Of a DNA stretch of 64,000 bases, positions 1 to 64,000 are shown piece by piece. The notes beneath the pieces are model-generated. The model did not search any database, was not told the DNA's origin, and was given only the letters and a program-made list of their open reading frames with translations. The translations under genes were made by a program, and so were the position numbers. The stretch covers positions 1 through 64,000 of the forward strand of contig JAJTXZ010000009.1 of the NCBI GenBank assembly GCA_021463195.1. Direction: 5' to 3'. Each line of letters starts with the position of its first letter. Position 1 is the first letter of the stretch. Origin of the DNA: Anaerolineae bacterium. GTDB taxonomy: Bacteria; Chloroflexota; Anaerolineae; UBA4142; SHND01.

Positions 1-1
1 G

Positions 2-181
2 GTGGATGGTTCGTTCAAAGGCGGGACGTACAGCGGGACGTTGACGAATGATGGCGTATCGTTGGCGCCGTATCACGACAATGCTTCCAAAGTATCCGCT
101 GACCTGCAAAAAGAACTCGACCAACTCAAGCAAGACGTGATTGACGGCAAGCTTGACATCAAGGCGTTGTCCGGACAATAA
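2..181 (+). CDS. BMP-family ABC substrate-binding protein, C-terminal end
   Basis: Only the last 59 codons before a TAA stop are in the window. The visible part has the closing pattern of the BMP/PnrA/TmpC family: a GTLTNDGVSLAPYHD stretch followed by a charged amphipathic helix (residues about 28-50) and a short IDGKLDIKAL tail. Members bind purine nucleosides outside the membrane and pass them to an ABC permease. The ATPase and two permeases that follow complete a standard BMP transporter, which supports the call. The N-terminus, including any lipobox, is outside the window. Confidence 0.85.
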   Translation: MDGSFKGGTYSGTLTNDGVSLAPYHDNASKVSADLQKELDQLKQDVIDGKLDIKALSGQ

Positions 182-205
182 AAAGATAAAGCGGTAAATG
201 AGGTT

Positions 206-239
206 ACAGGTAGGCAGGTTCAAAGACTTGCCTGCCTGT
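206..239 (+). promoter_or_regulatory. Hairpin between binding-protein and ATPase genes
   Basis: An imperfect inverted repeat (arms around AGGCAGGT and ACTTGCCT, with further pairing outside) lies in the 87-nt gap between the binding protein and the ATPase. There is no T-run, so it is not a normal terminator. It may protect the upstream message or limit read-through; that is inference. Confidence 0.45.
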
Positions 240-268
240 ATGCCTTTCACCTGTTTCTCGCGACTGAT

Positions 269-1828
269 ATGGCTCCAATCCTCGAATTACGCGGCATCAC
301 CAAACGGTTCCCCGGTGTGCTTGCCAATGACCATATTGACCTTACGCTCAATCAGGGCGAAATTCACGCGCTGCTCGGCGAAAATGGCGCGGGCAAATCT
401 ACCTTGATGAATGTGCTGTACGGTTTGTATCGTCCCGACGAAGGCGAAATTTTAATTCGCGACAAAATCGCGCACATCGCTGGCCCGCGCGACGCGATTG
501 CGCAGGGCATCGGCATGGTGCATCAGCATTTCATGTTGATTCCCGTGTTCACGGTGACCGAAAACGTGATGCTTGGCGATGAAAGCATCGTCAATGGGGT
601 CGTGCTGGACCGCAAAAAAGTCGCGCGCGAAATTCGCGATCTCTCGGTCAAATATGGTTTGGAAGTGAATCCCGATTCATACATCAAAGATTTGTCCGTA
701 GGCATTCAGCAGCGCGTTGAAATTATCAAGCTGCTCTATCGCAAAGCGGACATTCTTATTTTGGATGAACCGACCGCCGTCCTCACGCCGCAAGAGGCGG
801 ATGATTTATTCCAAGTGCTGCGCAATCTCAAAGCGCGCGGCAATTCGATTATTTTTATTACGCACAAATTGCGCGAAGTATTAGAGCTCGCCGACCGCAT
901 CACGGTATTGCGTCTCGGCAAGGTGGTCGGCAGCGCGGACCCGCAAAATACCAACAGCGCGGAATTGGCGCGCATGATGGTCGGGCGCAGCGTCATTTTG
1001 TCGGTAGACAAAGAACCCGCGCAGCCCCAAGCGGTGACGCTCGACGTGAAAAATTTGGTCGTGTTGGACGAACGGCACAACGTCGCGGTCAACGATGTTT
1101 CCTTTCAAGTGCGCGCCGGCGAAGTGCTGGGCATCGCGGGCGTGCAAGGCAATGGACAGACGGAACTCGCGCGGGCGCTCACCGGTCTGCGTCATATCGA
1201 ATCCGGCAGCGTGTCCATCTTGGGTGAGGACACGACGCACGCGACGCCGCGTAAAATTTCCGAGCTGCGCGTCGCGCATGTGCCTGAGGATCGCCAAGCC
1301 GACGGTCTCGTGCTAGGTTTCCCGGTCGAAGATAATTTGGTCTTGAACGAATATTATCGGCCGCCGTTTGCCAAAGGTTTGGTGATGCAGCGCGAGGTGA
1401 TTGAAAAAGCGGCTGAAGAACGCGTGCAAGAATTTGATGTGCGGACGCCGAGTATTTTTGTAAACGTGAGCAGTCTGTCCGGCGGCAATCAACAAAAAGT
1501 GATTGTAGCGCGCGAATTTTCGCGCGACATTAAACTGCTCATCGCATCGCAGCCGACGCGCGGCTTGGATGTGGGCAGCATCGAATATATCCACAAGCGC
1601 ATTATTGAAAAGCGCGACGCGGGGACGGCGGTGCTGCTCGTCTCGAATGAACTCGACGAAATCATGTCGCTTTCGGACCGTATCGCCGTCATGTTCAAAG
1701 GTCAAATCATTGACACGGTGAACGCGGACGAAACAACCAAAGAAGCGCTCGGGCTCTTGATGGCAGGGATGCGTGACGAAAGCGCGCCGCCGCGAGCGCA
1801 AACGGAAATCCCAGACAAAAGCGCGTAA
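269..1828 (+). CDS. BMP-type nucleoside ABC transporter, ATP-binding protein (system 1)
   Basis: A 519-residue protein with two fused ABC ATPase domains, as in NupA/YufO/RfuB. The first domain has a full Walker [10 protein letters not shown] (residues 37-45), an LSVGIQQRVEI signature and the Walker [13 protein letters not shown]. The second domain is the usual degenerate half: GVQGNGQTEL in place of Walker A, an intact LSGGNQQKV signature, and ASQPTRGLD where Walker B would be. It powers import by the two permeases that follow. It begins at an ATG 87 nt after the binding protein and belongs to the same operon. Paralogues at 28523 and 41801 have the same design. The substrate is likely a purine nucleoside, judged from the family and from the catabolic genes in the window. 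Confidence 0.93.
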   Translation: MAPILELRGITKRFPGVLANDHIDLTLNQGEIHALLGENGAGKSTLMNVLYGLYRPDEGEILIRDKIAHIAGPRDAIAQGIGMVHQHFMLIPVFTVTENVMLGDESIVNGVVLDRKKVAREIRDLSVKYGLEVNPDSYIKDLSVGIQQRVEIIKLLYRKADILILDEPTAVLTPQEADDLFQVLRNLKARGNSIIFITHKLREVLELADRITVLRLGKVVGSADPQNTNSAELARMMVGRSVILSVDKEPAQPQAVTLDVKNLVVLDERHNVAVNDVSFQVRAGEVLGIAGVQGNGQTELARALTGLRHIESGSVSILGEDTTHATPRKISELRVAHVPEDRQADGLVLGFPVEDNLVLNEYYRPPFAKGLVMQREVIEKAAEERVQEFDVRTPSIFVNVSSLSGGNQQKVIVAREFSRDIKLLIASQPTRGLDVGSIEYIHKRIIEKRDAGTAVLLVSNELDEIMSLSDRIAVMFKGQIIDTVNADETTKEALGLLMAGMRDESAPPRAQTEIPDKSA

Positions 1829-1904
1829 ACGCAAAGCGTCGGTCACGCTGCGCGGCTCGCAATGCCGCTCTCTGCGCCAGCGCGATACGCGATACGTAAA
1901 CTCT

Positions 1905-3182
1905 ATGGCTCAAGTAACCGCAACCGCGATTCCTCAAAATAATCCCACGCCCGCGCCGCGCAATTCAATCGTACGGCGCGGCTTGGATGTGTTGACTATT
2001 CCCGCGCTCTCGATTTTGACCGCATTCATCGTAAGCGGTTTTGTCATCGCTTTTACATCGCCCGAAGTCTTGAAACTCTTGCCGCAATTTTGGCAGCATC
2101 CGCTCAAATTGTTGACGACGATGCACGAGACTGTGACAACGGCGTATGCCGCGCTTTTGCAAGGCGCGTTTGGCGATTGGGGCGCGATTTGGCAGGGCTT
2201 GGAAAGTTGGTTGGCGACGGGCAATGCGACCGATTTGTTGCGCGCGCTGCGCGACCCGTTTGAAAGTCTCGTCGGCGCGACGCCGTATATTTTCACCGGC
2301 CTCGCGGTAGCGGTTGGTTTCAAAGGCGGCTTGTTCAACATCGGCGTCGAAGGCCAGTTGTTCGCGGGCGCCGTGGCGTCGGCATGGGTCGGCTTTAGTA
2401 TCGAAGGGCTTCCGTGGTTCATTCATCTGCCGTTGGCGCTAGGCGCGGGCATCGCGGCGGGCGCGGTTTGGGCGGGCATTGCGGGTTTGCTCAAAGCCAC
2501 GCGCGGCGTCAACGAAGTCATCAATACGATTATGCTCAATTACATCATGTTCCTTTTTACGGACTGGTTATTGAGCGATGGCGGTCCGCTGCGCGGCAAC
2601 GCCGGCGCGCCGCGCACGCCTGAAATTTATCCGAGCGCGTATTTGCCGCGCCTTTTACCCGACCCGGTGCGGTTTCATTGGGGCTTTTTTCTCGCCATCG
2701 GCGCGGTGTTTTTCGTGTATTGGCTTTTGTGGAAAACGACTGTCGGCTTTGAAATCCGCACTGTTGGCGCGAGTCCGACGGCGGCAAAATACGCGGGCAT
2801 CGCGGTCGGCAAAGTTTTTGTAATGGCGATGGGTTTGTCGGGAGGATTGGCGGGCTTGGCGGGCGCGAACGAATTGCTCGGTTTGAATCATTACATGGTC
2901 GCCGCCTTTTCGCCCGGTTATGGTTTTGACGCGATTGCGCTCGCGCTGTTAGGCAAATCGAATCCGTTTGGAGTGCTTGCCGCCGCGCTGCTCTTTGGCG
3001 CGCTGCGGAATGGCGCGACGCGGATGCAATCTATCGCGACCGTGCCAATAGATATTATTTCGGTGATGCAAGCGTTGATCATCGCTTTTATCGCCGCGCC
3101 CGAAATCGTGCGCTGGTTGTTCCGTCTGAGAACGCCGGCGCAACAGGAACACGAAGTTTTTGCGCGCGGCTGGGGCGCATAA
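1905..3182 (+). CDS. BMP-type ABC transporter permease, NupB/YufP-like (system 1)
   Basis: A 425-residue polytopic membrane protein of the BPD_transp_2 permease family. An N-terminal hydrophobic segment (about residues 30-50) is followed by an extracytoplasmic insert, then a core with the family hallmark FNIGVEGQLFAG. The cytoplasmic coupling region reads KATRGVNEVINTIMLNYI, the EAA-like loop that contacts the ATPase. The frame is open upstream to 1773, but that would overlap the ATPase by 56 nt with an Arg/Lys-rich tail of no merit; the ATG at 1905 is the better start. It forms a heteromeric channel with the next gene. Confidence 0.92.
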   Translation: MAQVTATAIPQNNPTPAPRNSIVRRGLDVLTIPALSILTAFIVSGFVIAFTSPEVLKLLPQFWQHPLKLLTTMHETVTTAYAALLQGAFGDWGAIWQGLESWLATGNATDLLRALRDPFESLVGATPYIFTGLAVAVGFKGGLFNIGVEGQLFAGAVASAWVGFSIEGLPWFIHLPLALGAGIAAGAVWAGIAGLLKATRGVNEVINTIMLNYIMFLFTDWLLSDGGPLRGNAGAPRTPEIYPSAYLPRLLPDPVRFHWGFFLAIGAVFFVYWLLWKTTVGFEIRTVGASPTAAKYAGIAVGKVFVMAMGLSGGLAGLAGANELLGLNHYMVAAFSPGYGFDAIALALLGKSNPFGVLAAALLFGALRNGATRMQSIATVPIDIISVMQALIIAFIAAPEIVRWLFRLRTPAQQEHEVFARGWGA

Positions 3183-3191
3183 CAACTTACG

Positions 3192-3253
3192 ATTTTTGAT
3201 TTTCGCTTTTCGCTGTATGGTTATAGCGCCATCCCCAATCGAAAATCGAAAAT
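3192..3253. repeat. Inverted repeat of the GATTTTCG/CGAAAATC type
   Basis: Arms of 14 nt (left 3192-3205, right 3240-3253) pair with one mismatch in the gap between two permease genes. The same AATCGAAAATC wording recurs at 20622-20661 and in looser form at 57812-57856. Confidence 0.55.
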
Positions 3254-3271
3254 TGACAACCCAAAATCACA

Positions 3272-4543
3272 ATGTTCGGAATGGTTGCTACAGCGGCGGC
3301 GCGCAAGGCTTCAGATGTCGCGCAGCAGCGACGTTGGCTGGTCGGCGGAATGCTTGTCGTCATCGGCTTGTTGTGCCTGTGGTTTTTTGCCATGCAAGTC
3401 CCGGCGGATGTTATTTCCAAATATCGTTTCAGCGGCGGCGGCGATCCGGTGCAGCTGCCCGTAATCGAGTTGCCGACCCGTCTGACGAATTTTATTCTCG
3501 CGCTCGCGCTGATTGCCTTTGGCGCGTTCCATATCACGCGCGGCGTTGCTCATTCGGGCGCGCTGTTTGGCGTGAGCGCGTCTTTGCTGCTCGCGATTTT
3601 TTTGACCTGGAGCATTCGCGGCGCCTCGCTCAATCTGACGGGGCTGTTGGAAAGCACGCTGATTCGTTCGATTCCATTTTTATTGGGCGCTCTTAGCGGC
3701 ATCATGTGCGAACGGTCGGGCATTATCAATATCGCCATTGAAGGCATGATGCTCACCGCCGCGTTCGTTTCAGTCATTGTCGGCGCGTTGACCGGCAATT
3801 TGTGGATTGCGTTGGTGGCGGGCTTGCTGAGCGGCGCGCTGATTGCGGGCGCGCACGCGGTGCTTTCCATTCGTTTCAAGGTGGACCAAATCATCAGCGG
3901 CACAGTCATCAATATCTTTGCGGCGGGCCTCACCAACTTTTTGAATCTGCGGTGGTTGACCGTGAATCAAGAATTGAATAACAGCGGCACGTTCGCCAAA
4001 CTGCCCATTCCGTTTCTTTCCGATATACCCGTATTGGGGACGATTCTGTTCAATCAAATCATCTTGGTCTATATCGCGTTGGGACTCATGTTCGCCGTCA
4101 ACTTTTTGCTCTTTTCGACGCGCTGGGGGCTGCGGACGCGCGCGGTGGGTGAACATCCGAAAGCGGCGGATACTTTGGGCGTGAATGTATTCAAGATTCG
4201 TTATGCCAACGTAATTTTCGCGGGCATGTTGGCGGCGCTCGGCGGCGCGTTCCTCACGCTCGGCTCGGTCGGACGATTTGATAAATTGATGACAAATGGA
4301 CGCGGTTTTATCGCGCTCGCCGCGATGATTTTCGGTAATTGGAACCCGTTCGGTTCGTTTGGCGCGTCGCTGTTGTTTGGTTTTATGGATTCGCTGCAAT
4401 TAAAATTGCAAATTCTCACGTCCGTGATTCCATCCGAATTTTTGTTGATGGCGCCGTATCTGGCGACAATCATCGTGCTAGCGGGTGTCGTCGGGCGCGT
4501 GCGACCGCCAGCGGCGGAAGGCATTCCGTACGAGAAACAGTAA
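3272..4543 (+). CDS. BMP-type ABC transporter permease, NupC/YufQ-like (system 1)
   Basis: A 423-residue polytopic permease. It has the second-subunit hallmark IINIAIEGMMLTAAF near residue 150, then the coupling loop RFKVDQIISGTVINIF, and a C-terminal GVVGRVRPPAAEG tail typical of this subunit. An N-terminal extension of about 130 residues carries extra hydrophobic segments, so it is longer than the roughly 310-340 residues of its paralogues at 37105 and 39553. Last gene of transporter system 1; a strong terminator follows at once. Confidence 0.92.
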   Translation: MFGMVATAAARKASDVAQQRRWLVGGMLVVIGLLCLWFFAMQVPADVISKYRFSGGGDPVQLPVIELPTRLTNFILALALIAFGAFHITRGVAHSGALFGVSASLLLAIFLTWSIRGASLNLTGLLESTLIRSIPFLLGALSGIMCERSGIINIAIEGMMLTAAFVSVIVGALTGNLWIALVAGLLSGALIAGAHAVLSIRFKVDQIISGTVINIFAAGLTNFLNLRWLTVNQELNNSGTFAKLPIPFLSDIPVLGTILFNQIILVYIALGLMFAVNFLLFSTRWGLRTRAVGEHPKAADTLGVNVFKIRYANVIFAGMLAALGGAFLTLGSVGRFDKLMTNGRGFIALAAMIFGNWNPFGSFGASLLFGFMDSLQLKLQILTSVIPSEFLLMAPYLATIIVLAGVVGRVRPPAAEGIPYEKQ

Positions 4544-4559
4544 ATGTAAAATGACCACG

Positions 4560-4590
4560 ACAGCCGAAAAAATCGGCTGTCCGTTTTTTT
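4560..4590 (+). terminator. Rho-independent terminator of transporter operon 1
   Basis: Stem ACAGCCGA/TCGGCTGT around a short A-rich loop, then CCG and a run of seven T. It starts 17 nt after the stop of the last permease gene. Confidence 0.85.
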
Positions 4591-4697
4591 GAAATTCCGC
4601 GCGCGTTGAAAATTTTTGTTTTGGCTTGCCCCGCCGCGGCATATCAAACGTTGCGCGCATACACGCGCTTGGCTCTCTTTATTTTGCGAGGCGATAG

Positions 4698-5375
4698 ATG
4701 TCCGTTTGGCTGTACGCCGTTTATACGCTGCTCTATATATTGATTATGGGTTGGGGCGCGCGGCTTTGGCTGCAAACGCGTCGGCCCGGCGTTTTAATTT
4801 TGCTCGCAGTGACGTTCGGCGTGTTTTACGACAATCTCATTCTCGCGTTGGGCAATGTGTTTGGGGCGGGAGAATTGTTGTACGCGTTGAGCGTGCCGCG
4901 CTTTGCGCTGCATCAACTGATTTTGCCGTGGGTGATTGTGGTGGGCGTGTTGCAAGCGCGCGACGCCGGGATTGCATGGGCGCAGAGTCCGCGCGCCTTG
5001 TGGCTTGCCATCGCGTCAAGCGGCGCGCTGATGGCGTTTGGAGTGTTTACGCGCGTGCTGCCGCTGCAATTAGCGCCGGAAATGATGGATGGCGTGATGC
5101 GCTATGTCGCCGCGAATTTGCACGGTCCGCCGCTGGTCAGTATCTTGGCGCTGGTATTTGTAGGCGTCAGCGGTTTTTTTCTCTGGCGCCAATGCGATTG
5201 GGTATGGGTGTTTGCGCTGTCGCTTTTGGTCTTTGTCGGCGAATCCATTCCTGATGAAAGTCTGCGCCGTTTGCTCGGTTCAGGCGTTGAAGTAATGTGG
5301 TTGGTTGCTATGCTGGCGACAGAGCGGTGGCTCGCGCAGCGCGGGCGAGAGCCCGTGACGGCGCGGGCGCTATAA
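4698..5375 (+). CDS. Hypothetical multi-pass membrane protein
   Basis: A 225-residue protein made almost wholly of hydrophobic segments (roughly six or seven helices) with short Arg-rich loops. I recognise no catalytic motif or named family. A GAGG ribosome-binding stretch lies just before the ATG. It stands alone between the terminator at 4560 and a hairpin at 5405, so it is probably transcribed separately. Confidence 0.7.
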   Translation: MSVWLYAVYTLLYILIMGWGARLWLQTRRPGVLILLAVTFGVFYDNLILALGNVFGAGELLYALSVPRFALHQLILPWVIVVGVLQARDAGIAWAQSPRALWLAIASSGALMAFGVFTRVLPLQLAPEMMDGVMRYVAANLHGPPLVSILALVFVGVSGFFLWRQCDWVWVFALSLLVFVGESIPDESLRRLLGSGVEVMWLVAMLATERWLAQRGREPVTARAL

Positions 5376-5404
5376 AGTTCCGCGTGTCGCGCGAAAATAA
5401 AAAA

Positions 5405-5433
5405 AATGACAAACAGTTGTGTCGTTTGTCATT
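5405..5433. terminator. Hairpin, possible terminator
   Basis: Perfect 10-bp arms AATGACAAAC and GTTTGTCATT with a 9-nt loop, 30 nt after the preceding stop. The A-run lies before the left arm and there is no T-run after the right arm, so on the plus strand it is a weak terminator; read on the minus strand it would be followed by T. Confidence 0.45.
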
Positions 5434-5471
5434 CTTGCTAACGCATTGCCGCGGCTTGAGCGGAGCAGCGC

Positions 5472-5855
5472 ATGGATAGAATTTTTTTTGTCGGTATCGG
5501 CGGCGCCATCGGTTCGGTCGCGCGTTATCTAATCAGCGGTTGGGTTCAAACCGTTAGCGGCAGCGTTTCTTTTCCCTTTGGCACGCTTTTCGTGAATGTC
5601 ATCGGCTGTTTTGTGATTGGCGTCTTGTCCTATCTGGCGGACGCGCACAGTTTGCTGTCGCCGGAACTGCGCGCGCTCTTGGTCATTGGCGTGTTGGGCG
5701 GATTCACCACCTTTTCTTCATTCGGCAATGAAACGATGGCGCTCGCGCGCGATGGCGAAATGGCATACGCGTTCGCCAACATCGCGGCGAGTTTGATTTT
5801 GGGTTTGGGCGCCGTGTATGTAGGGCGTATGCTGATGGGGGCGGTGTGGAGATGA
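5472..5855 (+). CDS. crcB: Fluoride ion exporter CrcB/Fluc
   Basis: A 127-residue four-helix membrane protein of the CrcB/Fluc family, which forms a dual-topology dimer that lets fluoride leave the cell. The family signature GGFTTFSSFGNE sits near residue 77, with GTLFVNVIGCFVIG near residue 37. The length is normal. Only one copy is seen, as expected for the homodimeric form. Its stop codon overlaps the start of the DUF190 gene in an ATGA arrangement, a pairing seen in many bacteria. I could not see a fluoride riboswitch in the 96-nt gap upstream. Confidence 0.92.
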   Translation: MDRIFFVGIGGAIGSVARYLISGWVQTVSGSVSFPFGTLFVNVIGCFVIGVLSYLADAHSLLSPELRALLVIGVLGGFTTFSSFGNETMALARDGEMAYAFANIAASLILGLGAVYVGRMLMGAVWR

Positions 5856-6187
5856 ACATGCTTTCCAATGATGGCGCGCTGCTGCGCATTTTTATCGGCG
5901 AGCAGGACAAGAGTCACGGCAAGCCGTTGTGCGAGTGGCTGGTGTTGGAAGCGAAAAAGCGCGGGCTGGCGGGCGCCACCGTGTTGCGCGGCATGATGGG
6001 GTACGGCGCAAACTCGCGCATTCACACCGCCAAAATCGAACGTCTCTCGGAAGATTTACCCATCATTGTCGAATTGGTGGACACGCGCGAAAATTTGGAA
6101 GCGTTTCTCGAATACATCAATCCCGAAATTCATGGCGGCATGGCGACGCTCGAAAAGGCGTATGTCAAATTTTATCGTGACGGATAA
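5852..6187 (+). CDS. DUF190 (PII-like) protein coupled to crcB
   Basis: A 111-residue protein of the DUF190 family, which has a PII-like ferredoxin fold and is often encoded next to crcB. Recognisable parts are LRIFIGEQDKSHGKPL near the N-terminus, GLAGATVLRGMMGYG, and a C-terminal strand around VELVDTRE. The start is the ATG at 5852, which overlaps the crcB stop (ATGA); a GTG at 5846 is also in frame. The tight coupling suggests a role tied to ion homeostasis; ligand and mechanism are unknown. Confidence 0.87.
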   Translation: MNMLSNDGALLRIFIGEQDKSHGKPLCEWLVLEAKKRGLAGATVLRGMMGYGANSRIHTAKIERLSEDLPIIVELVDTRENLEAFLEYINPEIHGGMATLEKAYVKFYRDG

Positions 6188-6192
6188 TTAAC

Positions 6193-6837
6193 TTGCGTTT
6201 TTATTTTGTGCGACATGGCGAAAGCCAAGCCAATCTCACGCGCGAATTTTCCAGCGACGGTCACGCCAAACATCCGCTGACCGCCAAGGGCCGCGCGCAG
6301 GCGCAGACTCTGGCGGAAAAATTGCGCGACGAAACGTTCGCGGAAATCTATGCCAGCCCGTTATTACGCGCGCGCCAGACGGCGGAAATTCTCAACGCGC
6401 CGCACGGTCTTGAAATCCAAATCACGCCCGCGTTGAGCGAACATCACGCGGGCATTTTGGAAGGACGCGCCGACCAAGCCGCGTGGGACGAATACCGCGC
6501 CCTGTTCGAGACCTGGCTCATTCAACGCGATTTGGATGCGCGCATAAAAGGCGGCGAAAGTTTTAATGAACTGCGCGCGCGTTTTATTCCGTTTATCAAC
6601 GCGCTGGCGCGACGCCATCAGGACACCGCGGCGAATGTATTGCTCGTCGCGCACGGCGGCATTTATCTGATGATGCTGCCATTGATTTTAACCAATATCG
6701 GCTTTGCGTTCGCGCGCGCGCATATTTTGAGTAATACCGCGCTGGTCTTGACGGAACAGCGCGCGGAGGGCTTGGTCTGCCTTTCATGGGACGGCGTAAA
6801 ACTGACGCCGTCAGGGAGCATTGTGGATGAAATTTGA
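6193..6837 (+). CDS. Histidine phosphatase (phosphoglycerate-mutase-like)
   Basis: A 214-residue protein of the histidine phosphatase superfamily. The catalytic RHGES motif is at residues 8-12, the second phosphate-binding arginine lies in ASPLLRARQTAE, an acidic ALSEHHAGILEG follows, and the second catalytic histidine is in VLLVAHGGIYLMM. The start is a TTG at 6193, only five bases after DUF190; no ATG gives a complete N-terminal strand. The substrate cannot be told from sequence; broad sugar-phosphate or cobalamin-type phosphatases share this motif set. Confidence 0.85.
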   Translation: MRFYFVRHGESQANLTREFSSDGHAKHPLTAKGRAQAQTLAEKLRDETFAEIYASPLLRARQTAEILNAPHGLEIQITPALSEHHAGILEGRADQAAWDEYRALFETWLIQRDLDARIKGGESFNELRARFIPFINALARRHQDTAANVLLVAHGGIYLMMLPLILTNIGFAFARAHILSNTALVLTEQRAEGLVCLSWDGVKLTPSGSIVDEI

Positions 6838-7363
6838 CGCGCGCAAGTTGGTCGCGCCGCCGCGATTGCATTATTTTGACGGACGGCTTGTGACGGCGGC
6901 GGATTTTCGCGCCGCACAAAATTATCAGCGCGAAAAATTGTGGCTGCACAATCGGATGCTGCACGGCTATGGCATTGTGGCGGGACTTGAGGTGGCGATG
7001 CAAGCGAGCGCCGATGGCGTCGCGCAAATCGAAATCGCGCCCGGCTATGCGTTGGATGGATATGGCCGCGAATTGATTGTGCCGGACGCGCTGTCCATTA
7101 CGGTGGGGCGTGATCGCCGCGATTTTGTCGTGTTTCTCAAATACGCAGAACAAGCTGACCTATCGTCGGCGCTGCCAATGCCCGATGGCGAGTCCCAAGT
7201 CACGCAGTTTATTGAAACCGCGCAAGTTTTGTTCGAAGCCCCGACCGAACGTTTGACGCCGCCGCCCGCGCGCGCTGATTTCGCGATTCCGCTCGCGCGC
7301 TTGCGAAAACCGCATCAGCAATGGCAGCATGATCGCGATTTTCGTCCACCGCGCGCCAAATAA
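6827..7363 (+). CDS. Hypothetical protein of the phage-tail/injection-system-associated type
   Basis: A 178-residue soluble protein. Its N-terminus, LVAPPRLHYFDGRLVTAADF, followed by a HNRMLHGYGIVAGLEV block, is a pattern I associate with small proteins near contractile-tail and baseplate-like gene sets, though none of those genes is here. The ATG at 6827 overlaps the phosphatase gene by 11 nt; a TTG at 6821 is possible. The sequence after about residue 140 is proline- and arginine-rich and ends abruptly, so it may be shortened. Function unknown. Confidence 0.65.
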   Translation: MKFDARKLVAPPRLHYFDGRLVTAADFRAAQNYQREKLWLHNRMLHGYGIVAGLEVAMQASADGVAQIEIAPGYALDGYGRELIVPDALSITVGRDRRDFVVFLKYAEQADLSSALPMPDGESQVTQFIETAQVLFEAPTERLTPPPARADFAIPLARLRKPHQQWQHDRDFRPPRAK

Positions 7364-7705
7364 TGTCGCGCCCGCGTCGCGCATATGGCGTGTGGCGATG
7401 ATGCCCCAGAACCCCGCGATTTGTTCTATCCCGACCGCGCGCGTAAACCCAATCCGCCAGATGACCGCAATTCTATTTTGCGCGTGCGCCGCTTAACTCG
7501 CGCGCGCAATCGCAGAGCGCGGTCACAGACGCGGCGCGCCAGCTTGAGCCGCAAGAAACGTTCGCGATGTATATAGCCCTTCAGGTTTGGTTTTGGCAAG
7601 CTATGCAAGACTCTTTGGGTTTCCGAAAACCCGAAGAGTCTGACAGTCCAAAACCTTTTCTGCGCCGTTATAGTTATCACGGACGCTGGTTGGAATGGAT
7701 TCACA
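7364..7705. other. Gap without a convincing gene, holding one palindromic repeat
   Basis: 342 nt between two plus-strand genes. The reading frame of the previous gene stays open for 63 codons after its stop (7385-7576), but the product is Arg-rich and looks like non-coding GC-rich sequence. The second half holds a copy of the GGGTTTCCGAAACCC palindrome family. Confidence 0.6.
7583..7656. repeat. Palindromic repeat, GGGTTTCCGAAACCC family, copy 1
   Basis: Inner stem 7608-7641 (AGACTCTT-GGGTTT / AAAACCC-GAAGAGTCT) inside an outer pair AGGTTTGG/CCAAAACCT. The centre is shared with copies near 13.7, 13.9, 21.8 and 41.7 kb while the arm sequences differ. Confidence 0.75.
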
Positions 7706-8470
7706 ATGACAATGACTTTTGATTTGGCGTGGTGGGGCTGGCTCATCGCTTTGCTCGGCGCGTTCTTGATTGGCTTTTCAAAATCGGGCATCGCCGGTTT
7801 AGGCATTCTTGCCGTCGCGATGTTCACCTGGATTTTTCCCGCGCGCGCTTCGGTGGGCATTATATTGCCGCTCTTGATTGTGGGCGACCTCGTTTCGCTC
7901 GCGCATTATCGGCGCAGCGCGGTGTGGTCGCATTTGCTGCGTCTGATCCCGTGGGCGGCGCTCGGTTTATTGGCGGGCTATTTCGCGTTGGATAAATTGG
8001 ACGCGGCGCTGATGGGTAAATTGATTGGCGCGGTTTTGCTCGTTGTGACCGCGCTGCAATTTTGGCGCATGCGCTCCGCCACCGCAATGGAAGACGCGAG
8101 CCAGCGGATTGCGCGCAATATTTTTCTCGTCGCGCTCGTCGGCATTACGGCGGGTTTCTTTACGATGGTGGCGAACGCGTCGGGCCCCATCATGATTATT
8201 TATTTGCTCGCGCTGGATTTGCCGAAACTTGAATTTATGGGCACCGGCGCATGGTTTTATTTTTTGTTCAATGTCGTCAAGGCGCCGCTGAATGTGAGTT
8301 TAGGATTGATTACGTGGCAGACGCTAAGCTTTGGCTTGCTACTGACGCCAGTCGTGATTCTGGGCGGCTTGGCGGGTTATCAAACTTTGAAACGCATCAA
8401 TCAAAATTTATTCGAGGACCTCGCGTTGGGGTTGACGGTGGTGGCGGCGCTGCGTCTGATGCTCGGCTAA
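7706..8470 (+). CDS. TSUP (TauE/SafE) family anion exporter
   Basis: A 254-residue polytopic membrane protein with the two-fold repeat of the TauE/SafE (TSUP) family. The first half contains LIGFSKSGIAGLG, the second GITAGFFTMVANASGPIMIIYLLA, each the conserved loop of its repeat. Members export sulfite, sulfoacetate and related anions; the substrate here is unknown. There is no sulfur-oxidation gene nearby to narrow it down. Confidence 0.88.
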   Translation: MTMTFDLAWWGWLIALLGAFLIGFSKSGIAGLGILAVAMFTWIFPARASVGIILPLLIVGDLVSLAHYRRSAVWSHLLRLIPWAALGLLAGYFALDKLDAALMGKLIGAVLLVVTALQFWRMRSATAMEDASQRIARNIFLVALVGITAGFFTMVANASGPIMIIYLLALDLPKLEFMGTGAWFYFLFNVVKAPLNVSLGLITWQTLSFGLLLTPVVILGGLAGYQTLKRINQNLFEDLALGLTVVAALRLMLG

Positions 8471-8516
8471 AGTTGCGCCGCGCGTTGCATTGCGTATACT
8501 CGGACGCGTGACGGGT

Positions 8517-9329
8517 ATGGCTGAACCATTATTTTTTGTCATTGGCGATATTCATGGGCATTTGGAAAAAATGATACGTTTGCTGCGGTTCGCGGAACTG
8601 GCGAACGCGCACGCGGAATGGCGCGGTGGCGCCGCGCAGCTGTGGTTCATTGGCGATTTCACCGACCGCGGTCCGGACGGCATTGGCGTCATTGATTTTG
8701 TCATGCGCTTGCAAGCGGATGCGGCGCGCAAAGGCGGCTTGGTCGGCGCGTTGTTGGGCAATCACGACGCGGGTTTGTTGAGCGCGTATTTTTTTCGTGA
8801 TACGCGTTCGAGCGGGCCAGGCGGCACGTTCTATCGTGATTGGGTCAAATTCGGCGGTTTGGATTCCGACCTCGCGCGTTTGGAAACGCGTCATATCGAA
8901 TGGCTTGAAAATTTGCCCGCGATGACTCTGGTGAACGAACGCCTCTTGATTCACGCCGACGCGCTGTATTATCTCGATTATGGCGAGACGATGGCGCAGG
9001 TGAACGCGGGACTGCGGAACGTATTGGTTCGTGGCGACGCGGACGCGTATGACCAACTGCTCGCGCATGGCGGCGAGCGTTTGGTATTCAGCCAGCGCGA
9101 CGCGTTCGGCGTAGCGCGCGCGCGTCAATTTCTCGCTCAATTTGGCGGCAGACAAATTATTCATGGCCATACGCCGATTCCGCTATTGAGCGGCGAGCCG
9201 CTCGACCGCGTGACACGCGCGTTTGTTTATGCGGATGATTTAGTGGTGGATGTGGACGGCGGAATTTATAAAGGCGGCACGGGTTTTGTGTACCAAGCGC
9301 CGCCTCTCGCCAAAGAGGTCAAGGTATAA
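8517..9329 (+). CDS. Metallophosphoesterase, PPP/ApaH-like
   Basis: A 270-residue calcineurin-like phosphoesterase. All metal-binding motifs of the PPP type are present in order: GDIHGH (near residue 9), GDFTDRGPDG, LGNHDAG, LIHAD and IHGHTPIP. Such enzymes act as protein phosphatases or cleave diadenosine polyphosphates. I chose the ATG at 8517; an in-frame TTG at 8490 and GTG at 8508 would add residues with no family counterpart. The C-terminal YADDLVVDVDGGIYKGG strand is normal for this group. Confidence 0.88.
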   Translation: MAEPLFFVIGDIHGHLEKMIRLLRFAELANAHAEWRGGAAQLWFIGDFTDRGPDGIGVIDFVMRLQADAARKGGLVGALLGNHDAGLLSAYFFRDTRSSGPGGTFYRDWVKFGGLDSDLARLETRHIEWLENLPAMTLVNERLLIHADALYYLDYGETMAQVNAGLRNVLVRGDADAYDQLLAHGGERLVFSQRDAFGVARARQFLAQFGGRQIIHGHTPIPLLSGEPLDRVTRAFVYADDLVVDVDGGIYKGGTGFVYQAPPLAKEVKV

Positions 9330-9415
9330 TTTTCAAAACGCGACCGAGTTTGGCAACTCATTTCGTTTTGGCAAGCGCGTGCGCGCGCCACACGCTATTT
9401 TTTTCGGTTATCAAC

Positions 9416-10237
9416 ATGAACACAGAAATTGCGCCCGATGCGCCATCCCACCGCGCGCCGCTTGAATTGCGCGACGAATTGTTGCAAATGGAATATACCT
9501 ATCTTACGCAATCGTCATTTCGCTCCGACGAATTGCGCGATCGTATCTTTCAATTTTATCTGCTCATCGTCAGCACCGCTGCCGCCGTCATTTTAGGTTT
9601 GACGCAAACGGCAAACAATGGCGAACCGCGCGGCATCCCGTTTGATGTGACGACCATTCGCTGGGCGCTAGTCACGCTGGCGGTTTTGATTGGTGTTATC
9701 GGCGTGGTGATGCTGCCGATTTTCGTGCGCTTGCGACGCGTGGTTTTGGAATGTTTGCAAGGCACCGTGCTGCTCAAGCGGTATGTCCTGAGCGCGACGA
9801 ACGAAAAACATTTTGCCGACGCGTTCATTTGGGATGATCGCACGCTGCCGCGCGATGAAAGTTACAGCAGCGCGTCGTTCCTGTTGATTTTTGTTTTCAT
9901 CCTGCTTGATACCGTCATGTTGAGTTTGCCGTTTTATGTGTGGTTTTCGGATTGGCTGCGCACGCTGCCCGCGCTCTTGTGGACGCTCGTGGTCTTTGTG
10001 CCGCTCGTAACGCTTCAAGTGATGCTGTATCGTTATCGGCTCGCGCGCGAGTTGACTGCCGCGATGGAGCGTAATCGGTTTACGGTGAAATGGGTGCGTT
10101 TGGGCATTGAAACCACGCCTGATTTGCAGCCGCGTCTGCGCGCGCCATTGTTGCAAGCATTGGGTCTTGGCGCGGTGGCGTTAATCATTGCGCTGCTGAT
10201 AAATGGGTTGCTCGAATTTGGCGCGCTGCGTTTTTAA
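9416..10237 (+). CDS. Hypothetical four-helix membrane protein
   Basis: A 273-residue protein with two membrane hairpins: helices near residues 40-65 and 75-100, then near 155-180 and 185-210, with a soluble segment containing a HFADAFIWDD element between them and a last C-terminal helix. No catalytic motif is seen. The ATG at 9416 is preferred over the open frame from 9350. The gene ends 4 nt inside the convergent Crp-type regulator gene. Confidence 0.65.
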   Translation: MNTEIAPDAPSHRAPLELRDELLQMEYTYLTQSSFRSDELRDRIFQFYLLIVSTAAAVILGLTQTANNGEPRGIPFDVTTIRWALVTLAVLIGVIGVVMLPIFVRLRRVVLECLQGTVLLKRYVLSATNEKHFADAFIWDDRTLPRDESYSSASFLLIFVFILLDTVMLSLPFYVWFSDWLRTLPALLWTLVVFVPLVTLQVMLYRYRLARELTAAMERNRFTVKWVRLGIETTPDLQPRLRAPLLQALGLGAVALIIALLINGLLEFGALRF

Positions 10238-10941
10238 CGCGCGACCAGTCGCGCCAATGTTTCCGGTTCGCGCGCCAACACATGGTTGTTTGGCAAAATT
10301 TGAATCAACCCTGCGCGGCGCAATTCGCCGAGGCCTTGATTCACGCGTTCGCGCGTCGCGCCAATCAAATCCGCTAGGTCGCTCTGCGTCAAGCGAATTT
10401 GAATCAACACGCTCCCATCTGGACATCGCGTGCCGTACTTGTCCGCAAAAATCAAGAGCTGCCGCACGACGCGTAATTTCACATCCAAACGCGCGAATGC
10501 TTGAATCCGCTCGTTCGCGGCGCGCAAACGCGCCGAAAGAATTCGCGTCAGATTTTGCGCAATGCGCGGCATCGTCGTCAACAATTCTTGAAACCCCGCG
10601 CAGTCAAGCCACAAAACATCCGTTTCCTCCAAAGCTCGCGCCGTTGCCGAACGCCCCGTATTTTCCAAAATACTCATTTCGCCAACCACATCGCCCGCGC
10701 CCGCAATGTCAATAAATACATCCCGCCCATCCAATTGTTCTACATGCAGTTTAATCGTTCCGCGCACAATCACATATACGCCATCGCTCGCCTGCTGCGC
10801 GCTGAACAACCGCGTCCCTGTCGGAATTGTTTTATAAATCCATCGCGCGGCGATGCATTCCAATTCTGCGCGCGTTATTCCGCGCATCAACTCGGTGTCT
10901 GCCAGCGCGTCAATTTTTGCGTGCGTAAATTTGGCGTGCAT
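10234..10941 (-). CDS. Crp/Fnr-family transcription regulator
   Basis: A 235-residue regulator with an N-terminal cyclic-nucleotide-binding beta-roll (residues about 15-130; GDVVGEMSILENTGRSATARA is the phosphate-binding-cassette region) and a C-terminal winged helix in which TQSDLADLIGATRERVNQGL is the helix-turn-helix. The R-S-A-T residues in the cassette fit cAMP binding, though many such proteins bind other ligands. There are no clustered cysteines for an FNR-type iron-sulfur cluster. I set the start at 10941 because a strong promoter (10948-10977) would be inside the gene if the ATG at 10977 were used. Two more cNMP-binding proteins occur at 30831 and 34215. Confidence 0.9.
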   Translation of the reverse strand: MHAKFTHAKIDALADTELMRGITRAELECIAARWIYKTIPTGTRLFSAQQASDGVYVIVRGTIKLHVEQLDGRDVFIDIAGAGDVVGEMSILENTGRSATARALEETDVLWLDCAGFQELLTTMPRIAQNLTRILSARLRAANERIQAFARLDVKLRVVRQLLIFADKYGTRCPDGSVLIQIRLTQSDLADLIGATRERVNQGLGELRRAGLIQILPNNHVLAREPETLARLVAR

Positions 10942-10947
10942 GGTTGA

Positions 10948-10977
10948 ATTATAAAATGATGGCGCGAGCATCGTCAA
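10948..10977 (-). promoter_or_regulatory. Sigma-70-type promoter of the Crp-type regulator
   Basis: On the minus strand: -35 TTGACG (10972-10977), an 18-nt spacer, -10 TATAAT (10948-10953). The predicted transcription start falls at or next to the ATG at 10941, so the message may be leaderless. Confidence 0.75.
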
Positions 10978-11886
10978 TCACACTATTGGGTCTCCCTCCA
11001 AAATTCGCGAGGGCTGAAAGAGCTCAAGGGTTTTTAGCGCAATCGTCGAACCCTGCTGCGCGGCGGTGATTTTTAACGCGTCCGTTTGCGTTTGGGTCAC
11101 AATGCGAGCAATGGTATCATCATCACGCTGTGGGTCGTGATGAAATAAAATCAAATGTTTCGCTCGCGCCGCGCGGGCGACATCCAATGCCATTGCAGCG
11201 GTGGAATGCCCCCAGCTCTGTTTGGCTGGTCCGTTCAGACCGAGATATTCTGCCGTCGTATATTGCGCGTCGTGAATCAAAACATCGGCGTCACGCGCAA
11301 AGGCAATCAAGCGGCGGTCGGCATACGCGTATCCTTCGACATCGGTCGCATAGACCACAGCTTGTCCGCGCCAAGCAATGCGGTACAGCATCACGCCGCC
11401 CGGATGCGCGAGCGAATGCAACGCGTGAATTTCTATGGGTTCGGCGTCCGCATCGGGATTCCAATCCAACCGCGCGTTCGATGCGAGCCGCCGCGTAATT
11501 TTTTGCGCGGGCGTATCGGTCCAATTCACCGGAAATTGCGGCGGCGCAAAAATTTGCGTTAATTGATTTTCGAGCGCGGCGTCCGATTTTGCCAGAGCCA
11601 TGATTTGCAAACGCGTCGTATTTTGATACAACGGCGCGAAAAAGGGCAGCCCCTGTGTATGATCGTGATGAAAATGCGAAAGCAGCAGCAAAAGATTTTG
11701 CGGCGCACGCTCCGCGAGCGCATTGCCCAACGAGATAATGCCCGTGCCGGCATCCAAAATAATTGATTGTGAACCCGCGCGAATTTCAACACAAGGCGTA
11801 TCGCCGCCGAAATGCGCGCTCGCGGGCGAGGTCACGGGATAACTGCCGCGCACACCCCAAAAAACAATCGTCATCGAATCATTCAT
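10978..11886 (-). CDS. MBL-fold metallohydrolase (PhnP/RNase Z-like)
   Basis: A 302-residue metallo-beta-lactamase-fold hydrolase. The metal motif is SHFHHDHTQG near residue 70; later ligands are seen in AHPGG, YATDVEG and LILFHHDPQ. The N-terminal VFWGVRGSYPV segment is common in the group that is often linked to signalling proteins, and the substrate is open. A GGAGGA ribosome-binding site lies 7 nt before the ATG at 11886, which decides the start over the longer frame from 11952. It is divergent from the threonine synthase gene. Confidence 0.85.
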   Translation of the reverse strand: MNDSMTIVFWGVRGSYPVTSPASAHFGGDTPCVEIRAGSQSIILDAGTGIISLGNALAERAPQNLLLLLSHFHHDHTQGLPFFAPLYQNTTRLQIMALAKSDAALENQLTQIFAPPQFPVNWTDTPAQKITRRLASNARLDWNPDADAEPIEIHALHSLAHPGGVMLYRIAWRGQAVVYATDVEGYAYADRRLIAFARDADVLIHDAQYTTAEYLGLNGPAKQSWGHSTAAMALDVARAARAKHLILFHHDPQRDDDTIARIVTQTQTDALKITAAQQGSTIALKTLELFQPSRILEGDPIV

Positions 11887-11966
11887 CGTTGTGTCCTCCG
11901 TCGTGGTATGATTGTCGCAGCTTGGACGGACGCGCGCAATGAAATAATTCACACCTAAAAATTATC

Positions 11967-13013
11967 ATGTCACAACGCGGAGTCATTCAACACTATCAAC
12001 AATACCTGCCCATCACCGCACGCACGCCTGTCTTGACCTTGGGCGAAGGCGATACGCCGCTCGTGCGCGCCAACGCGTTGTCGCGCGCATTGGATTGCGA
12101 TGTGTATTTGAAATTAGAAGGATGCAATCCGACCGGTTCATTCAAAGACCGCGGCATGGTCGTCGCCATGGCAAAGGCGGCAGAACAGGGCGCCCGCGCC
12201 GTGATTTGCGCGTCCACTGGCAACACCTCCGCCAGCGCGGCGGCGTATGCAACACGCGCGGGCTTGAAATGCATCGTGCTGATTCCTTCGGGCCAAATCG
12301 CGCGCGGCAAACTCGCGCAAGCATTTGTGTACGGCGCGCGTGTTCTCGCGATTGATGGCAACTTTGACCGCGCGCTTGAACTCACGCGTGAACTCGGCGA
12401 AGCGCATAATCTTGCCATCGTCAATTCCATCAATCCGTTTCGTTTGGAAGGGCAAAAAACCGCCGCGTTTGAAATTGTGGATGACTTGACGCGCGCGCCC
12501 GATATTCTCGCATTACCCGTCGGCAATGCGGGCAACATCACCGCGTATTGGAAAGGGTTTAATGAATACGCGCGACTAAAAAATATCGCGCTGCCGCAAA
12601 TGTGGGGTTTTCAAGCGGCGGGCGCGGCGCCATTGGTCGGCGGCGCGCCGGTGCCGAATCCGCATACGATCGCGACGGCGATTAAAATCGGCAATCCCGC
12701 GAGCTGGGCGGGCGCCATCCGCGCGCGTGATGAATCGGGCGGTTTGATTGACGCGGTGACCGATGAGGAAATCGGCGCGGCGTACGCGTTTCTCGCCGCG
12801 CGCGAAGGAATTTTTTGCGAACCGGCTTCGGCGGCGAGCGTGGCGGGTTTGCTAAAAAAACAGCGCGAAGGAAAATTGGCGCGCGGCAAAACGATTGTGT
12901 GCGCGCTGACGGGCAATGGCTTGAAAGACCCGGAATTCGCGCTGGCGTCCGACGCGCGAATTGAAACCTTGCCCGCCACTGGCGACGCGTTACGGCGCGC
13001 GCTGGATTTGTGA
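11967..13013 (+). CDS. thrC: Threonine synthase
   Basis: A 348-residue fold-type-II PLP enzyme that converts O-phosphohomoserine to threonine. The PLP lysine is K60 in NPTGSFKDRGM; the phosphate-binding loop is seen in LPVGNAGN and the C-terminal GNGLKDP motif near residue 315 is typical of ThrC. TPLVRA at the N-terminus and ASTGNTSASAAAYA fit this subfamily. The length matches short bacterial ThrC. Homoserine kinase (14879) is close by with two small genes between, so threonine synthesis genes are grouped. A second, different ThrC-like protein is at 59957. Confidence 0.93.
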   Translation: MSQRGVIQHYQQYLPITARTPVLTLGEGDTPLVRANALSRALDCDVYLKLEGCNPTGSFKDRGMVVAMAKAAEQGARAVICASTGNTSASAAAYATRAGLKCIVLIPSGQIARGKLAQAFVYGARVLAIDGNFDRALELTRELGEAHNLAIVNSINPFRLEGQKTAAFEIVDDLTRAPDILALPVGNAGNITAYWKGFNEYARLKNIALPQMWGFQAAGAAPLVGGAPVPNPHTIATAIKIGNPASWAGAIRARDESGGLIDAVTDEEIGAAYAFLAAREGIFCEPASAASVAGLLKKQREGKLARGKTIVCALTGNGLKDPEFALASDARIETLPATGDALRRALDL

Positions 13014-13025
13014 AAGGGGAAAATT

Positions 13026-13592
13026 ATGAATCTCTGGCGAGATTTACCGGCGCGACCCAACGATGAAAAAGTCGTATATGTTGTCGTCGAAATTCCAAAA
13101 GGTTCGCGCAACAAATACGAGTTTGATAAAGAATTGGGCGCCATCAAAATTGACCGCGTGCTGTACTCTTCGATGGTCTATCCCGGCGATTACGGCTTTA
13201 TCCCGCAAACGCTATACGATGATGGCGATCCGCTCGATATTTTTGTCATGACGAACGAGCCGACCTTTCCGGGCTGCATCATCGCCGCGCGCCCCATCGG
13301 ATTGTTTCGCATGAAAGACAAAGGCGAACCCGACGAAAAAATTCTCGCCGTGCCGGTGAATGACCCGTTCTTTCGCGATTATCACGACATTAGCGATATT
13401 CCCCAGCACTTTTTGGCTGAATGCGCGCATTTCTTTGCAGTGTACAAAGACCTCGAAGGCGTGTATGTAAAAACGCTCGGCTGGGAACGCGCCGCGAGCG
13501 CGCAAGAACGCATCGAGTACGGCATCGCGGCGTTTCAAAAGGAATTCGCCCGCGCGAAAAAGCAAGCGACGCGCAAGGCGCGCAAGAAATAA
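13026..13592 (+). CDS. ppa: Inorganic pyrophosphatase (family I)
   Basis: A 188-residue soluble pyrophosphatase that splits PPi to two phosphates. The family I signature DGDPLDIFV is at about residues 67-75, preceded by YPGDYGFIPQT; further active-site acids are in DEKILAVPVND, and the KDLEGVYVKTLGW stretch carries the second lysine region. It follows thrC by 12 nt and shares its operon. The C-terminus ends in a Lys/Arg-rich tail. Confidence 0.95.
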   Translation: MNLWRDLPARPNDEKVVYVVVEIPKGSRNKYEFDKELGAIKIDRVLYSSMVYPGDYGFIPQTLYDDGDPLDIFVMTNEPTFPGCIIAARPIGLFRMKDKGEPDEKILAVPVNDPFFRDYHDISDIPQHFLAECAHFFAVYKDLEGVYVKTLGWERAASAQERIEYGIAAFQKEFARAKKQATRKARKK

Positions 13593-13683
13593 AGCGTGCC
13601 GCGCACTGAAAAATTTGCGGCGATAGATTTTGCTTTGTTTTTTCGACTGCGATGCTCTGCCGTCCAATTCAATTGGATGGTTT

Positions 13684-13775
13684 AGAGCGAATTTCTGATT
13701 CGGTTGTGGGGCAAGACCTTTCGGGTTTCCGGAAACCCGAAAGGTCTACCCACAAATCAAAGCGGAATCGGCTCT
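13684..13775. repeat. Palindromic repeat, GGGTTTCCGAAACCC family, copy 2
   Basis: Perfect inner palindrome 13714-13747 (34 nt, arms AGACCTTTCGGGTTTCC and its complement), then TTGTGGG/CCCACAA and outer AGAGC/GCTCT pairs. The outer wording matches copy 5 at 41.7 kb. Confidence 0.8.
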
Positions 13776-13822
13776 AGCCGGAGTTTGCGCGATGATTTCT
13801 ACATCCGACACCAGCGATTGTT

Positions 13823-13918
13823 TCTGGTGATTACCCACATCTCGAAAACGCAGCGGATTTCCAGACCCTAAGGGTTTTCGAAAACCCTTAGGGTCTGGAA
13901 ATCCGGGCAATCACCAGA
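13823..13918. repeat. Palindromic repeat, GGGTTTTCGAAAACCC family, copy 3
   Basis: Perfect 52-nt palindrome 13854-13905 nested in outer arms CTGGTGATT (13824-13832) and AATCACCAG (13909-13917). Nearly identical to copy 4 at 21.7 kb. Its right half supplies the stop and last codons of the minus-strand gene at 13868. Confidence 0.85.
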
Positions 13919-14620
13919 TTGTTTGGCGAGATAGCGAAAATTGCCGAGAAAAATTGCATTGTGCGTGAGCGCGGCGCGGGGTGTCCATTCGTTGCGTAAA
14001 TTCAAACAGCCGCGTTGTCCCGCATTGAACGATTGAAAAAATTCGTGCGCGCGGCGCAGCAAGAATACGCGCCGATTCAAACTGACTTTGGCGCTGACCA
14101 TGTACCCTGCACTTGCAAATTCGGCGGCGCGCGCCGCGTCAAAACGAATGCCCAAAATATGCGCGACATCATTTTGAAAATCGCGCAAATCGTTTTTTGA
14201 AAATTTCAAGCGCGCGGTTTTGGAATTGGCATTCGAAATAAATTCCATTCGTTCGGGCAGCAGCGACGCTTTACCGTAACGTTGTTCTCGCGCCAGCGCG
14301 GAATAATTGGTGAGCGTCGTATTTTTTTCGAGTTGATAGGCGTAATACGCGGTCTGATACCTCAAGCGCCAATTTTTGGAAAGATTGACCAGACCTGCTT
14401 CAATATCACGCCACAAATCTTTGCCGATAAAATACGCGCCGAGAATGGCGACGATGGATTGGAGCGACGAAACTTCGGAGGGTTTGATGACGAGAAACGC
14501 GCAGATGATAAAGATGCCGAGCAGAATGCCAAAGAGACTATCGGCAGGGCGCGGGACGCGCGTATAGAGCGAACGGCGGCGCGTGGAAATATCTTTGGCG
14601 TACTCTTCAAACGGATTCAT
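13868..14620 (-). CDS. Hypothetical membrane protein with repeat-derived C-terminus
   Basis: A 250-residue protein with two hydrophobic segments near residues 28-46 and 52-68 (SLFGILLGIFIICAFLV, SIVAILGAYFIGKDLW), then a soluble domain rich in Arg and aromatic residues. I do not recognise the family. The last 17 residues or so (from QSGDCPDFQ) are read from the palindromic repeat at 13823-13918, which must have been inserted across the original stop. Its ATG overlaps the stop of a small upstream frame (ATGA). Confidence 0.65.
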   Translation of the reverse strand: MNPFEEYAKDISTRRRSLYTRVPRPADSLFGILLGIFIICAFLVIKPSEVSSLQSIVAILGAYFIGKDLWRDIEAGLVNLSKNWRLRYQTAYYAYQLEKNTTLTNYSALAREQRYGKASLLPERMEFISNANSKTARLKFSKNDLRDFQNDVAHILGIRFDAARAAEFASAGYMVSAKVSLNRRVFLLRRAHEFFQSFNAGQRGCLNLRNEWTPRAALTHNAIFLGNFRYLAKQSGDCPDFQTLRVFENP

Positions 14621-14853
14621 GCGATACGCGTCCGCCGTGATTTGACGACTGAACGGATAGAGGACGAGGTGGACTTGACGGAATGATACGCGCGCAAGGC
14701 GGCGATATTTCCGAGTTCTATATCATAAATGCCGGGCAGTTCCGGATTTTGTTGAATGCGTACGAGCTGCGCGAGCGCGGCGTTGTCCCTGCGCGAAATT
14801 GTATGTGCGAGCGCGCGGCGAGTCAAAGCAAAAATTTTTTGATTCTTTGCCAA
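14617..14853 (-). CDS. Possible small hypothetical gene
   Basis: A 78-codon frame with a TTG start and no internal methionine, ending in an ATGA overlap with the membrane-protein gene at 14620. The translational coupling is the main support. No motif is recognised, and the first codons lie in a palindrome (14839-14861), so the start is doubtful. Confidence 0.35.
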   Translation of the reverse strand: MAKNQKIFALTRRALAHTISRRDNAALAQLVRIQQNPELPGIYDIELGNIAALRAYHSVKSTSSSIRSVVKSRRTRIA

Positions 14854-14861
14854 AGAATCAA
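14839..14861. repeat. Short perfect palindrome before thrB
   Basis: Arms TTGATTCTTTG and CAAAGAATCAA separated by one base, 18 nt before the thrB start. Could be a regulator-binding site or a 5' hairpin; no T-run follows. Confidence 0.5.
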
Positions 14862-14878
14862 TTCAGGATAAAGGAATC

Positions 14879-15784
14879 ATGCGATACAAAATAGATGTCC
14901 CTGCGACCACCGCAAACCTTGGACCCGGTTTTGATTGTTTGGGCTTGGCGTTGGATTGGTGGAATACCATTCAGGTCGAACCATCGGAAACGCTGTGCGT
15001 GAAACTGCGCGGGTTGACCGAAAACATCCCTGCGGACGCGAACAATATGACTTTGGAAAACATGCGCTGTTTTTTTGAACGCATCGGCAAGCCAGCGCCG
15101 TCCGTAAAAATTACAATGACGAATCGCATTCCCATCGGACGCGGTTTAGGTTCAAGCGCGGCGGCGTTGGTCGGCGGACTCGTCGCGGGAAATTTGTTGG
15201 CGGGCGAACCGTTGTCGCGTTTTGAACTGCTGGAATTGGCAAATGAACTCGAAGGTCATCCTGACAATGTGAGCGCGGCGCTTTTCGGCGGCTTTGCCGT
15301 TTCGACGTTTGAAGGCGCGCGCGTGACGAGCGCGAGCGTTGAACCGCCACGCGCGTGGCGCGCCGTCTTGTTTATTCACGACCACGCGCTTTCGACAAAA
15401 TACGCGCGCGAAATTTTGCCCAAAAAAATCGCGCGCGCGGACGCGGTGCACAATATCGGACGCGCCGCGCTGTTGACCTTTGCGTTTCTGACCGAGAATG
15501 TGGAATTGCTCGCGGTCGGGATGCAAGACCGTTTGCATCAACCGTATCGCGAACATTTGGTGCAAGGAATGCCGGAATTGCTCGCGGCGGCGCGCGCGGC
15601 GGGCGCGGGCGGCGCCGCCTTGAGCGGCGCGGGGCCCAGTTTGCTCGCGTTGACGGCGTCGCCCCAACGCGCGGCGCGCGTGCGCGACGCCATGCGTGAT
15701 ACTGCGCGTCGCTTGCGTGTAAATGGCGAAACGCATATCGTCAAATTGAGCGTGGACGGCGCGCGTGTAACACCGTTAAAATAG
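14879..15784 (+). CDS. thrB: Homoserine kinase
   Basis: A 301-residue GHMP-family kinase that phosphorylates homoserine. The N-terminal VPATTANLGPGFDCLG motif is diagnostic for ThrB, the ATP-binding GHMP motif is PIGRGLGSSAAA (near residue 83), and the third motif is LSGAGPSLLAL near the C-terminus. An AAAGGA ribosome-binding site precedes the ATG. Its product is the substrate of the threonine synthase at 11967. Confidence 0.95.
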   Translation: MRYKIDVPATTANLGPGFDCLGLALDWWNTIQVEPSETLCVKLRGLTENIPADANNMTLENMRCFFERIGKPAPSVKITMTNRIPIGRGLGSSAAALVGGLVAGNLLAGEPLSRFELLELANELEGHPDNVSAALFGGFAVSTFEGARVTSASVEPPRAWRAVLFIHDHALSTKYAREILPKKIARADAVHNIGRAALLTFAFLTENVELLAVGMQDRLHQPYREHLVQGMPELLAAARAAGAGGAALSGAGPSLLALTASPQRAARVRDAMRDTARRLRVNGETHIVKLSVDGARVTPLK

Positions 15785-15829
15785 CTTTGGAACATTCGCA
15801 GCGCGCGCATCGTCATTGGTGACGGGAGA

Positions 15830-16270
15830 ATGAAAATGAAAATGGATCTTGGGATATTCCTTTGGATCACCGTCGCAATCCTGTTGAGCAGCTGCGTGGG
15901 CGTCACGCAGACTTTGAATACGTCTACGCCTGCGCGAACTCAAGTCGCTTTGCCGACGGACGTGCCGCAACCTTTACCGACGCAAGACGCCCTGCCTACA
16001 AGCGAGACGAATATGCAAGACCCGACTTTACAAAAGTTAATTGCCCAAGCGCGCGCAGATTTATCCAAGCGCGCAAATGCGCCGGACAGCGCGATAACCG
16101 TTGTCAGCGCGCTGCCCGTCGAATGGCGCGACGCGTCGTTGGGCTGTCCCATCGAGGGTATGCTGTACGCCCAAGCGCTTACGCCGGGTTATCTGATTGT
16201 GTTGGAAACTAATGGACAAACCTACGATTATCACACGAGCAATACTCTGGTGGTGTATTGTGACAAGTAA
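15830..16270 (+). CDS. Small surface lipoprotein of unknown role
   Basis: A 146-residue predicted lipoprotein: basic N-terminus, hydrophobic core and lipobox LLSSC with the modified cysteine at residue 22, then a Thr/Pro-rich linker (residues about 30-60). The C-terminal domain has the pattern ALPVEWRDASLGCP ... TPGYLIVLETNGQTYDYHT ... VVYC, with two cysteines that could form a disulfide. I have seen this domain pattern in Chloroflexi-type genomes; function unknown. A bidirectional terminator follows directly. Confidence 0.8.
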   Translation: MKMKMDLGIFLWITVAILLSSCVGVTQTLNTSTPARTQVALPTDVPQPLPTQDALPTSETNMQDPTLQKLIAQARADLSKRANAPDSAITVVSALPVEWRDASLGCPIEGMLYAQALTPGYLIVLETNGQTYDYHTSNTLVVYCDK

Positions 16271-16273
16271 AAA

Positions 16274-16309
16274 AAATTCCCGACGTTGCATCGCAACGTC
16301 GGGAATTTT
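16274..16309. terminator. Bidirectional terminator
   Basis: Perfect stem AAATTCCCGACGTTGC / GCAACGTCGGGAATTT with an A-run before and T-run after, placed between two convergent genes; it can serve both strands. Confidence 0.92.
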
Positions 16310-17692
16310 CTAGAGCGGCGATAATTTTGCGTGCCAATCCGTCACGCGTTGATATTGATGCGCGACTTGGAGAATGCGCGCCTCGTCCCACGCGCGACCC
16401 ACGATTTGCAAACCGATAGGCAAACCCGCGCGCGTGAAACCGCACGGCAGCGAAATGGCGGGGACGCCCGTCACATCGAATGGCGCGGTGAACGCGGTCA
16501 AATGCGGCGCCAACGTTACGGCATCGCTGCCAATGCGCGGCGCGGGGATGCGCGTCGTCGGCGTAATGAAAAAATCAATGTCGTCGAAAAACAAATCCAA
16601 TGCGCGCGTCAATTCAGCTTGCCGCCGGCGCGCGCGCGCGTACTCTGTTGCGCGGATGGTTTGAAAACTTTCGAGCCGCGTCAAAACATCCGCGCCATAA
16701 TCGGCTGGGCGCGTTTTCATCCACTCGTGATGATACGTCGCCGCTTCGACGCGCAGCGTCACGCGATTCGTCTCAAACATTTCTGTCACGGCGGGCAATT
16801 CTTTGATGACGCGCGTCGCGCCCAAAGATTGCAAGAGCTCTTCCGCTTGGCGCGCGGCGCGCAAAATTTCGGCGTCCACGTCCGCTTCAAAATAGTCGCG
16901 CAGCGCGGCAAAACGCAAACCATGCAGCGAATCATTCAAGCGCGCTGAAAAATCGGGAACTGCTGTATTGACTGAAACCGGGTCGCGCGCGTCATATCCC
17001 GCGAGCGCTTGCAAGAGGCGCGCGCAATCTTCCGCCGTTTGCGCGAGCGGGCCCGCATGATCGTTGCTCCAACTCAATGGCACGGCGCCGCGCAAACTCA
17101 CGCGCCCGTAAGTGGGCTTGAGTCCCGTCACGCCGCACAGCGCGGCGGGAATGCGAATCGAACCGCCGGTATCGGAACCGAGCGCGCCAAGACACAGCCG
17201 CGCGGCGACAGCCGCCGCCCCTCCGCCCGACGAGCCGCCGGTCATACATTCCAAATTCCACGGATTGCGCGCCGCGCCAAAATGCGGACTGTCATTCGTC
17301 ACGCCGTACGCGAATTCGTGCAAATTGTTTTTGCCGAGAATGACCGCGCCGTGCGCGAGCAGTTTGTCCGTGACGGCGGCGTTTTCCGTCGCGAGGTGGT
17401 CGCGCAAAATTTTGGAAGCGGCGGTGGTGGGAAAACCGCGCAGGTCAAACAAATCTTTGAGCGCAATTGGAATTCCATGCAGCGCGCCGTGAACGATGCC
17501 GCGCGCGCGTTCGTCGTCCGCGCGTTGCGCTTGTGCGCGCGCAAGCTCGGCGGTGACGGTGATGAACGAATTGAGTTGTGAATCGTGCTGGGCGATGCGT
17601 TCCAGAAAAAAATCGGCGAGTTCGAGTGAAGAGATTTCGCGCGCGGCGAGCGCGTCACGCGCAGTGGTAAGGGTGAAAGTGGCGGGATTCAT
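16310..17692 (-). CDS. Amidase (amidase-signature family)
   Basis: A 460-residue amidase-signature hydrolase related to GatA and AtzF. The Ser-cisSer-Lys triad is visible: Lys in PIALKDLFD, the cis-Ser in GGSSGGGAAAVAA and the nucleophile in GSDTGGSIRIPA. The ATG at 17692 starts a normal N-terminus; the longer frame from 17794 is not conserved-looking. No gatB or gatC is adjacent, so this is more likely a stand-alone amidase than the tRNA amidotransferase subunit. Substrate unknown; an allophanate or ureide role would fit the purine theme but nothing shows it. Confidence 0.88.
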   Translation of the reverse strand: MNPATFTLTTARDALAAREISSLELADFFLERIAQHDSQLNSFITVTAELARAQAQRADDERARGIVHGALHGIPIALKDLFDLRGFPTTAASKILRDHLATENAAVTDKLLAHGAVILGKNNLHEFAYGVTNDSPHFGAARNPWNLECMTGGSSGGGAAAVAARLCLGALGSDTGGSIRIPAALCGVTGLKPTYGRVSLRGAVPLSWSNDHAGPLAQTAEDCARLLQALAGYDARDPVSVNTAVPDFSARLNDSLHGLRFAALRDYFEADVDAEILRAARQAEELLQSLGATRVIKELPAVTEMFETNRVTLRVEAATYHHEWMKTRPADYGADVLTRLESFQTIRATEYARARRRQAELTRALDLFFDDIDFFITPTTRIPAPRIGSDAVTLAPHLTAFTAPFDVTGVPAISLPCGFTRAGLPIGLQIVGRAWDEARILQVAHQYQRVTDWHAKLSPL

Positions 17693-17759
17693 GGCGGAGA
17701 TTGTATCATAGGGTTGAGCCGTTAGAGTTGTGATAGGATGAAAATAATGAGGTGAATTT

Positions 17760-17981
17760 ATGATGGCGCTTGATACGCTCATCCTCGAAATCAAATAATT
17801 GCCGTTGACGACGCGCCTTGCGCTCGTTGAAATTATTGCCGAATCGGTGCGTCAGGAACTGGCGGCGACCACAGAGGCGCCCGAGTTAGTGATGGGAATG
17901 CTTCGACCTGAAGGGAGCGTTCCAACAGACCAAGATTTGAAAGAAGACTATATCAACTACTTGGATGATAAATACAAGTAA
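17760..17981 (+). pseudogene. Antitoxin-like small gene with in-frame stop at codon 13
   Basis: The ATG at 17760 opens a frame reading MMALDTLILEIK, then TAA (17796-17798), then 60 codons in the same frame (LPLTTRLALVEIIAESVRQEL...). The two parts join into one continuous antitoxin-like helix-rich protein if the TAA was once CAA (Gln), a single-base change. A restart at the TTG right after the stop could still give a shortened product. The stop overlaps the ATG at 17982 (TAATG), the usual antitoxin-toxin arrangement, and a broken PIN-domain frame follows. Confidence 0.6.
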
Positions 17982-18253
17982 TGCGCGCGCTTTTAGCAGG
18001 GTCATCAGAAATTTGCAAAACAGTTCTTGTGCGAATTTTGACGAAATCAAAATAGGGAACAAAAGTAAAATTTGTGCCATCTGAAACATCAAGAGTTGCC
18101 GTCGCTCCAGACCCGCTTTGTGACTCGGTCCACCAATCCGCTCTGCTCGGATCTTGTTTTTTTCGAAAGCGAAAAAGCCAACCTAAAATCTTTCGGAATT
18201 TTCGGCTTGATTCTTTTTGGCTCTCAAGCCCAAGGCGTCGCAAATCGCGCACG
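17982..18253. other. Unexplained segment, possibly inserted into a toxin gene
   Basis: Begins with a plausible PIN start (ATG CGC GCG CTT TTA, MRALL), then loses the family pattern within a few codons and is A+T-richer than its neighbours. PIN coding resumes near 18254. A minus-strand frame (17953-18324) crosses it but has no recognised motif. An insertion of about 250 nt, or heavy decay, would explain it. Confidence 0.4.
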
Positions 18254-18617
18254 GCTGCAGAAATCTGGCTCGCAGCGGAAAACAGAGAATTTGAGTTATT
18301 TGTTTCTGCAATTACACCGGTCAATCTTTATTACATTGCCCGCAAACTCAAAGGGAATATAGAGGCACGCAAGGCAGTTCGAGGTTTGCTTGCCGTGTGC
18401 CAGATTGCAATTACTGACCGCGCAGTTCTCTTGCACGCGTTAACTCTGCCGCTGAAAGATTACAAGATGCGGTCAAGTCGCGAGTACGCGTGCTGAATCC
18501 TTGGATGTAATTGTCACTCGTAACACAGGCGACTTTGCCGATGTAGATATTCCGATTTTGACCCCCGATCAATTCCTCATCCAACTTGCGGCAAATAGAT
18601 CATCAAGCGCTACTTGA
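18254..18617 (+). pseudogene. PIN-domain toxin remnant with frameshifts
   Basis: Three reading-frame pieces give the body of a VapC/PIN (PF13470-like) protein: AAEIWLAAENREFELFVSAI, a TPVNLYYIARKLKGNIEARK block and LTLPLKDY in one frame; DAVKSR in a second; and ESLDVIVTRNTGDFADVDIP through TPDQFLIQL in a third, ending at TGA 18615. The conserved VTRNTGDF segment holds a metal-binding Asp. Two shifts close to 18450 and 18490 and the missing N-terminal DTN(I/V)xxD motif mean it cannot make an active ribonuclease unless the sequence is wrong. Confidence 0.65.
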
Positions 18618-18635
18618 TCCTCCTTTTACGTTCCG

Positions 18636-19661
18636 TTAATTCTTTAGTAGTTGGCGCGTCGCCTCGATCAACGCGCGTAGATTTTCGGCGGGAGTTTGCA
18701 AATACAAATCGCAGCCCGGCATGACAGCGTCCACGCCGGCGTTCGCCGCGCGTTGCACTGCCGCGCGAATTTTTTCTGCATCTCCTTGCGCGATGACTTG
18801 CACCGGATCGAGATTTCCAAACAATAAAACATCTCGTCCCAAAATTTCGCGCGAGCGCGCGAGATCATTGGTGTGTTCCACGTGCAGCGCGTTGGCGCCC
18901 GCCTGCGCGAGCAATTCCATCGCTTGATTTGTATTTCCGCATACGCTCAAAATCGTTGGCGCGGAAATGGCGCGCACGATTCGTTGTAAACGCGGCAGAA
19001 TCAATTCCTCGAACGCGCGCGGGCCCACGACGCCCGGCGAGCCGCCCATCTCGTGAATTGTGATGAAATCCGCGCCCGCGTCTTGATACGCGTTGGCGAC
19101 CGGAATCAAGATAGCGGTGAACGCGTCGAGCGCGCGCGCCACCGCGTCGGGCGAATGTTTTACGCTCGTTAACAGCGCGTTATATTCCACCACATACAGC
19201 GCGAGGGTGAATGGCCCGGGGATGAACGCGCCGACCGCGCTGCGCGCGCCGACGCGCGTTTTTAATTCGCGCAGCGCGTCGCAGACCAATGGCAGTTTGC
19301 CGCGTTTTGTAAAAGCGCCGCTTGGAATTGTTACCGCGTCAGGCGTTGGAAATAATGGCTGCGCGACGAGGGGCCACATCGGTTCGGGCATGTCGGCGCG
19401 AAAATCAATCGTCGCGCCTAACGCTTCGGCTTCGATGATGAGATTGGTGGGCAGCGTCGCGGATTGCCAGCCGTACAATTCATGCGCGGCGGCGGCGGCG
19501 CTGACCATTTGACGCGGGTCGTGATGAATTTCGTGAAAGAGCAGACCGCGTTCGGCGAGCGCCGGCGCGATGAGAGTAGAGAGTCCGCTGAAACAGGGAA
19601 TTGTTTCGTCACGCCTCCCGCGCAAGAGCTCGAGGATGTGTGTGCGGGGCAAAGCGTTCAT
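18636..19661 (-). CDS. MtaA/CmuA-family (uroporphyrinogen decarboxylase-like) methyltransferase
   Basis: A 341-residue TIM-barrel protein of the UroD/MtaA/CmuA superfamily. The region ITIHEMGGSPGVVGPRAFEE, the SVCGNT segment and the C-terminal MPGCDLYLQTP resemble the zinc-dependent methylcobamide:thiol methyltransferases; the His/Cys residues of these motifs would bind zinc. It is the last gene of the minus-strand operon with nucleoside hydrolase and ribokinase. Members without methanogenesis genes move methyl groups from corrinoid proteins to unknown acceptors; no corrinoid protein is seen nearby. Its link to nucleosides is unclear. Confidence 0.75.
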   Translation of the reverse strand: MNALPRTHILELLRGRRDETIPCFSGLSTLIAPALAERGLLFHEIHHDPRQMVSAAAAAHELYGWQSATLPTNLIIEAEALGATIDFRADMPEPMWPLVAQPLFPTPDAVTIPSGAFTKRGKLPLVCDALRELKTRVGARSAVGAFIPGPFTLALYVVEYNALLTSVKHSPDAVARALDAFTAILIPVANAYQDAGADFITIHEMGGSPGVVGPRAFEELILPRLQRIVRAISAPTILSVCGNTNQAMELLAQAGANALHVEHTNDLARSREILGRDVLLFGNLDPVQVIAQGDAEKIRAAVQRAANAGVDAVMPGCDLYLQTPAENLRALIEATRQLLKN

Positions 19662-19704
19662 GGAGCTGAAAAGCGCAAGTGTTTTTTAGCGCGCGGCGGG
19701 GCGT

Positions 19705-20661
19705 TTATTCACCGCGCAAAAATTCGTTCACTTGGGCGGCGTTGGGCAGCGCGGGGATGACGCCGAGTTTGGCGCACGCCAGCGCGCCTGCCGCGATGGC
19801 GTGCCGCGTCGCCGGTTCAAGCGGCATGCCGCTGGCAAGATATGTCGCGAGCGTGCCGTTAAAGGCGTCGCCCGCGCCGGTGGTATCTACGACCTGAATT
19901 TGCATTGCCGCCATGACGTGATAGCCGCCTGCGGTCACCACTAGCGCGCCTTGCGCGCCGCGCGTGAGAATGACGGTTTGCACGCCGAGTTGCAGCAGGG
20001 CATGACAGAGGTCAATGGATGGGATGGGCGCGTCGGGCGCGTGTCCGAGCAAGATGCGCAGCTCGGTTTCGTTGGGTGTGACGATATCGGCGTTTTTCAA
20101 AATATCCGGGGGCACGCGCGTCGCGGGCGCGGGATTTAAAATGCTAATGACATTTGCGTCGCGCGCCAGTTTCAAGGCATGTCCGGCGGTTTCGAGCGGA
20201 ATCTCTAATTGCGTAATGACGACATCGCTGTTTTCGATGCGTTCGCGCGCGTGTTCCACATCGGCGGGCGTGAACAGCGCGTTTGCGCCGGGGTCGAGGA
20301 TGATGAAATTGTCGCCGCGCGCGTCGAGGACGATAAAGCCGACGCCGGTATTGCGTTTATCGGTATGCAGCAGATATTTTGTGCCGACGTTTTCGGCGGC
20401 GTACAACGCGTCGCCAATGGCGCCGAAATTGTCTTGGCCCAAGCGCGCGATAAATTCTACGTCCGCGCCGAGCCGCGCGGCTTGGACGGCTTGATTGCTG
20501 CCTTTGCCCCCAGGTCCCAAATCAAAGTCACGCCCGAGCAGCGTTTCGCCTTTGACGGGAAATCGTTCCGCGCGCAGCGTGAGTCCCACCGCGAAACTGC
20601 CGACGACGGTGACGCGAGCGGAATTTTCGATTTTTGATTTTGGATTTTCGATTGAATTCAT
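19705..20661 (-). CDS. rbsK: Ribokinase-like PfkB sugar kinase
   Basis: A 318-residue PfkB-family kinase, probably making ribose 5-phosphate. The first signature is GPGGKGSNQAVQAARLG near residue 50; the second, DTTGAGDAFNGTLA near residue 245, holds the catalytic Asp and the anion hole. It sits 58 nt after the nucleoside hydrolase in one operon, so it would phosphorylate the ribose released there. Oddly, the first dozen residues (MNSIENPKSKIEN) are read from an AATCGAAAATC-type repeat, so the native start may have been replaced. Other PfkB sugars are possible, but ribose fits best. Confidence 0.88.
   Translation of the reverse strand: MNSIENPKSKIENSARVTVVGSFAVGLTLRAERFPVKGETLLGRDFDLGPGGKGSNQAVQAARLGADVEFIARLGQDNFGAIGDALYAAENVGTKYLLHTDKRNTGVGFIVLDARGDNFIILDPGANALFTPADVEHARERIENSDVVITQLEIPLETAGHALKLARDANVISILNPAPATRVPPDILKNADIVTPNETELRILLGHAPDAPIPSIDLCHALLQLGVQTVILTRGAQGALVVTAGGYHVMAAMQIQVVDTTGAGDAFNGTLATYLASGMPLEPATRHAIAAGALACAKLGVIPALPNAAQVNEFLRGE
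20622..20661. repeat. AATCGAAAATC-type repeat forming the ribokinase N-terminus
   Basis: Tandem AATCGAAAATC / AATCCAAAATC wording overlaps the start codon and the first 13 codons of the minus-strand ribokinase gene. The same wording is at 3192-3253. Confidence 0.55.
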
Positions 20662-20719
20662 CGCGCGTTTTTTTCTATAATCAAAAAGCAAAAAAAATCA
20701 AAATGCTTTGGCGCGCGTT

Positions 20720-21646
20720 TCAGCTTTTTAGCGCGCCCAACACGTACGCGTAAAATTTGGCGAGATCCACGGTGTCGAGCGCGCGAATTTTGCGCCCGCC
20801 CGGTTTGATGAGCGTGCGACCTTGCGAACGGCCGGTGGTGATAATTTCGGTCGCGTATTCTTTCACGGTGAAAAATTGGGGGCGGCCGAGATAAGCGGTG
20901 GTCAGCACATCCCAGAAAAAATAATCTTGATGCACGACGAGCGCGTAACATTGCCCCGCAAAATCGGACAGCGGATATTTGTATTGCTTGCCGAGTTGTT
21001 TCAAGAACGCGGAGGTGACCGGCACGTTGTTGGTGATGTCGAGCGGGCAGAGGGTGATGGGAATTTGGGTGTCCCATACGCGCGCGGCGGCGAACGGGTC
21101 CCAATACACATTCCATTCGGCGGTGAGGTCTTGACCGCCTTCCATGATGGGGTCTATGTTGCCTTGCACATTGAGCGCGCCGCCCATCCAAATAATTTCT
21201 TTGATGCGCGTTTCAAGGTCAGGCGCGAGGTCGAGCGCGGCGGCGACGGTGGTGAGGGGGCCCGTTTCTAAAATGGTGACGGGTTTATTTTCGGCGCGCA
21301 AAAGTTTGACAATGAATTCGGGCGCGTTTTCGGGCGCGAGCGGCGCGCGGATAGTTTCTTTTTGATTCAGGATGGGCAAATGGTCAATGGTAAAGGCGTC
21401 GCGGCGAAAGATGCGCGGAAAGGGATTGACGCCGCGCACGGCGCTTTGGGCGACGCTAATATTTTTGATACCCATCAAGTCTAAAATTTTGCGCGTGGCG
21501 CTGACGGCGGGTTCGATATAACAATCGGCGGGCGTGACGGCGATGCCAAGCACGCGCACGTGTTTCATCGTTATCAACAAAACGGTGGACAAATAATCGT
21601 CCACGCCGCCATCGTGTACGAACAAGACAGGTTTTTTATTGGGCAT
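20720..21646 (-). CDS. Nucleoside hydrolase (IU-preferring type)
   Basis: A 308-residue nucleoside N-ribohydrolase that splits ribonucleosides to base and ribose. The N-terminal calcium site reads HDGGVDDYLS, a variant of the usual DxDxGxDDAxA (first Asp replaced by His), near residue 11. The glycine-rich segment ILETGPLTTVAAAL is the second landmark and EWNVYWDPFAAARVW the third. First gene of the operon; a strong promoter lies upstream at 21685. It should act on nucleosides imported by the BMP transporters. The exact base preference cannot be told. Confidence 0.88.
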   Translation of the reverse strand: MPNKKPVLFVHDGGVDDYLSTVLLITMKHVRVLGIAVTPADCYIEPAVSATRKILDLMGIKNISVAQSAVRGVNPFPRIFRRDAFTIDHLPILNQKETIRAPLAPENAPEFIVKLLRAENKPVTILETGPLTTVAAALDLAPDLETRIKEIIWMGGALNVQGNIDPIMEGGQDLTAEWNVYWDPFAAARVWDTQIPITLCPLDITNNVPVTSAFLKQLGKQYKYPLSDFAGQCYALVVHQDYFFWDVLTTAYLGRPQFFTVKEYATEIITTGRSQGRTLIKPGGRKIRALDTVDLAKFYAYVLGALKS

Positions 21647-21684
21647 AAATGGAAAACGCTCCGTTGAATCTTGCGAACGGCGAG

Positions 21685-21713
21685 AGTATAACAGAGGGGG
21701 GAAGGGGTGTCAA
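21685..21713 (-). promoter_or_regulatory. Sigma-70-type promoter of the nucleoside hydrolase operon
   Basis: On the minus strand: -35 TTGACA (21708-21713), 17-nt spacer, -10 TATACT (21685-21690), about 38 nt before the ATG, with ACGGAG as ribosome-binding site. Confidence 0.85.
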
Positions 21714-21726
21714 TGAAAATATCCGA

Positions 21727-21817
21727 GTGATTACCCATATCTCGAAAGCGCAGCGGATTTCCAGACCCCAAGGGTTTTCGAAAACCCTTGGGGTCTGGAA
21801 ATTCAGGTAATCACCAG
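21727..21817. repeat. Palindromic repeat, GGGTTTTCGAAAACCC family, copy 4
   Basis: Perfect 46-nt palindrome 21757-21802 within outer arms GTGATTACC (21727-21735) and GGTAATCAC. Sequence order and spacing match copy 3 at 13823-13918 almost base for base. A decayed relative follows (CCAGATTTCCAGACC near 21835, AATTATCAGAAAT near 21928). Confidence 0.85.
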
Positions 21818-21951
21818 AAATACGCTGGGGATAATCCAGATTTCCAGACCTGAAGGATTTGGCGCTAAAGCGCAGCGCAGAAAACTATCCAACTCTGCCA
21901 AGCTGCCGCGTTTTTGAAATGCAGGGAATTATCAGAAATGCGGTAAACGTT

Positions 21952-21978
21952 TTGCGCCTTCTCGCTTTCTGCTATAAT
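21952..21978 (+). promoter_or_regulatory. Likely promoter of the 8-oxoguanine deaminase gene
   Basis: -10 TATAAT at 21973-21978 with a TTGCGC -35 (21952-21957) at a short 15-nt spacing. Predicts a leader of about 120 nt. Confidence 0.6.
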
Positions 21979-22013
21979 CCAAGTGAGTCGCTGTGCGTTA
22001 CGCCGCGTGATTT

Positions 22014-22067
22014 GTCATTGTAAACGCGCTTGCTTGGGGCGACATAAAACGTCGCCGCCGCAATGAC
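22014..22067. repeat. GTCATTG...CAATGAC palindromic repeat in a 5' leader
   Basis: Outer arms GTCATTG (22014-22020) and CAATGAC (22061-22067), inner hairpin GGCGAC/GTCGCC. It matches the widespread TGTCATTGCGA-type intergenic repeat more than any riboswitch I know. Confidence 0.6.
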
Positions 22068-22105
22068 GATTGCGCCGCACAAAATTTTTCGTCGAGTTTC
22101 CCCAA

Positions 22106-23458
22106 ATGGCTACGCTCCTCGTTCAGCATGCGCTCGTACTCGCCACGTTTGATTCGCAGCGCCGCGAAATCCCCGACGGCGGATTGTTTGTGCGTGACAA
22201 CGTGATTGAGCAGGTGGGCGCCACATCCGCTCTGCCGCTGACGGCAGACCACGTGCTTGACGCGCGCGATATGATTATTTTGCCCGGTCTCGTCAACACG
22301 CATCATCATTTGTATCAAACGTTGACGCGCGCGGTGCCTGCCGCGCAAAACGCGGTCTTGTTCGATTGGCTCAAGACCCTTTATCCCATCTGGGCGAATC
22401 TCACGCCCGACGCGGTATACACCAGCGCGCTGGTGGGTCTTGCGGAATTGATCCTTTCAGGATGCACGACTGCGGCTGACCATTTGTATCTTGTGCCGAA
22501 TGGTTCGTCGCATGATGACGAAATTCGCGCGGCGCAAGAGATTGGAATTCGCTTTCATCCGACGCGCGGTTCCATGTCGCTCGGCGAAGCGCAAGGCGGC
22601 TTGCCGCCCGACCGCGTGACGCAAGACAAGGAAACGATTTTGCGCGATTCGCGCCGCGTTATCGAAACCTTTCACGACCCGAATGCGTACTCGATGTGCC
22701 GCGTCGGACTCGCGCCGTGTTCGCCGTTTTCGGTGACCGAAGATTTGATGATTGAATCCGCGCGGTTGGCGCGCGCGTACGGCGTGAATTTGCATACGCA
22801 TCTTGCCGAGACGATGGACGAAGAACAATTTTGTCTCGAACGTTTCGGCAAGCGTCCCGTCGAGTACGCCGAAAGTTTGGAATGGCTCGGCGACGATGTA
22901 TGGTTCGCGCACAGCGTTTGGGTGAATGACGCGGAAATCGAGCAATACGCGCGAACACGCACCGGCATCGCGCATTGTCCCTCATCAAATATGCTGCTCG
23001 GTTCGGGCATCGCGCCCATTCGCAAAATGCTGCGCGCGGGAGTGAAAGTTGGTTTGGGTGTGGATGGCAGCGCGAGCAATGACGCGTCGCACATGCTCCA
23101 CGAACCGCGTCAAGCGATGTTGCTCGCGCGCGTGGGCGGCGACGTAAAAGCGTTGAGCGCGCGCGACGCGTTGGAACTTGGCACGCGCGGCGGCGCAAGT
23201 ATTTTAGGGCGCGACGATATCGGTTCGCTCGAAGTTGGCAAAGCGGCGGATTTCATTGGCATCAATCTGAATCGGCTACAATACGCGGGCAGTCACGACC
23301 CCGTCGCCGCGCTTTTATTTTGTAATACGGACCGCGTGGATTTGAGCGTAATTAACGGACGCGTCGTCGTTCAAGATGGAAATCTGTTGACGATAGATTT
23401 GCCGCCGGTGTATGAACGGCATCGCCAGATTGCGCGGAAAATGGTGGATGGGGAATGA
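22106..23458 (+). CDS. 8-oxoguanine deaminase / SsnA-like amidohydrolase
   Basis: A 450-residue amidohydrolase of the guanine deaminase/AtzA/SsnA group. Metal and catalytic motifs are in order: NTHHHLYQTLTR (near residue 65), HTHLAET, HSVWVN, HCPSSNMLLGSGIAP and GLGVDGSASND. The FDWLKTLYPIW segment after the HHH motif is what I associate with 8-oxoguanine deaminase, which makes uric acid; guanine deamination to xanthine is the near alternative. Gut urate-degrading clusters also carry an SsnA-type gene. The ATG at 22106 is preferred to the frame opening at 22070. It is divergent from the nucleoside hydrolase operon. Confidence 0.85.
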   Translation: MATLLVQHALVLATFDSQRREIPDGGLFVRDNVIEQVGATSALPLTADHVLDARDMIILPGLVNTHHHLYQTLTRAVPAAQNAVLFDWLKTLYPIWANLTPDAVYTSALVGLAELILSGCTTAADHLYLVPNGSSHDDEIRAAQEIGIRFHPTRGSMSLGEAQGGLPPDRVTQDKETILRDSRRVIETFHDPNAYSMCRVGLAPCSPFSVTEDLMIESARLARAYGVNLHTHLAETMDEEQFCLERFGKRPVEYAESLEWLGDDVWFAHSVWVNDAEIEQYARTRTGIAHCPSSNMLLGSGIAPIRKMLRAGVKVGLGVDGSASNDASHMLHEPRQAMLLARVGGDVKALSARDALELGTRGGASILGRDDIGSLEVGKAADFIGINLNRLQYAGSHDPVAALLFCNTDRVDLSVINGRVVVQDGNLLTIDLPPVYERHRQIARKMVDGE

Positions 23459-23519
23459 ACGCGATTGGCTGCGTTTTGATTTATTACGCGCGCGCATACG
23501 CGGCGCTTTGAAAGGAGTC

Positions 23520-23568
23520 GCGCCTAAAACAAATCGAGCGGATAAATTTTCTGATTCGTTTTAGGCGC
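23520..23568. repeat. Inverted repeat before the VOC gene
   Basis: Perfect 11-bp arms GCGCCTAAAAC (23520-23530) and GTTTTAGGCGC (23558-23568), 15 nt before the next start codon. No T-run follows; possible operator or leader hairpin. Confidence 0.55.
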
Positions 23569-23583
23569 GGTTAATCTCGCAAA

Positions 23584-24366
23584 ATGATTCTCGGCATTGA
23601 CCATATTCTCATCGCGGTTGACGACCTCGAACTGGCGATTGAGGTGTACGAACAGCTTGGTTTTCAAGTGCTGCGCGGCGGCAAACACCCGAAAATGGGC
23701 ACGCAAAACGCGCTGGCGCCATTGGCGGATGGGACGTATTTGGAACTGATTGGTATTTTTGATCAAGCTTTGGCGGAAGAGGCGTCGCCGCTTATTGTCG
23801 CCGCGCTGAAACATGAAAATCGGCTCGCGCGTTTTGTGTTGGAATCGGACAATCTCGACGCGGAGATCGCGGCGCTGCGCGCGCGCGGTTTTGATATCGG
23901 CGACGCGCAGGCGGGCGAACGCGAACGGCCCGATGGACAGCGCGTGGCATGGCGCGCCGCTTTTCCCGCTGACCCGCGCTTGCCTTTTTTGATTCAAGAT
24001 GTGACGCCGCGCGCGCTGCGCGTGCCTGCGCCAACGCAAGGGCTTGGCCAAACGCTGCATCTCGGCGATGTGAATGTTGGCGTGCTAGATGTGCCGACCG
24101 CGCAGGCGGTGTATGAAAAACTGCTGGGCGTCAGCGGCGAAGATGGCTGGTTCACATTGCCGCGCGGCGATGTAATTCTGCAAGATGTAAATACCGAACG
24201 CGTCTTACAGCTTGTGCTCGAAGCGGACAATCCGCTCGAGATCGCGAGCCAGTGGCAATCTGAAAATGTCGCGTTTGAACAGCAAATTATTGGCGGTATG
24301 GGCATCACGCTTCAGCCGGTTGAGACGTTGGGCGCGCCGATTCAGATTTCGGGACGCGTGAGCTAA
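23584..24366 (+). CDS. VOC-superfamily (glyoxalase-like) protein
   Basis: A 260-residue two-module VOC protein. The first module opens with LGIDHILIAVDDLELAIEVY and carries a metal-type His near residue 6 and Glu in YLELIGIFD; a second module begins near residue 155 at HLGDVNVGVLDVPTAQAVYEKL. The arrangement resembles the glyoxalase_3/PF13468 group, of unknown reaction. It lies between two purine deaminases, which may or may not be meaningful. Confidence 0.78.
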   Translation: MILGIDHILIAVDDLELAIEVYEQLGFQVLRGGKHPKMGTQNALAPLADGTYLELIGIFDQALAEEASPLIVAALKHENRLARFVLESDNLDAEIAALRARGFDIGDAQAGERERPDGQRVAWRAAFPADPRLPFLIQDVTPRALRVPAPTQGLGQTLHLGDVNVGVLDVPTAQAVYEKLLGVSGEDGWFTLPRGDVILQDVNTERVLQLVLEADNPLEIASQWQSENVAFEQQIIGGMGITLQPVETLGAPIQISGRVS

Positions 24367-24548
24367 AGGCGAAAGAAAGCAGCTACCGGATTTTTTGCGC
24401 TTTTAGGGGAAAACCATTCGCGCGCCAATGAATTATGGCATGAAAGCGCGAATACACGCCAAGCGTCTCGACTTTTTTTATCGCAACCGATTCTGTTTTT
24501 GACAAGATTCAATTCGCAATCTGATCCCCGTCGAGATTCTTTTATAAT

Positions 24549-26261
24549 ATGGAACTCTCTACTCTCATCCAATCCGCGCGTGGCAACCTTCCCGCCGACC
24601 TGTTGCTCAAGAATGGGCGCGTGGTCAATGTATTCACCGGCGAGATTGAAGAAACGTCCGTCGCGATTTCGGGTTCGCGCATCGTCGGCTTGGGCGATTA
24701 TGACGCGAAAAAAATAACCGATTTAAAGGGCGCGTATATCGCCCCGGGTTTTATTGACGCGCATGTGCATATCGAGAGCGCGCTCGTGCCGCCGTACGAA
24801 TTCGCCCGCGCGGTGGTGCCTCACGGCGTGACCACCGTTGTCGTTGACCCGCACGAAATCGCGAATGTGTTGGGCAGCGAAGGGATTCGGTACATGCTCG
24901 ACGCGTCCAAGTACACGCCGTTCAGTGTGTACGTCATGGCATCGTCATGCGTTCCCGCGACCCATTTGGAAACGAGCGGCGCGACGCTGCGCTGGAGCGA
25001 TTTGATTGAATTCAAAAATGACCCGTGGGTGTTGGGGCTTGCCGAAGTGATGAATTATCCGGGCGTCATCAACGGCGATTTAGAAGTGTTGGATAAATTG
25101 CGCGCGTTTGCCGATACACGGATGGACGGACATTGTCCGGGTTTGACGGGACGCGATCTGGAGGCGTACGTTGCGGCTGGCATTGCGAGCGACCACGAAT
25201 GCACGACCGTTGCGGAAGCGAATGAAAAACTGCGGCGCGGGATGTATGTGATGATTCGGGAGGCGTCGAACGCGCACAATTTATTGACGCTGCTGCCCAT
25301 CATCAATCAACGAACCTCGCGCCGCGTTTTATTTTGCACCGATGATCGTTTGCCCGATGATTTGATGGACAAGGGCAGCATTGATTACATCGTCCGCACG
25401 GCGATTCAACACGGCCTCGACCCCATTACGGCAATTACGATAGCGACGCTCAATGCCGCCGAATATTTTCGCTTGACAGATCGCGGCGCGATTGCGCCGG
25501 GGCGACGCGCGGATATTTGCGTGTTTAACAATTTCGAGGAAATGAAAATCGAGCGCGTCTATTACGGCGGCAAACGCGTTGTCTATCGCGGCAAACTGGA
25601 ACCCGACGACCACGAACGTTCGCGTCCGCCGATTCGCAATACGATGAATGTGGATTGGTCGCGCGTTGATTTGCGCGTGCGCGCGGCGCCGAATGCAAAC
25701 ACACTGCGAATCATCGGTTTGATTCCCGGACAACTTATGACGCGTGAAGAATTTGACCGCGCGTTGATTCAAAATGGTCTCGTCGTTTCGGACACGGCGC
25801 GCGATATTTTGAAAATGGCGGTCATCGAACGCCATCATGCGACGGGCAATGTCGGGTTGGGTTTCGTGCGCGGTTTCAAATTAAAGAGCGGCGCGATTGG
25901 TTCGTCCGTCGGGCACGATTCGCACAACATTCTCGTTGTCGGAACGAATGATGATGATATGTTGAGCGCGGCGCGCGCAATCGCTTCGATGCAGGGCGGA
26001 TTCGTCGCGGTGGACAAAGGGCAGGTTCTCGGGCGCGTGCCATTGCCCATCGGCGGCTTGATGAGCGAACAGCCGATTGAGCGCGTGCGCGCGGAACTTG
26101 ATCATCTCAACGCGGCGACGCGCAAACTTGGCTGCGATTTGGATACGCCGTTCATGGCATTGTCATTTCTCGCGCTGCCCGTCATTCCTGACCTAAAATT
26201 GACCGATAAAGGACTGGTGGATGTACGCAAGTTTGATTTTGTAGATGTAATCGCGGATTAA
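24549..26261 (+). CDS. ade: Adenine deaminase
   Basis: A 570-residue adenine deaminase converting adenine to hypoxanthine and ammonia. The first metal motif GFIDAHVHIESALV is near residue 60, followed by GVTTVVVDPHEIANVLG; catalytic-core segments CVPATHLETSGA and GHCPGLTGRDLEAYVAAGI with DHECT are diagnostic of Ade. The C-terminal Ade domain includes SSVGHDSHNILVVGTND and GGFVAVDKGQVL. Full length for the family. Hypoxanthine would pass to the xanthine dehydrogenase at 43.5 kb. A DUF4058 gene follows 4 nt later. Confidence 0.96.
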   Translation: MELSTLIQSARGNLPADLLLKNGRVVNVFTGEIEETSVAISGSRIVGLGDYDAKKITDLKGAYIAPGFIDAHVHIESALVPPYEFARAVVPHGVTTVVVDPHEIANVLGSEGIRYMLDASKYTPFSVYVMASSCVPATHLETSGATLRWSDLIEFKNDPWVLGLAEVMNYPGVINGDLEVLDKLRAFADTRMDGHCPGLTGRDLEAYVAAGIASDHECTTVAEANEKLRRGMYVMIREASNAHNLLTLLPIINQRTSRRVLFCTDDRLPDDLMDKGSIDYIVRTAIQHGLDPITAITIATLNAAEYFRLTDRGAIAPGRRADICVFNNFEEMKIERVYYGGKRVVYRGKLEPDDHERSRPPIRNTMNVDWSRVDLRVRAAPNANTLRIIGLIPGQLMTREEFDRALIQNGLVVSDTARDILKMAVIERHHATGNVGLGFVRGFKLKSGAIGSSVGHDSHNILVVGTNDDDMLSAARAIASMQGGFVAVDKGQVLGRVPLPIGGLMSEQPIERVRAELDHLNAATRKLGCDLDTPFMALSFLALPVIPDLKLTDKGLVDVRKFDFVDVIAD

Positions 26262-26265
26262 AAAG

Positions 26266-27063
26266 ATGCCGAATCCTTTTCCGGGGATGAATCCCTATTT
26301 GGAAGATCCGAATGAGTGGGGCGATGTGCATCACGCGTTGATGACCTATATTCGTGATGCGCTGCAACCCGCGCTTCCATCTACGTACGCCGCGCGCTTG
26401 AACATTCGCGTCTTTGTAAATGAACTACAGCCGCGCATTCCAGACGTGCTTGTCTTGGAAAAGAAAACGCGCGAACTCGCTTCCGCGTATGCTATCGCGC
26501 CAGCCGTCCTCGATGCTCCACCGCCAGCGGAACCGCTTGTCGTTTTTCTCGACCCAATTGAAGTGCATGAAGCGTTCGTCGAGATTGTGCGTTTGGAGGA
26601 TGAACACATTGTTACGTTGATTGAGGTGTTGAGTCCGACGAATAAACGCAAAGGGGAAGGGCGCAGGCAATATCTCCGCAAGCAGCGCGAAATTCTGGAA
26701 AGCGAAACGCATCTCGTCGAAATTGACTTGCTCAAAGATGGCGCGCCGACACTAGCTGTCCTGCAAGCGGGTCTCATCCAGTTGCCGCCGCATCGCTATC
26801 TAATCAATGTGCGCCGCGCGCCCGAACTCTATCGCTTTGAGGTCTATCCCATTCCACTACAAGAACGACTGCCAAACCTTCGCATTCCGTTAATGGCGCC
26901 CGATCCCGATGTCACTTGCGACCTTCAAACTGTTTTGAATAAAGCGTACGACAATGGCGCGTATGCGCGCTTGCTCAATTATCACGAACCGCCGCGCACA
27001 TCCCTTTTGGAGCAAGAAGAAAAATGGGTGGATGAATTACTGCATGGCAAAAACTTGCGTTGA
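26266..27063 (+). CDS. DUF4058 family protein
   Basis: A 265-residue protein of the DUF4058 family: N-terminal PFPGMNPYLEDPNEWGDVH, then RIPDVLVLEKK, and a central VEIVRLEDEHIVTLIEVLSP with NKRKGEGRRQYLRKQREI, which resembles a restriction-nuclease-like core (E-V-LSPxNK). Function unknown; such genes are often multicopy in cyanobacteria, Chloroflexi and planctomycetes. The start 4 nt after ade suggests cotranscription. Confidence 0.85.
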   Translation: MPNPFPGMNPYLEDPNEWGDVHHALMTYIRDALQPALPSTYAARLNIRVFVNELQPRIPDVLVLEKKTRELASAYAIAPAVLDAPPPAEPLVVFLDPIEVHEAFVEIVRLEDEHIVTLIEVLSPTNKRKGEGRRQYLRKQREILESETHLVEIDLLKDGAPTLAVLQAGLIQLPPHRYLINVRRAPELYRFEVYPIPLQERLPNLRIPLMAPDPDVTCDLQTVLNKAYDNGAYARLLNYHEPPRTSLLEQEEKWVDELLHGKNLR

Positions 27064-27130
27064 GACCATTCGCTCATCAAGGCGAGTAACTATTTCACGA
27101 ACGAACTAACCAACTCACTATCGCGCCAAT

Positions 27131-27255
27131 AAAGGAGGTGATGACCAAACTCAAAGCGGTTAGACAATTTTACAATGACAGGTTTTCAGAAATTAGGAGG
27201 AGAAAAAAATGTTTCGTTATGTCCGTTACAACTTTTTCATTATTGCCGCGCTGAC
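27131..27255 (+). other. Extended Shine-Dalgarno with short leader frame
   Basis: AAAGGAGGTGAT (27131-27142) is a full match to the 16S rRNA 3' end, followed by a 37-codon frame (ATG 27141 to TGA near 27254) that overlaps the start of the binding-protein gene in another frame. The second ribosome-binding site, AGGAGGAG, for the binding protein lies inside it. Could be a leader peptide or standby ribosome site. Confidence 0.35.
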
Positions 27256-28480
27256 GCTTGGCGCGGTTTTGATGCTCGCCGCGTGCGCAACGCCTGCCGC
27301 GTCACCGACATCCGCGCCGCCCACTGCCGCTGCGGCGCAGCCAACCACCGCGCCTGCCGATACCGGCAGCAAATTCCAGATTCCCGAAATCGAACAGGGC
27401 AAATACAATGTCGCGTTCATCTATATTGGCCCGCACGACGATGGCGGCTATTCGCAGGCGCACGAGCTGGGGCGCCAATATGTTGACAAGAACATGCCGG
27501 GCGTTCACACCGCGTATGTCGAACTCGTGCCGGAAGGCACCGAAGCCGAGCAGGTGATTCGCTCGCTCGCGCGCAAAGGATTCGACGCGATCATCGCCAC
27601 CTCGTTCGGTTATATGGACCCGATGGCGACCGTAGCCGAAGAATTCCCGGATATTAAATTTTTGCACGTCTCGGGTTACAAGAGCAATGGCAAAAATTTC
27701 GGCAACATGTTCGGCGGCATGGAGACCATCAAATACATGGCGGGCATGATCGCCGGCGCGCGCGCCAAAGCGGATAATAATCCAAAGGTCGGTTACATCG
27801 CCACGTTCCCCATTCCCGAAGAATTTCGTTTGGGCAACGCGTTCGCATTGGGCGTACAAAAAACATGCCCCGAATGCAAGATGGACGTGCGCTGGATCAA
27901 CACATGGCACGATCCCGTCAAAGAAAAAGACGCTGCGGCATCATTGTTCGATGGCGGCGCCGATGTGGTCATGACGGGCGCGGACACGCCCGCGAACGCC
28001 GAAGCCGCCAAAGAACGCGGCAAATGGGCAATCACGTACGATTACGAAGGCAACTGCAAACTCGAATCGTGCTTGACGACAATGTACTGGAATTGGGGTC
28101 CGATCTATGCTGCCGACATCAAAGCGATGCAAGACGGCACATGGAAAGCGGGTTCCGAATACTTTGATGTCAAAGATGGCGGTCTCGGACTTTTCGGTTT
28201 CATGGACGGACAGACGCCGCAAGCGGGCGTTCCCGCCGATGCGATTCCGCAAATTCGCCAAGTGCTTGCCGACGCGCTCGCAGGCAAGTTCGATCGTTTT
28301 TCGGTCTTTAGCGGACCCATCAAAGACAACAAAGGCAATGAAGTGATTGCCGCCGGTCAACATTTCGAACAATCCGATATTGACCAATTCAAACCTGGCG
28401 CGCCCGGTTTTGAAGCAAAGTACGGCATGTATTGGTGGAACGAAAACGTCATCGCCGAACTGCCGAAACTGTCGCAATAA
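27209..28480 (+). CDS. BMP-family nucleoside-binding lipoprotein (system 2)
   Basis: A 423-residue lipoprotein of the BMP/PnrA/TmpC family. A signal peptide ends in lipobox LAAC with Cys26; a Pro/Thr/Ala linker follows to about residue 55. The mature domain shows AFIYIGPHDDGGYSQAHELG, then IIATSFGYMDP, and GMETIKYMAGMIAGARAKA, typical of BMP proteins. AGGAGGAG with A-rich spacing precedes the ATG. It should capture purine nucleosides for the ATPase at 28523 and the permeases at 35853 and 37105. At 423 residues it is longer than the binding protein at 40573, owing to extra C-terminal segments. Confidence 0.93.
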   Translation: MFRYVRYNFFIIAALTLGAVLMLAACATPAASPTSAPPTAAAAQPTTAPADTGSKFQIPEIEQGKYNVAFIYIGPHDDGGYSQAHELGRQYVDKNMPGVHTAYVELVPEGTEAEQVIRSLARKGFDAIIATSFGYMDPMATVAEEFPDIKFLHVSGYKSNGKNFGNMFGGMETIKYMAGMIAGARAKADNNPKVGYIATFPIPEEFRLGNAFALGVQKTCPECKMDVRWINTWHDPVKEKDAAASLFDGGADVVMTGADTPANAEAAKERGKWAITYDYEGNCKLESCLTTMYWNWGPIYAADIKAMQDGTWKAGSEYFDVKDGGLGLFGFMDGQTPQAGVPADAIPQIRQVLADALAGKFDRFSVFSGPIKDNKGNEVIAAGQHFEQSDIDQFKPGAPGFEAKYGMYWWNENVIAELPKLSQ

Positions 28481-28485
28481 AAAAA

Positions 28486-28514
28486 TGTAGGGGCGGCCAC
28501 AAACCGCCCCTACA
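28486..28514 (+). terminator. Hairpin between binding-protein and ATPase genes (system 2)
   Basis: Perfect 11-bp stem TGTAGGGGCGG / CCGCCCCTACA with a 7-nt loop, five bases after the stop. No T-run, so more likely an mRNA-stabilising or attenuating hairpin than a full terminator. The TGTAGGGGCGG wording is a common intergenic repeat in related genomes. Confidence 0.65.
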
Positions 28515-28522
28515 CTCCCAAT

Positions 28523-30037
28523 ATGTCCGAACCAACCAACGTCATCGCAATGAAACAAATCGTCAAACGCTTTCCCGGCGTTTTGGCGAACGATCATGTG
28601 GATTTTGATTTGCGGCGCGGCGAGATTCACGCGCTGCTCGGCGAAAACGGCGCGGGCAAGTCCACCCTGACAAATATCCTCGCGGGTTTGTATCGCGCGG
28701 ATGAGGGCCAGATTTTTATCAACGGACAGCGCGCGGACATTGGTTCGCCGCGCGACGCGATTGCGTATGGCATCGGCATGATCTATCAACATTTCATGCT
28801 CGTGCCTTCGCAAACGGTCACCGAAAATATTATTCTCGGTTTGGACGAGCCGCGTTTCTTTTTGAACTTGCCGCAGGCGGAAAAACGCGTCGCGGAACTT
28901 TCAAAACAATTTGGCCTGCACGTTGATCCCCGCGCGCATGTGTGGCAATTATCGGTCGGCGAACAACAGCGCGTCGAGATTTTGAAAATGTTGTATCGCG
29001 GCGCCAATATTTTGATTTTGGACGAGCCGACCGCCGTGCTGACGCCGCTCGAAGCGCGCGAATTATTCGCCACCTTGCGCAGCATGATTGCGCAAGGGCG
29101 TTCGATTATTTTTATCAGTCATCATCTCGACGAAATTTTGGAAATCGCCGACCGCGTGACGGTGATGCAAAAAGGGCGCGTGACAGCGGCGGGTGTCTCG
29201 CCCAAGGGCATGACCAAAAACGATTTGGCGCGCTTGATGGTCGGACGCGAAATCGTGTTCGCGCTCGAAAAAAAGAAAATGGACGCGGGCGCGGTCGCGT
29301 TGAAAATCGAACGCGCGCGCGCGTTGAACGACCGCGGCTTGCCCGCGCTGCGCGACCTTTCGCTCGAGGTGCGCGCGCATGAAATTCTCGGCGTCGCGGG
29401 CGTCGCCGGCAACGGGCAGCGCGAACTTTCGCAAGTCATCACGGGTTTGCGTCCGCTCGTCAGCGGGCGCATTCATCTCGGCGCGTACGATTTGACCAAT
29501 AAAGCTCCCGGCGAAATCCATGAACTCGGCGTCGGGCATGTGCCGGAAGATCGTCTCGGCACAGGACTCGCCTCAGGGCTGTCGGTCATGCACAATTTAA
29601 TTCTGCGCCGTTACAAACAAGCGCCGATTGCGCAAGGCATCGCCATCAACTGGCACACCGCGCGCAAAGTGAGCGAAAACCTCGTGACGACCTTTGAAAT
29701 CGCGACGCCCGGCGTGGATACGCGCGTCGGCGCGCTGTCGGGCGGCAATACGCAAAAGGTGATTCTCGCGCGTGAAATTTCAACGCGACCCGATTTACTC
29801 GTCGCGGTGCACCCGACGCGCGGTTTGGATGTGGGCGCGACGGAAGCGGTGCAGAAACTTTTGTTGCAGCAGCGCGAAGCGGGCGCGGCGGTGCTGCTCA
29901 TTTCCGAAGACCTCGATGAAATTCTTGCCATATCAGACCGCATTGCGGTGATTTATGATGGGCAGATTGTGGGCGAGATGCGTACCGACGAAGCGGATAT
30001 TGAAAAAATCGGCTTGTTGATGGCGGGGGCGAATTAG
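28523..30037 (+). CDS. BMP-type nucleoside ABC transporter, ATP-binding protein (system 2)
   Basis: A 504-residue double ABC ATPase. First domain: GENGAGKST near residue 37, LSVGEQQRVEI signature and [12 protein letters not shown]. Second domain: GVAGNGQRELSQ, LSGGNTQKV (Gln replaced by Thr in the usual GGNQQKV) and VHPTRGLDVGA, the normal degenerate half. It follows its binding protein but its permeases lie 5.8 kb downstream, after six unrelated genes. Close paralogue of the genes at 269 and 41801. Confidence 0.93.
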   Translation: MSEPTNVIAMKQIVKRFPGVLANDHVDFDLRRGEIHALLGENGAGKSTLTNILAGLYRADEGQIFINGQRADIGSPRDAIAYGIGMIYQHFMLVPSQTVTENIILGLDEPRFFLNLPQAEKRVAELSKQFGLHVDPRAHVWQLSVGEQQRVEILKMLYRGANILILDEPTAVLTPLEARELFATLRSMIAQGRSIIFISHHLDEILEIADRVTVMQKGRVTAAGVSPKGMTKNDLARLMVGREIVFALEKKKMDAGAVALKIERARALNDRGLPALRDLSLEVRAHEILGVAGVAGNGQRELSQVITGLRPLVSGRIHLGAYDLTNKAPGEIHELGVGHVPEDRLGTGLASGLSVMHNLILRRYKQAPIAQGIAINWHTARKVSENLVTTFEIATPGVDTRVGALSGGNTQKVILAREISTRPDLLVAVHPTRGLDVGATEAVQKLLLQQREAGAAVLLISEDLDEILAISDRIAVIYDGQIVGEMRTDEADIEKIGLLMAGAN

Positions 30038-30068
30038 AGACTGAGGACTAGAGACTGGAGATTAGGAC

Positions 30069-30827
30069 TTGAATTTTCGCACACGACTTGCAAAGCGCGA
30101 ACGCCTCATCGGCACGCTGCTCACGCTGCCACTGCCCGCGCTGGCGGAAATGTGCGCGGACGCGGGATTCGATTGGTTGTTTCTCGACATGGAACATGGC
30201 GCGCTCGATTTGCATGATGTTCAATGCATCGCGCAAGCGGTGAATGACAAATGTCCCTGTGTTGTGCGCGTGCCGATCAATGAACGAATGTGGATTGGCA
30301 AGGTGTTGGACTTGGGCGTGGCGGGGATCATTCTGCCGCAAGTGAACCGCGCGGAGGACGCGCAGCGCGCGGTATTCGCGGCAAAGTATCCGCCGCAAGG
30401 CGGGCGCGGCGTGGGAGTCGGACGCGCGTCGCGGTATGGCGCGGATTTGCAAAATTATTTGCGAAATGCGAACGACGAAACCGCGCTGATTGTTCAAATC
30501 GAACATCGCGAGGCAGTGGAAAACGTGGAAGCGATTGCAAACGTCGCGGGCGTGGATGCGTTAATGCTTGGCCCATTTGATCTGTCCGGCAGTCTCGGCA
30601 AGCTCGGGCAGATTGATGCGCCCGAGACGCAGGCGGCGATTGCGCGCGTCCGCGAATTTGGCATGTCGCGTAAAATTCCCATAAGCTTGTTTTGTCCCGA
30701 TGTCGAACATGCGCGCCGCGCGTTACAAGATGGCTTTACGCTTGTGCCGATTGCGAGCGACAATTTAATGTTTACGCGCGCGGCATCCCAGACGGTTCAA
30801 ACAATCAAGCGCGACGGAGCGAGGTGA
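30069..30827 (+). CDS. HpcH/HpaI-family aldolase
   Basis: A 252-residue class II aldolase/citrate-lyase-like TIM barrel. The motif LFLDMEHGALDLHD near residue 40 and the metal-binding Glu in VQIEHREAVENVEAI, with MLGPFDLSGSLG, fit 2-dehydro-3-deoxyglucarate- or 4-hydroxy-2-oxoheptanedioate-type aldolases. The TTG at 30069 is the only good start; the gap before it is a GAGACTGGAGATTAGG-type repeat. A role in sugar or ribose catabolism is possible, but the substrate is open. Confidence 0.85.
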   Translation: MNFRTRLAKRERLIGTLLTLPLPALAEMCADAGFDWLFLDMEHGALDLHDVQCIAQAVNDKCPCVVRVPINERMWIGKVLDLGVAGIILPQVNRAEDAQRAVFAAKYPPQGGRGVGVGRASRYGADLQNYLRNANDETALIVQIEHREAVENVEAIANVAGVDALMLGPFDLSGSLGKLGQIDAPETQAAIARVREFGMSRKIPISLFCPDVEHARRALQDGFTLVPIASDNLMFTRAASQTVQTIKRDGAR

Positions 30828-30830
30828 TTT

Positions 30831-31187
30831 GTGGCAATGATTGATTCGATTAAACGCGAGCGCAATACCAAACATTTCGCGGCGGGCGAAATTATTTTTG
30901 CCGAAGGCGCCGCCGACAGCGAATGTATGTATATGATCGAAGCGGGACAGGTTGAAATCGCCAATACGAAACGCGTTTTGGAAGTGGTTGAACCGGGCGG
31001 GTTTTTTGGCGAAATGGCGTTGTTGGATGACAAGCCGCGCAGCGCCACCGCGACGGCGAAAACCGCGTGCGTGGTGATCGAAATAAATCAAGGCGATTTT
31101 TATTTTCTCGTGCAGCATTCGCCGCATTTCGTCATTGAGCTGATGCGGACGTTATCGGAACGCGTGCGGCGCAATGCCGAGGCGTGA
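30831..31187 (+). CDS. Stand-alone cyclic-nucleotide-binding domain protein
   Basis: A 118-residue protein that is one cNMP-binding beta-roll: FAAGEIIFAEGAADSECMYM, VVEPGGFFGEMALLDDKPRS with ATATA after it (the phosphate-binding cassette with Arg-Ser), then a last helix. There is no DNA-binding or enzyme domain. GTG at 30831 or ATG at 30837 may be the start. It may be a cAMP sensor acting by protein contact. The C-terminal half of the gene at 34215 carries a related domain. Confidence 0.85.
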   Translation: MAMIDSIKRERNTKHFAAGEIIFAEGAADSECMYMIEAGQVEIANTKRVLEVVEPGGFFGEMALLDDKPRSATATAKTACVVIEINQGDFYFLVQHSPHFVIELMRTLSERVRRNAEA

Positions 31188-31211
31188 ACGCGGCGAACGC
31201 GGAAAAAAAAT

Positions 31212-31595
31212 ATGAAAATGATTTTACGTATTCTGGTGTTGACGCTTGGCGCGCTGTTTTGGCTCGCCGCCTGCGGCGCCAATAGCACGCCGCTGCCGCC
31301 GCTGCCATTAAAAATCGTGGCGCGCGATACGCAGTTCGAGCCGAATATTCTCACCGGCACGGTCAATCAGGCGATTACGCTCACGATTGAAAATCAGGGC
31401 GCGCAGCCGCATTCGTTTGTGATTGATGAATTGAAAGTTAATTCGGGTCCGATTGAACCGGGCAAACAAGCGACCGTGACCATCGTTTCAAATCGCATTC
31501 GCACGTACAGCAACGGCGGCGCGCTGCCGTTTTATTCCGATATGCCCGGCGACAAGGACGCGGGCTTGGTCGGCAATCTCTCTTTTACTCCATGA
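31212..31595 (+). CDS. Cupredoxin-like lipoprotein with degenerate copper site
   Basis: A 127-residue lipoprotein (lipobox LAAC, Cys21) with one cupredoxin-fold domain: KIVARDTQFEPNILTGTVNQ, TIENQGAQPHSFVIDEL. A His sits in the first ligand position (PHSF), but the normal C-terminal loop Y-C-x-x-P-G-H-x-x-x-G-M reads FYSDMPGDKDAGLVG, so the Cys, His and Met ligands are absent. It may bind no copper or a different ligand. It ends one base before the PRPP synthetase start. Confidence 0.82.
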   Translation: MKMILRILVLTLGALFWLAACGANSTPLPPLPLKIVARDTQFEPNILTGTVNQAITLTIENQGAQPHSFVIDELKVNSGPIEPGKQATVTIVSNRIRTYSNGGALPFYSDMPGDKDAGLVGNLSFTP

Positions 31596-31596
31596 T

Positions 31597-32586
31597 ATGA
31601 CTGTGCCTACTCTGCTCAATCTCAACGATATTCGCGTTTTTAGCGGCAGTTCCAATCTCGCGCTGGCGAGCGAAATCGCGCGGCTGCTCGGCGTGCCGCT
31701 GGAACCGACCGCGATTACGCGTTTCACCAACGATAATTTGTATGTGCAGTTGGGCTCGACCGTGCGCGGGCGCAATGTGTACCTCATTCAATCGCTGACG
31801 CCGCCGGTGAACGACCATCTGATGGAATTGTTCATGATGCTCGATATCGCCCGCTCGGCTTCGGCGAAACAAGTGCATGCGGTCATTCCGTACTTTTCGT
31901 TCGCGCGCTCGGATAAAAAAGACGCGCCGCGCATTTCCATCACCGCGCGCTTGGTTGCGGATTTGCTGCAAACGGCGGGCGCGACGAATGTGATGACGAT
32001 GATGCTGCATTCGCCCCAAGTGCACGGTTTTTTTAGCGTGCCGACGGATCCGCTCACCAGCCGCCCGGTGTTTCAAGAATATTTTTCACGCCAAAAACTT
32101 GACGATACGATTGTGATTGCGCCGGACATTGGCAGCGCGAAATCGGCGGCGCGCTTTGCCAAAGATTTGGGCGGCTTGCCCGTCGCCGCGGGCAACAAAG
32201 AGCGCGTTTCAGATACGCAGGTGCATATCGGCGGACTCATCGGCGCGCAGCTGCGCGGCATGAAACGCGCGTTGATTTATGACGATGAGATTGCGACCGG
32301 CGGCTCGATGCTCGAAATCGTGCGCATTCTGGTCGAAGCGGGCGTCACTGAAATTCAACTGGTCTGCACGCACGGCCTCTTTACCGGCAGCGCGCTGGAA
32401 CGACTCGGCGCGATGCCCGAAATCACCGGCATTGTCACGACCGATACGATTTATCAGCCGCCGAGCAAACGCCATCCCAAACTGCATATCGTTTCGGTGG
32501 CGCACGTTTTCGCGGACGCGATTCGCAAAAATTATTTGGGCGAATCCATCAGCGATTTGTTTGTCTATGGACAGGGGAATAATTGA
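31597..32586 (+). CDS. prs: Ribose-phosphate pyrophosphokinase (PRPP synthetase)
   Basis: A 329-residue PRPP synthetase joining ribose 5-phosphate and ATP. N-terminal FSGSSNLALASEIARLLGVP, the catalytic-loop region VIPYFSFARSDKKDAPRISI and the PRPP-binding loop LIYDDEIATGGSMLEI are visible. The loop (DDEIATGGS) departs from the usual DDIIDTAGT, which points to a divergent Prs subgroup. It lies within the split transporter operon and would carry ribose 5-phosphate from the ribokinase toward base salvage. Its stop touches the ATG of the next gene. Confidence 0.9.
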   Translation: MTVPTLLNLNDIRVFSGSSNLALASEIARLLGVPLEPTAITRFTNDNLYVQLGSTVRGRNVYLIQSLTPPVNDHLMELFMMLDIARSASAKQVHAVIPYFSFARSDKKDAPRISITARLVADLLQTAGATNVMTMMLHSPQVHGFFSVPTDPLTSRPVFQEYFSRQKLDDTIVIAPDIGSAKSAARFAKDLGGLPVAAGNKERVSDTQVHIGGLIGAQLRGMKRALIYDDEIATGGSMLEIVRILVEAGVTEIQLVCTHGLFTGSALERLGAMPEITGIVTTDTIYQPPSKRHPKLHIVSVAHVFADAIRKNYLGESISDLFVYGQGNN

Positions 32587-33966
32587 ATGAACGACGCGTT
32601 GGCGGCAAGATATCGCGCCACCTCAAAAATTGACGCGCTGCGCGCCGCCGAATACGCGCGGCTCGACGCGGGCAAGCAGGTCTATCTCGATTACACCGGC
32701 GGCGGTTTGTACGCCGACGCGCAGCTGCGCGCGCACCTGGAGCTTTTGCGGACACAGGTATTTGGCAATCCGCATTCGTCCAACCCGACTTCGCAAGCCA
32801 TGACCGATTTGGTCGAACGCGCGCGCGCGTATATTCTCGATTTTTTCAACGCCGATCCGGACGAGTACTGCGCGATTTTTACGCAGAACGCGAGCGGCGC
32901 GCTGAAACTCGTCGGCGAAGCGTATCCCTTTGCGCCCGGCGATCGTTATCTGTTGACGTTCGACAATCATAATTCGGTGAATGGCATCCGCGAATTCGCG
33001 CGGGCGCGCGGCGCGCGCGTGACGTACGTGCCGGTCATGCTGCCGGATATGTATTTGGCGCAGGATGTTTTAGCGCAAGAATTGGAACGTCCCAATGAGG
33101 GCGGCAATAATTTATTCGCGTATCCGGCGCAGTCCAATTTTTCTGGTGTGCAGCATCCGCTCGAATTTGTGGAATGGGCGCACGCGCGCGGCTGGGATGT
33201 TTTACTCGACGCCGCGGCGTTCACGCCGACGAATCGGCTCGATTTGTCGCAGGTGAAACCCGATTTCGTGACACAATCGTTTTACAAAGTGTTTGGCTAT
33301 CCGACAGGCGTCGGCGCGCTCATCGCGAAACGCGCGATTTTGAAAAAATTGCATCGGCCCTGGTTCGCGGGCGGCACGATTACCGTCGCGTCGGTGCAGG
33401 GCGACAAGTATTATTTGTCCGAAGGCGAAGCCGCGTTCGAGGACGGCACGCTGAATTATTTGGCGCTTCCCGCCGTCGAAATCGGTTTGCGCCACATCGC
33501 CGAGATTGGATACGACGCGATTCACGAGCGCGTCATGGTTCTGACGCAATATCTTTTGGATGAATTGAGCGCGCTGCATCACGCGAACGGCGCGACATTG
33601 GCGCGCGTGTACGGCCCGTTGGATACGACGCGGCGCGGCGGCACGGTCACGATGAATTTTTATGACGCGGACGGGCGCGCGCTGGATCACCGCGAAATCG
33701 AGCGCCGCGCGAACGCGCGAAATATTTCGCTGCGCACCGGTTGTTTCTGCAATCCGGGCGGCGGCGAAATCGCGCTCGGCATCACCGGCACGGAACTGTC
33801 GCAATGTTTTCGCCAACCCGGTCACGAAGCGCGTTTCACGATTGACGATTTTCGGCTGTGCGTAGATGGCAAGAGCAGCGGCGCGGTGCGCGTGTCCGTC
33901 GGCTTGGTGAGCAATGCCTCAGACGTCGCGGCGTTTTTGGAATTTGCGCGGAGTTTGGTCAAATGA
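32587..33966 (+). CDS. MOCOS-like class V aminotransferase-fold cysteine desulfurase
   Basis: A 459-residue PLP protein of the NifS/class V fold. The PLP lysine is K234 in SFYKVFGYPTGVGAL. The pattern LDYTGGGLYADAQL ... VFGNPHSSNPTS ... FTQNASGALKLVGEAYPF matches the N-terminal domain of eukaryotic molybdenum-cofactor sulfurase (ABA3/MOCOS), and LRTGCFCNPGGGE (Cys386, Cys388) corresponds to the persulfide-forming RTGCFCN loop of that enzyme. There is no C-terminal MOSC domain. Xanthine dehydrogenase, which needs a sulfido-Mo cofactor, is encoded 9.6 kb downstream, so it may supply that sulfur. No xdhC-type chaperone gene is seen. General cysteine desulfurase activity is the alternative. Confidence 0.8.
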   Translation: MNDALAARYRATSKIDALRAAEYARLDAGKQVYLDYTGGGLYADAQLRAHLELLRTQVFGNPHSSNPTSQAMTDLVERARAYILDFFNADPDEYCAIFTQNASGALKLVGEAYPFAPGDRYLLTFDNHNSVNGIREFARARGARVTYVPVMLPDMYLAQDVLAQELERPNEGGNNLFAYPAQSNFSGVQHPLEFVEWAHARGWDVLLDAAAFTPTNRLDLSQVKPDFVTQSFYKVFGYPTGVGALIAKRAILKKLHRPWFAGGTITVASVQGDKYYLSEGEAAFEDGTLNYLALPAVEIGLRHIAEIGYDAIHERVMVLTQYLLDELSALHHANGATLARVYGPLDTTRRGGTVTMNFYDADGRALDHREIERRANARNISLRTGCFCNPGGGEIALGITGTELSQCFRQPGHEARFTIDDFRLCVDGKSSGAVRVSVGLVSNASDVAAFLEFARSLVK

Positions 33967-34214
33967 CCGATTACATGGCGCGGCTGCGTTCGCAAAAATA
34001 AAAACATATCCCGCCGAGTCTTTGTCTTTTCCCCGACGCGCTTGCGCGCGTTTTTATAACTTGCTCGAATTGACGCCGCTTGCATGAACACGCAAGGGCT
34101 ATTCTCGCAATCAAAATGTTGTGCGATAATCGGATGCGAATTTAGACGGTAAGCCGTCAGCGCTCCAGTTGTCGCAGCGGTCTCAATCTCAAATCCAATT
34201 TTTCGCGAGGCGCC
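33967..34214. other. Gap with no feature recognised
   Basis: 248 nt between two plus-strand genes. A GATAAT near 34126 may be a -10 box for the gene at 34215, but I see no good -35. Nothing else stands out. Confidence 0.5.
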
Positions 34215-35723
34215 ATGAACGTTCGCCCCATTCAAGAAAACGATATTGCAGCGGTCATCAATCTGTTCAAAGAAAATTACGGCGAAGATTATTCGATGCC
34301 CGAATTTTACGATCCGCAATGGATCAAGCGCGGCGTCTATTCGGATAATATTATTTGGCTCGTCGTCGAAGACGCGGGCAGAATCGTCGCATCGGGCGCG
34401 TGCATTTTGAATTTTGGCGATTACAATGATTTGATTGGCGAGATTGGACGCGTGGTGGTTGACCCCGATATAGCGGGTAAAGGATTGGGGCGCCTGATTT
34501 TGGAATCGGTGGTGGACGCGGCGGATGAACGCGTCGAGTTCGCGTTCGCCGAAGCGCGCACGACGCATCCGAAAACGCAAAAAATCAATGATCGCATTGG
34601 GCTTGTGCCGCTCGGTTTTCTGCCGCTGCATTATCAAATGAAATGGCGCGAAAGTTTGATTTTGGCGGGACAGCTCTTTGGCAATGGGCGCACGCTGCGC
34701 CGTATCGGGCGCGCCAAAGTTGTAGCCGCTGTCGCGCCGCTCGCGCGCTTGTCGTTGAAAAATCTTGAACTCGATGAGCCGATCACTGTGCGCGAAAACG
34801 TACGCGGTTATCCCCTCGATACCACGCTGGACATCCAACCGCTCACCGCGACGGCGATGATGCGCGTTTTGAAAATCGAACAGGGGCGCGTGATCGAACC
34901 GGAAATTTTCAGCGGAATGCATTTGGACGAAGGTATCCCGCAGCTCGCCGCGCGCAAAGGCAACTATGTCGTGGCGATGGATGGCGACCGCGTCTTGGGC
35001 GCGCTCGGTTTTGTCCATTATGAACGGCACGCGAGCGTGCGTATTGTGGAATTGATCGCGCAGGAAGAGAATGTCAAGGGCGGCTTGTTGAATTGGGCAA
35101 TCAATCAAGCGCAAGCGGAATATGAAGCGCAAGTAATCGAATGCGATGTCAGCGCGTATAGTCCGCGCATGCAGCAGACGATGTTGGAGATGGGCTTGCT
35201 GCCGACGAGTTATGCGCCGGGCATGGTGTTTCATCAGACCGCGCGCTATGATATTGTGAAATTCGCGAAACTCAATACGGCATGGGAACTGGGCCCATTT
35301 GAACTCACGGAAGCTGCCCGCGAATATTATGAACTCGTCGCGCCCGCCTTTGAACAAGCGGCGCGCGATCATGAAAAGCGTTTGCGCGCGTTAAACGCTC
35401 CCGCGCTGAAAAATATCACGCCGCTCGAAGTGTATCTCATCAATCGCGCGGGCAAGGCGTTCAATGTGCCGCAAGGCGCCGTGCTGGAACCGCACACCCT
35501 CTATCTCGTCGTCAACGGCGCATTCCGAATGCAAGACCGCGTGGTGGGGCAGGGCCAAGTGATTGGCGCGGACATTGCCTTTGGCGCTGCGACGGCTCTT
35601 TGCGCGGTGGCGCAAGAAAGTTCGCGCGTGTTTGCCTTGACTAAAGCCGAGCTCGCTGCGTTGTGCGAGGCGCATCCGCGCTTGGGTCTCAAGTTGTATC
35701 AGAATTTGGCGGCGTTGAAATAA
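34215..35723 (+). CDS. GNAT acetyltransferase fused to cyclic-nucleotide-binding-like domain
   Basis: A 502-residue three-part protein. The N-terminal GNAT domain (residues about 1-145) has the acetyl-CoA loop VVVDPDIAGKGLGRLILES. A middle part (about 200-370) has the secondary structure of a second, degenerate GNAT fold (YVVAMDGDRVLGALGFVHYE). The C-terminal 110 residues look like a cNMP-binding beta-roll (PQGAVLEPHTLYLVVNGAFRM ... GQGQVIGADIAFG). Mycobacterial Pat-type enzymes join these domains in the opposite order and acetylate proteins under cAMP control. A similar role is inference; substrate and ligand are unknown. Confidence 0.75.
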   Translation: MNVRPIQENDIAAVINLFKENYGEDYSMPEFYDPQWIKRGVYSDNIIWLVVEDAGRIVASGACILNFGDYNDLIGEIGRVVVDPDIAGKGLGRLILESVVDAADERVEFAFAEARTTHPKTQKINDRIGLVPLGFLPLHYQMKWRESLILAGQLFGNGRTLRRIGRAKVVAAVAPLARLSLKNLELDEPITVRENVRGYPLDTTLDIQPLTATAMMRVLKIEQGRVIEPEIFSGMHLDEGIPQLAARKGNYVVAMDGDRVLGALGFVHYERHASVRIVELIAQEENVKGGLLNWAINQAQAEYEAQVIECDVSAYSPRMQQTMLEMGLLPTSYAPGMVFHQTARYDIVKFAKLNTAWELGPFELTEAAREYYELVAPAFEQAARDHEKRLRALNAPALKNITPLEVYLINRAGKAFNVPQGAVLEPHTLYLVVNGAFRMQDRVVGQGQVIGADIAFGAATALCAVAQESSRVFALTKAELAALCEAHPRLGLKLYQNLAALK

Positions 35724-35852
35724 AATCTATTTCCGACGCGCGGATTGCGCCCACGCGCGCATGTCGCCAACGCGAATGACGGCGACGTATTCAGACTTGG
35801 GCGCGGTCGAAAATAATTGTTTTGTAGAGTAACGCAAGACGGGAAAGAGCTA

Positions 35853-36983
35853 ATGACGGAAACTATTTCTACACCCAAACCGCGGCCCGCGCGCGGCCCG
35901 CGGCTGCCTTTTAGCGTTGCGCTTGAACCGCGTTTGCGTATTCCCAAATGGTTGCCGTGGGCGACATCGCTCGGTTCGGTCGCGCTCGCGCTGCTGTTGA
36001 CGGCATTGATCTTGTTGTACGTGGGCGGCAATCCGCTCACGTCGTTTCGCGCGATTTATTTGGCGGCGTTCGGCAATCTCGGCGTGTTTTCCGATACGTT
36101 GGTCAAGGCGACCCCGTTGATTTTGACTGGCTTGGCGTGTTTGCTTCCATTTCGAATGCGGCTGTGGAATATTGGCGCCGAGGGCCAATTTTATCTCGGC
36201 GCTTGGGGCGCGACGTTAATTGTCGAAACGCTCTTTGGCAAAGACGCTTCGCCGTGGTTGTTTATTCCATTGATGGCGCTTTCGGGTTTTGGCTTTGGCG
36301 CGTTGTGGGGTTTTATTCCGGGCTTGCTCAAGGCGCGCTTGAATGTGAATGAAATTATTACGACGTTGATGTTGAATTATATCGCGCTGTTTTTTGTCGC
36401 GTATTGGGTGTTTGGACCGTGGAGCGAGCGCGGCTTTCAAATGACGCCGACTTTTCCGCGCGCGGCGTGGCTGCCGCGGCTTGCCGATTATGCGACAGTG
36501 TTCAAACCGTTTTCGGGCTTGACCGTGCATCTTGGTTTTGTGTTTGCGGTTCTGGCGTGCGCGGCGGTATGGTACCTGTTGACGCATACGCGCTTTGGCT
36601 ACGAGATTCGACTCATCGGCGACAATCCGAATGCGGCGCAATATGCGGGCGTCCGCATCGCGCTGATGACGATTATGGTCATGATGTTGGCGGGCGGGCT
36701 GGCGGGCTTGGGCGGTATGTCCGAAGTGACGGGCGTGGTGCATCGTTTGCAAGATCGCATTTCGCCCGGTTATGGTTTTACCGCCATTATTGTGGCGTGG
36801 CTCGCCAAGTTAAATCCGTGGGCGGTGATTCCGGTGGCGATTCTCTTTGGCGGTTTGATAATCGGCAGCCGCGAAATTCAACCGAGTGGCATCGCGCGCA
36901 TGTTGCAAGGCATTTTATTATTCACGTTGATTAGCAGCGAGGTATTGAATCGCTATCGCATCAAATTTGAAAGGGCAAAATAA
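35853..36983 (+). CDS. BMP-type ABC transporter permease, NupB/YufP-like (system 2)
   Basis: A 376-residue polytopic permease with the first-subunit hallmark LWNIGAEGQFYLGAWGA, the coupling loop ARLNVNEIITTLMLNYIAL and the late motif SPGYGFTAIIVAWLAKLNP. The ATG at 35853 follows a GGGAAAGAG ribosome-binding stretch; the frame open from 35817 adds an unlikely leader. It pairs with the gene at 37105. Binding protein and ATPase of this system are 6-8 kb upstream. Confidence 0.92.
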   Translation: MTETISTPKPRPARGPRLPFSVALEPRLRIPKWLPWATSLGSVALALLLTALILLYVGGNPLTSFRAIYLAAFGNLGVFSDTLVKATPLILTGLACLLPFRMRLWNIGAEGQFYLGAWGATLIVETLFGKDASPWLFIPLMALSGFGFGALWGFIPGLLKARLNVNEIITTLMLNYIALFFVAYWVFGPWSERGFQMTPTFPRAAWLPRLADYATVFKPFSGLTVHLGFVFAVLACAAVWYLLTHTRFGYEIRLIGDNPNAAQYAGVRIALMTIMVMMLAGGLAGLGGMSEVTGVVHRLQDRISPGYGFTAIIVAWLAKLNPWAVIPVAILFGGLIIGSREIQPSGIARMLQGILLFTLISSEVLNRYRIKFERAK

Positions 36984-37021
36984 TCAAGGCAGCAGCTAAA
37001 TAGGGAACAGGGAAACAAAGC

Positions 37022-37049
37022 GCAAGTAAACGGGTTTCGATTTACTTGC
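37022..37049. repeat. Hairpin between two permease genes
   Basis: Perfect 9-bp arms GCAAGTAAA and TTTACTTGC with a 10-nt loop, 38 nt after one permease gene and 55 nt before the next. Confidence 0.55.
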
Positions 37050-37104
37050 CGTCAATGCTGGTTTGCCTGTTTACTCATCTACCTGTCTACCCTTTACCTC
37101 TACA

Positions 37105-38079
37105 ATGAATTTCTGGGCGAATATATTTTCTGCCGGTGTTTCGAACGGGACCGCGTTGCTATTTGCGACGATGGGCGAACTGCTTGCCGAACGCGCGGGG
37201 GTGCTGAATTTAGGCGTTGAGGGGATGATGTTGATGGGCGCGGTGGCGGCGTACGGAACGGCTGCGGCGACTGGCGATGCGTGGCTCGGTTTGCTTGCGG
37301 GAATGTTGGCGGGCGGCTTTTTGAGTTTGCTGCACGCGGTCGTTGTGATTTCGCTGCGCGCCGACCAAGTCGTCAGCGGCTTGGCTCTGACGTTTTTGGG
37401 CGCGGGTCTCGCGCTCGTGTTGGGCGAAGGTTTGGCGAGCGCGCGCGGCGTGCCGACTTTGCCGATCTATAGTATTCCGCTGTTGGACCAGATGCCGTTT
37501 TTTGGCCCAGTGTTTTTTGATAACAAAAGCGTGCTGGTGTTTGTGGGCTATCTTTTGATTCCGATCTTGTGGTTTTATATTTATCGCACGCGCGCGGGAC
37601 TGCACTTGCGCGCGGTGGGGGAATATCCGGCGGCGGCGGATTCGTTGGGCATTGATGTGTACGCGCTGCGCTATTTTTATGTTCTCGCAGGCGGTGTTTT
37701 GGCGGGCTTGGCGGGCGGCGCGATTACGCTTTCGATTACGCCGGGATGGTTCAGCGAATTTACAACTTCGGGTTATGGCTGGATTGCGATTGCGCTCGTG
37801 ATTTTCGCGCAATGGGACCCGGTGCGCGCGGCGGTGGGCGCGTACTTGTTCGGCTCGCTGCGGCGGTTTACGCTGGACGCGCAAGGCATTCAAAATGTGT
37901 TTGGTATCGCGAATCCATTTTTTTATGACCGCAATCTGCAATTCTTTTTAGAGATGCTGCCGTATGCGTTGACAATTTTGGCTCTGCTCATCGGTTCGCG
38001 CGCGGCGATCCGCAAACGTTTGGGCGCGCCTGCGGCGCTGGGTTTGCCCTTTGTGCGCGGCGAGCGCGGGACGCTGTAA
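37105..38079 (+). CDS. BMP-type ABC transporter permease, NupC/YufQ-like (system 2)
   Basis: A 324-residue polytopic permease with the second-subunit hallmark VLNLGVEGMMLMGAVAA near residue 35, the coupling loop LRADQVVSGLALTFLGAG, and GVLAGLAGGAITLSITPGW. The ATG at 37105 begins a normal N-terminus (MNFWANIFSAG). It completes transporter system 2. The 278-nt gap after it contains the promoter and leader motif of transporter system 3. Confidence 0.93.
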   Translation: MNFWANIFSAGVSNGTALLFATMGELLAERAGVLNLGVEGMMLMGAVAAYGTAAATGDAWLGLLAGMLAGGFLSLLHAVVVISLRADQVVSGLALTFLGAGLALVLGEGLASARGVPTLPIYSIPLLDQMPFFGPVFFDNKSVLVFVGYLLIPILWFYIYRTRAGLHLRAVGEYPAAADSLGIDVYALRYFYVLAGGVLAGLAGGAITLSITPGWFSEFTTSGYGWIAIALVIFAQWDPVRAAVGAYLFGSLRRFTLDAQGIQNVFGIANPFFYDRNLQFFLEMLPYALTILALLIGSRAAIRKRLGAPAALGLPFVRGERGTL

Positions 38080-38134
38080 TTTTTGAATGGACCAAAGGTA
38101 CCGATTGAGTCAAAAAATTTCGCGCGTTTTGGCA

Positions 38135-38162
38135 TTGACAAGGAACGTATTTTTGGTATATC
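38135..38162 (+). promoter_or_regulatory. Promoter of transporter operon 3
   Basis: -35 TTGACA (38135-38140), 16-nt spacer, -10 TATATC (38157-38162). Predicts a 5' leader of about 185 nt that contains the structured motif at 38215. Confidence 0.7.
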
Positions 38163-38214
38163 TATGATAAAGCATTAAAATAGTTTGTAGGAATTGCCCC
38201 CTTACGGTTTCAGC

Positions 38215-38332
38215 TGGTCGTGCAACATGGGCGCTGCACGGCGTCGGACACTCCCCGTTCGTAAAGTGCCGCTGATTCTCTTTCCGTCCGTACGCCGCGC
38301 GATTTGGCGTACGCATTGTTTCGTGAACGTCG
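38215..38332 (+). ncRNA. Candidate cis-regulatory RNA, copy A
   Basis: A structured leader shared with 43393-43497. Conserved pieces in order: TGGTCGT..GC, then GCAC-GGCGT-CGGAC-loop-GTTCG-TAAA-GTGC (38236-38269), a CGYTGRTYYTMTTTCC strip, a variable hairpin (here CGTACGCC/GGCGTACG, 38289-38313) and GAACGTCG (38325-38332). The inner stem CGGAC/GTTCG changes to CGGGC/GCTCG in copy B and keeps pairing. It ends 25 nt before the permease start. I do not recognise it as a named riboswitch class. Confidence 0.6.
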
Positions 38333-38357
38333 TTCTGCCCGAGAAAGAGTAAGCGGT

Positions 38358-39485
38358 ATGTCCACGACACGCCAACGTTTTGATTTTGGTCGTTACAATT
38401 TCATACTTGTCCCCTTTATCGCCGGTGGACTCGCGCTGCTGGTCGGCGCCGTTATTATTTGGCTGCTCGGCGCGAATCCGATCGAAGCGTATATTGGCAT
38501 GGTTCAGGGCGCGCTCGGCAGCCCCAACGCGATTGCCGATTCGCTCGTCAAGGCGGGGCCGTTGCTCTTTGTCGGCGTCGGCATTTGTATCGCTTATCGC
38601 GGCGGCGTTATCAACATCGGCGGCGAAGGCCAAATCGTTATTGGCGCGTTGGCGACGACGTTGGTCGTCTTGACGCTATCCGGTTTGCCTTCGCTCATTT
38701 TGATTCCGCTCGCGCTCGCGGCGGGTTTTGTCGGCGGCGGTTTTTGGGGCGGCATCGCGGGTTTCCTCAAAGCGCGTTTTAAAGTGAATGAAGTTCTCAG
38801 CACGATTATGTTGAATGCGATTGCGGTGCAACTGATGACCTTTTTGTTGAATGGCGCGCTGATGGACCCGACCAGTCTCGACAATAGCATTCGCATTCCA
38901 CAGACGCAGCGTTTTCCGTTGTGGACGGATTTGCCGCGTCTCATCCCGACGCGTTTGCACGCGGGTATTTTGTTGGGCGTGCTGATCGCGGTCTTGGCTT
39001 ATATTTTGTTGTGGCATACGACGATTGGCTATCGCATTCGCGCGGTGGGGTTCAATACCGTGGCGTCCAAATACGCTGGCATCAATGTGGGACGTTATCA
39101 AATTTTAGCCATCACGCTCAGCGGCGCGTTGGCAGGGCTGGGCGGCGCGGTCGAAGTGATGGGCGTAAATCATCGTCTCTTTACCGATGGCTCGGCGACG
39201 GGTTTTACAGGCAACGCAGGTTTTAACGGCATCGTCGTCGCGTTATTTGGCGCGCTGCATCCGTTGGGCGTCATTCCCGCGTCATTTTTATTCGGCGCGC
39301 TGCTCACCGGCGCGAATACTTTGCAGCGGACAGTTCAGGTTCCGGGCGCGTTTGTAACGACGTTGGATGGGTTGGTCGTTATCTTTGTCGTGGCGTCCCA
39401 AATCTGGGCGCGACGGCGCGCGACGCGTCATGCCATGCCCGAACTCCCGCCTCAAGACAAGATAGTTCCCGCGTCAACAACATAA
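38358..39485 (+). CDS. BMP-type ABC transporter permease, NupB/YufP-like (system 3)
   Basis: A 375-residue polytopic permease. First-subunit hallmark VINIGGEGQIVIGALATT, coupling loop ARFKVNEVLSTIMLNAIAV, and FTGNAGFNGIVVALFGALHP near the C-terminus. The ATG at 38358 sits 25 nt after the candidate regulatory RNA; the longer frame from 38304 would run through that RNA. First gene of operon 3, in which the permeases come before the binding protein and ATPase, the reverse of operons 1 and 2. Confidence 0.92.
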   Translation: MSTTRQRFDFGRYNFILVPFIAGGLALLVGAVIIWLLGANPIEAYIGMVQGALGSPNAIADSLVKAGPLLFVGVGICIAYRGGVINIGGEGQIVIGALATTLVVLTLSGLPSLILIPLALAAGFVGGGFWGGIAGFLKARFKVNEVLSTIMLNAIAVQLMTFLLNGALMDPTSLDNSIRIPQTQRFPLWTDLPRLIPTRLHAGILLGVLIAVLAYILLWHTTIGYRIRAVGFNTVASKYAGINVGRYQILAITLSGALAGLGGAVEVMGVNHRLFTDGSATGFTGNAGFNGIVVALFGALHPLGVIPASFLFGALLTGANTLQRTVQVPGAFVTTLDGLVVIFVVASQIWARRRATRHAMPELPPQDKIVPASTT

Positions 39486-39500
39486 GCAAATCACAAATCA

Positions 39501-39540
39501 CACTACCGCACTACCGCACTATCACACTAGCGCGCTACCA
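39501..39540. repeat. CACTACCGCACTATC tandem repeat
   Basis: Short direct repeats of CACTACCG/CACTATCA in a 67-nt gap. The same wording, in either orientation, is at 56327-56410, 56805-56845 and 58844-58938. Confidence 0.7.
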
Positions 39541-39552
39541 CATCTCCAACTC

Positions 39553-40488
39553 ATGCTTGAACAGCTTTTCGCTCCCGCAGTCATCATTGGCATTCTCGCG
39601 TCGGGAATCCAGCTCGCGACGCCGTATTTATACGCCGCTGTCGGCGAAATGTTCAGCCAGATTAGCGGAGTGTTGAATTTGGGTGTGGAAGGCGTCATGT
39701 TGATGGGCGCGTTCATCGCGTATTATGCGGTCCTCCGGACGGACAATCTGCTTTTGGGCTTGGCGCTCGCGGCATTGACGGGCGCGCTAATGGGATTGAT
39801 GACCGCGGTGATAAGCGTGACGCTCAAAGCAGAACAGGGCATCAGCGGCATCGGAATTTATTTATTTGGACTGGGCCTTTCTGATTTGTTGTTTTTGGTA
39901 TTGGTCGGCACACCCAAAGCGATTGTCGGTTTTCCGGAATTGGATTTGCCTGTGTTGAGCGGGCTGCCGGCGCTGGGCCCGATTCTGTTTAGCCAAAACA
40001 TTCTGGTGTATTTTGCGTTCGCGTGCGTGCCGTTGGCGTGGTTTATCTTGAACAAGACTACGCTCGGTTTAAAAGTGCGCGCGGTGGGACAAACGCCCGA
40101 AGCTGCCGATTCGTTAGGCATCAGCGTCGCGCGCGTGCGCTATATCGCCGTCATCGTCGCGGGGACGATGGCGGGCATCGCGGGCGCGTCCCTGTCCATC
40201 GGCTTGCTTAACATTTTTCAACAAAATCTCACGAGCGGCTTGGGCTTTATCGCAGTGGCATTGGTATATTTTGGCGGATGGCGCCCGTTCCGCGTCATGT
40301 TGGGCGCGTTATTATTTAGCATGGTCAATGCGCTGCAGCTGTGGATTCAAACTTTGGGCATTGCGTTGCCATCTGATATTGCCGGAATGCTGCCGTACAT
40401 CTTGACCATCATCGCGTTAATTTTCGCGGCGCGGCAAATCGTGACCCAGCCGACCGCGCTGACGAAACCCTTTGAACGGGGGGAATAA
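39553..40488 (+). CDS. BMP-type ABC transporter permease, NupC/YufQ-like (system 3)
   Basis: A 311-residue polytopic permease, the short form of the family. Second-subunit hallmark VLNLGVEGVMLMGAFIAYY near residue 45, coupling loop LKAEQGISGIGIYLFGLG, and GLGFIAVALVYFGGWRP near residue 230. It pairs with the gene at 38358, 67 nt upstream. Confidence 0.93.
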   Translation: MLEQLFAPAVIIGILASGIQLATPYLYAAVGEMFSQISGVLNLGVEGVMLMGAFIAYYAVLRTDNLLLGLALAALTGALMGLMTAVISVTLKAEQGISGIGIYLFGLGLSDLLFLVLVGTPKAIVGFPELDLPVLSGLPALGPILFSQNILVYFAFACVPLAWFILNKTTLGLKVRAVGQTPEAADSLGISVARVRYIAVIVAGTMAGIAGASLSIGLLNIFQQNLTSGLGFIAVALVYFGGWRPFRVMLGALLFSMVNALQLWIQTLGIALPSDIAGMLPYILTIIALIFAARQIVTQPTALTKPFERGE

Positions 40489-40506
40489 AGCGCAAGCGGC
40501 GTACGA

Positions 40507-40526
40507 CCAGCCGTCGGAATGGCTGG
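40507..40526 (+). other. Small hairpin before the binding-protein gene
   Basis: Perfect 6-bp arms CCAGCC and GGCTGG with an 8-nt loop, 46 nt before the start codon. It may help process or protect the binding-protein message. Confidence 0.4.
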
Positions 40527-40572
40527 CGCATCCTGCTTGCCAAATTCATTTCTCTTAAAGGAGGAGAAAAAA

Positions 40573-41640
40573 ATGAAGACCCGTTATATTTTGTTCACAC
40601 TCGCGCTGATTGCGCTGCTCGCGCTTGCCGCGTGCGCGGCGCCAACTGCCGCGCCGCAGCCAACTGCCGCGCCCGCACAGCCGACTGCCGCGCCCGCGCA
40701 GCCAACCGCCGCGCCTCCGCCCGCCGCCAAAGTATTTCGCGTCGCGGTCGTGATGCCCAGCGCGGCGAATGATTTGGCGTTTAGCCAGAGCATGATTGAC
40801 GCGTTGACGAAAATACAAGCGGAAATGGGCAAAGATAAATTCGAGTTTGTCTATTCCGAAAATATGTTTAACGTGACCGATGCGGCAACCGCGATTCGCG
40901 ATTACGCGACCAAAGGATATGATCTCGTTCTCGGACACGGGTCGCAATATGGCGCATCCATCCAAGATATCGCGCCCGATTTCCCGAACACGGCATTTGC
41001 CTGGGGCACAGCGGTAGATACATTCAAAGAAAAAGGCGTCAATAACGTCTTTGCCTATACCGTCGCATCCGACCAGGGCGGTTATGTGGAAGGCGTGATG
41101 GGCGTCAAATTGTCCAAGAGCAAAATCTTGGGCGCGCTCGGTCCGATTCCCGCGGGCGATGGTCAGTTGACCATTAAAGGATTTGAAGCCGGCGCGTTGG
41201 CGACCGACCCGAACGCCAAAGTGCAAACCACCTTTACCAATTCGTTCAGCGATGTGGCGTTAATGTCGCAAGCCGCGCAAACGCAAATCGCGTCAGGCGC
41301 GGACGTCTTGACCGGCACCTCGCAAAGCGTCGTCGGCGCGGTCAGCGTCGCCAAAGACAAGGGCGTGTTGTGGTTCGGCAATCAATCCGATCAAGCATCG
41401 CTCGCGCCGGATATTGTCGTCGCGAGCCAAGTATATGATTGGACCGTGGCGCTCAAATGGATGATGGAAAAAATCAACGGCGGCACGCGCGGCGGCGAAG
41501 TCTTTATCGCGACCTTTGCCAACAAAGGGTTGGTGATGGTCTACAATCCCGCGTTCAAATTGCCCGATGATGTAAAAGCCCTGGCGGAAAAAACGATCGC
41601 AGGTTTGGCGGACGGCAGCATTCAGACCGGCATCAAATAA
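40573..41640 (+). CDS. BMP-family nucleoside-binding lipoprotein (system 3)
   Basis: A 355-residue lipoprotein: signal peptide with lipobox LAAC (Cys21), then a tandem PTAAPAQ linker to about residue 55, and a BMP/PnrA domain beginning VFRVAVVMPSAANDLAFSQ. DLVLGHGSQYGASIQDIAPD and VASDQGGYVEGVMGVKLSKS are typical family segments. An AAAGGAGGAG site precedes the ATG. The domain is shorter than that of the binding protein at 27209 and distinct in sequence, so the two may bind different nucleosides or related ligands. Confidence 0.93.
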   Translation: MKTRYILFTLALIALLALAACAAPTAAPQPTAAPAQPTAAPAQPTAAPPPAAKVFRVAVVMPSAANDLAFSQSMIDALTKIQAEMGKDKFEFVYSENMFNVTDAATAIRDYATKGYDLVLGHGSQYGASIQDIAPDFPNTAFAWGTAVDTFKEKGVNNVFAYTVASDQGGYVEGVMGVKLSKSKILGALGPIPAGDGQLTIKGFEAGALATDPNAKVQTTFTNSFSDVALMSQAAQTQIASGADVLTGTSQSVVGAVSVAKDKGVLWFGNQSDQASLAPDIVVASQVYDWTVALKWMMEKINGGTRGGEVFIATFANKGLVMVYNPAFKLPDDVKALAEKTIAGLADGSIQTGIK

Positions 41641-41663
41641 GTCGCAGCGACACAGACAGTCAT

Positions 41664-41788
41664 GGATAACGGCGGAACCTAGAGCAGATTTCTGATGAGT
41701 TCAAGGGACAAACCTTTCGGGTTTCCGAAACCCGAAAGGTTTTATCCCTTCCATCGAATAGGAATTCGCTCTCGTTCCGCTGTTATCC
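41664..41788. repeat. Long palindromic repeat between binding-protein and ATPase genes, family copy 5
   Basis: Inner stem 41710-41742 (AAACCTTTCGGGTTT / AAACCCGAAAGGTTT, 3-nt loop), then GGGACA/TATCCC-type, AGAGC/GCTCT, and outer arms GGATAACGGCGGAAC / GTTCCGCTGTTATCC (14 of 15 pair). It fills nearly the whole 160-nt gap. Confidence 0.85.
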
Positions 41789-41800
41789 GTTTGAGCAAGC

Positions 41801-43315
41801 ATGCCCATTCAAACCGTCGAGTTGAGAAATATCTCAAAACGCTTTCCGGGCGTTTTGGCGAATGACCGCGTGAATTTGGACGTGCGCGCGGGCGAAATTC
41901 TGGCGTTGCTCGGCGAAAATGGCGCGGGCAAATCCACGTTGATGAAAATATTGTACGGCATGTACCATCCGACCGAAGGCGAAATCGCGGTCAATGGACA
42001 GGTTGTGCAATTCAAATCGCCCGCCGACGCGTTGGCGCAGGGCATCGGCATGATTCATCAACATTTTCAACTCGTGCCGGGTTTCACTGTCGCGGAAAAT
42101 GTCGCGCTGGGTTTGAAATCGTCGCGCGGACCGCTGACGGATTTGAACGTGGTGAGCCAACGCGTGCGCGAACTCGGCGCGCAATACGGTTTGCACGTGG
42201 ATCCCAACGCGTTGGTGTGGCAGTTGGCGGTGGGGCAGCAGCAGCGCGTCGAGATTCTCAAAGCGTTGTATCGCGATGCATCGTTATTGATTTTGGATGA
42301 ACCGACGGCGGTCTTGACGCCGCAAGAGGTCCAAGAATTTTTTGGCATCTTGCGCCGCTTGCGCGCGGCGGGCAACGCGTTAATTTTTATCAGCCACAAA
42401 TTGTACGAAGTCAAGGCAATCAGCGACCGCGTCGTCGTGCTGCGCGATGGGCGCGTGGTCGGCGGCGTCGCGACGCAGGCGACGAATCAAAAAGAACTCG
42501 CGCGCATGATGGTTGGGCGCGAGGTGATTACGCAATGGGAGAAACCCGCCGCGCAAGCGCGCGAAACCGCGCTGCAAATTGACAAACTGCAAGCGCTAAA
42601 CGACAAGCAGCTGCCCGCTGTCAAAGAGGTCTCGCTGCAAGTGCGCGCCGGGGAAATTTTGGGCATTGCCGGCGTTTCCGGAAACGGGCAGCGCGAACTC
42701 GCCGAAGCGGTGGTGGGCATGCGTTTGATTCGCGGCGGCAGCGTGCGCGTGAACGGCAAAGATGTGACGCATCATTCGCCCGCGCAAATGATTCAAGCGG
42801 GCGTGGCGTTTATTCCCGAAGAGCGAATGGTGATGGGCATTGTGCGCGAATTTTCCGTCGCCGAAAACGCGATTTTAATCACGCATACCGAGCCGCCGCT
42901 GTCCAGACGCGCGTTGTTTGATTTTCGCGCGGTCAACACGCATGTCGCGCGTCTCGTGCGCGAGTATGATGTGAGAACGCCTTCGCTCGAAACGCCGGTG
43001 AAAAATCTGTCCGGCGGCAATATCCAAAAATTGATTCTGGCGCGCGAATTAAGTCGTTCGCCGCGGGTGTTGATTGCAGCGCAGCCGACGCGCGGCGTGG
43101 ACATTGGCGCGACGGAATATATTCACAAACGGCTCATCGAACAGCGCAGCGCCGGCACGGCGGTGCTTTTAATTAGCGAAGATTTGGAAGAGGTGCGCGC
43201 CTTGTCCGACCGTATCGCGGTGATGTACGAAGGAGAAATCGTCGGCATTGTGCCGCCCACTACGTCGGTTGAAGAGTTGGGTTTGATGATGGCGGGCGCG
43301 AAAAAAGATTCGTGA
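41801..43315 (+). CDS. BMP-type nucleoside ABC transporter, ATP-binding protein (system 3)
   Basis: A 504-residue double ABC ATPase, same design as its paralogues: GENGAGKST near residue 37, [23 protein letters not shown]; then [21 protein letters not shown] and [12 protein letters not shown] in the degenerate half. Last gene of transporter operon 3. It starts 12 nt after a long palindrome that separates it from the binding-protein gene. Confidence 0.93.
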
Positions 43316-43392
43316 GCGCGATTTTTTGGCGTCAAGCGTAATTTAAAATTCAGAATTCAAAATTTGTGTTAAAATAACTTTACTTCGATCAA

Positions 43393-43497
43393 TGGTCGTT
43401 GCGTTGCGGTTATGGCGCACGGCGTCGGGCATCCCCGCTCGGAAAGTGCCGTTGGTCTATTTCCACCGTTCTTTGGTCTATCATTTCAAGAACGTCG
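43393..43497 (+). ncRNA. Candidate cis-regulatory RNA, copy B
   Basis: Second copy of the motif at 38215. TGGTCGTTGC, then GCAC-GGCGT-CGGGC-ATCCCC-GCTCG-GAAA-GTGC (43417-43449), CGTTGGTCTATTTCC, a variable hairpin CGTTCTT/AAGAACG, and GAACGTCG (43490-43497). The loop is one base shorter than in copy A, which breaks any shared reading frame and argues for RNA-level conservation. An A+T-rich TAAAAT (43370-43375) may be the -10 box. Confidence 0.6.
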
Positions 43498-43516
43498 GCG
43501 GCGTCAAAAAATTCTA

Positions 43517-43537
43517 GCATCGCGTCTCGCGATGCTT
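43517..43537 (+). promoter_or_regulatory. Hairpin after the regulatory motif, before the xdh operon
   Basis: Perfect 9-bp arms AGCATCGCG / CGCGATGCT with a TCT loop, followed by TTGC. It lies between motif copy B and the start codon at 43556 and could be the expression switch (weak terminator or start-blocking stem). Confidence 0.5.
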
Positions 43538-43555
43538 TGCGCCGCATCTATACAC

Positions 43556-44452
43556 ATGAAAGCATTTGATAATTATCATTTACCAACGTCGGTGAATGAA
43601 GCGCTGACTTTGCTGGCGCAATACGATGGGCGCGCGCGCGTCATCGCGGGCGGCACCGATTTGCTTGTGGACGCGCAAGCCGAATATTACGAAGGGCAGC
43701 GTTCGCATTTCGACGCGCTGGTGGATGTGACGTTTCTCGCGGACGCCAATGAAATTCGCGCCCAAGATGGTTTCATCGTCATCGGCTGCGGCGTCACGCA
43801 TACGCAAATTGTCGCGTCAAAACGGATTCAACAAACCGCGACCGCGCTCGCCGAAGCATCCGCTGTCGTCGGCGGTCCGCAGGTGCGGAATGTGGCGACG
43901 TTGTGCGGCAATGTCGCGCACGCGCTGCCCGCGGCGGATGGCACGGTCGCGTTGATGGCGTTGGACGCGTTCGCCCAAGTCTCCAGTCTCCAATCTCACG
44001 TTATCAGTAATCAATGGAAACCGCTCGCGACCTTGTTCAAGGGTCCCGCCAAATCAGCGGTGGATTCGACGCGTGAAATAATTACGGCGCTGCGTTTTCG
44101 CCCGCTGGGCGAACATGAGGGGAGCGCGTTCGCGCGGGTGATGCGTCCGCAAGGCGTCGCGCTGCCGATTTTAGGCATGGCGGTGAAAGTAGAGATTAGA
44201 GAACAGAGACTAGCGCAAGTTGCGATCAGCGCGGGCCCGGTTGCGCCGATTCCGTTCCGCGCAAAGCAGACCGAAGAATTTTTGCGCGGGAAAATTTTGG
44301 ATGATGAACTATTGCGTCAAGCCGCGCAGATTTTGACGAATGAAGCGCAGCCGCGCACTTCGGCGCACCGCGCGACCAAAGAGTATCGCCACGAGTTGCT
44401 GCCTGTGTTGCTCAAGCGGACGCTGACCCAAGCGTTGGAACGCGCGCGCTAG
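43556..44452 (+). CDS. Xanthine dehydrogenase, FAD-binding subunit
   Basis: A 298-residue FAD-binding subunit of the molybdenum hydroxylase family (XdhB/CoxM type). FAD-binding motifs are VIAGGTDLLVDAQ near residue 32 and VGGPQVRNVATLCGNVAHALPA near residue 105; the C-terminal CO-dehydrogenase-flavoprotein domain follows. It passes electrons from the iron-sulfur clusters to NAD or another acceptor. Residues about 141-149 (VSSLQSHVIS) are read from a TCTCCAGTCTCCAATCTC-type repeat where relatives have a short loop. The ATG at 43556 is right; the open frame from 43412 passes through the regulatory RNA. Confidence 0.9.
   Translation: MKAFDNYHLPTSVNEALTLLAQYDGRARVIAGGTDLLVDAQAEYYEGQRSHFDALVDVTFLADANEIRAQDGFIVIGCGVTHTQIVASKRIQQTATALAEASAVVGGPQVRNVATLCGNVAHALPAADGTVALMALDAFAQVSSLQSHVISNQWKPLATLFKGPAKSAVDSTREIITALRFRPLGEHEGSAFARVMRPQGVALPILGMAVKVEIREQRLAQVAISAGPVAPIPFRAKQTEEFLRGKILDDELLRQAAQILTNEAQPRTSAHRATKEYRHELLPVLLKRTLTQALERAR
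43978..44000. repeat. TCTCCAGTCTCCAATC repeat inside the FAD-subunit gene
   Basis: In-frame copy of the GGAGATTGGAGACT repeat family (minus orientation), coding SSLQSH. Related copies are at 30038, 46368, 60631, 61190, 63015 and 63750. Confidence 0.6.
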
Positions 44453-44490
44453 AAGCAAATTGCGCAAACGGTTCGACAGGAGAAGGAACG

Positions 44491-47373
44491 ATGACAAACT
44501 TGAATATGACGGTCAACGGCAAACCTATTTCGATAGAGATCGAAGCGAACGAATATCTCGCGGCAGCGCTGCGTTACAAGCTCGGTTTGACGGGGACAAA
44601 AATTGGCTGTGATGAAGCGGAATGCGGCGCGTGCACTGTGATTGTGAATGGCACGCCGGTGGACTCGTGCATTTATCCCGCGCTCAAAGCGCAAGGCGCA
44701 GAGGTGTTGACGATTGAAGGATTGGCGCAAACCTGGGCTGCAACGGAACCGGGTGTAGCCACGGAACCGGGTGTAGCCACGGAACCGGGTGTAGTCACGG
44801 AACAGGGTGTAGTCACGGAACCGGGTTCCGTGACTACACCCGCCCTGCATCCGCTGCAAGCGCATTTCATTCATCAAGGCGCGCTGCAATGCGGTTATTG
44901 CACGCCGGGAATGTTGATGCAGAGCAAACATTTGCTTGACCACAATCCGAATCCGACGACCGATGAAATCAAGGTGGCGTTAAAGGATACGTTGTGTCGC
45001 TGCGGCGCGTACGTCGCGATTATGAATGCGATTCAATTCGCGGCGGAGGAAATGCGCGAGCCGAACGCCGCGCGCCAAACCGTGATTCCCAATTTGCCCG
45101 CGACCAAAGCGCCGCTCGACGTGATTGGCAAACCGCTGCCGCGTCCCGATGCGATTGCCAAAGCGACCGGCGCGGCAAAGTACACCGATGATTACGCGTT
45201 TCCCGATATGTTGTGGGGCGCGACGCTGCGCGCAAAATTTCCGCACGCCAAAATTTTAAAGCTTGACGTCGCGCAAGCGCAAGCGCTGCCCGGCGTGCGC
45301 GCGGTCTTGACGCATCACGATGTGCCGGGTTCCAAAAATCACGGTTTGATTTATAACGATTGGCCCGTGTTGTGTTACGACAAGGTGCGGTATCAAGGCG
45401 ATGCGGTCGCGATTGTGGCGGCGGACACGCGCGAAATCGCGCAGCGCGCGTTGGATTTAATCGAGGTCGCGTACGAGCCATTGCCGGTGGTGGACAATCC
45501 GGTGGATGCGTTGAAACCGGAAACGATTATTGTGAATGATGGGACGGGCCACGGCAATTTATTGAAACACATTCATGTCGAAAAGGGCGATATTGACAAA
45601 GGTTTCGCCGAAGCGGATGTGATTATCGAAAATGAATATCATTCGCCGTTTTATGAACACGCGTTTATGGAACCGGAATGTTCTATCGGGCGCGTGTTGG
45701 AGAATGGACGAATTGAAGTCATTTGCGGTTCGCAGATTCCGTACGAAGATCGCCGGCAAATCGCGGCGGCGTTGAATATGGAAGAGCGCGAGGTGCGCGT
45801 GCGCGGCGCGTTAATCGGCGGCGGCTTTGGCGGCAAAGAAGATATCGCCGCGCAAATTCATGTCGCGCTGTTGGCAAAAGCGACGGGGCGCCCGGTGAAA
45901 ATGTTGTACTCGCGTCACGAAAGTTTGGTGTCGCATCCCAAACGTCACGCGACAGTGATTCGCGTCAAAACGGGCGCGAAACAAGACGGCACGCTGGTAG
46001 CATCGCAAGCGACAATTTATGGCGACAGCGGCGCGTACGCGTCGCTCGGCGACAAGGTGATGACACGCGCGGCGACACATGCCGCAGGTCCCTACGCGGT
46101 GCCGAATGTGAAAATTGACTGCTATGCGATGTACACCAATAATCCGCCTGCAGGCGCGTTTCGCGGTTTTGGCGTCACGCAGTCCGCGTTTGCCGTCGAA
46201 TCGAATATGGATGAACTCGCGCATCAACTGAATATGGACCCGTTCGAACTGCGCCGTATGAACGCATTGCGAATTGGCAGCACGACGAGCACGGGCCAAG
46301 TGGTCAAAGAGAGCGCGGGATTGTTGGAATGTATTCGGCTTGTTGAGCAAGAGGTGAAAAGACAGAGAGACTCGAATCTCCAATCTCCAGTCTCCAAGCT
46401 CCAATCTTGGGGTTTCGCGGCGGCGTTCAAAAACACCGGTCTCGGCGGCGGCGCGCCCGACAAGAGCGCGGCAGAAGTCGAAGTGTTTGAAGATGGCACC
46501 GCTGAAGTGCGAAGCAGCGCGGCGGAAATCGGGCAGGGCTTGCCGACTGTTTTGGCGATGATTACGGCGGAGGAATTGGGTTTGCCGTATGAAAACGTGC
46601 GTGTCTTGTTGAGCGACACCGATTTGACGCCCGACGGGGGCCCCACCACCGCGTCGCGTCAAACGTTTGTCACGGGCAACGCGGCGCGCTATGCGGCTAA
46701 AGGGATGCGCGAAATTTTGGCGGAAACCGCGAGCGAATATCTCGACGCCGCGCCCGCGCAATTAACTTTTAAAGATGGTTACGTGAGTCAAAACGGACAC
46801 AAATTGCCGTTCGCCGAAATCGTGAAACGCGCGCGCCAAGAAAATCGCCCGACGCGTTATTTGCACGAATATTTCGCGCCCGCGACCAAACCGCTGGGCG
46901 TGGAAGGCGACATGCACTTTGGTTTTTCGTACGCGGCGCAAGCGGCGTTAATCGAGCTGGATCCCGACACCGGCGAAACGCATGTTTTGAAAATTGTGAC
47001 GGCGACGGACATTGGGCGCGCGTTGAATCCGCTCGCGCTGCAGGGCCAAGTCGAAGGCGGCATTATGATGTGTCTCGGCAATGCGCTCACCGAAGAATTT
47101 ATTGTCGAAAAGGGCAAAGTCTGGTCCGACTTGTTCGCGAAATATAAAATGCCGAGCATCAAGCATACTCCCGAAATCGTGTCGTTCATTGTCGAAGACG
47201 AAATTTCAGCGGGGCCCTTTGGCGCCAAAGGCGTCGGCGAAATTTCTTCGATTCCGACGACGCCCGCGATTACGAACGCGATTTATAATGCGTGCGGCGT
47301 GCGCGTGCGTCGCCTTCCCGTAGATCAGGACGCGTTGTTGCTAGCGATGCGCGCGGGAAAATTAGAGACTTGA
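44491..47373 (+). CDS. Xanthine dehydrogenase, fused [2Fe-2S] and molybdenum-binding subunits
   Basis: A 960-residue fusion. Residues 1-180 are the iron-sulfur part: plant-type cluster Cys40, 45, 48, 60 (GCDEAECGACTVIVNG) and second cluster CGYC (134, 137) with CRC (169, 171). Residues about 195-960 are the Moco part: GGGFGGKED near 445, GAFRGFGVTQSAFAVE near 555, AEIGQGLPT and GPFGAKGVGE with the catalytic Glu917. It oxidises hypoxanthine and xanthine. An 18-bp tandem repeat plus a palindrome inserts about 35 residues (83-117) between the two cluster domains, and a second repeat adds RDSNLQSPVSKLQS near 630. The FAD subunit is 38 nt upstream. Related purine hydroxylases are possible. Confidence 0.93.
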   Translation: MTNLNMTVNGKPISIEIEANEYLAAALRYKLGLTGTKIGCDEAECGACTVIVNGTPVDSCIYPALKAQGAEVLTIEGLAQTWAATEPGVATEPGVATEPGVVTEQGVVTEPGSVTTPALHPLQAHFIHQGALQCGYCTPGMLMQSKHLLDHNPNPTTDEIKVALKDTLCRCGAYVAIMNAIQFAAEEMREPNAARQTVIPNLPATKAPLDVIGKPLPRPDAIAKATGAAKYTDDYAFPDMLWGATLRAKFPHAKILKLDVAQAQALPGVRAVLTHHDVPGSKNHGLIYNDWPVLCYDKVRYQGDAVAIVAADTREIAQRALDLIEVAYEPLPVVDNPVDALKPETIIVNDGTGHGNLLKHIHVEKGDIDKGFAEADVIIENEYHSPFYEHAFMEPECSIGRVLENGRIEVICGSQIPYEDRRQIAAALNMEEREVRVRGALIGGGFGGKEDIAAQIHVALLAKATGRPVKMLYSRHESLVSHPKRHATVIRVKTGAKQDGTLVASQATIYGDSGAYASLGDKVMTRAATHAAGPYAVPNVKIDCYAMYTNNPPAGAFRGFGVTQSAFAVESNMDELAHQLNMDPFELRRMNALRIGSTTSTGQVVKESAGLLECIRLVEQEVKRQRDSNLQSPVSKLQSWGFAAAFKNTGLGGGAPDKSAAEVEVFEDGTAEVRSSAAEIGQGLPTVLAMITAEELGLPYENVRVLLSDTDLTPDGGPTTASRQTFVTGNAARYAAKGMREILAETASEYLDAAPAQLTFKDGYVSQNGHKLPFAEIVKRARQENRPTRYLHEYFAPATKPLGVEGDMHFGFSYAAQAALIELDPDTGETHVLKIVTATDIGRALNPLALQGQVEGGIMMCLGNALTEEFIVEKGKVWSDLFAKYKMPSIKHTPEIVSFIVEDEISAGPFGAKGVGEISSIPTTPAITNAIYNACGVRVRRLPVDQDALLLAMRAGKLET
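44743..44841. repeat. 18-bp tandem repeat and 37-nt palindrome within the xdh gene
   Basis: Four units of ACGGAACCGGGTGTAGCC (44743-44814, last two with small changes) run into a perfect palindrome 44805-44841 with 18-bp arms around one base. All in frame; they encode (TEPGVA)n and SVTTP. Confidence 0.92.
46368..46410. repeat. TCTCCAATCTCCAGTC repeat within the xdh gene
   Basis: In-frame copy of the GGAGATTGGAGACT family encoding SNLQSPVSKLQS in a loop of the Moco domain. Confidence 0.65.
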
Positions 47374-47391
47374 CGGGAGATTAGAGCTTTG

Positions 47392-47973
47392 ATGCTTGAC
47401 TTTACACCTGTCCACGACGGGCAACTCACGACGAAACAATTTGTCGAACGCGAAAAAATTTCGCAAGCGGATTTATCGCGCTTTACCAATGAAATGGTTG
47501 ACCGCATGATGCGCCTCATTGCAGAATGTGAGGATGCGGATGTGACGTTTGTGCCGCGCGACCCCGAAGCCAATGACACTTTTGCGAGTGATGCTGACGA
47601 TGTGAATTTGGCGTGGACGCTGGGTCATGTGATTGTTCACACCACCGCGTCGGCGGAAGAATACGCGTTCATCGCGGCGGAATTGGCGCGGGGCGTAAAA
47701 CGCGGGAGCGAACGTTCGCGCTTTGAATTGGCTTGGCAAAACGTGACGACGATTCAACAATGCCGCGAACATTTGGAAGAATCGCGGCGGCTGCGGCTCG
47801 CCACATTGGAACTTTGGCCCGCTGCGCCGCATCTCGACAATACATACGAACCACGCCCGGGGCTTGCGCATAATTGCGTCTCGCGTTTTGTGACGGGGTT
47901 GCTGCATGATGATTCGCATTTGGGGCAAATTGAAAATATCGTCGCGCAAGCAAAAAGCGCACGCGCGTATTGA
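47392..47973 (+). CDS. DinB-like four-helix protein
   Basis: A 193-residue DinB/YfiT-like four-helix bundle. Metal-type histidines appear in [19 protein letters not shown] (near residue 75) and [13 protein letters not shown] (near residue 175), the usual positions for this fold. Such proteins act as thiol transferases or hydrolases, or are of unknown role. It starts 18 nt after the xdh gene and is probably in the same transcript; a TTG one codon earlier is also in frame. Confidence 0.8.
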
Positions 47974-47994
47974 TATCGCAGCCAAAGGAAAAAT

Positions 47995-49374
47995 ATGTTG
48001 AACGCAATTCATTACGCGGAAAAACATCACGCGCCAAGTCTCGCCGAACTGAAAAATTTTCTCGCGCTGCCAACTATTTCTACGCTCTCGGAACATCGCG
48101 CGGATGTACAAAAAGGCGCGGAATGGGTGGCGGAAAATTTGCGCGCGATGGGCATGGAGCATGTTGAAATTATGCCAACCGGCGCCGGCGCGGGACAGCC
48201 GCTTGTGTATGCCGATTGGCTGCACGCGGGCGACGCGCCGACGATTTTGGTGTACGGACATTTTGACGTGCAGCCCGTTGACCCGTTGGACGAATGGCTC
48301 ACCCCCCCCTTTGAAGCCACTATCATTGGCGATACCATCTACGCGCGCGGCGCGTCCGATATGAAAGCGCAAACGCTTGCCGTGATGAAAGCGTTAGAGG
48401 CGTTGCTCAAAACAAATTCGCTGCGCGTGAATGTCAAAATCATTGTCGAAGGCGAAGAAGAAATCGGTTCGCCGCATTTCGCCGAATTTTTGCGCGCGCA
48501 CACGGAAAAATTGAAATGCGATGTGGCGTTGAACGCGGATTCGCAAATGGCGACGCGCGATCTGCCGAGCATTGTGTATGGCTTGCGCGGCTTGTGCTAT
48601 TTTGAATTATGGGTATATGGCCCCGCGCAAGATTTGCACTCTGGTTCGTTCGGCGGCGTTATTCACAATCCCGCGCAGGCGCTGGCGGAATTGATTGCGG
48701 GGATGCACGACGCGGACGGACGCGTAACGCTGCCGAACTTTTATGACGATGCGCGCGTATTGTCGGACGAGGAGCGCGCGGCGCTGGCGCGTTTGCCGAT
48801 AACGGATGAAGCGTGGGCACGCGCGGCAGGCGTGAGCGAATTGTGGGGCGAGAAAAATTTTTCGGTGGTCGAACGCACCGGCGCGCGTCCGACGCTCGAA
48901 GTGAATGGTTTGCTTGCCGGTTTTACGGGCGAAGGTTCCAAAACCGTTTTGCCCGCCAAAGCGATGGCGAAAATCTCTATGCGCCTCGTGCCGAATCAGC
49001 GCCCCGAAAACATCAAGCGGCAGTTGGAAGAATATCTGCGCGCCCACGCGCCGAACACCATAAACTGGGAGGTGAAACAACTCGCGGCGGGTGAACCTGT
49101 TTTATTGAACAAAACTTCGCGTTTTACGCGCGCGGCAACGGATGCGCTGCAAGCAACGTTCGGGGTCGCGCCCGTGTTTCAACTTTTGGGTTGGAGTGTT
49201 CCCGTCACCAATTCGTTGAATGATGAATTGGGCGTGGATGTCGTCGTGATGGGTTTTGGCTTGCCGGACGATGGCACGCACGGACCGAACGAACATTTTT
49301 ATCTGCCGAATTTTTATCGCGGGATTGAGAGTTATGCGCGGTTTTTTGAAAACGTAGAACAAGTTAAAAGCTAA
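47995..49374 (+). CDS. M20-family dipeptidase
   Basis: A 459-residue zinc dipeptidase of the M20 family (DUG1/carnosinase-like). Metal motif YGHFDVQPVDP near residue 83, second metal Asp in ARGASDMKAQ, catalytic EGEEEIGS near residue 150, and C-terminal GTHGPNEHF with the last metal His. Hydrolyses dipeptides in the cytoplasm. It sits 21 nt after the DinB-like gene. Full length and intact motifs. Confidence 0.92.
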   Translation: MLNAIHYAEKHHAPSLAELKNFLALPTISTLSEHRADVQKGAEWVAENLRAMGMEHVEIMPTGAGAGQPLVYADWLHAGDAPTILVYGHFDVQPVDPLDEWLTPPFEATIIGDTIYARGASDMKAQTLAVMKALEALLKTNSLRVNVKIIVEGEEEIGSPHFAEFLRAHTEKLKCDVALNADSQMATRDLPSIVYGLRGLCYFELWVYGPAQDLHSGSFGGVIHNPAQALAELIAGMHDADGRVTLPNFYDDARVLSDEERAALARLPITDEAWARAAGVSELWGEKNFSVVERTGARPTLEVNGLLAGFTGEGSKTVLPAKAMAKISMRLVPNQRPENIKRQLEEYLRAHAPNTINWEVKQLAAGEPVLLNKTSRFTRAATDALQATFGVAPVFQLLGWSVPVTNSLNDELGVDVVVMGFGLPDDGTHGPNEHFYLPNFYRGIESYARFFENVEQVKS

Positions 49375-49447
49375 AAGTTCAAAGCTAAAAGTTAAAGTTG
49401 AAACCGTTTTTACTTTGCGCCTTTAGCTTGGACCTTTTATTTTACAA

Positions 49448-51130
49448 ATGCCAAACGTCACTTTTGACCATTATTACAAATACGCTGAACTCGCGCGCAT
49501 TCTCAACGAGTTCGCGCAAGAATTTCCGCAGCTCGTGCGCGTGACAAGCATTGGCCAGAGTCACGAAGGACGCGAGGTGTGGCTCGCGACGGTGACGAAT
49601 AGCGCAACCGGCGCGGACGATGAAAAACCCGCGCTGTGGGTGGATGGCAATATTCACGCGTCTGAAGTGTCGCCCGCGTCGGCGTGCGTTTATTTCATTG
49701 ACTATCTGGTCAAAAATTATGGCGCGGACGCCGAAGTGACGCGCGCGCTCGATACGCGCGCATTTTACATTTGTCCGCGACTCAATCCGGACGGCGCGGA
49801 GTGGGCGCTCGCCGCGAAACCGAAAGTGATTCGCTCGTCTACGCGCCCGTATCCGTACGACGAAGAACCGATTGAAGGTTTGATTGAACAAGATATGGAT
49901 GACGACGGGCGCGTGTTGACGATGCGAATCGTTGACCCGAATGGTCCGTGGAAAGCGCATCCCGACGAGCCGCGCCTGTTGATTCAACGCGATCCGATTG
50001 AAACGGGCGGCACGTATTATCGCGTATTGCCCGAAGGTTATTTTGAAAATTTCGATGGCGTGACCATGACACTGGCGCCGCGCAAAGAAGGGCTTGACCT
50101 GAATCGCAATTTTCCGATGGGCTGGCGTCCGGAAGGCGAACAAAGAGGCGCGGGCCCGTTTCCGACCAGCGAACCGGAAGTGCGCAATCTCACGCAGTTT
50201 GTGGCGACGCATCCGAATATTACTGGCGCGGTGGCTTTTCACACGTTCAGCGGCGTGCTGCTGCGTCCGTACGATGACCGCAGCGATGACGAAATGCCCG
50301 CCGAAGATTTGTGGACGTTCAGAAAAATCGGCGACAAAGGCACGCAGCTGACCGGTTATCCCCATGCTTCGGTCTTTCACGATTTCAAATATCATCCCAA
50401 GCAGGTGATTACAGGTTCGTTCGATACGTGGATGTATGAGCATATGGGCGTCTTTGCGTGGACCGTCGAGATTTGGAGTCCGCAAATGCGCGCGGGCATC
50501 GAGAAATATAAATTCATTGATTGGTACCGCGACCATCCTGTCGCGGATGATTTGAAATTGTTGCAATGGAATGATGCCAAGCTCGGCGGCAAGGGCTATG
50601 TCAACTGGCGCAAATTCAATCATCCGCAGTTGGGCGAAATTGAATTGGGCGGATGGGATGAAGCGTACTGTTGGCGCAATCCGCCGCCGGAACAGTTGGA
50701 AAGCGAACTCGCGCTGTTTCCCAAATGGCTGTTGTGGCACGCCTTGATTGCGCCGCAGTTGGAATTGCGCGAGGCGCGCGTGAAAAATTTGGGCGAGGGC
50801 AATTATCATGTGCGCGTCGTCGCGCAAAATACGGGTTGGCTGCCAACGTATGTGACGAAAAAAGCGCTTGAGAAAAAAGCGACGCGCGGCGTGATTGTGG
50901 AATTGGAATTGCCGGCGGGCGCGACGTTAGAGACGGGCAAAACGCGCGTTGAGATTGGTCAACTCGAAGGGCGCGCGTACAAAAGCTCGGCGGTGAGCGA
51001 ATGGAATTCCGACCCGACGGAGGACTGCGCCAAAGTGGAATGGATTGTGCGCGCGCCGCAGGGCAGCGTATTGAACATTACCGCCAAGCACGCGCGCGCG
51101 GGAACGGTTCGGACCCAAGTGTCCTGTTGA
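49448..51130 (+). CDS. M14-family zinc carboxypeptidase
   Basis: A 560-residue metallopeptidase of family M14. Zinc motif WVDGNIHASE (His and Glu) near residue 65, substrate-binding Arg in DLNRNFPMGW, third ligand His in AVAFHTFSG, and catalytic Glu in AWTVEIWSP near residue 340. A C-terminal beta-rich domain (about 430-560) follows. No signal peptide is visible, so it may act inside the cell. It lies next to an M20 dipeptidase, which suggests peptide use. Confidence 0.9.
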   Translation: MPNVTFDHYYKYAELARILNEFAQEFPQLVRVTSIGQSHEGREVWLATVTNSATGADDEKPALWVDGNIHASEVSPASACVYFIDYLVKNYGADAEVTRALDTRAFYICPRLNPDGAEWALAAKPKVIRSSTRPYPYDEEPIEGLIEQDMDDDGRVLTMRIVDPNGPWKAHPDEPRLLIQRDPIETGGTYYRVLPEGYFENFDGVTMTLAPRKEGLDLNRNFPMGWRPEGEQRGAGPFPTSEPEVRNLTQFVATHPNITGAVAFHTFSGVLLRPYDDRSDDEMPAEDLWTFRKIGDKGTQLTGYPHASVFHDFKYHPKQVITGSFDTWMYEHMGVFAWTVEIWSPQMRAGIEKYKFIDWYRDHPVADDLKLLQWNDAKLGGKGYVNWRKFNHPQLGEIELGGWDEAYCWRNPPPEQLESELALFPKWLLWHALIAPQLELREARVKNLGEGNYHVRVVAQNTGWLPTYVTKKALEKKATRGVIVELELPAGATLETGKTRVEIGQLEGRAYKSSAVSEWNSDPTEDCAKVEWIVRAPQGSVLNITAKHARAGTVRTQVSC

Positions 51131-51187
51131 AAGGTTGATGACGCGTTTTGAATTCAACGCCGTCAGCCATTCAATCGTTAACGCTAA

Positions 51188-51640
51188 ATGGATATCGTCA
51201 CCGCGCAAGCGCGCTCAAAAATTATGTCCGCCGTGCGCGGCAAGGGGACGCGGCTGGAGAATGAATTCGCGCGCGTTTTGAAACAGCGGCGCTTGGGGCG
51301 TTTTACGCGGAATCCGCAAAATATCTACGGACATCCTGATTTTGTTTTTATCAGACCGCGCGTCGCCATTTTTCTGGACAGCTGTTTTTGGCATGGCTGT
51401 CATTGGCATTGCCGAATGCCCGCGAGCAATCAAACTTATTGGCGCGCCAAGCTTGAGCGGAATCGCGCGCGCGATCGACGCGTGACGCGCCGTTTGCGCC
51501 AGGCGGGCTGGATCGTCCTGCGCGTGTGGGAGCATCAATTCGCGCACGCAGCCAAACGCGAAAATATTTTTCGCAAAATTCAAACCGCGCTCGACCGCGC
51601 TGCCGCGGACGCGATGTCAAAACGCCATTCCAGCGCATGA
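51188..51640 (+). CDS. vsr: Very short patch repair endonuclease Vsr
   Basis: A 150-residue T/G mismatch endonuclease. MSAVRGKGTRLENEFARVL near the N-terminus, then GHPDFVFIRPRVAIFLDSCFWHGC (metal-binding Asp and zinc-site Cys/His), CRMPASNQTYW and a C-terminal LRVWEHQF. Vsr repairs T:G mismatches from deamination of 5-methylcytosine and normally accompanies a cytosine methyltransferase; none is adjacent. Intact length. Confidence 0.93.
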   Translation: MDIVTAQARSKIMSAVRGKGTRLENEFARVLKQRRLGRFTRNPQNIYGHPDFVFIRPRVAIFLDSCFWHGCHWHCRMPASNQTYWRAKLERNRARDRRVTRRLRQAGWIVLRVWEHQFAHAAKRENIFRKIQTALDRAAADAMSKRHSSA

Positions 51641-51834
51641 ACCCGCGCGCGCTTTGCGCGCGACGCGCGGATTCAAAATTTCAAGCTTGACGCGATGTGT
51701 CATTTTTCATTTCCTTTCGTATACTCAATGTCATCGCCAAAACCGCGTAACCCAAGTCGGACAGAATGAGGGCGAGCGTTACGCCGCGACCTTGGCTCAA
51801 ACGATGGATACGCAAATCTGATGAAAGATGAAGC

Positions 51835-54675
51835 ATGAACGAATTCTACCAACTCGATACTCAAGCCGTTCTTTTACAACTAGATAGCGACGCCCAACAG
51901 GGTTTGTCCGAGACGGCGGCAAAAGAGCGTTTGGAAAAATACGGTCCGAACGTGACGCAAGAGACCCGCGCGCGTTCGCCGTGGCTGATTTTTTTCGAGC
52001 AACTCAAAGCGACGATGGTGTTGATTCTCATCGCCGCCGCGATTGTGGCAGGGCTGCTCGGCTCGTGGAAAGATACGATTGCCATCGGCGCGATTGTCAT
52101 TTTGTTTGCGCTCGTCGGTTTTGTGCAGGAATATCGCGCCGAGCAGGCGATTGCGGCATTGAAAAAACTCGCGGTGCCGTTCGTGCGCGCTTTGCGCGGC
52201 GGGCAGGTGCGCGAAATCGCGTCGAATGCGCTCGTGCCGGGCGATGTGATTTTGCTCGAAACAGGCAATATCGTGTCGGCCGACGCGCGCGTGCTGGAAA
52301 GCGTGAATTTGCGCGTGCAAGAAGCCGCGCTCACCGGCGAATCGGAACCGATTGAAAAAATCGTCGCGCCGATGTCGCAGCCCGATCTCGCGCTCGGCGA
52401 CCGACGCAATATGTTGTATATGGGCACCGTGGTGACATACGGACGCGGCAAAGCGATTGTGACAGGCACGGGCGGACAAACCGAGCTGGGCAAAATCGCG
52501 CAGTTGATTTCGGATGTGCGCGGCGAACAAACGCCGCTGCAAAAGAAATTGGACCAACTGGGCCGTATGTTGGCGGTTGTCGGCATCGTGGTCGCGGCGG
52601 CGATTGTGGCGCTCGGTTTGCTGCGCGGCGGCGCGTTGACGCATTTTCTATTGACGGGGGTGAGCGTCGCGGTCGCGGTCGTGCCGGAAGGTTTGCCCGC
52701 GGTGGTGACGATCACGCTCGCGCTCGGCGCGCAGCGCATGTTGCGACGTAGGGCGCTGATTCGCAAGTTGCCCGCCGTCGAAACGCTTGGCTCGGTCACG
52801 GTAATCTGTTCGGATAAAACCGGCACGCTCACGGAAAACCGCATGACCGTAATCGCGCTCGATGTGGCAGGGCATCGCGTAGAGCTCGATCAAGAATTGA
52901 TTCGTAACGCGCCATCGTTGGTGTCTTATACGCAAATGCTGTCGCCGGATACCGCATCCAGCAGTGGCGGTATTCGGCAAGGGCAGGCGCTAACGCTGCT
53001 GCTCGCCGGCGGCGCGTTGTGCAACGATGCCGCGTTAAGCCAAGAAATCGGGCAGGGCAAATATCGCGCGCTGGGCGACCCGACCGAAGGCGCGCTGGTC
53101 GTCGCGGCGGCGCAGTTCGGTTTGTGGAAAGAGGAATTGGAACGTCTTTTGCCGCGAGTGGCGGAACTGCCATTTGATTCTGAACGCAAACGCATGACGA
53201 CGATGCACGATCTCGCGTTGTTCGCGACGCAATCGCCCGATGTGGCGATGCATGTATTTGAAAACAAACCGTTAGTCCAATTTACCAAAGGCAGCGTAGA
53301 TGGTCTCATCGCGCTCTCGAATCGTTTTTGGATGAATGGACGCGTCAATGCGTTGGACGATGCGACGCGCAAGCGAATTTTGGACGCGAATTACGATTTG
53401 GCAGCGCGCGGGATTCGCGTGTTGGGTTTGACGTTTCGACCTTTAGAGACAAATCCTCTGGCGGCGGCATCGTCTGACGCGGACGCCGCGACCCATTCAA
53501 TCGCTCAATTAAATGCGCAGGTTGAACGCGATTTGATATTTGTCGGACTGTTTGGCATGATTGATCCGCCGCGCGCCGAAGTGCGGGATGCTGTGACAAT
53601 GTGCAAAACGGCGGGCATTCGCCCCGTGATGATTACGGGCGACCATCCGCTCACGGCGCTTCAAATCGCCAAACAGTTGGGCATCGCGGAAGAAGACAGC
53701 CGCGCCATCACCGGACCGGAATTGGAAAAATTGTCCGTGAATGAATTGGAAGCGTTGGTGGACAATGTATCGGTCTATGCGCGCGTTTCGCCCGAACATA
53801 AATTGAAAATTGTCCAAGCGCTCCAGAATCGCGGCAATATTGTTTCGATGACGGGCGACGGGGTGAATGATGCGCCCGCGCTGCGTCGCGCTGATGTTGG
53901 CGTGGCGATGGGTATCACCGGCACGGATGTCTCTAAAGAAGCGTCGGATATTGTTTTGCTCGACGATAATTTTGCGACGATTGTGTCGGCGGTTGAAGAG
54001 GGGCGCGTCATTTATGATAACTTGCGCAAGTTTATCAAGTTCAGCATCGCGGGCAATATCGGCAAAGTGAGTGTGATGCTGCTCGCGCCGTTCATTGGCA
54101 CGGCGGTGCCGCTTTTGCCGCTGCAACTGTTATGGTTGAATGTATTGACGGATGGTTTGCTCGGTCTGGGCTTGGGTGTGGAAGAGGCGGAACGCGGCGT
54201 GATGAAACGCGCGCCCTATTCGCCGCAAGCGCCCGTGTTGAGCAAGGTGACGGTGGCGCATATTACGTGGGTCGGTTTGTTGATTGCGGCGCTTGCGCTC
54301 GGCGTGGGCTATTATTACGATATTACGCTGAACGTGCCGCAATGGCAATCCATGATTTTTACGACGCTCGCGTTCGCGCAAATGTTTCAAGCGTTCGCGG
54401 TGCGTTCAACCGATACATCGGTTTTTCGGATGAGTCTGTTGTCGAATCGGCTGCTGCTCGCCACGGCGACGCTGACGCTGTTTTTGCAGCTCGCGGTGTT
54501 GTACGTTCCGTTCTTGCAAACGTTTTTTAATACGGCGCCGTTAGTGTGGTATGACTTGCTGCTTTGCATCGGCTTGGGCGCGCTGGTGCTTGTGGGCATC
54601 GAGTTTGAAAAATGGGTGAGTCGGCGCGGCGGAACCAAGTCAACCGCAGCTCATTCGGCTGCGCCCGAGATATGA
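51835..54675 (+). CDS. P-type cation-transporting ATPase (type II, Ca2+-like)
   Basis: A 946-residue P-type ATPase. It has the cation-transporter N-terminal domain, actuator loop ALTGESEPIEK, the M4 motif VPEGLPAVVTITLALG that marks type IIA/IIB calcium-like pumps, phosphorylation site SDKTGTLTENRMTV, hinge MITGDHPLTA and MTGDGVNDAPALRRADVGVAMG. About ten membrane helices. It would move Ca2+, or possibly Mn2+ or Na+, out of the cell. No regulatory partner is seen. It stands alone after Vsr. Confidence 0.92.
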   Translation: MNEFYQLDTQAVLLQLDSDAQQGLSETAAKERLEKYGPNVTQETRARSPWLIFFEQLKATMVLILIAAAIVAGLLGSWKDTIAIGAIVILFALVGFVQEYRAEQAIAALKKLAVPFVRALRGGQVREIASNALVPGDVILLETGNIVSADARVLESVNLRVQEAALTGESEPIEKIVAPMSQPDLALGDRRNMLYMGTVVTYGRGKAIVTGTGGQTELGKIAQLISDVRGEQTPLQKKLDQLGRMLAVVGIVVAAAIVALGLLRGGALTHFLLTGVSVAVAVVPEGLPAVVTITLALGAQRMLRRRALIRKLPAVETLGSVTVICSDKTGTLTENRMTVIALDVAGHRVELDQELIRNAPSLVSYTQMLSPDTASSSGGIRQGQALTLLLAGGALCNDAALSQEIGQGKYRALGDPTEGALVVAAAQFGLWKEELERLLPRVAELPFDSERKRMTTMHDLALFATQSPDVAMHVFENKPLVQFTKGSVDGLIALSNRFWMNGRVNALDDATRKRILDANYDLAARGIRVLGLTFRPLETNPLAAASSDADAATHSIAQLNAQVERDLIFVGLFGMIDPPRAEVRDAVTMCKTAGIRPVMITGDHPLTALQIAKQLGIAEEDSRAITGPELEKLSVNELEALVDNVSVYARVSPEHKLKIVQALQNRGNIVSMTGDGVNDAPALRRADVGVAMGITGTDVSKEASDIVLLDDNFATIVSAVEEGRVIYDNLRKFIKFSIAGNIGKVSVMLLAPFIGTAVPLLPLQLLWLNVLTDGLLGLGLGVEEAERGVMKRAPYSPQAPVLSKVTVAHITWVGLLIAALALGVGYYYDITLNVPQWQSMIFTTLAFAQMFQAFAVRSTDTSVFRMSLLSNRLLLATATLTLFLQLAVLYVPFLQTFFNTAPLVWYDLLLCIGLGALVLVGIEFEKWVSRRGGTKSTAAHSAAPEI

Positions 54676-55136
54676 ACGCGAATTCGCCAAGCGATTGTCT
54701 TAAACTGTCGTTGCGAGCCGTTGTTGCCAAGCAAGCGCTGCGCTTTGAGACTGCTTGGTCGCGCAGAATGTTCTTGGCTGTGACTTGAAGGCGCTTGCCA
54801 AGAGGCTTGCGCTTGCGCGTGTTCGATTTTCAATCGGCGGACGCGACGATTGCGAGAATTTTGATTGAACGCTTTGGCATGAATGTCGTCATCGCGTTTT
54901 TTAGTGTGCGGTATTTCGCGTGGGCACTTGCGACGCTGTTGAATCGCAATGTGCGCTGGGCAAGGCAAATTGGAGCGGCGCAGTCCGTTTGAAGCATTTT
55001 CGCCGCCATGCAGCCAACAATCATCATTTAGGCGCATTGGGTCAACAGACAAAAATATTCAAGCAAGGTAGACGCCACAAGTCCGCAAATTCGCTCAAAA
55101 GTAATTTTCATTTCAAATCGTTCAACAGGAGTTTTC
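54676..55136. other. Long gap without a convincing gene
   Basis: 461 nt. It contains a GTCGTTGCGAGC element with arms CCAAGCA (54727-54733) and TGCTTGG (54752-54758), similar to the widespread GTCATTGCGAGC intergenic repeat. A 65-codon frame (54795-54992) has no motif, and I take it as chance. Transcription signals for ygeY are probably here, but I cannot name them with confidence. Confidence 0.55.
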
Positions 55137-56336
55137 ATGGACACTATCGTTTCCGAAATTCAAAAACAGGTCGCGCAGCAACGCGACGATATCGTTCAGT
55201 TTTTCATTGACATTTGCGCGATCCCTTCGATGGATTCGCAAATTGGACCGGTCGGCGAACGCGTCGGCGCGGAAATGAAAAAACTCGGCTTTGACGAAGT
55301 GCGCTTTGACAAGATGGGCAATATTCTCGGACGCATCGGCAATGGCGCGAAAACCATCGTGTACGATTCGCACATTGATACCGTCGGCATCGGCGACCCG
55401 TCAACGTGGGAATGGGACCCGTTCAAGGGCAAAATCGAAAACGGAATTTTGTTTGCGCGCGGCGCGTGCGATGAAAAAGGTTCGACGCCCGGCATGGTGT
55501 ACGGACTCGCCATCGCGCACCAACTCGGTTTGCTCGACGGTTGGACGGCGTACTATTTTGGCAACATGGAAGAGTGGTGCGACGGTATCGCGCCCAATTC
55601 GTTCGTCGAAGCCGACCCGAAAATTCGTCCCGATTTCGCGGTGATTGGCGAGCCGACCAAGATGCAGGTGTATCGCGGACACAAAGGGCGCGTTGAATTG
55701 AAAATCACCGCGAAAGGAAAATCGGCGCACGCCGCGTCGAATTTCCTCGGCGACAACGCGATTTATAAATTGCTGCCCATCATCGCGGGCATCCGCGACC
55801 TCGACGCGAAATTGCCGACGCACGATTTTCTCGGCAAAGCCGTCGTCACCGTCAGCGATATGAAGGTTAGCACCGTTTCGCTGAACGCGGTGCCCGACGA
55901 AGCGACGATTTTTATTGACCGCCGCGTCACCTTTGGCGAAACCAAAGAGAGCGCGATTGCGGCGATTGACGCGTTGATTCCAAACGACCAGCGCGACAAA
56001 ATCAAACTCGAAGAATTGTTTTACGACGAACCGAGTTACACAGGATTTGTTTTTCCCGTTGACAAATATTATCCCGCGTGGGCGTTGGATGAAGCGCATC
56101 CGCTCGTGCAAGCGGGACAAAACGCGATTCAAGAGTTGTGGAACGAAACGCGTCCGACGGGCAAGTGGGCATTTTCCACGAACGGCACCTATTGGGCAGG
56201 CAAGGCAGGCATCCCCTCCATCGGTTTCGGACCGGGCGATGAAATCTACGCGCACAGCACGCTCGATCAAAATAAATTGGATGACGTGGTCGCGGCGACG
56301 GAATTTTACGCGTTGTTGCCGAGTTTAGTGCGATAG
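55137..56336 (+). CDS. ygeY: YgeY-family M20-like hydrolase
   Basis: A 399-residue M20/ArgE/DapE-type zinc hydrolase of the YgeY subfamily. Motifs: YDSHIDTVGIGDPSTWEWDP near residue 80 (metal His), RGACDEKGST (bridging Asp and catalytic region), FGNMEEWCDGIAPN near residue 142, and the late STNGTYWAGKAGIPS with GPGDEIYAHS. The WEWDP and MEEWCDG wording separates YgeY from ArgE. In anaerobic urate-degrading clusters YgeY is reported to cleave a diaminopropionate-type intermediate. YgeW and carbamate kinase follow, as in the enterobacterial yge/yqe region. The stop lies inside a GCGATAGT repeat. Confidence 0.92.
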   Translation: MDTIVSEIQKQVAQQRDDIVQFFIDICAIPSMDSQIGPVGERVGAEMKKLGFDEVRFDKMGNILGRIGNGAKTIVYDSHIDTVGIGDPSTWEWDPFKGKIENGILFARGACDEKGSTPGMVYGLAIAHQLGLLDGWTAYYFGNMEEWCDGIAPNSFVEADPKIRPDFAVIGEPTKMQVYRGHKGRVELKITAKGKSAHAASNFLGDNAIYKLLPIIAGIRDLDAKLPTHDFLGKAVVTVSDMKVSTVSLNAVPDEATIFIDRRVTFGETKESAIAAIDALIPNDQRDKIKLEELFYDEPSYTGFVFPVDKYYPAWALDEAHPLVQAGQNAIQELWNETRPTGKWAFSTNGTYWAGKAGIPSIGFGPGDEIYAHSTLDQNKLDDVVAATEFYALLPSLVR

Positions 56337-56410
56337 TGGGGTAGTGCGATAGTGGGGTAGTGCGATAGTGCGATAGTGGGGTAGTGAGATAGTGCGGTTG
56401 TGCGATAGTA
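56327..56410. repeat. GCGATAGTG/GGGGTAGTG tandem repeat, left flank
   Basis: About nine units of TAGTGCGA/TAGTGGGG. They begin at the ygeY stop codon and end 11 nt before the four-helix-bundle gene. The reverse-complement wording lies on the other side of that gene. Confidence 0.85.
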
Positions 56411-56420
56411 AGAGTGTGCA

Positions 56421-56804
56421 ATGCCCAAGATTGAACGATTTGAGGATTTGATTTGTTGGCAAAAGGCGCGCGAACTTGCGAATGTGGTGTATGACCTGAC
56501 GGAACGCGCAACTTTTTCGCGGGACGCGCGCTTGCGTGGACAACTGCAAGGCGCAGCAGGTTCGGTGATGCACAATATCGCGGAAGGATTCGATTCGGGT
56601 TCAAAACCAGAATTCATTCGCTTTTTGAAAATGGCGCGCAGGTCGGCAAGCGAAATTCAATCCGAAATTTATCTTGCATGTGACCGCAAGTACATTACCG
56701 AACAGGAACGGCAGCGCACCTACAATCTGGCAACCGAATCAAAACGACTTATCAATGGCATGATTAATCACTTGCGCGGCAAATCCAAGAACGATGGTAA
56801 CTAA
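56421..56804 (+). CDS. Four-helix-bundle protein (23S rRNA IVP family)
   Basis: A 127-residue protein of the S23/IVP/avd-like four-helix-bundle family: FEDLICWQKARELANVVYDL, then RLRGQLQGAAGSVMHNIAEG and a C-terminal SEIQSEIYLACDRKYI. These small genes are often carried within or near mobile or repeated sequence and their role is unclear. Here the gene splits the yge block and is flanked by inverted copies of a GCGATAGT repeat, so it looks inserted. Its end overlaps the next gene by 11 nt. Confidence 0.9.
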   Translation: MPKIERFEDLICWQKARELANVVYDLTERATFSRDARLRGQLQGAAGSVMHNIAEGFDSGSKPEFIRFLKMARRSASEIQSEIYLACDRKYITEQERQRTYNLATESKRLINGMINHLRGKSKNDGN

Positions 56805-57777
56805 AACTATCGCACTATCGCACGAATGCACTATCGCACTCGATGATTTTGACGATGCCCGCACCATCATCCACAACAAACTCCATCGTACTCCCACTGC
56901 TTCTGCCTCCGCGCTTGGCGAACTCGCGGGCGTCAATCTTATTTTGAAATGCGAGCAGTTTCAAAAAACGGGCTCGTTCAAACCGCGCGGGGCAATCAAT
57001 AAACTCGCGCATCTTTCGGAACAAGAACGCGCGCGCGGACTTGTGAGCGCGAGCGCGGGCAATCACGCGCAAGGATTGTCGTACGCAGCGCGCGCGTTTG
57101 GCGCGTACGCGACGATTGTGATGCCGCAAGATGCGCCGCAAGCAAAAATTGACGCGGTGCGCGGCTACGGCGGCGACATCGTTTTCGCGGAATCGGTGAA
57201 CACGATGTTCGACAAGATGCTCGAACTGCAACGCGCACACAATTACACCATCGCGCATCCGTTCGATGACCCGTATGTGATTGCGGGACAGGGGACAATC
57301 GGTTTGGAAATTTTCGAGGATGTTCCCGACGCGGAATACGTTTTCGTGCCAATTGGCGGCGGGGGATTGATCAGCGGCATTGCTGCCGCGTTGAAATGGC
57401 AGAATCCGAAAATCAAAATCATCGGCGTCGAATCGAACGCGGGCGGCGCGTATTTTGCCAGCGTGCAAGCAGGAAAAAATACGCGCGTGGTGTGTACGCC
57501 GACGATTGCGGGCGGCATCGTTTGTCCGATGATTGGCGAAAACAATTATCCCATGATGCAAGAGTTTGTGGACGATGTTGTGTTGGTGAACGATGATGAA
57601 TTGAAAGATACGATTCGTTTGTTATTGGAACGCTGCAAGATGCTCGTGGAAGGCGCGGGGGCAGCGGCGATGGCGGCGATTGTTGCGAAAAAAGTTTCGC
57701 TGCCAAAAAACGCGCGCGTCGTTGCGGTGTTGAGCGGCGGGAATGTGGATTTGGCGCGGTTGAAAGAGTGGTTGTAG
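56794..57777 (+). CDS. Threonine/serine dehydratase-like PLP enzyme
   Basis: A 327-residue fold-type-II PLP enzyme of the catabolic threonine dehydratase/serine racemase group. PLP lysine in KTGSFKPRGAIN, AGNHAQGLSYAA, phosphate loop PIGGGGLISG and C-terminal SGGNVD. In E. coli the matching position holds ygeX, diaminopropionate ammonia-lyase, a different branch of the same fold; this protein might do that step or plain Ser/Thr deamination. Its first 20 codons or so (MVTKTIALSHECTIAL) are read from the ACTATCGCACT repeat, so the native start was probably overwritten; translation from a later start is possible. Confidence 0.88.
   Translation: MVTKTIALSHECTIALDDFDDARTIIHNKLHRTPTASASALGELAGVNLILKCEQFQKTGSFKPRGAINKLAHLSEQERARGLVSASAGNHAQGLSYAARAFGAYATIVMPQDAPQAKIDAVRGYGGDIVFAESVNTMFDKMLELQRAHNYTIAHPFDDPYVIAGQGTIGLEIFEDVPDAEYVFVPIGGGGLISGIAAALKWQNPKIKIIGVESNAGGAYFASVQAGKNTRVVCTPTIAGGIVCPMIGENNYPMMQEFVDDVVLVNDDELKDTIRLLLERCKMLVEGAGAAAMAAIVAKKVSLPKNARVVAVLSGGNVDLARLKEWL
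56805..56845. repeat. ACTATCGCACT tandem repeat, right flank
   Basis: Inverse orientation of the repeat at 56327-56410, in the 5' end of the dehydratase gene and in frame with it (coding TIALSHECTIAL). Confidence 0.8.
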
Positions 57778-57868
57778 GGAAGGATGAGGGATGAAGAATG
57801 AAGAATGAAAAAGTAAATCAGAAATCATAAATCTGAAATCAAAAATCAAAAATACAGAGAGGTAACAC
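57778..57868. repeat. GATGAAGAATGA and AAATCA low-complexity repeat in gap
   Basis: Short repeats GATGAGGGATGAAGAATGAAGAATG followed by AAATCAGAAATCATAAATC-like wording fill the gap before ygeW. An AGAGAGG ribosome-binding stretch precedes its ATG. The first wording recurs inverted at 59925-59953. Confidence 0.6.
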
Positions 57869-58849
57869 ATGCAAACCAATTTTCGCGGACGCGATTTCAT
57901 CAGCGACCTCGATTTTTCCAAAGAAGAAGTGGAAACCGTAATGGAAGTGGCGTTCGATTTGAAACGCAAGCGCGCATTGAATGAAGCGCACGCGTTATTG
58001 CGCGATAAAGTTCTCGCGATGCTTTTCTTTTTCACGTCCACACGCACGCGCGGCTCGTTTGAAGCGGGCATGGCGCAGTTGGGCGGACACGCCGCGTTCA
58101 TTGATTCCGAGACGACGCAAATTTCGCACGGCGATACCGCCAAAGAAATCGGCGAAATTTTTGGGCGTTATTTTGACGGCATCGCGATTCGGCAATGCGA
58201 TTGGCAATTTGGCAATAAATACGAGAACGAGGTGGCTGCCGCGTCGCGCGTGCCGATTCTCAATATGCAGTGCGACATCTATCACCCGTTTCAATGTCTC
58301 GCCGACTTGATGACGATTTTTGAAAAAAAGGGACGCGATTTGCGCCGCAAAAAAATGGTGGTGAGTTGGGCGTACGCGGCGTCGTACTCAAAACCAATTT
58401 CCGTGCCGCAATCGTTGATTTTGCAAATGACGCGTTTTGGAATGGACGTGGTACTCGCGCATCCGCCCGAATTCAAACTCATGCCCGACATTGTGCAGCA
58501 AGCGCAAGACAATGCGAAAAAATATGGCACCGGTTTTGAAATTGTGCATGACATGGACGAAGCGTTCAAGGACGCGGATATTGTGTATCCGAAATCGTGG
58601 GGTCCGTTGATGACGACGACGGGCAAAGAAGAAGGCAAGGCGTTGATCGACAAATACAAATCGTGGATTACGGATGCGCGTCGCATGAGTTTGACAAAGG
58701 AAGATTCAATTTATATGCATTGCCTCCCCGCCGACCGCGGATTGGAAGTGACCGACGAAGTGATTGATGGACGCCATTCCGTCGTGTATGACGAAGCCGA
58801 AAATCGCTTGCACGCGCAAAAAGCGGTGATGGCTCTTACGATGAGTTAG
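57869..58849 (+). CDS. ygeW: YgeW-type knotted carbamoyltransferase
   Basis: A 326-residue transcarbamylase of the YgeW (UTC) family. The carbamoyl-phosphate motif FTSTRTRGSFEAG is near residue 57, QCDIYHPFQCLADLMTI near residue 130, a WAYAASYSKP segment (the usual knot and substrate region), and HCLPADRGLEVTDEVIDG near residue 280. Ornithine-specific SMG and FMHCLP-type contexts are replaced. In purine and diaminopropionate clusters it is thought to work backwards, producing carbamoyl phosphate for carbamate kinase, which follows. The natural substrate is unsettled. Confidence 0.93.
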   Translation: MQTNFRGRDFISDLDFSKEEVETVMEVAFDLKRKRALNEAHALLRDKVLAMLFFFTSTRTRGSFEAGMAQLGGHAAFIDSETTQISHGDTAKEIGEIFGRYFDGIAIRQCDWQFGNKYENEVAAASRVPILNMQCDIYHPFQCLADLMTIFEKKGRDLRRKKMVVSWAYAASYSKPISVPQSLILQMTRFGMDVVLAHPPEFKLMPDIVQQAQDNAKKYGTGFEIVHDMDEAFKDADIVYPKSWGPLMTTTGKEEGKALIDKYKSWITDARRMSLTKEDSIYMHCLPADRGLEVTDEVIDGRHSVVYDEAENRLHAQKAVMALTMS

Positions 58850-58938
58850 TGCAATAGTGCGATAGTGCAATAGTGAGATAGTGAAGAATCTGTTTTTGAT
58901 TTAACTATCGCACTAATACACGATTGCACTACCGCACT
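58844..58938. repeat. GCGATAGT repeat with inverted arm between ygeW and carbamate kinase
   Basis: Tandem TAGTGCAATAGTGCGA units after the ygeW stop and inverted units after 58904; GTGCGATAGT (58857-58866) pairs with ACTATCGCAC (58904-58913), giving a hairpin in the gap. Confidence 0.8.
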
Positions 58939-58946
58939 TTCCAAAA

Positions 58947-59897
58947 ATGTCTCAAGTCGCTGTCATCGCCGTCGGTGGCAATTCGCTCATCCTCGACGAA
59001 AAACACAAAACGATTGCAGACCAATACAACGCGACCGTCGAAACATCGAAACATGTCGCGGGTATGATTGAAAAAGGATGGAATGTTGTCCTCACGCATG
59101 GCAACGGACCGCAAGTTGGATTTATTCTGCGGCGCTCCGAACTCGCGTTACATGAATTGCATCCGGTGCCGCTCGATTACTGCGGCGCCGATTCGCAAGG
59201 CGCGATTGGTTACATGTTTCAACGCGCGCTGCGGAATGAATTTCACGCGCGTGGAATAAACAAACAAGCCGCGACGATTGTGACCCAAGTGTTGGTGGAC
59301 AAAAACGATCCCGCGTTTCAAAATCCCTCGAAACCTATCGGTTCGTTTATGAACGCGGAAGCCGCCGCGCGCAAACGCGCCGAAGAAAATTGGCAGATGG
59401 TCGAGGACGCGGGACGCGGTTGGCGGCGCGTGGTGCCTTCGCCCTTGCCGAAAGAAATTGTCGAACGCGACGCGATTGATTCGCTCATACGCGCGGGCTT
59501 TGTCGTCATTTGTTCGGGCGGCGGCGGAATTCCTGTGTATGAAAATGAACAAGGCGAACTCGTTGGACTCGAAGCGGTGATTGATAAAGACTTTGCGGGT
59601 TCGCTGCTCGCGCGCAGTGTCGGCGCGGATTTGTTTTTGATTTCCACCGCCGTCGAAAAAGTGGCGTTGAATTTCAACAAACCGAATCAGCAATGGCTCG
59701 ACCAGCTCACCGTTGACGAAGCGAAAAAATATCTCGCCGAAGGACATTTCGCCAAAGGTTCGATGGGTCCAAAAATTCAAGCCGCGCTTTGGTTTCTCGA
59801 AGGTTCGGACAAAAACGCGCAAGCGTTAATCACCAATCCCGAAAATCTCGAACGCGCGCTGAACGGCGAGACAGGGACGCGGATTACAAAGGGATGA
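58947..59897 (+). CDS. arcC: Carbamate kinase
   Basis: A 316-residue carbamate kinase, making ATP from carbamoyl phosphate and ADP in the catabolic direction. N-terminal VIAVGGNSLI, LTHGNGPQVGFI near residue 52, SQGAIGYMFQRALRNE, IGSFMNAEAA, RVVPSPLPKEIVE and the C-terminal GSMGPKIQAALWFLEG are all in place. In E. coli the homologue in the corresponding cluster is yqeA. The neighbour ygeW points to purine or ureide nitrogen as the source of carbamoyl phosphate here. Confidence 0.95.
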   Translation: MSQVAVIAVGGNSLILDEKHKTIADQYNATVETSKHVAGMIEKGWNVVLTHGNGPQVGFILRRSELALHELHPVPLDYCGADSQGAIGYMFQRALRNEFHARGINKQAATIVTQVLVDKNDPAFQNPSKPIGSFMNAEAAARKRAEENWQMVEDAGRGWRRVVPSPLPKEIVERDAIDSLIRAGFVVICSGGGGIPVYENEQGELVGLEAVIDKDFAGSLLARSVGADLFLISTAVEKVALNFNKPNQQWLDQLTVDEAKKYLAEGHFAKGSMGPKIQAALWFLEGSDKNAQALITNPENLERALNGETGTRITKG

Positions 59898-59956
59898 GGT
59901 TTGAGGGATGAGTAGCCCTCGTTCTTTCATCCCTCATTCTTCATCCTTCATCCTTT
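59898..59956. repeat. GATGAGGGATGA inverted low-complexity repeat
   Basis: Left GAGGTTTGAGGGATGAG and right CATCCCTCATTCTTCATCC can fold into a stem in the gap between carbamate kinase and the next gene. Related to 57778-57810. Confidence 0.6.
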
Positions 59957-61213
59957 ATGCGCTTGCAATGCACCCTCTGCGGCAAAACGTACGCGCTCGA
60001 TTCATTGAAATACGTTTGTCCCGATCACGGCAACGACGGCATTCTCGATGTCGTGTACGATTACGCCGAAATCAATCGCGTCACGTCACCTGAAAAAATT
60101 TCCGCGTCGCGTGAAAATTCGATTTGGCGCTATTGGGATTTATTGCCGTTAAAAAATCGCGCGGATATTCCAAAACTCCAAGTCGGTTGGACGCCAATGT
60201 ATCGCGCGAAATTTTTGGGCGCGCAGTTGGGCTTGGAAAATTTGTACATCAAAGACGATGGGCGCAATCCCACCGCGTCGTACAAAGACCGTCCGAGCGC
60301 GGTTGTCGTGGCAAAAGCGCGCGAGTTGGGCGAACGCGTCATCACCACCGCGTCGAGCGGCAACGCGGGCGCGGCGTTGGCGGGCATGGCGGCAAGCGCG
60401 CACATTCCCGCTGTGATTTTCGTGCCCGAATCCGCGCCACAAGCAAAAATCACACAACTGTTGATTTACGGCGCGCGCGTCTTGCTCGTGCGCGGCACGT
60501 ATGACCAAGCGAGCGATTTGTGCCTCGCCGCGGCAAAAGAATTTGGCTGGTACTGCCGCAACACCGCGTACAATCCGTATACCACCGAAGGCAAAAAAAC
60601 CGGCGCGCTGGAGATTTGCGAACAGTTGGCAATCTCTAGTCTCCAGTCTCCAATCTCCAAATGGCTCGCGCCTGATAGAATTTTCGTCAGCGTCGGCGAC
60701 GGCAACATCATTGGCGGAATTTGGAAAGGGCTGCGCGATTTGTTTGCGCTCGGTTGGATTGACAAGATGCCAAAACTAATGGGCATTCAAGCGGAAGGCA
60801 GCGCGGCGTGCTACAACGCGTGGAAGGCGGGAACGGAAGAAATTACCGCGATTGAGGCGCATACGATTGCGGATTCGATTGACGTGGGGTTGCCGCGCGA
60901 TGGACGACGCGCGGTGCGCGCGGTGCGCGCGACGAACGGCGAATTTATCACGGTGAGCGATGAGGAAATTTTGCAAGCGATGCCGCAACTCGCGCGCGGC
61001 GAAGCGGTGTTTGCGGAACCTGCCGCGTCCGCCGCATACGCCGGACTCGTAAAGGCGGTTCACGCGCAAAAAATTGACCGCGACGAAACGGTTGTGGTGG
61101 TGATTACGGGCAATGGATTAAAAGATGTGAAAAGCGCGATGCGCGCGGCGGGAGAGGCGACGGTGATAGAGCCGACGTTGGAGGCGGTAAAGAGATTGGA
61201 GATTAGAGATTAG
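59957..61213 (+). CDS. Threonine-synthase-like PLP enzyme with N-terminal zinc ribbon
   Basis: A 418-residue fold-type-II PLP protein. The N-terminus LQCTLCGKTYALDSLKYVC carries a rubredoxin-like zinc ribbon as in archaeal-type ThrC. PLP lysine in RNPTASYKDRPSA; TTASSGNAGAALAGMAAS; SVGDGN phosphate loop; GNGLKDV at the end. It belongs to the threonine synthase family, but thrC already exists at 11967 and this copy is in the yge block, so it may act on diaminopropionate or another beta- or gamma-substituted amino acid. Residues about 228-236 (SSLQSPISK) come from a repeat insertion. Confidence 0.87.
   Translation: MRLQCTLCGKTYALDSLKYVCPDHGNDGILDVVYDYAEINRVTSPEKISASRENSIWRYWDLLPLKNRADIPKLQVGWTPMYRAKFLGAQLGLENLYIKDDGRNPTASYKDRPSAVVVAKARELGERVITTASSGNAGAALAGMAASAHIPAVIFVPESAPQAKITQLLIYGARVLLVRGTYDQASDLCLAAAKEFGWYCRNTAYNPYTTEGKKTGALEICEQLAISSLQSPISKWLAPDRIFVSVGDGNIIGGIWKGLRDLFALGWIDKMPKLMGIQAEGSAACYNAWKAGTEEITAIEAHTIADSIDVGLPRDGRRAVRAVRATNGEFITVSDEEILQAMPQLARGEAVFAEPAASAAYAGLVKAVHAQKIDRDETVVVVITGNGLKDVKSAMRAAGEATVIEPTLEAVKRLEIRD
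60631..60660. repeat. TCTCCAGTCTCCAATC repeat inside the ThrC-like gene
   Basis: In-frame copy of the GGAGATTGGAGACT family, coding ISSLQSPISK. Confidence 0.65.
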
Positions 61214-61230
61214 AGATTGGAGATTGGAAC
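61190..61230. repeat. GAGATTGGAGATTAG tandem repeat at a gene junction
   Basis: Tandem units supply the last codons of the ThrC-like gene (RLEIRD), its stop, and the TTG start region of the next gene. Confidence 0.75.
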
Positions 61231-63119
61231 GCGCGCGGTTTGCTCCACTCGTTATTCTGGCACTCACATTACTGTGGTATGTGGCGTTGGTGATTCGTTT
61301 TCCCACGCGCGGCGCGATTGGGACGGATCCCGCGACGTATGTTCAAATGGCGCTTGATCTCGCGCAGCGCGGCACGGTCGTACACAATTTTCCGCTCTTT
61401 ACAAAATTATTTAATCAAGGTTTGAGTTGGGACGCGTTTATCACGCCCGGTTATCACATCGTTGGCAAAACGGGATTCGTCGTGCCAAACTTTGCGTTCG
61501 GGTTTCCGCTGCTGCTCGCGTTCGGCTATCGCGTCTTTGGCGAAAACGCGTTGTATTGGATGACGCCGCTGCTCGGCGCGTTTTCGCTGACAATGACGTT
61601 CGCGTTGGCGAATGAATTGTTCCGCGATGTTTCACCAACGCGACGCTATTGGATTGGCGCGCTGGCGGTTTTATTGTTGGCGACATCGCCGAAACAAATT
61701 CAACTGTCGCTCGTGCCAATGTCCGATGTGCCGACGCAACTGTTTTGCGTATTGGCGGTGTGGTGCGCGCTGCGCGTGTCGCGCCCTGACACAGTACATC
61801 ACAATTTACCTTTTTGGACGCGGATTTTCGCGGATAAACGCGGATTTCTAAACCGTTTTTTCTGTTTCCGCGTTCATCCGCGTTTATCCGCGTCCCAATC
61901 TGTGATGTGCTGTGACAGGTTTCGGCGATGCAGTTCATTGCAAAGACCTGTCAGGTTTTGTACATTCGCCGCGCTGTGCGGCCTGGTGCTCGGCATCGCG
62001 TATTTGATTCGACATTCCGCGGTAGTATTGTTCGTTCCGCTTGGGATTGCGACATTCCGTTGGGGTAATACGCGGCGTGAAAAAATTTTGCTGCTTGGCG
62101 TCGCGTTGATTGTTTTTGCAATCACGATTTTGCCCGATTTTATTTATCGCGTGAATGTGTTGGGCAGCCCGTTCGCCGTCGAAAGTCCCGAAAGCGCGCA
62201 AGTGAATTTTTATGACGCGCCGCGTCAATTTTTGCAAATGCTCGGCGCATTATTTTCGGTGACGGGCTTTGGACCGATTGTGATGCTCGCGCCGTTCGCA
62301 TGGTGGATTCTGTGGCGCGAACAAAAGAGCCATGTTCGACAAATTTGCAATTTGTCAGATGCGCGCATGGAAAACCGCGAGACAAATTACAAAGTTATCT
62401 TACCTTTTCATAGTAGATTCGTGGCAGCCATTTTAATTGCGTGGATTCTCGCGTTCATGCTGTTGCACGCGCCACTCGTTTTGACCGGCGTGTTTGAAAA
62501 TAATTTGCGCTATCTCGTTCCCGCGTATCCGGCGCTTGCGCTTTCGATTGCTTTTGGGTTTGTGACGTTGTGGGAATGGGCGTGGCGCGCATTTCAACCG
62601 CGTCGTAAACCGTACCAGATTCGCGTCAAACCGAATCGCTGGGAAATCGCGCTGCTCGGCGCCATCGCCGCAACATTCTTTTTGGCGCTTTCATTACGCG
62701 CATTGATTGGCCCCGAACGCTTTGTCGCGCGCGCGTATGGCTGGATGAGCGAAACGGCGCGGAATGATTTGAACGCGTTGAATGAAAAATTGCCGCGCGA
62801 TGCGGTAATTGGCGTTTCGGACCAAATGGCAGGCGCGACATTATTATACGCGCAGCGCGATATTTTTCGCCCAAACAATTTTTTAGAACCCGCGCGCGAG
62901 TTTCCACAATTTTTACAAACGATGAAAAACGAAAACCGCGCGGTGTTTTTGTTGGGCGAGTGGAATTGCGCGGGGGAGGCGAGCGAGAGATTGCCAGAGT
63001 GGATGGAGGAATATGAGATTGGAGATTGGAGACTGGAGACTCGTCCCGAGTGGCAACGAGAGATTCGAGATTTGCCCTACGAATGTTCACAACATCTATA
63101 TCAATTTAACGGAGAGTAA
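61224..63119 (+). CDS. Glycosyltransferase-like multi-pass membrane protein with in-frame repeat insertion
   Basis: A 631-residue protein with about ten hydrophobic segments, resembling the ArnT/PMT (GT39-like) group: an acidic GTDPATYVQMALDLAQRG after the first helix and LVPAYPALALSIAFG late. It may transfer lipid-linked sugars. Residues about 189-244 are read from palindromic repeat DNA (61788-61953) between two membrane segments, while the frame stays open. Near the C-terminus YEIGDWRLETRPE is another repeat-coded piece. The TTG at 61224 is the likely start, inside a repeat. Its presence in an amino-acid/purine block is unexplained. Confidence 0.72.
   Translation: MERARFAPLVILALTLLWYVALVIRFPTRGAIGTDPATYVQMALDLAQRGTVVHNFPLFTKLFNQGLSWDAFITPGYHIVGKTGFVVPNFAFGFPLLLAFGYRVFGENALYWMTPLLGAFSLTMTFALANELFRDVSPTRRYWIGALAVLLLATSPKQIQLSLVPMSDVPTQLFCVLAVWCALRVSRPDTVHHNLPFWTRIFADKRGFLNRFFCFRVHPRLSASQSVMCCDRFRRCSSLQRPVRFCTFAALCGLVLGIAYLIRHSAVVLFVPLGIATFRWGNTRREKILLLGVALIVFAITILPDFIYRVNVLGSPFAVESPESAQVNFYDAPRQFLQMLGALFSVTGFGPIVMLAPFAWWILWREQKSHVRQICNLSDARMENRETNYKVILPFHSRFVAAILIAWILAFMLLHAPLVLTGVFENNLRYLVPAYPALALSIAFGFVTLWEWAWRAFQPRRKPYQIRVKPNRWEIALLGAIAATFFLALSLRALIGPERFVARAYGWMSETARNDLNALNEKLPRDAVIGVSDQMAGATLLYAQRDIFRPNNFLEPAREFPQFLQTMKNENRAVFLLGEWNCAGEASERLPEWMEEYEIGDWRLETRPEWQREIRDLPYECSQHLYQFNGE
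61788..61953. repeat. Two palindromic elements inside the glycosyltransferase-like gene
   Basis: Element 1 (61788-61916): outer arms GACACAGTACATCACAATT and the near-complement ending at 61916; inner arms 61816-61844 and 61867-61895 built of GCGGATAAACGCGGA units pair at 25 of 29 positions. Element 2 (61913-61953): TGACAGGT and ACCTGTCA. Together about 166 nt without a stop in the host frame. Confidence 0.85.
63015..63043. repeat. GAGATTGGAGACTGGAGACT repeat near the 3' end of the glycosyltransferase-like gene
   Basis: In-frame plus-orientation copy coding EIGDWRLET. Confidence 0.65.
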
Positions 63120-63124
63120 TCATC

Positions 63125-64000
63125 ATGTCAGCAATACTGGGCCCCACCTTTGAAGAAATGTTACATCCCCAAAAAATCGCGCCGGAAATTCGCGCGCAAG
63201 CGTTGGAGATGAAAACGCAAGACCCGCTCGACCCCATCAATTTGTTCAACATCACTTGGCGCGATGGGAACAATCAAATTTATTATTTCGTCATGCCGAA
63301 ACAACTCACGGGCGTTGACGCGAATATCGTCGTCTTGTACGGCAAACAATTTCCGACGGGCGCGCACAAAGTCGGCGCGGCGTATTCGTGTTTGATTGAA
63401 AAAGAATTGTTCGGTGAGGTTGACCCGCGCGTGCATACGCTCGTGTGGCCCTCGACGGGCAATTACGGCATCGGCGGCGCGTGGGTCGGCTGCCGCATGG
63501 GTTTCGATTCGCTCGTCGTTTTGCCCGAAGGGATGAGCGCGGAACGCTTTCAGCAAATCGAATCGTATGGCGCGCGCATTATCAAGACGCCCGGCTCGGA
63601 ATCGAACGTCAAAGAAATTTACGACAAGACACATGAACTCGCGCAAAATCCAAACGTTCGCGTTCTCAATCAATTCAGCGAGATGGGCAATTATCGTTTT
63701 CATTATCACGTCACGGGCAACACGATTGTGGAACTCGCGGCGGAATTAAAGAGACTGGAGATTGGAGACGGGAGCATTAGCGCGTACTGCTCCGCAATGG
63801 GCAGCGCGGGAACGATTGCGGCGGGCGACAGATTAAAGCAAGTGTTTGGCACAAAAATTATCGGACTGGAACCGATTCAATGCCCGACGCTCTTTAACAA
63901 TGGTTACGGCGTGCATGATATTCAAGGCATCGGCGACAAGCATGTGACGTGGATTCATAATGTGCTGAATCAAGACGCCATCATGTGCATTGATGACATT
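63125..64000 (+). CDS. PLP-dependent enzyme (cysteine synthase/threonine synthase fold), 3' end cut
   Basis: 292 codons are visible from the ATG at 63125 and the frame is open at the window edge. It is a fold-type-II PLP protein: GKQFPTGAHKVGAAYSCLIE holds the likely PLP lysine (near residue 84), VWPSTGNYGIGGAWVGCRMG follows, then CSAMGSAGTIAAGD as phosphate loop. The N-terminal part (about 60 residues) before the fold resembles no ThrC. It is the third such enzyme in the block and a candidate for a diaminopropionate or substituted-amino-acid lyase. Residues about 209-218 (KRLEIGDGSI) are repeat-coded. Confidence 0.85.
   Translation, partial: MSAILGPTFEEMLHPQKIAPEIRAQALEMKTQDPLDPINLFNITWRDGNNQIYYFVMPKQLTGVDANIVVLYGKQFPTGAHKVGAAYSCLIEKELFGEVDPRVHTLVWPSTGNYGIGGAWVGCRMGFDSLVVLPEGMSAERFQQIESYGARIIKTPGSESNVKEIYDKTHELAQNPNVRVLNQFSEMGNYRFHYHVTGNTIVELAAELKRLEIGDGSISAYCSAMGSAGTIAAGDRLKQVFGTKIIGLEPIQCPTLFNNGYGVHDIQGIGDKHVTWIHNVLNQDAIMCIDDI
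63750..63775. repeat. GAGACTGGAGATTGGAGAC repeat inside the PLP gene
   Basis: In-frame copy of the same family, coding RLEIGDGS in a loop. Confidence 0.6.

Follow-up and report, generated by a model that had tools for sequence, protein, structure and literature searches.

Rickettsia palindromic elements (RPEs) are described in PMC10969869, after Ogata 2000 and 2002, as multicopy palindromes of about 100 to 150 nt that lie in frame in unrelated genes; they come in several families per genome, are also extragenic, and add 30 to 50 residues to a gene without destroying it. In-frame insertion is not restricted to Rickettsia, as intragenic REPs occur in many genera (PMC3733652). GTAG/CGTC REPs are short, mostly intergenic palindromes of which a minority are read through in ORFs, and in recB of X. 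campestris and of X. oryzae roughly one and the same position is occupied by different REPs (PMC3733652). Bacterial MITEs (ERIC, QMITE1, and the Anabaena MITEs) are non-autonomous, dispersed, inverted-repeat elements that are sometimes fused in frame to ORFs (PMC10969869). The open-license papers that we searched contained no report of such inserts for the lineage studied here.

We analyzed a 64,000-nt stretch of an Anaerolineae bacterium genome (the window), in which a gene of 631 codons (61224 to 63119, + strand; TTG start, frame open from 61191) is read through a palindromic element at 61788 to 61953. Like RPEs, this element is a multicopy palindrome (129 + 41 nt) that lies in frame in three genes of its own genome and is missing from orthologs; it differs from them in its host, in having a second hairpin next to a core of decamer periodicity, and in that most of its copies are intergenic. 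A preliminary description of the locus had proposed RPE-like behavior, i.e., invasion of a gene that stays translatable, and our results support this in the sense that the element appears to work like an RPE; the likeness is one of structure and behavior, and family membership is not claimed. Very probably, a non-autonomous, REP/MITE-like palindromic repeat has entered the coding sequence for a PMT-type glycosyltransferase, where it is tolerated in frame as a loop extension.

The host gene is flanked by two genes for PLP-dependent (PALP) enzymes, the upstream one threonine-synthase-like. Its product can be classed as a PMT-type (GT-C) membrane glycosyltransferase, in keeping with the preliminary description: the ortholog in congeneric genome G004 (L094) matches PF02366 (Pfam PMT) with an E value of 6.8e-6, above the cutoff, and the matched region spans the insertion site. 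A PDB search with an ortholog gave no useful match. Same-genus orthologs (G001, G003, and G004, plus a G005 copy cut by a contig end) share 55 to 81% identity.

The element (61788 to 61953, + strand; translated as DTVHHNLPFWTRIFADKRGF...RLSASQSVMCCDRFRRCSSLQRPV) is found neither in L094 nor in other genera and has near full-length copies at L305 and L304. Its first palindrome (129 nt, 61788 to 61916) consists of a left outer arm, GACACAGTACATCAC (61788 to 61802), a right outer arm, GTGATGTGCTGTGAC (61902 to 61916), and between them a core (61816 to 61896) in which a short spacer separates three 10-nt ACGCGGATNN-type units from three such units in inverse orientation. The second hairpin, or P part (41 nt, 61913 to 61953; TGACAGGTTT ... 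AAGACCTGTCA), overlaps the first palindrome by TGAC and is also found in the L305 and L304 copies. These had initially been reported as two adjacent palindromes of 129 and 41 nt. The lengths and positions stand, but the two are not separate: the whole composite occurs at near full length in G005:C25, where it is apparently intergenic, and on the opposite strand of G001:C180, and since both keep the same order we treat the two parts as one composite element with two hairpins. The parts also occur in other settings. The left arm is found at 17 places in its own genome with ≤2 mismatches (reversed control, 4), the outer arms TGACACAGTACATCAC and GTGATGTRCTGTGACA that surround the core here enclose a different one, of the GGACACAGATTTC type, in other copies, and the P-type palindrome AGACCTGACAGGTTT is present elsewhere in the genome and at the same site of the G001 ortholog.

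RNA folding of positions 61780 to 61965, one of the checks suggested at the outset, gave −87.1 kcal/mol compared to a shuffle mean of −46.4 (z score of −10.6; none of 200 shuffles as good), and an Rfam search with the element returned only a subthreshold microRNA match. In an alignment of 17 copies, the core consensus TTTGGACGCGGATTAACGCGGATGAACGCGGATT...ATCCGCGTTNATCCGCGTTTATCCGCGTCC comprises three blocks with 6 to 7 conserved pairs each. The GCGGAT blocks are conserved and pair mutually, and the intervening 3-nt spacers vary independently; there were no compensatory pair changes in the core hairpin among the 17 copies. Maintenance of the hairpin by compensatory change was accordingly rejected, and selection at the RNA level is unsupported. 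Because the spacers vary independently and compensatory changes are lacking, conservation of the core may operate at the level of DNA and not of RNA.

Several features bear on how the element relates to known mobile repeats. It shares with MITEs a non-autonomous, inverted-repeat, dispersed character, terminal inverted repeats (a MITE criterion), and in-frame ORF fusions, but no parental insertion sequence carrying its ends and no target-site duplication were identified. TGACA is present on both sides and may be either a target-site duplication or part of the arms; it cannot be assigned as a duplication, since the arms themselves run on into AAGACCTG. We found no transposase gene that carries the element's ends or lies beside it, and none of the inspected flanks of the four Y1_Tnp matches in the genome contained it. 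Two Y1 transposases with flanking palindromes (L123 and L124) border other, GTAG-type repeats, and mobilization of the family by a RAYT has no supporting linkage to Y1-type transposase genes. At L124 (G000:C70), a Y1-type (RAYT-like) gene, GTAGGGGCAAAGCATTG palindromes flank the gene and copies lie apparently in frame inside it. The core ends contain CGTC as part of CCGCGTCC, and by eye the aligned unit appears to be a 10-nt tandem and not a short stem-loop. The element resembles intragenic REPs in that different palindromes occupy one site, as in Xanthomonas recB, but differs from GTAG/CGTC REPs in that its core does not look like a short-stem unit with a GTAG tag and no transposase is adjacent. 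The GTAG-type repeats at 44750 to 44842 in the window are a separate family.

To gauge the extent of the family, we searched for the 17-mer CGCGGATAAACGCGGAT in the 4.72-Mb genome, which contained 13 exact matches and 36 with ≤1 mismatch (reversed control, 0). BLAST gave 62 matches at about 25 to 30 places, mostly intergenic, so that copies lie both in and out of genes, as the preliminary description had proposed to look for. A codon-based survey of 26 places found 3 copies read through inside long coding frames, namely, the PMT gene insert, C105:16557-16644, and C100:68951-69021, and nearly all of the rest were intergenic or at gene ends. Copies L302 and L303, in long open frames of 377 and 313 amino acids, look like spurious gene-border frames and were not counted. 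Among 150 genomes of the class, 11 had exact matches to the 17-mer and none had control matches. The 17-mer was also present in many other phyla, sometimes in clear tandem or inverted arrays, among the matches listed from a 257-Gb collection; because chance single matches are expected in a collection of that size, we do not claim common ancestry across phyla. Decamer arrays (e.g., ACGCAGATAAACGCGGATAAACGCGGAT) were seen in distant phyla, including cyanobacteria (L134, L137, L150, L160, L170, and L201) and archaea (L159, L161, and L199), for which descent, transfer, and convergence are each possible.

The insert is stop-free in exactly one of its six frames, that of the host gene, so the 631-codon frame is read through without a stop, as first noted. 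Compared to orthologs, it adds about 55 residues, also as first estimated, between the segment ending in ..WCALRV and ..FAALCGLVLGIAYLIRH, and its translation contains the predicted tryptic peptide LSASQSVMCCDR. Hydropathy places it in a predicted loop between hydrophobic segments. Only about 35% of frames among sampled family copies are stop-free, and the length requirement adds a further factor of 1/3; intact frames are therefore best seen as a selected outcome.

Orthologs show what can stand at this site. The G004 ortholog has no insert there, and in other families, e.g., G007, G008, G048, and G032, the flanking matches lie 0 to 21 nt (0 to 7 codons) apart. The same loop of the G003 ortholog holds the in-frame sequence TGTCATTTCGAGC..CGAAATGACA, which is multicopy in G003 (10 matches) and has one weak match in the genome studied here, while that of G001 holds an in-frame P-type palindrome, CCTGACAGGTTT..AAACCTGTCAGG, which arm sequence suggests is homologous to the 41-nt part. 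The preliminary description had recommended comparison with insert-free orthologs and had named as an outcome that would count against it the presence, in many other genera, of a conserved domain at this position; no such domain is there, and a conserved domain at the insertion site was rejected, the orthologs being empty or differently filled. A second loop of the gene shows the same variability. An in-frame palindromic insert of the GACAAATTTGCAATTTGTC family (approximately 62333 to 62419, + strand), absent from G001 and G004, has two other long copies in the genome (C54 and C78; 79% identical), and G003 carries a different sequence, GATTGCTTCGT..CGCAATGACAA. Near the C terminus, the repeat-derived segment GGAGATTGGAGACTGGAGA (63017 to 63063, + strand) exceeds its counterparts in G001 and G004 by about 8 codons.

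The two further genes with in-frame core copies were compared in the same way. The C105 gene has a 51-codon insert where five sister species have 0 to 12 codons. In one loop of the C100 gene, which encodes a membrane protein, the core is common to our genome, G003, and G002 and leaves the frame intact, and other species have TCATTGCGAGG-type palindromes (G005 and G001) or a AAGGACGAAGG-type tandem (G004). Syntenic genes upstream of the host gene contain further repeat-derived in-frame inserts that vary among species.

Other repeats were noted in and around the window. Four copies of GTGTAGCCACGGAACCGG, the GTAG-type REP at 44750 to 44842, add 35 residues in frame between Fer2 and Fer2_2 of a 1,009-amino-acid molybdenum-hydroxylase-type protein whose G004 ortholog is without them. 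A GGAGATTGGAGATTAGAGA-type tandem forms the end of the threonine-synthase-like gene (61198 to 61229) and supplies its stop, and tandems of this type also lie in frame within that gene (60630 to 60665) and within the next PLP enzyme gene (63745 to 63775). The threonine-synthase-like gene of G003 (L283) contains CCTTCGACTGGCTCAGGGCAAGA (PSTGSGQ) in frame, an insert that four congeners lack, and in G005 a P-type ATPase gene (L284) orthologous to 51832 to 54672 has an in-frame TCATTGCGAGC..GCTCCTCGCAATGACA-type palindrome of 26 residues, absent from G003. Perfect or near-perfect palindromes of the CCAGACCC(T/C)AAGGGTTTTC or AAACCTTTCGGGTTTCCG type are found at 13707 to 13754, 13854 to 13905, 21757 to 21860, and 41710 to 41742; no frame longer than 100 amino acids contains any of them.

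What distinguishes this system is the composite structure together with the way in which unrelated families have come to occupy the same loops again and again. The PMT loop is very probably a permissive site that has been hit repeatedly by unrelated elements. We consider it possible, though doubtful, that palindromic elements of this lineage are in addition attracted to certain protein loops or to one another's hairpins, the latter by nesting at palindrome centers; if so, a few membrane-protein loops would be landing pads that steadily yield new translated loop sequence. It is improbable that the added loop serves as a domain under selection for a function, or as a regulatory hairpin, instead of being tolerated selfish DNA. 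Retention of the C100 element in frame in three species would fit such a role, but orthologs have unrelated sequences or nothing at the corresponding sites, the insert matches no domain, and the peptide follows from a DNA repeat common to unrelated genes. The element is probably without benefit for its host gene.

Decay of the host gene, the other outcome that the preliminary description had named against itself, is contradicted by substitution rates outside the inserts. With inserts left out, dN/dS between our copy and that of G003 is 0.148/0.753, or about 0.2. This pair comprises two invaded copies, since G003 bears other inserts; measured from the outgroups G001 and G004, pN values for our copy and G003 are equal (0.208 versus 0.205; 0.251 versus 0.246), so that the uninvaded G004 copy is similarly distant from both. 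The insert-bearing lineage is thus neither relaxed nor accelerated, and this, together with the low dN/dS, indicates that the gene is not decaying. For this PMT gene, the dN/dS ratio points to purifying selection and to a function retained. A pseudogene whose frame stayed open by chance after insertion would explain why our insert-bearing copy matched no Pfam family, PF02366 included, in the domain search, but 631 codons are intact after at least two inserts, there is no acceleration relative to the sister lineage, and the neighboring genes are conserved; we regard this explanation as very improbable. The chance that a repeat was misjoined into the gene during assembly seems slighter still: the draft genome has 143 contigs and the element is multicopy, but the best other copies in the genome are only 84 to 85% identical, making the insert unique sequence for an assembler, and comparable in-frame inserts occupy the same loops in other assemblies.

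The tolerated-insertion reading leads to a simple model. The element would insert widely, moved in trans at some time past or present, and genic copies would persist when frame and loop permit. Survival would depend (i) on the length of the element and one of its six frames keeping the host frame open and (ii) on its having landed in a loop that lies between hydrophobic segments and can accommodate added residues. The product would be a working enzyme, translated and folded with a loop extension of roughly 55 residues.

These data extend RPE-like invasion of coding sequences, for which Rickettsia and a few REP-bearing bacteria had been the main examples, to an environmental bacterial genus of the Chloroflexota with genomes of about 4 to 7 Mb. 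They also carry a warning, in that domain searches can miss proteins split by such inserts. Across six congeneric genomes, one and the same gene may have its site vacant, filled by the element, or filled by something else, making it testable whether selfish DNA recurrently rewrites protein loops, which of these loops permit it, and how inserts age once they are translated.
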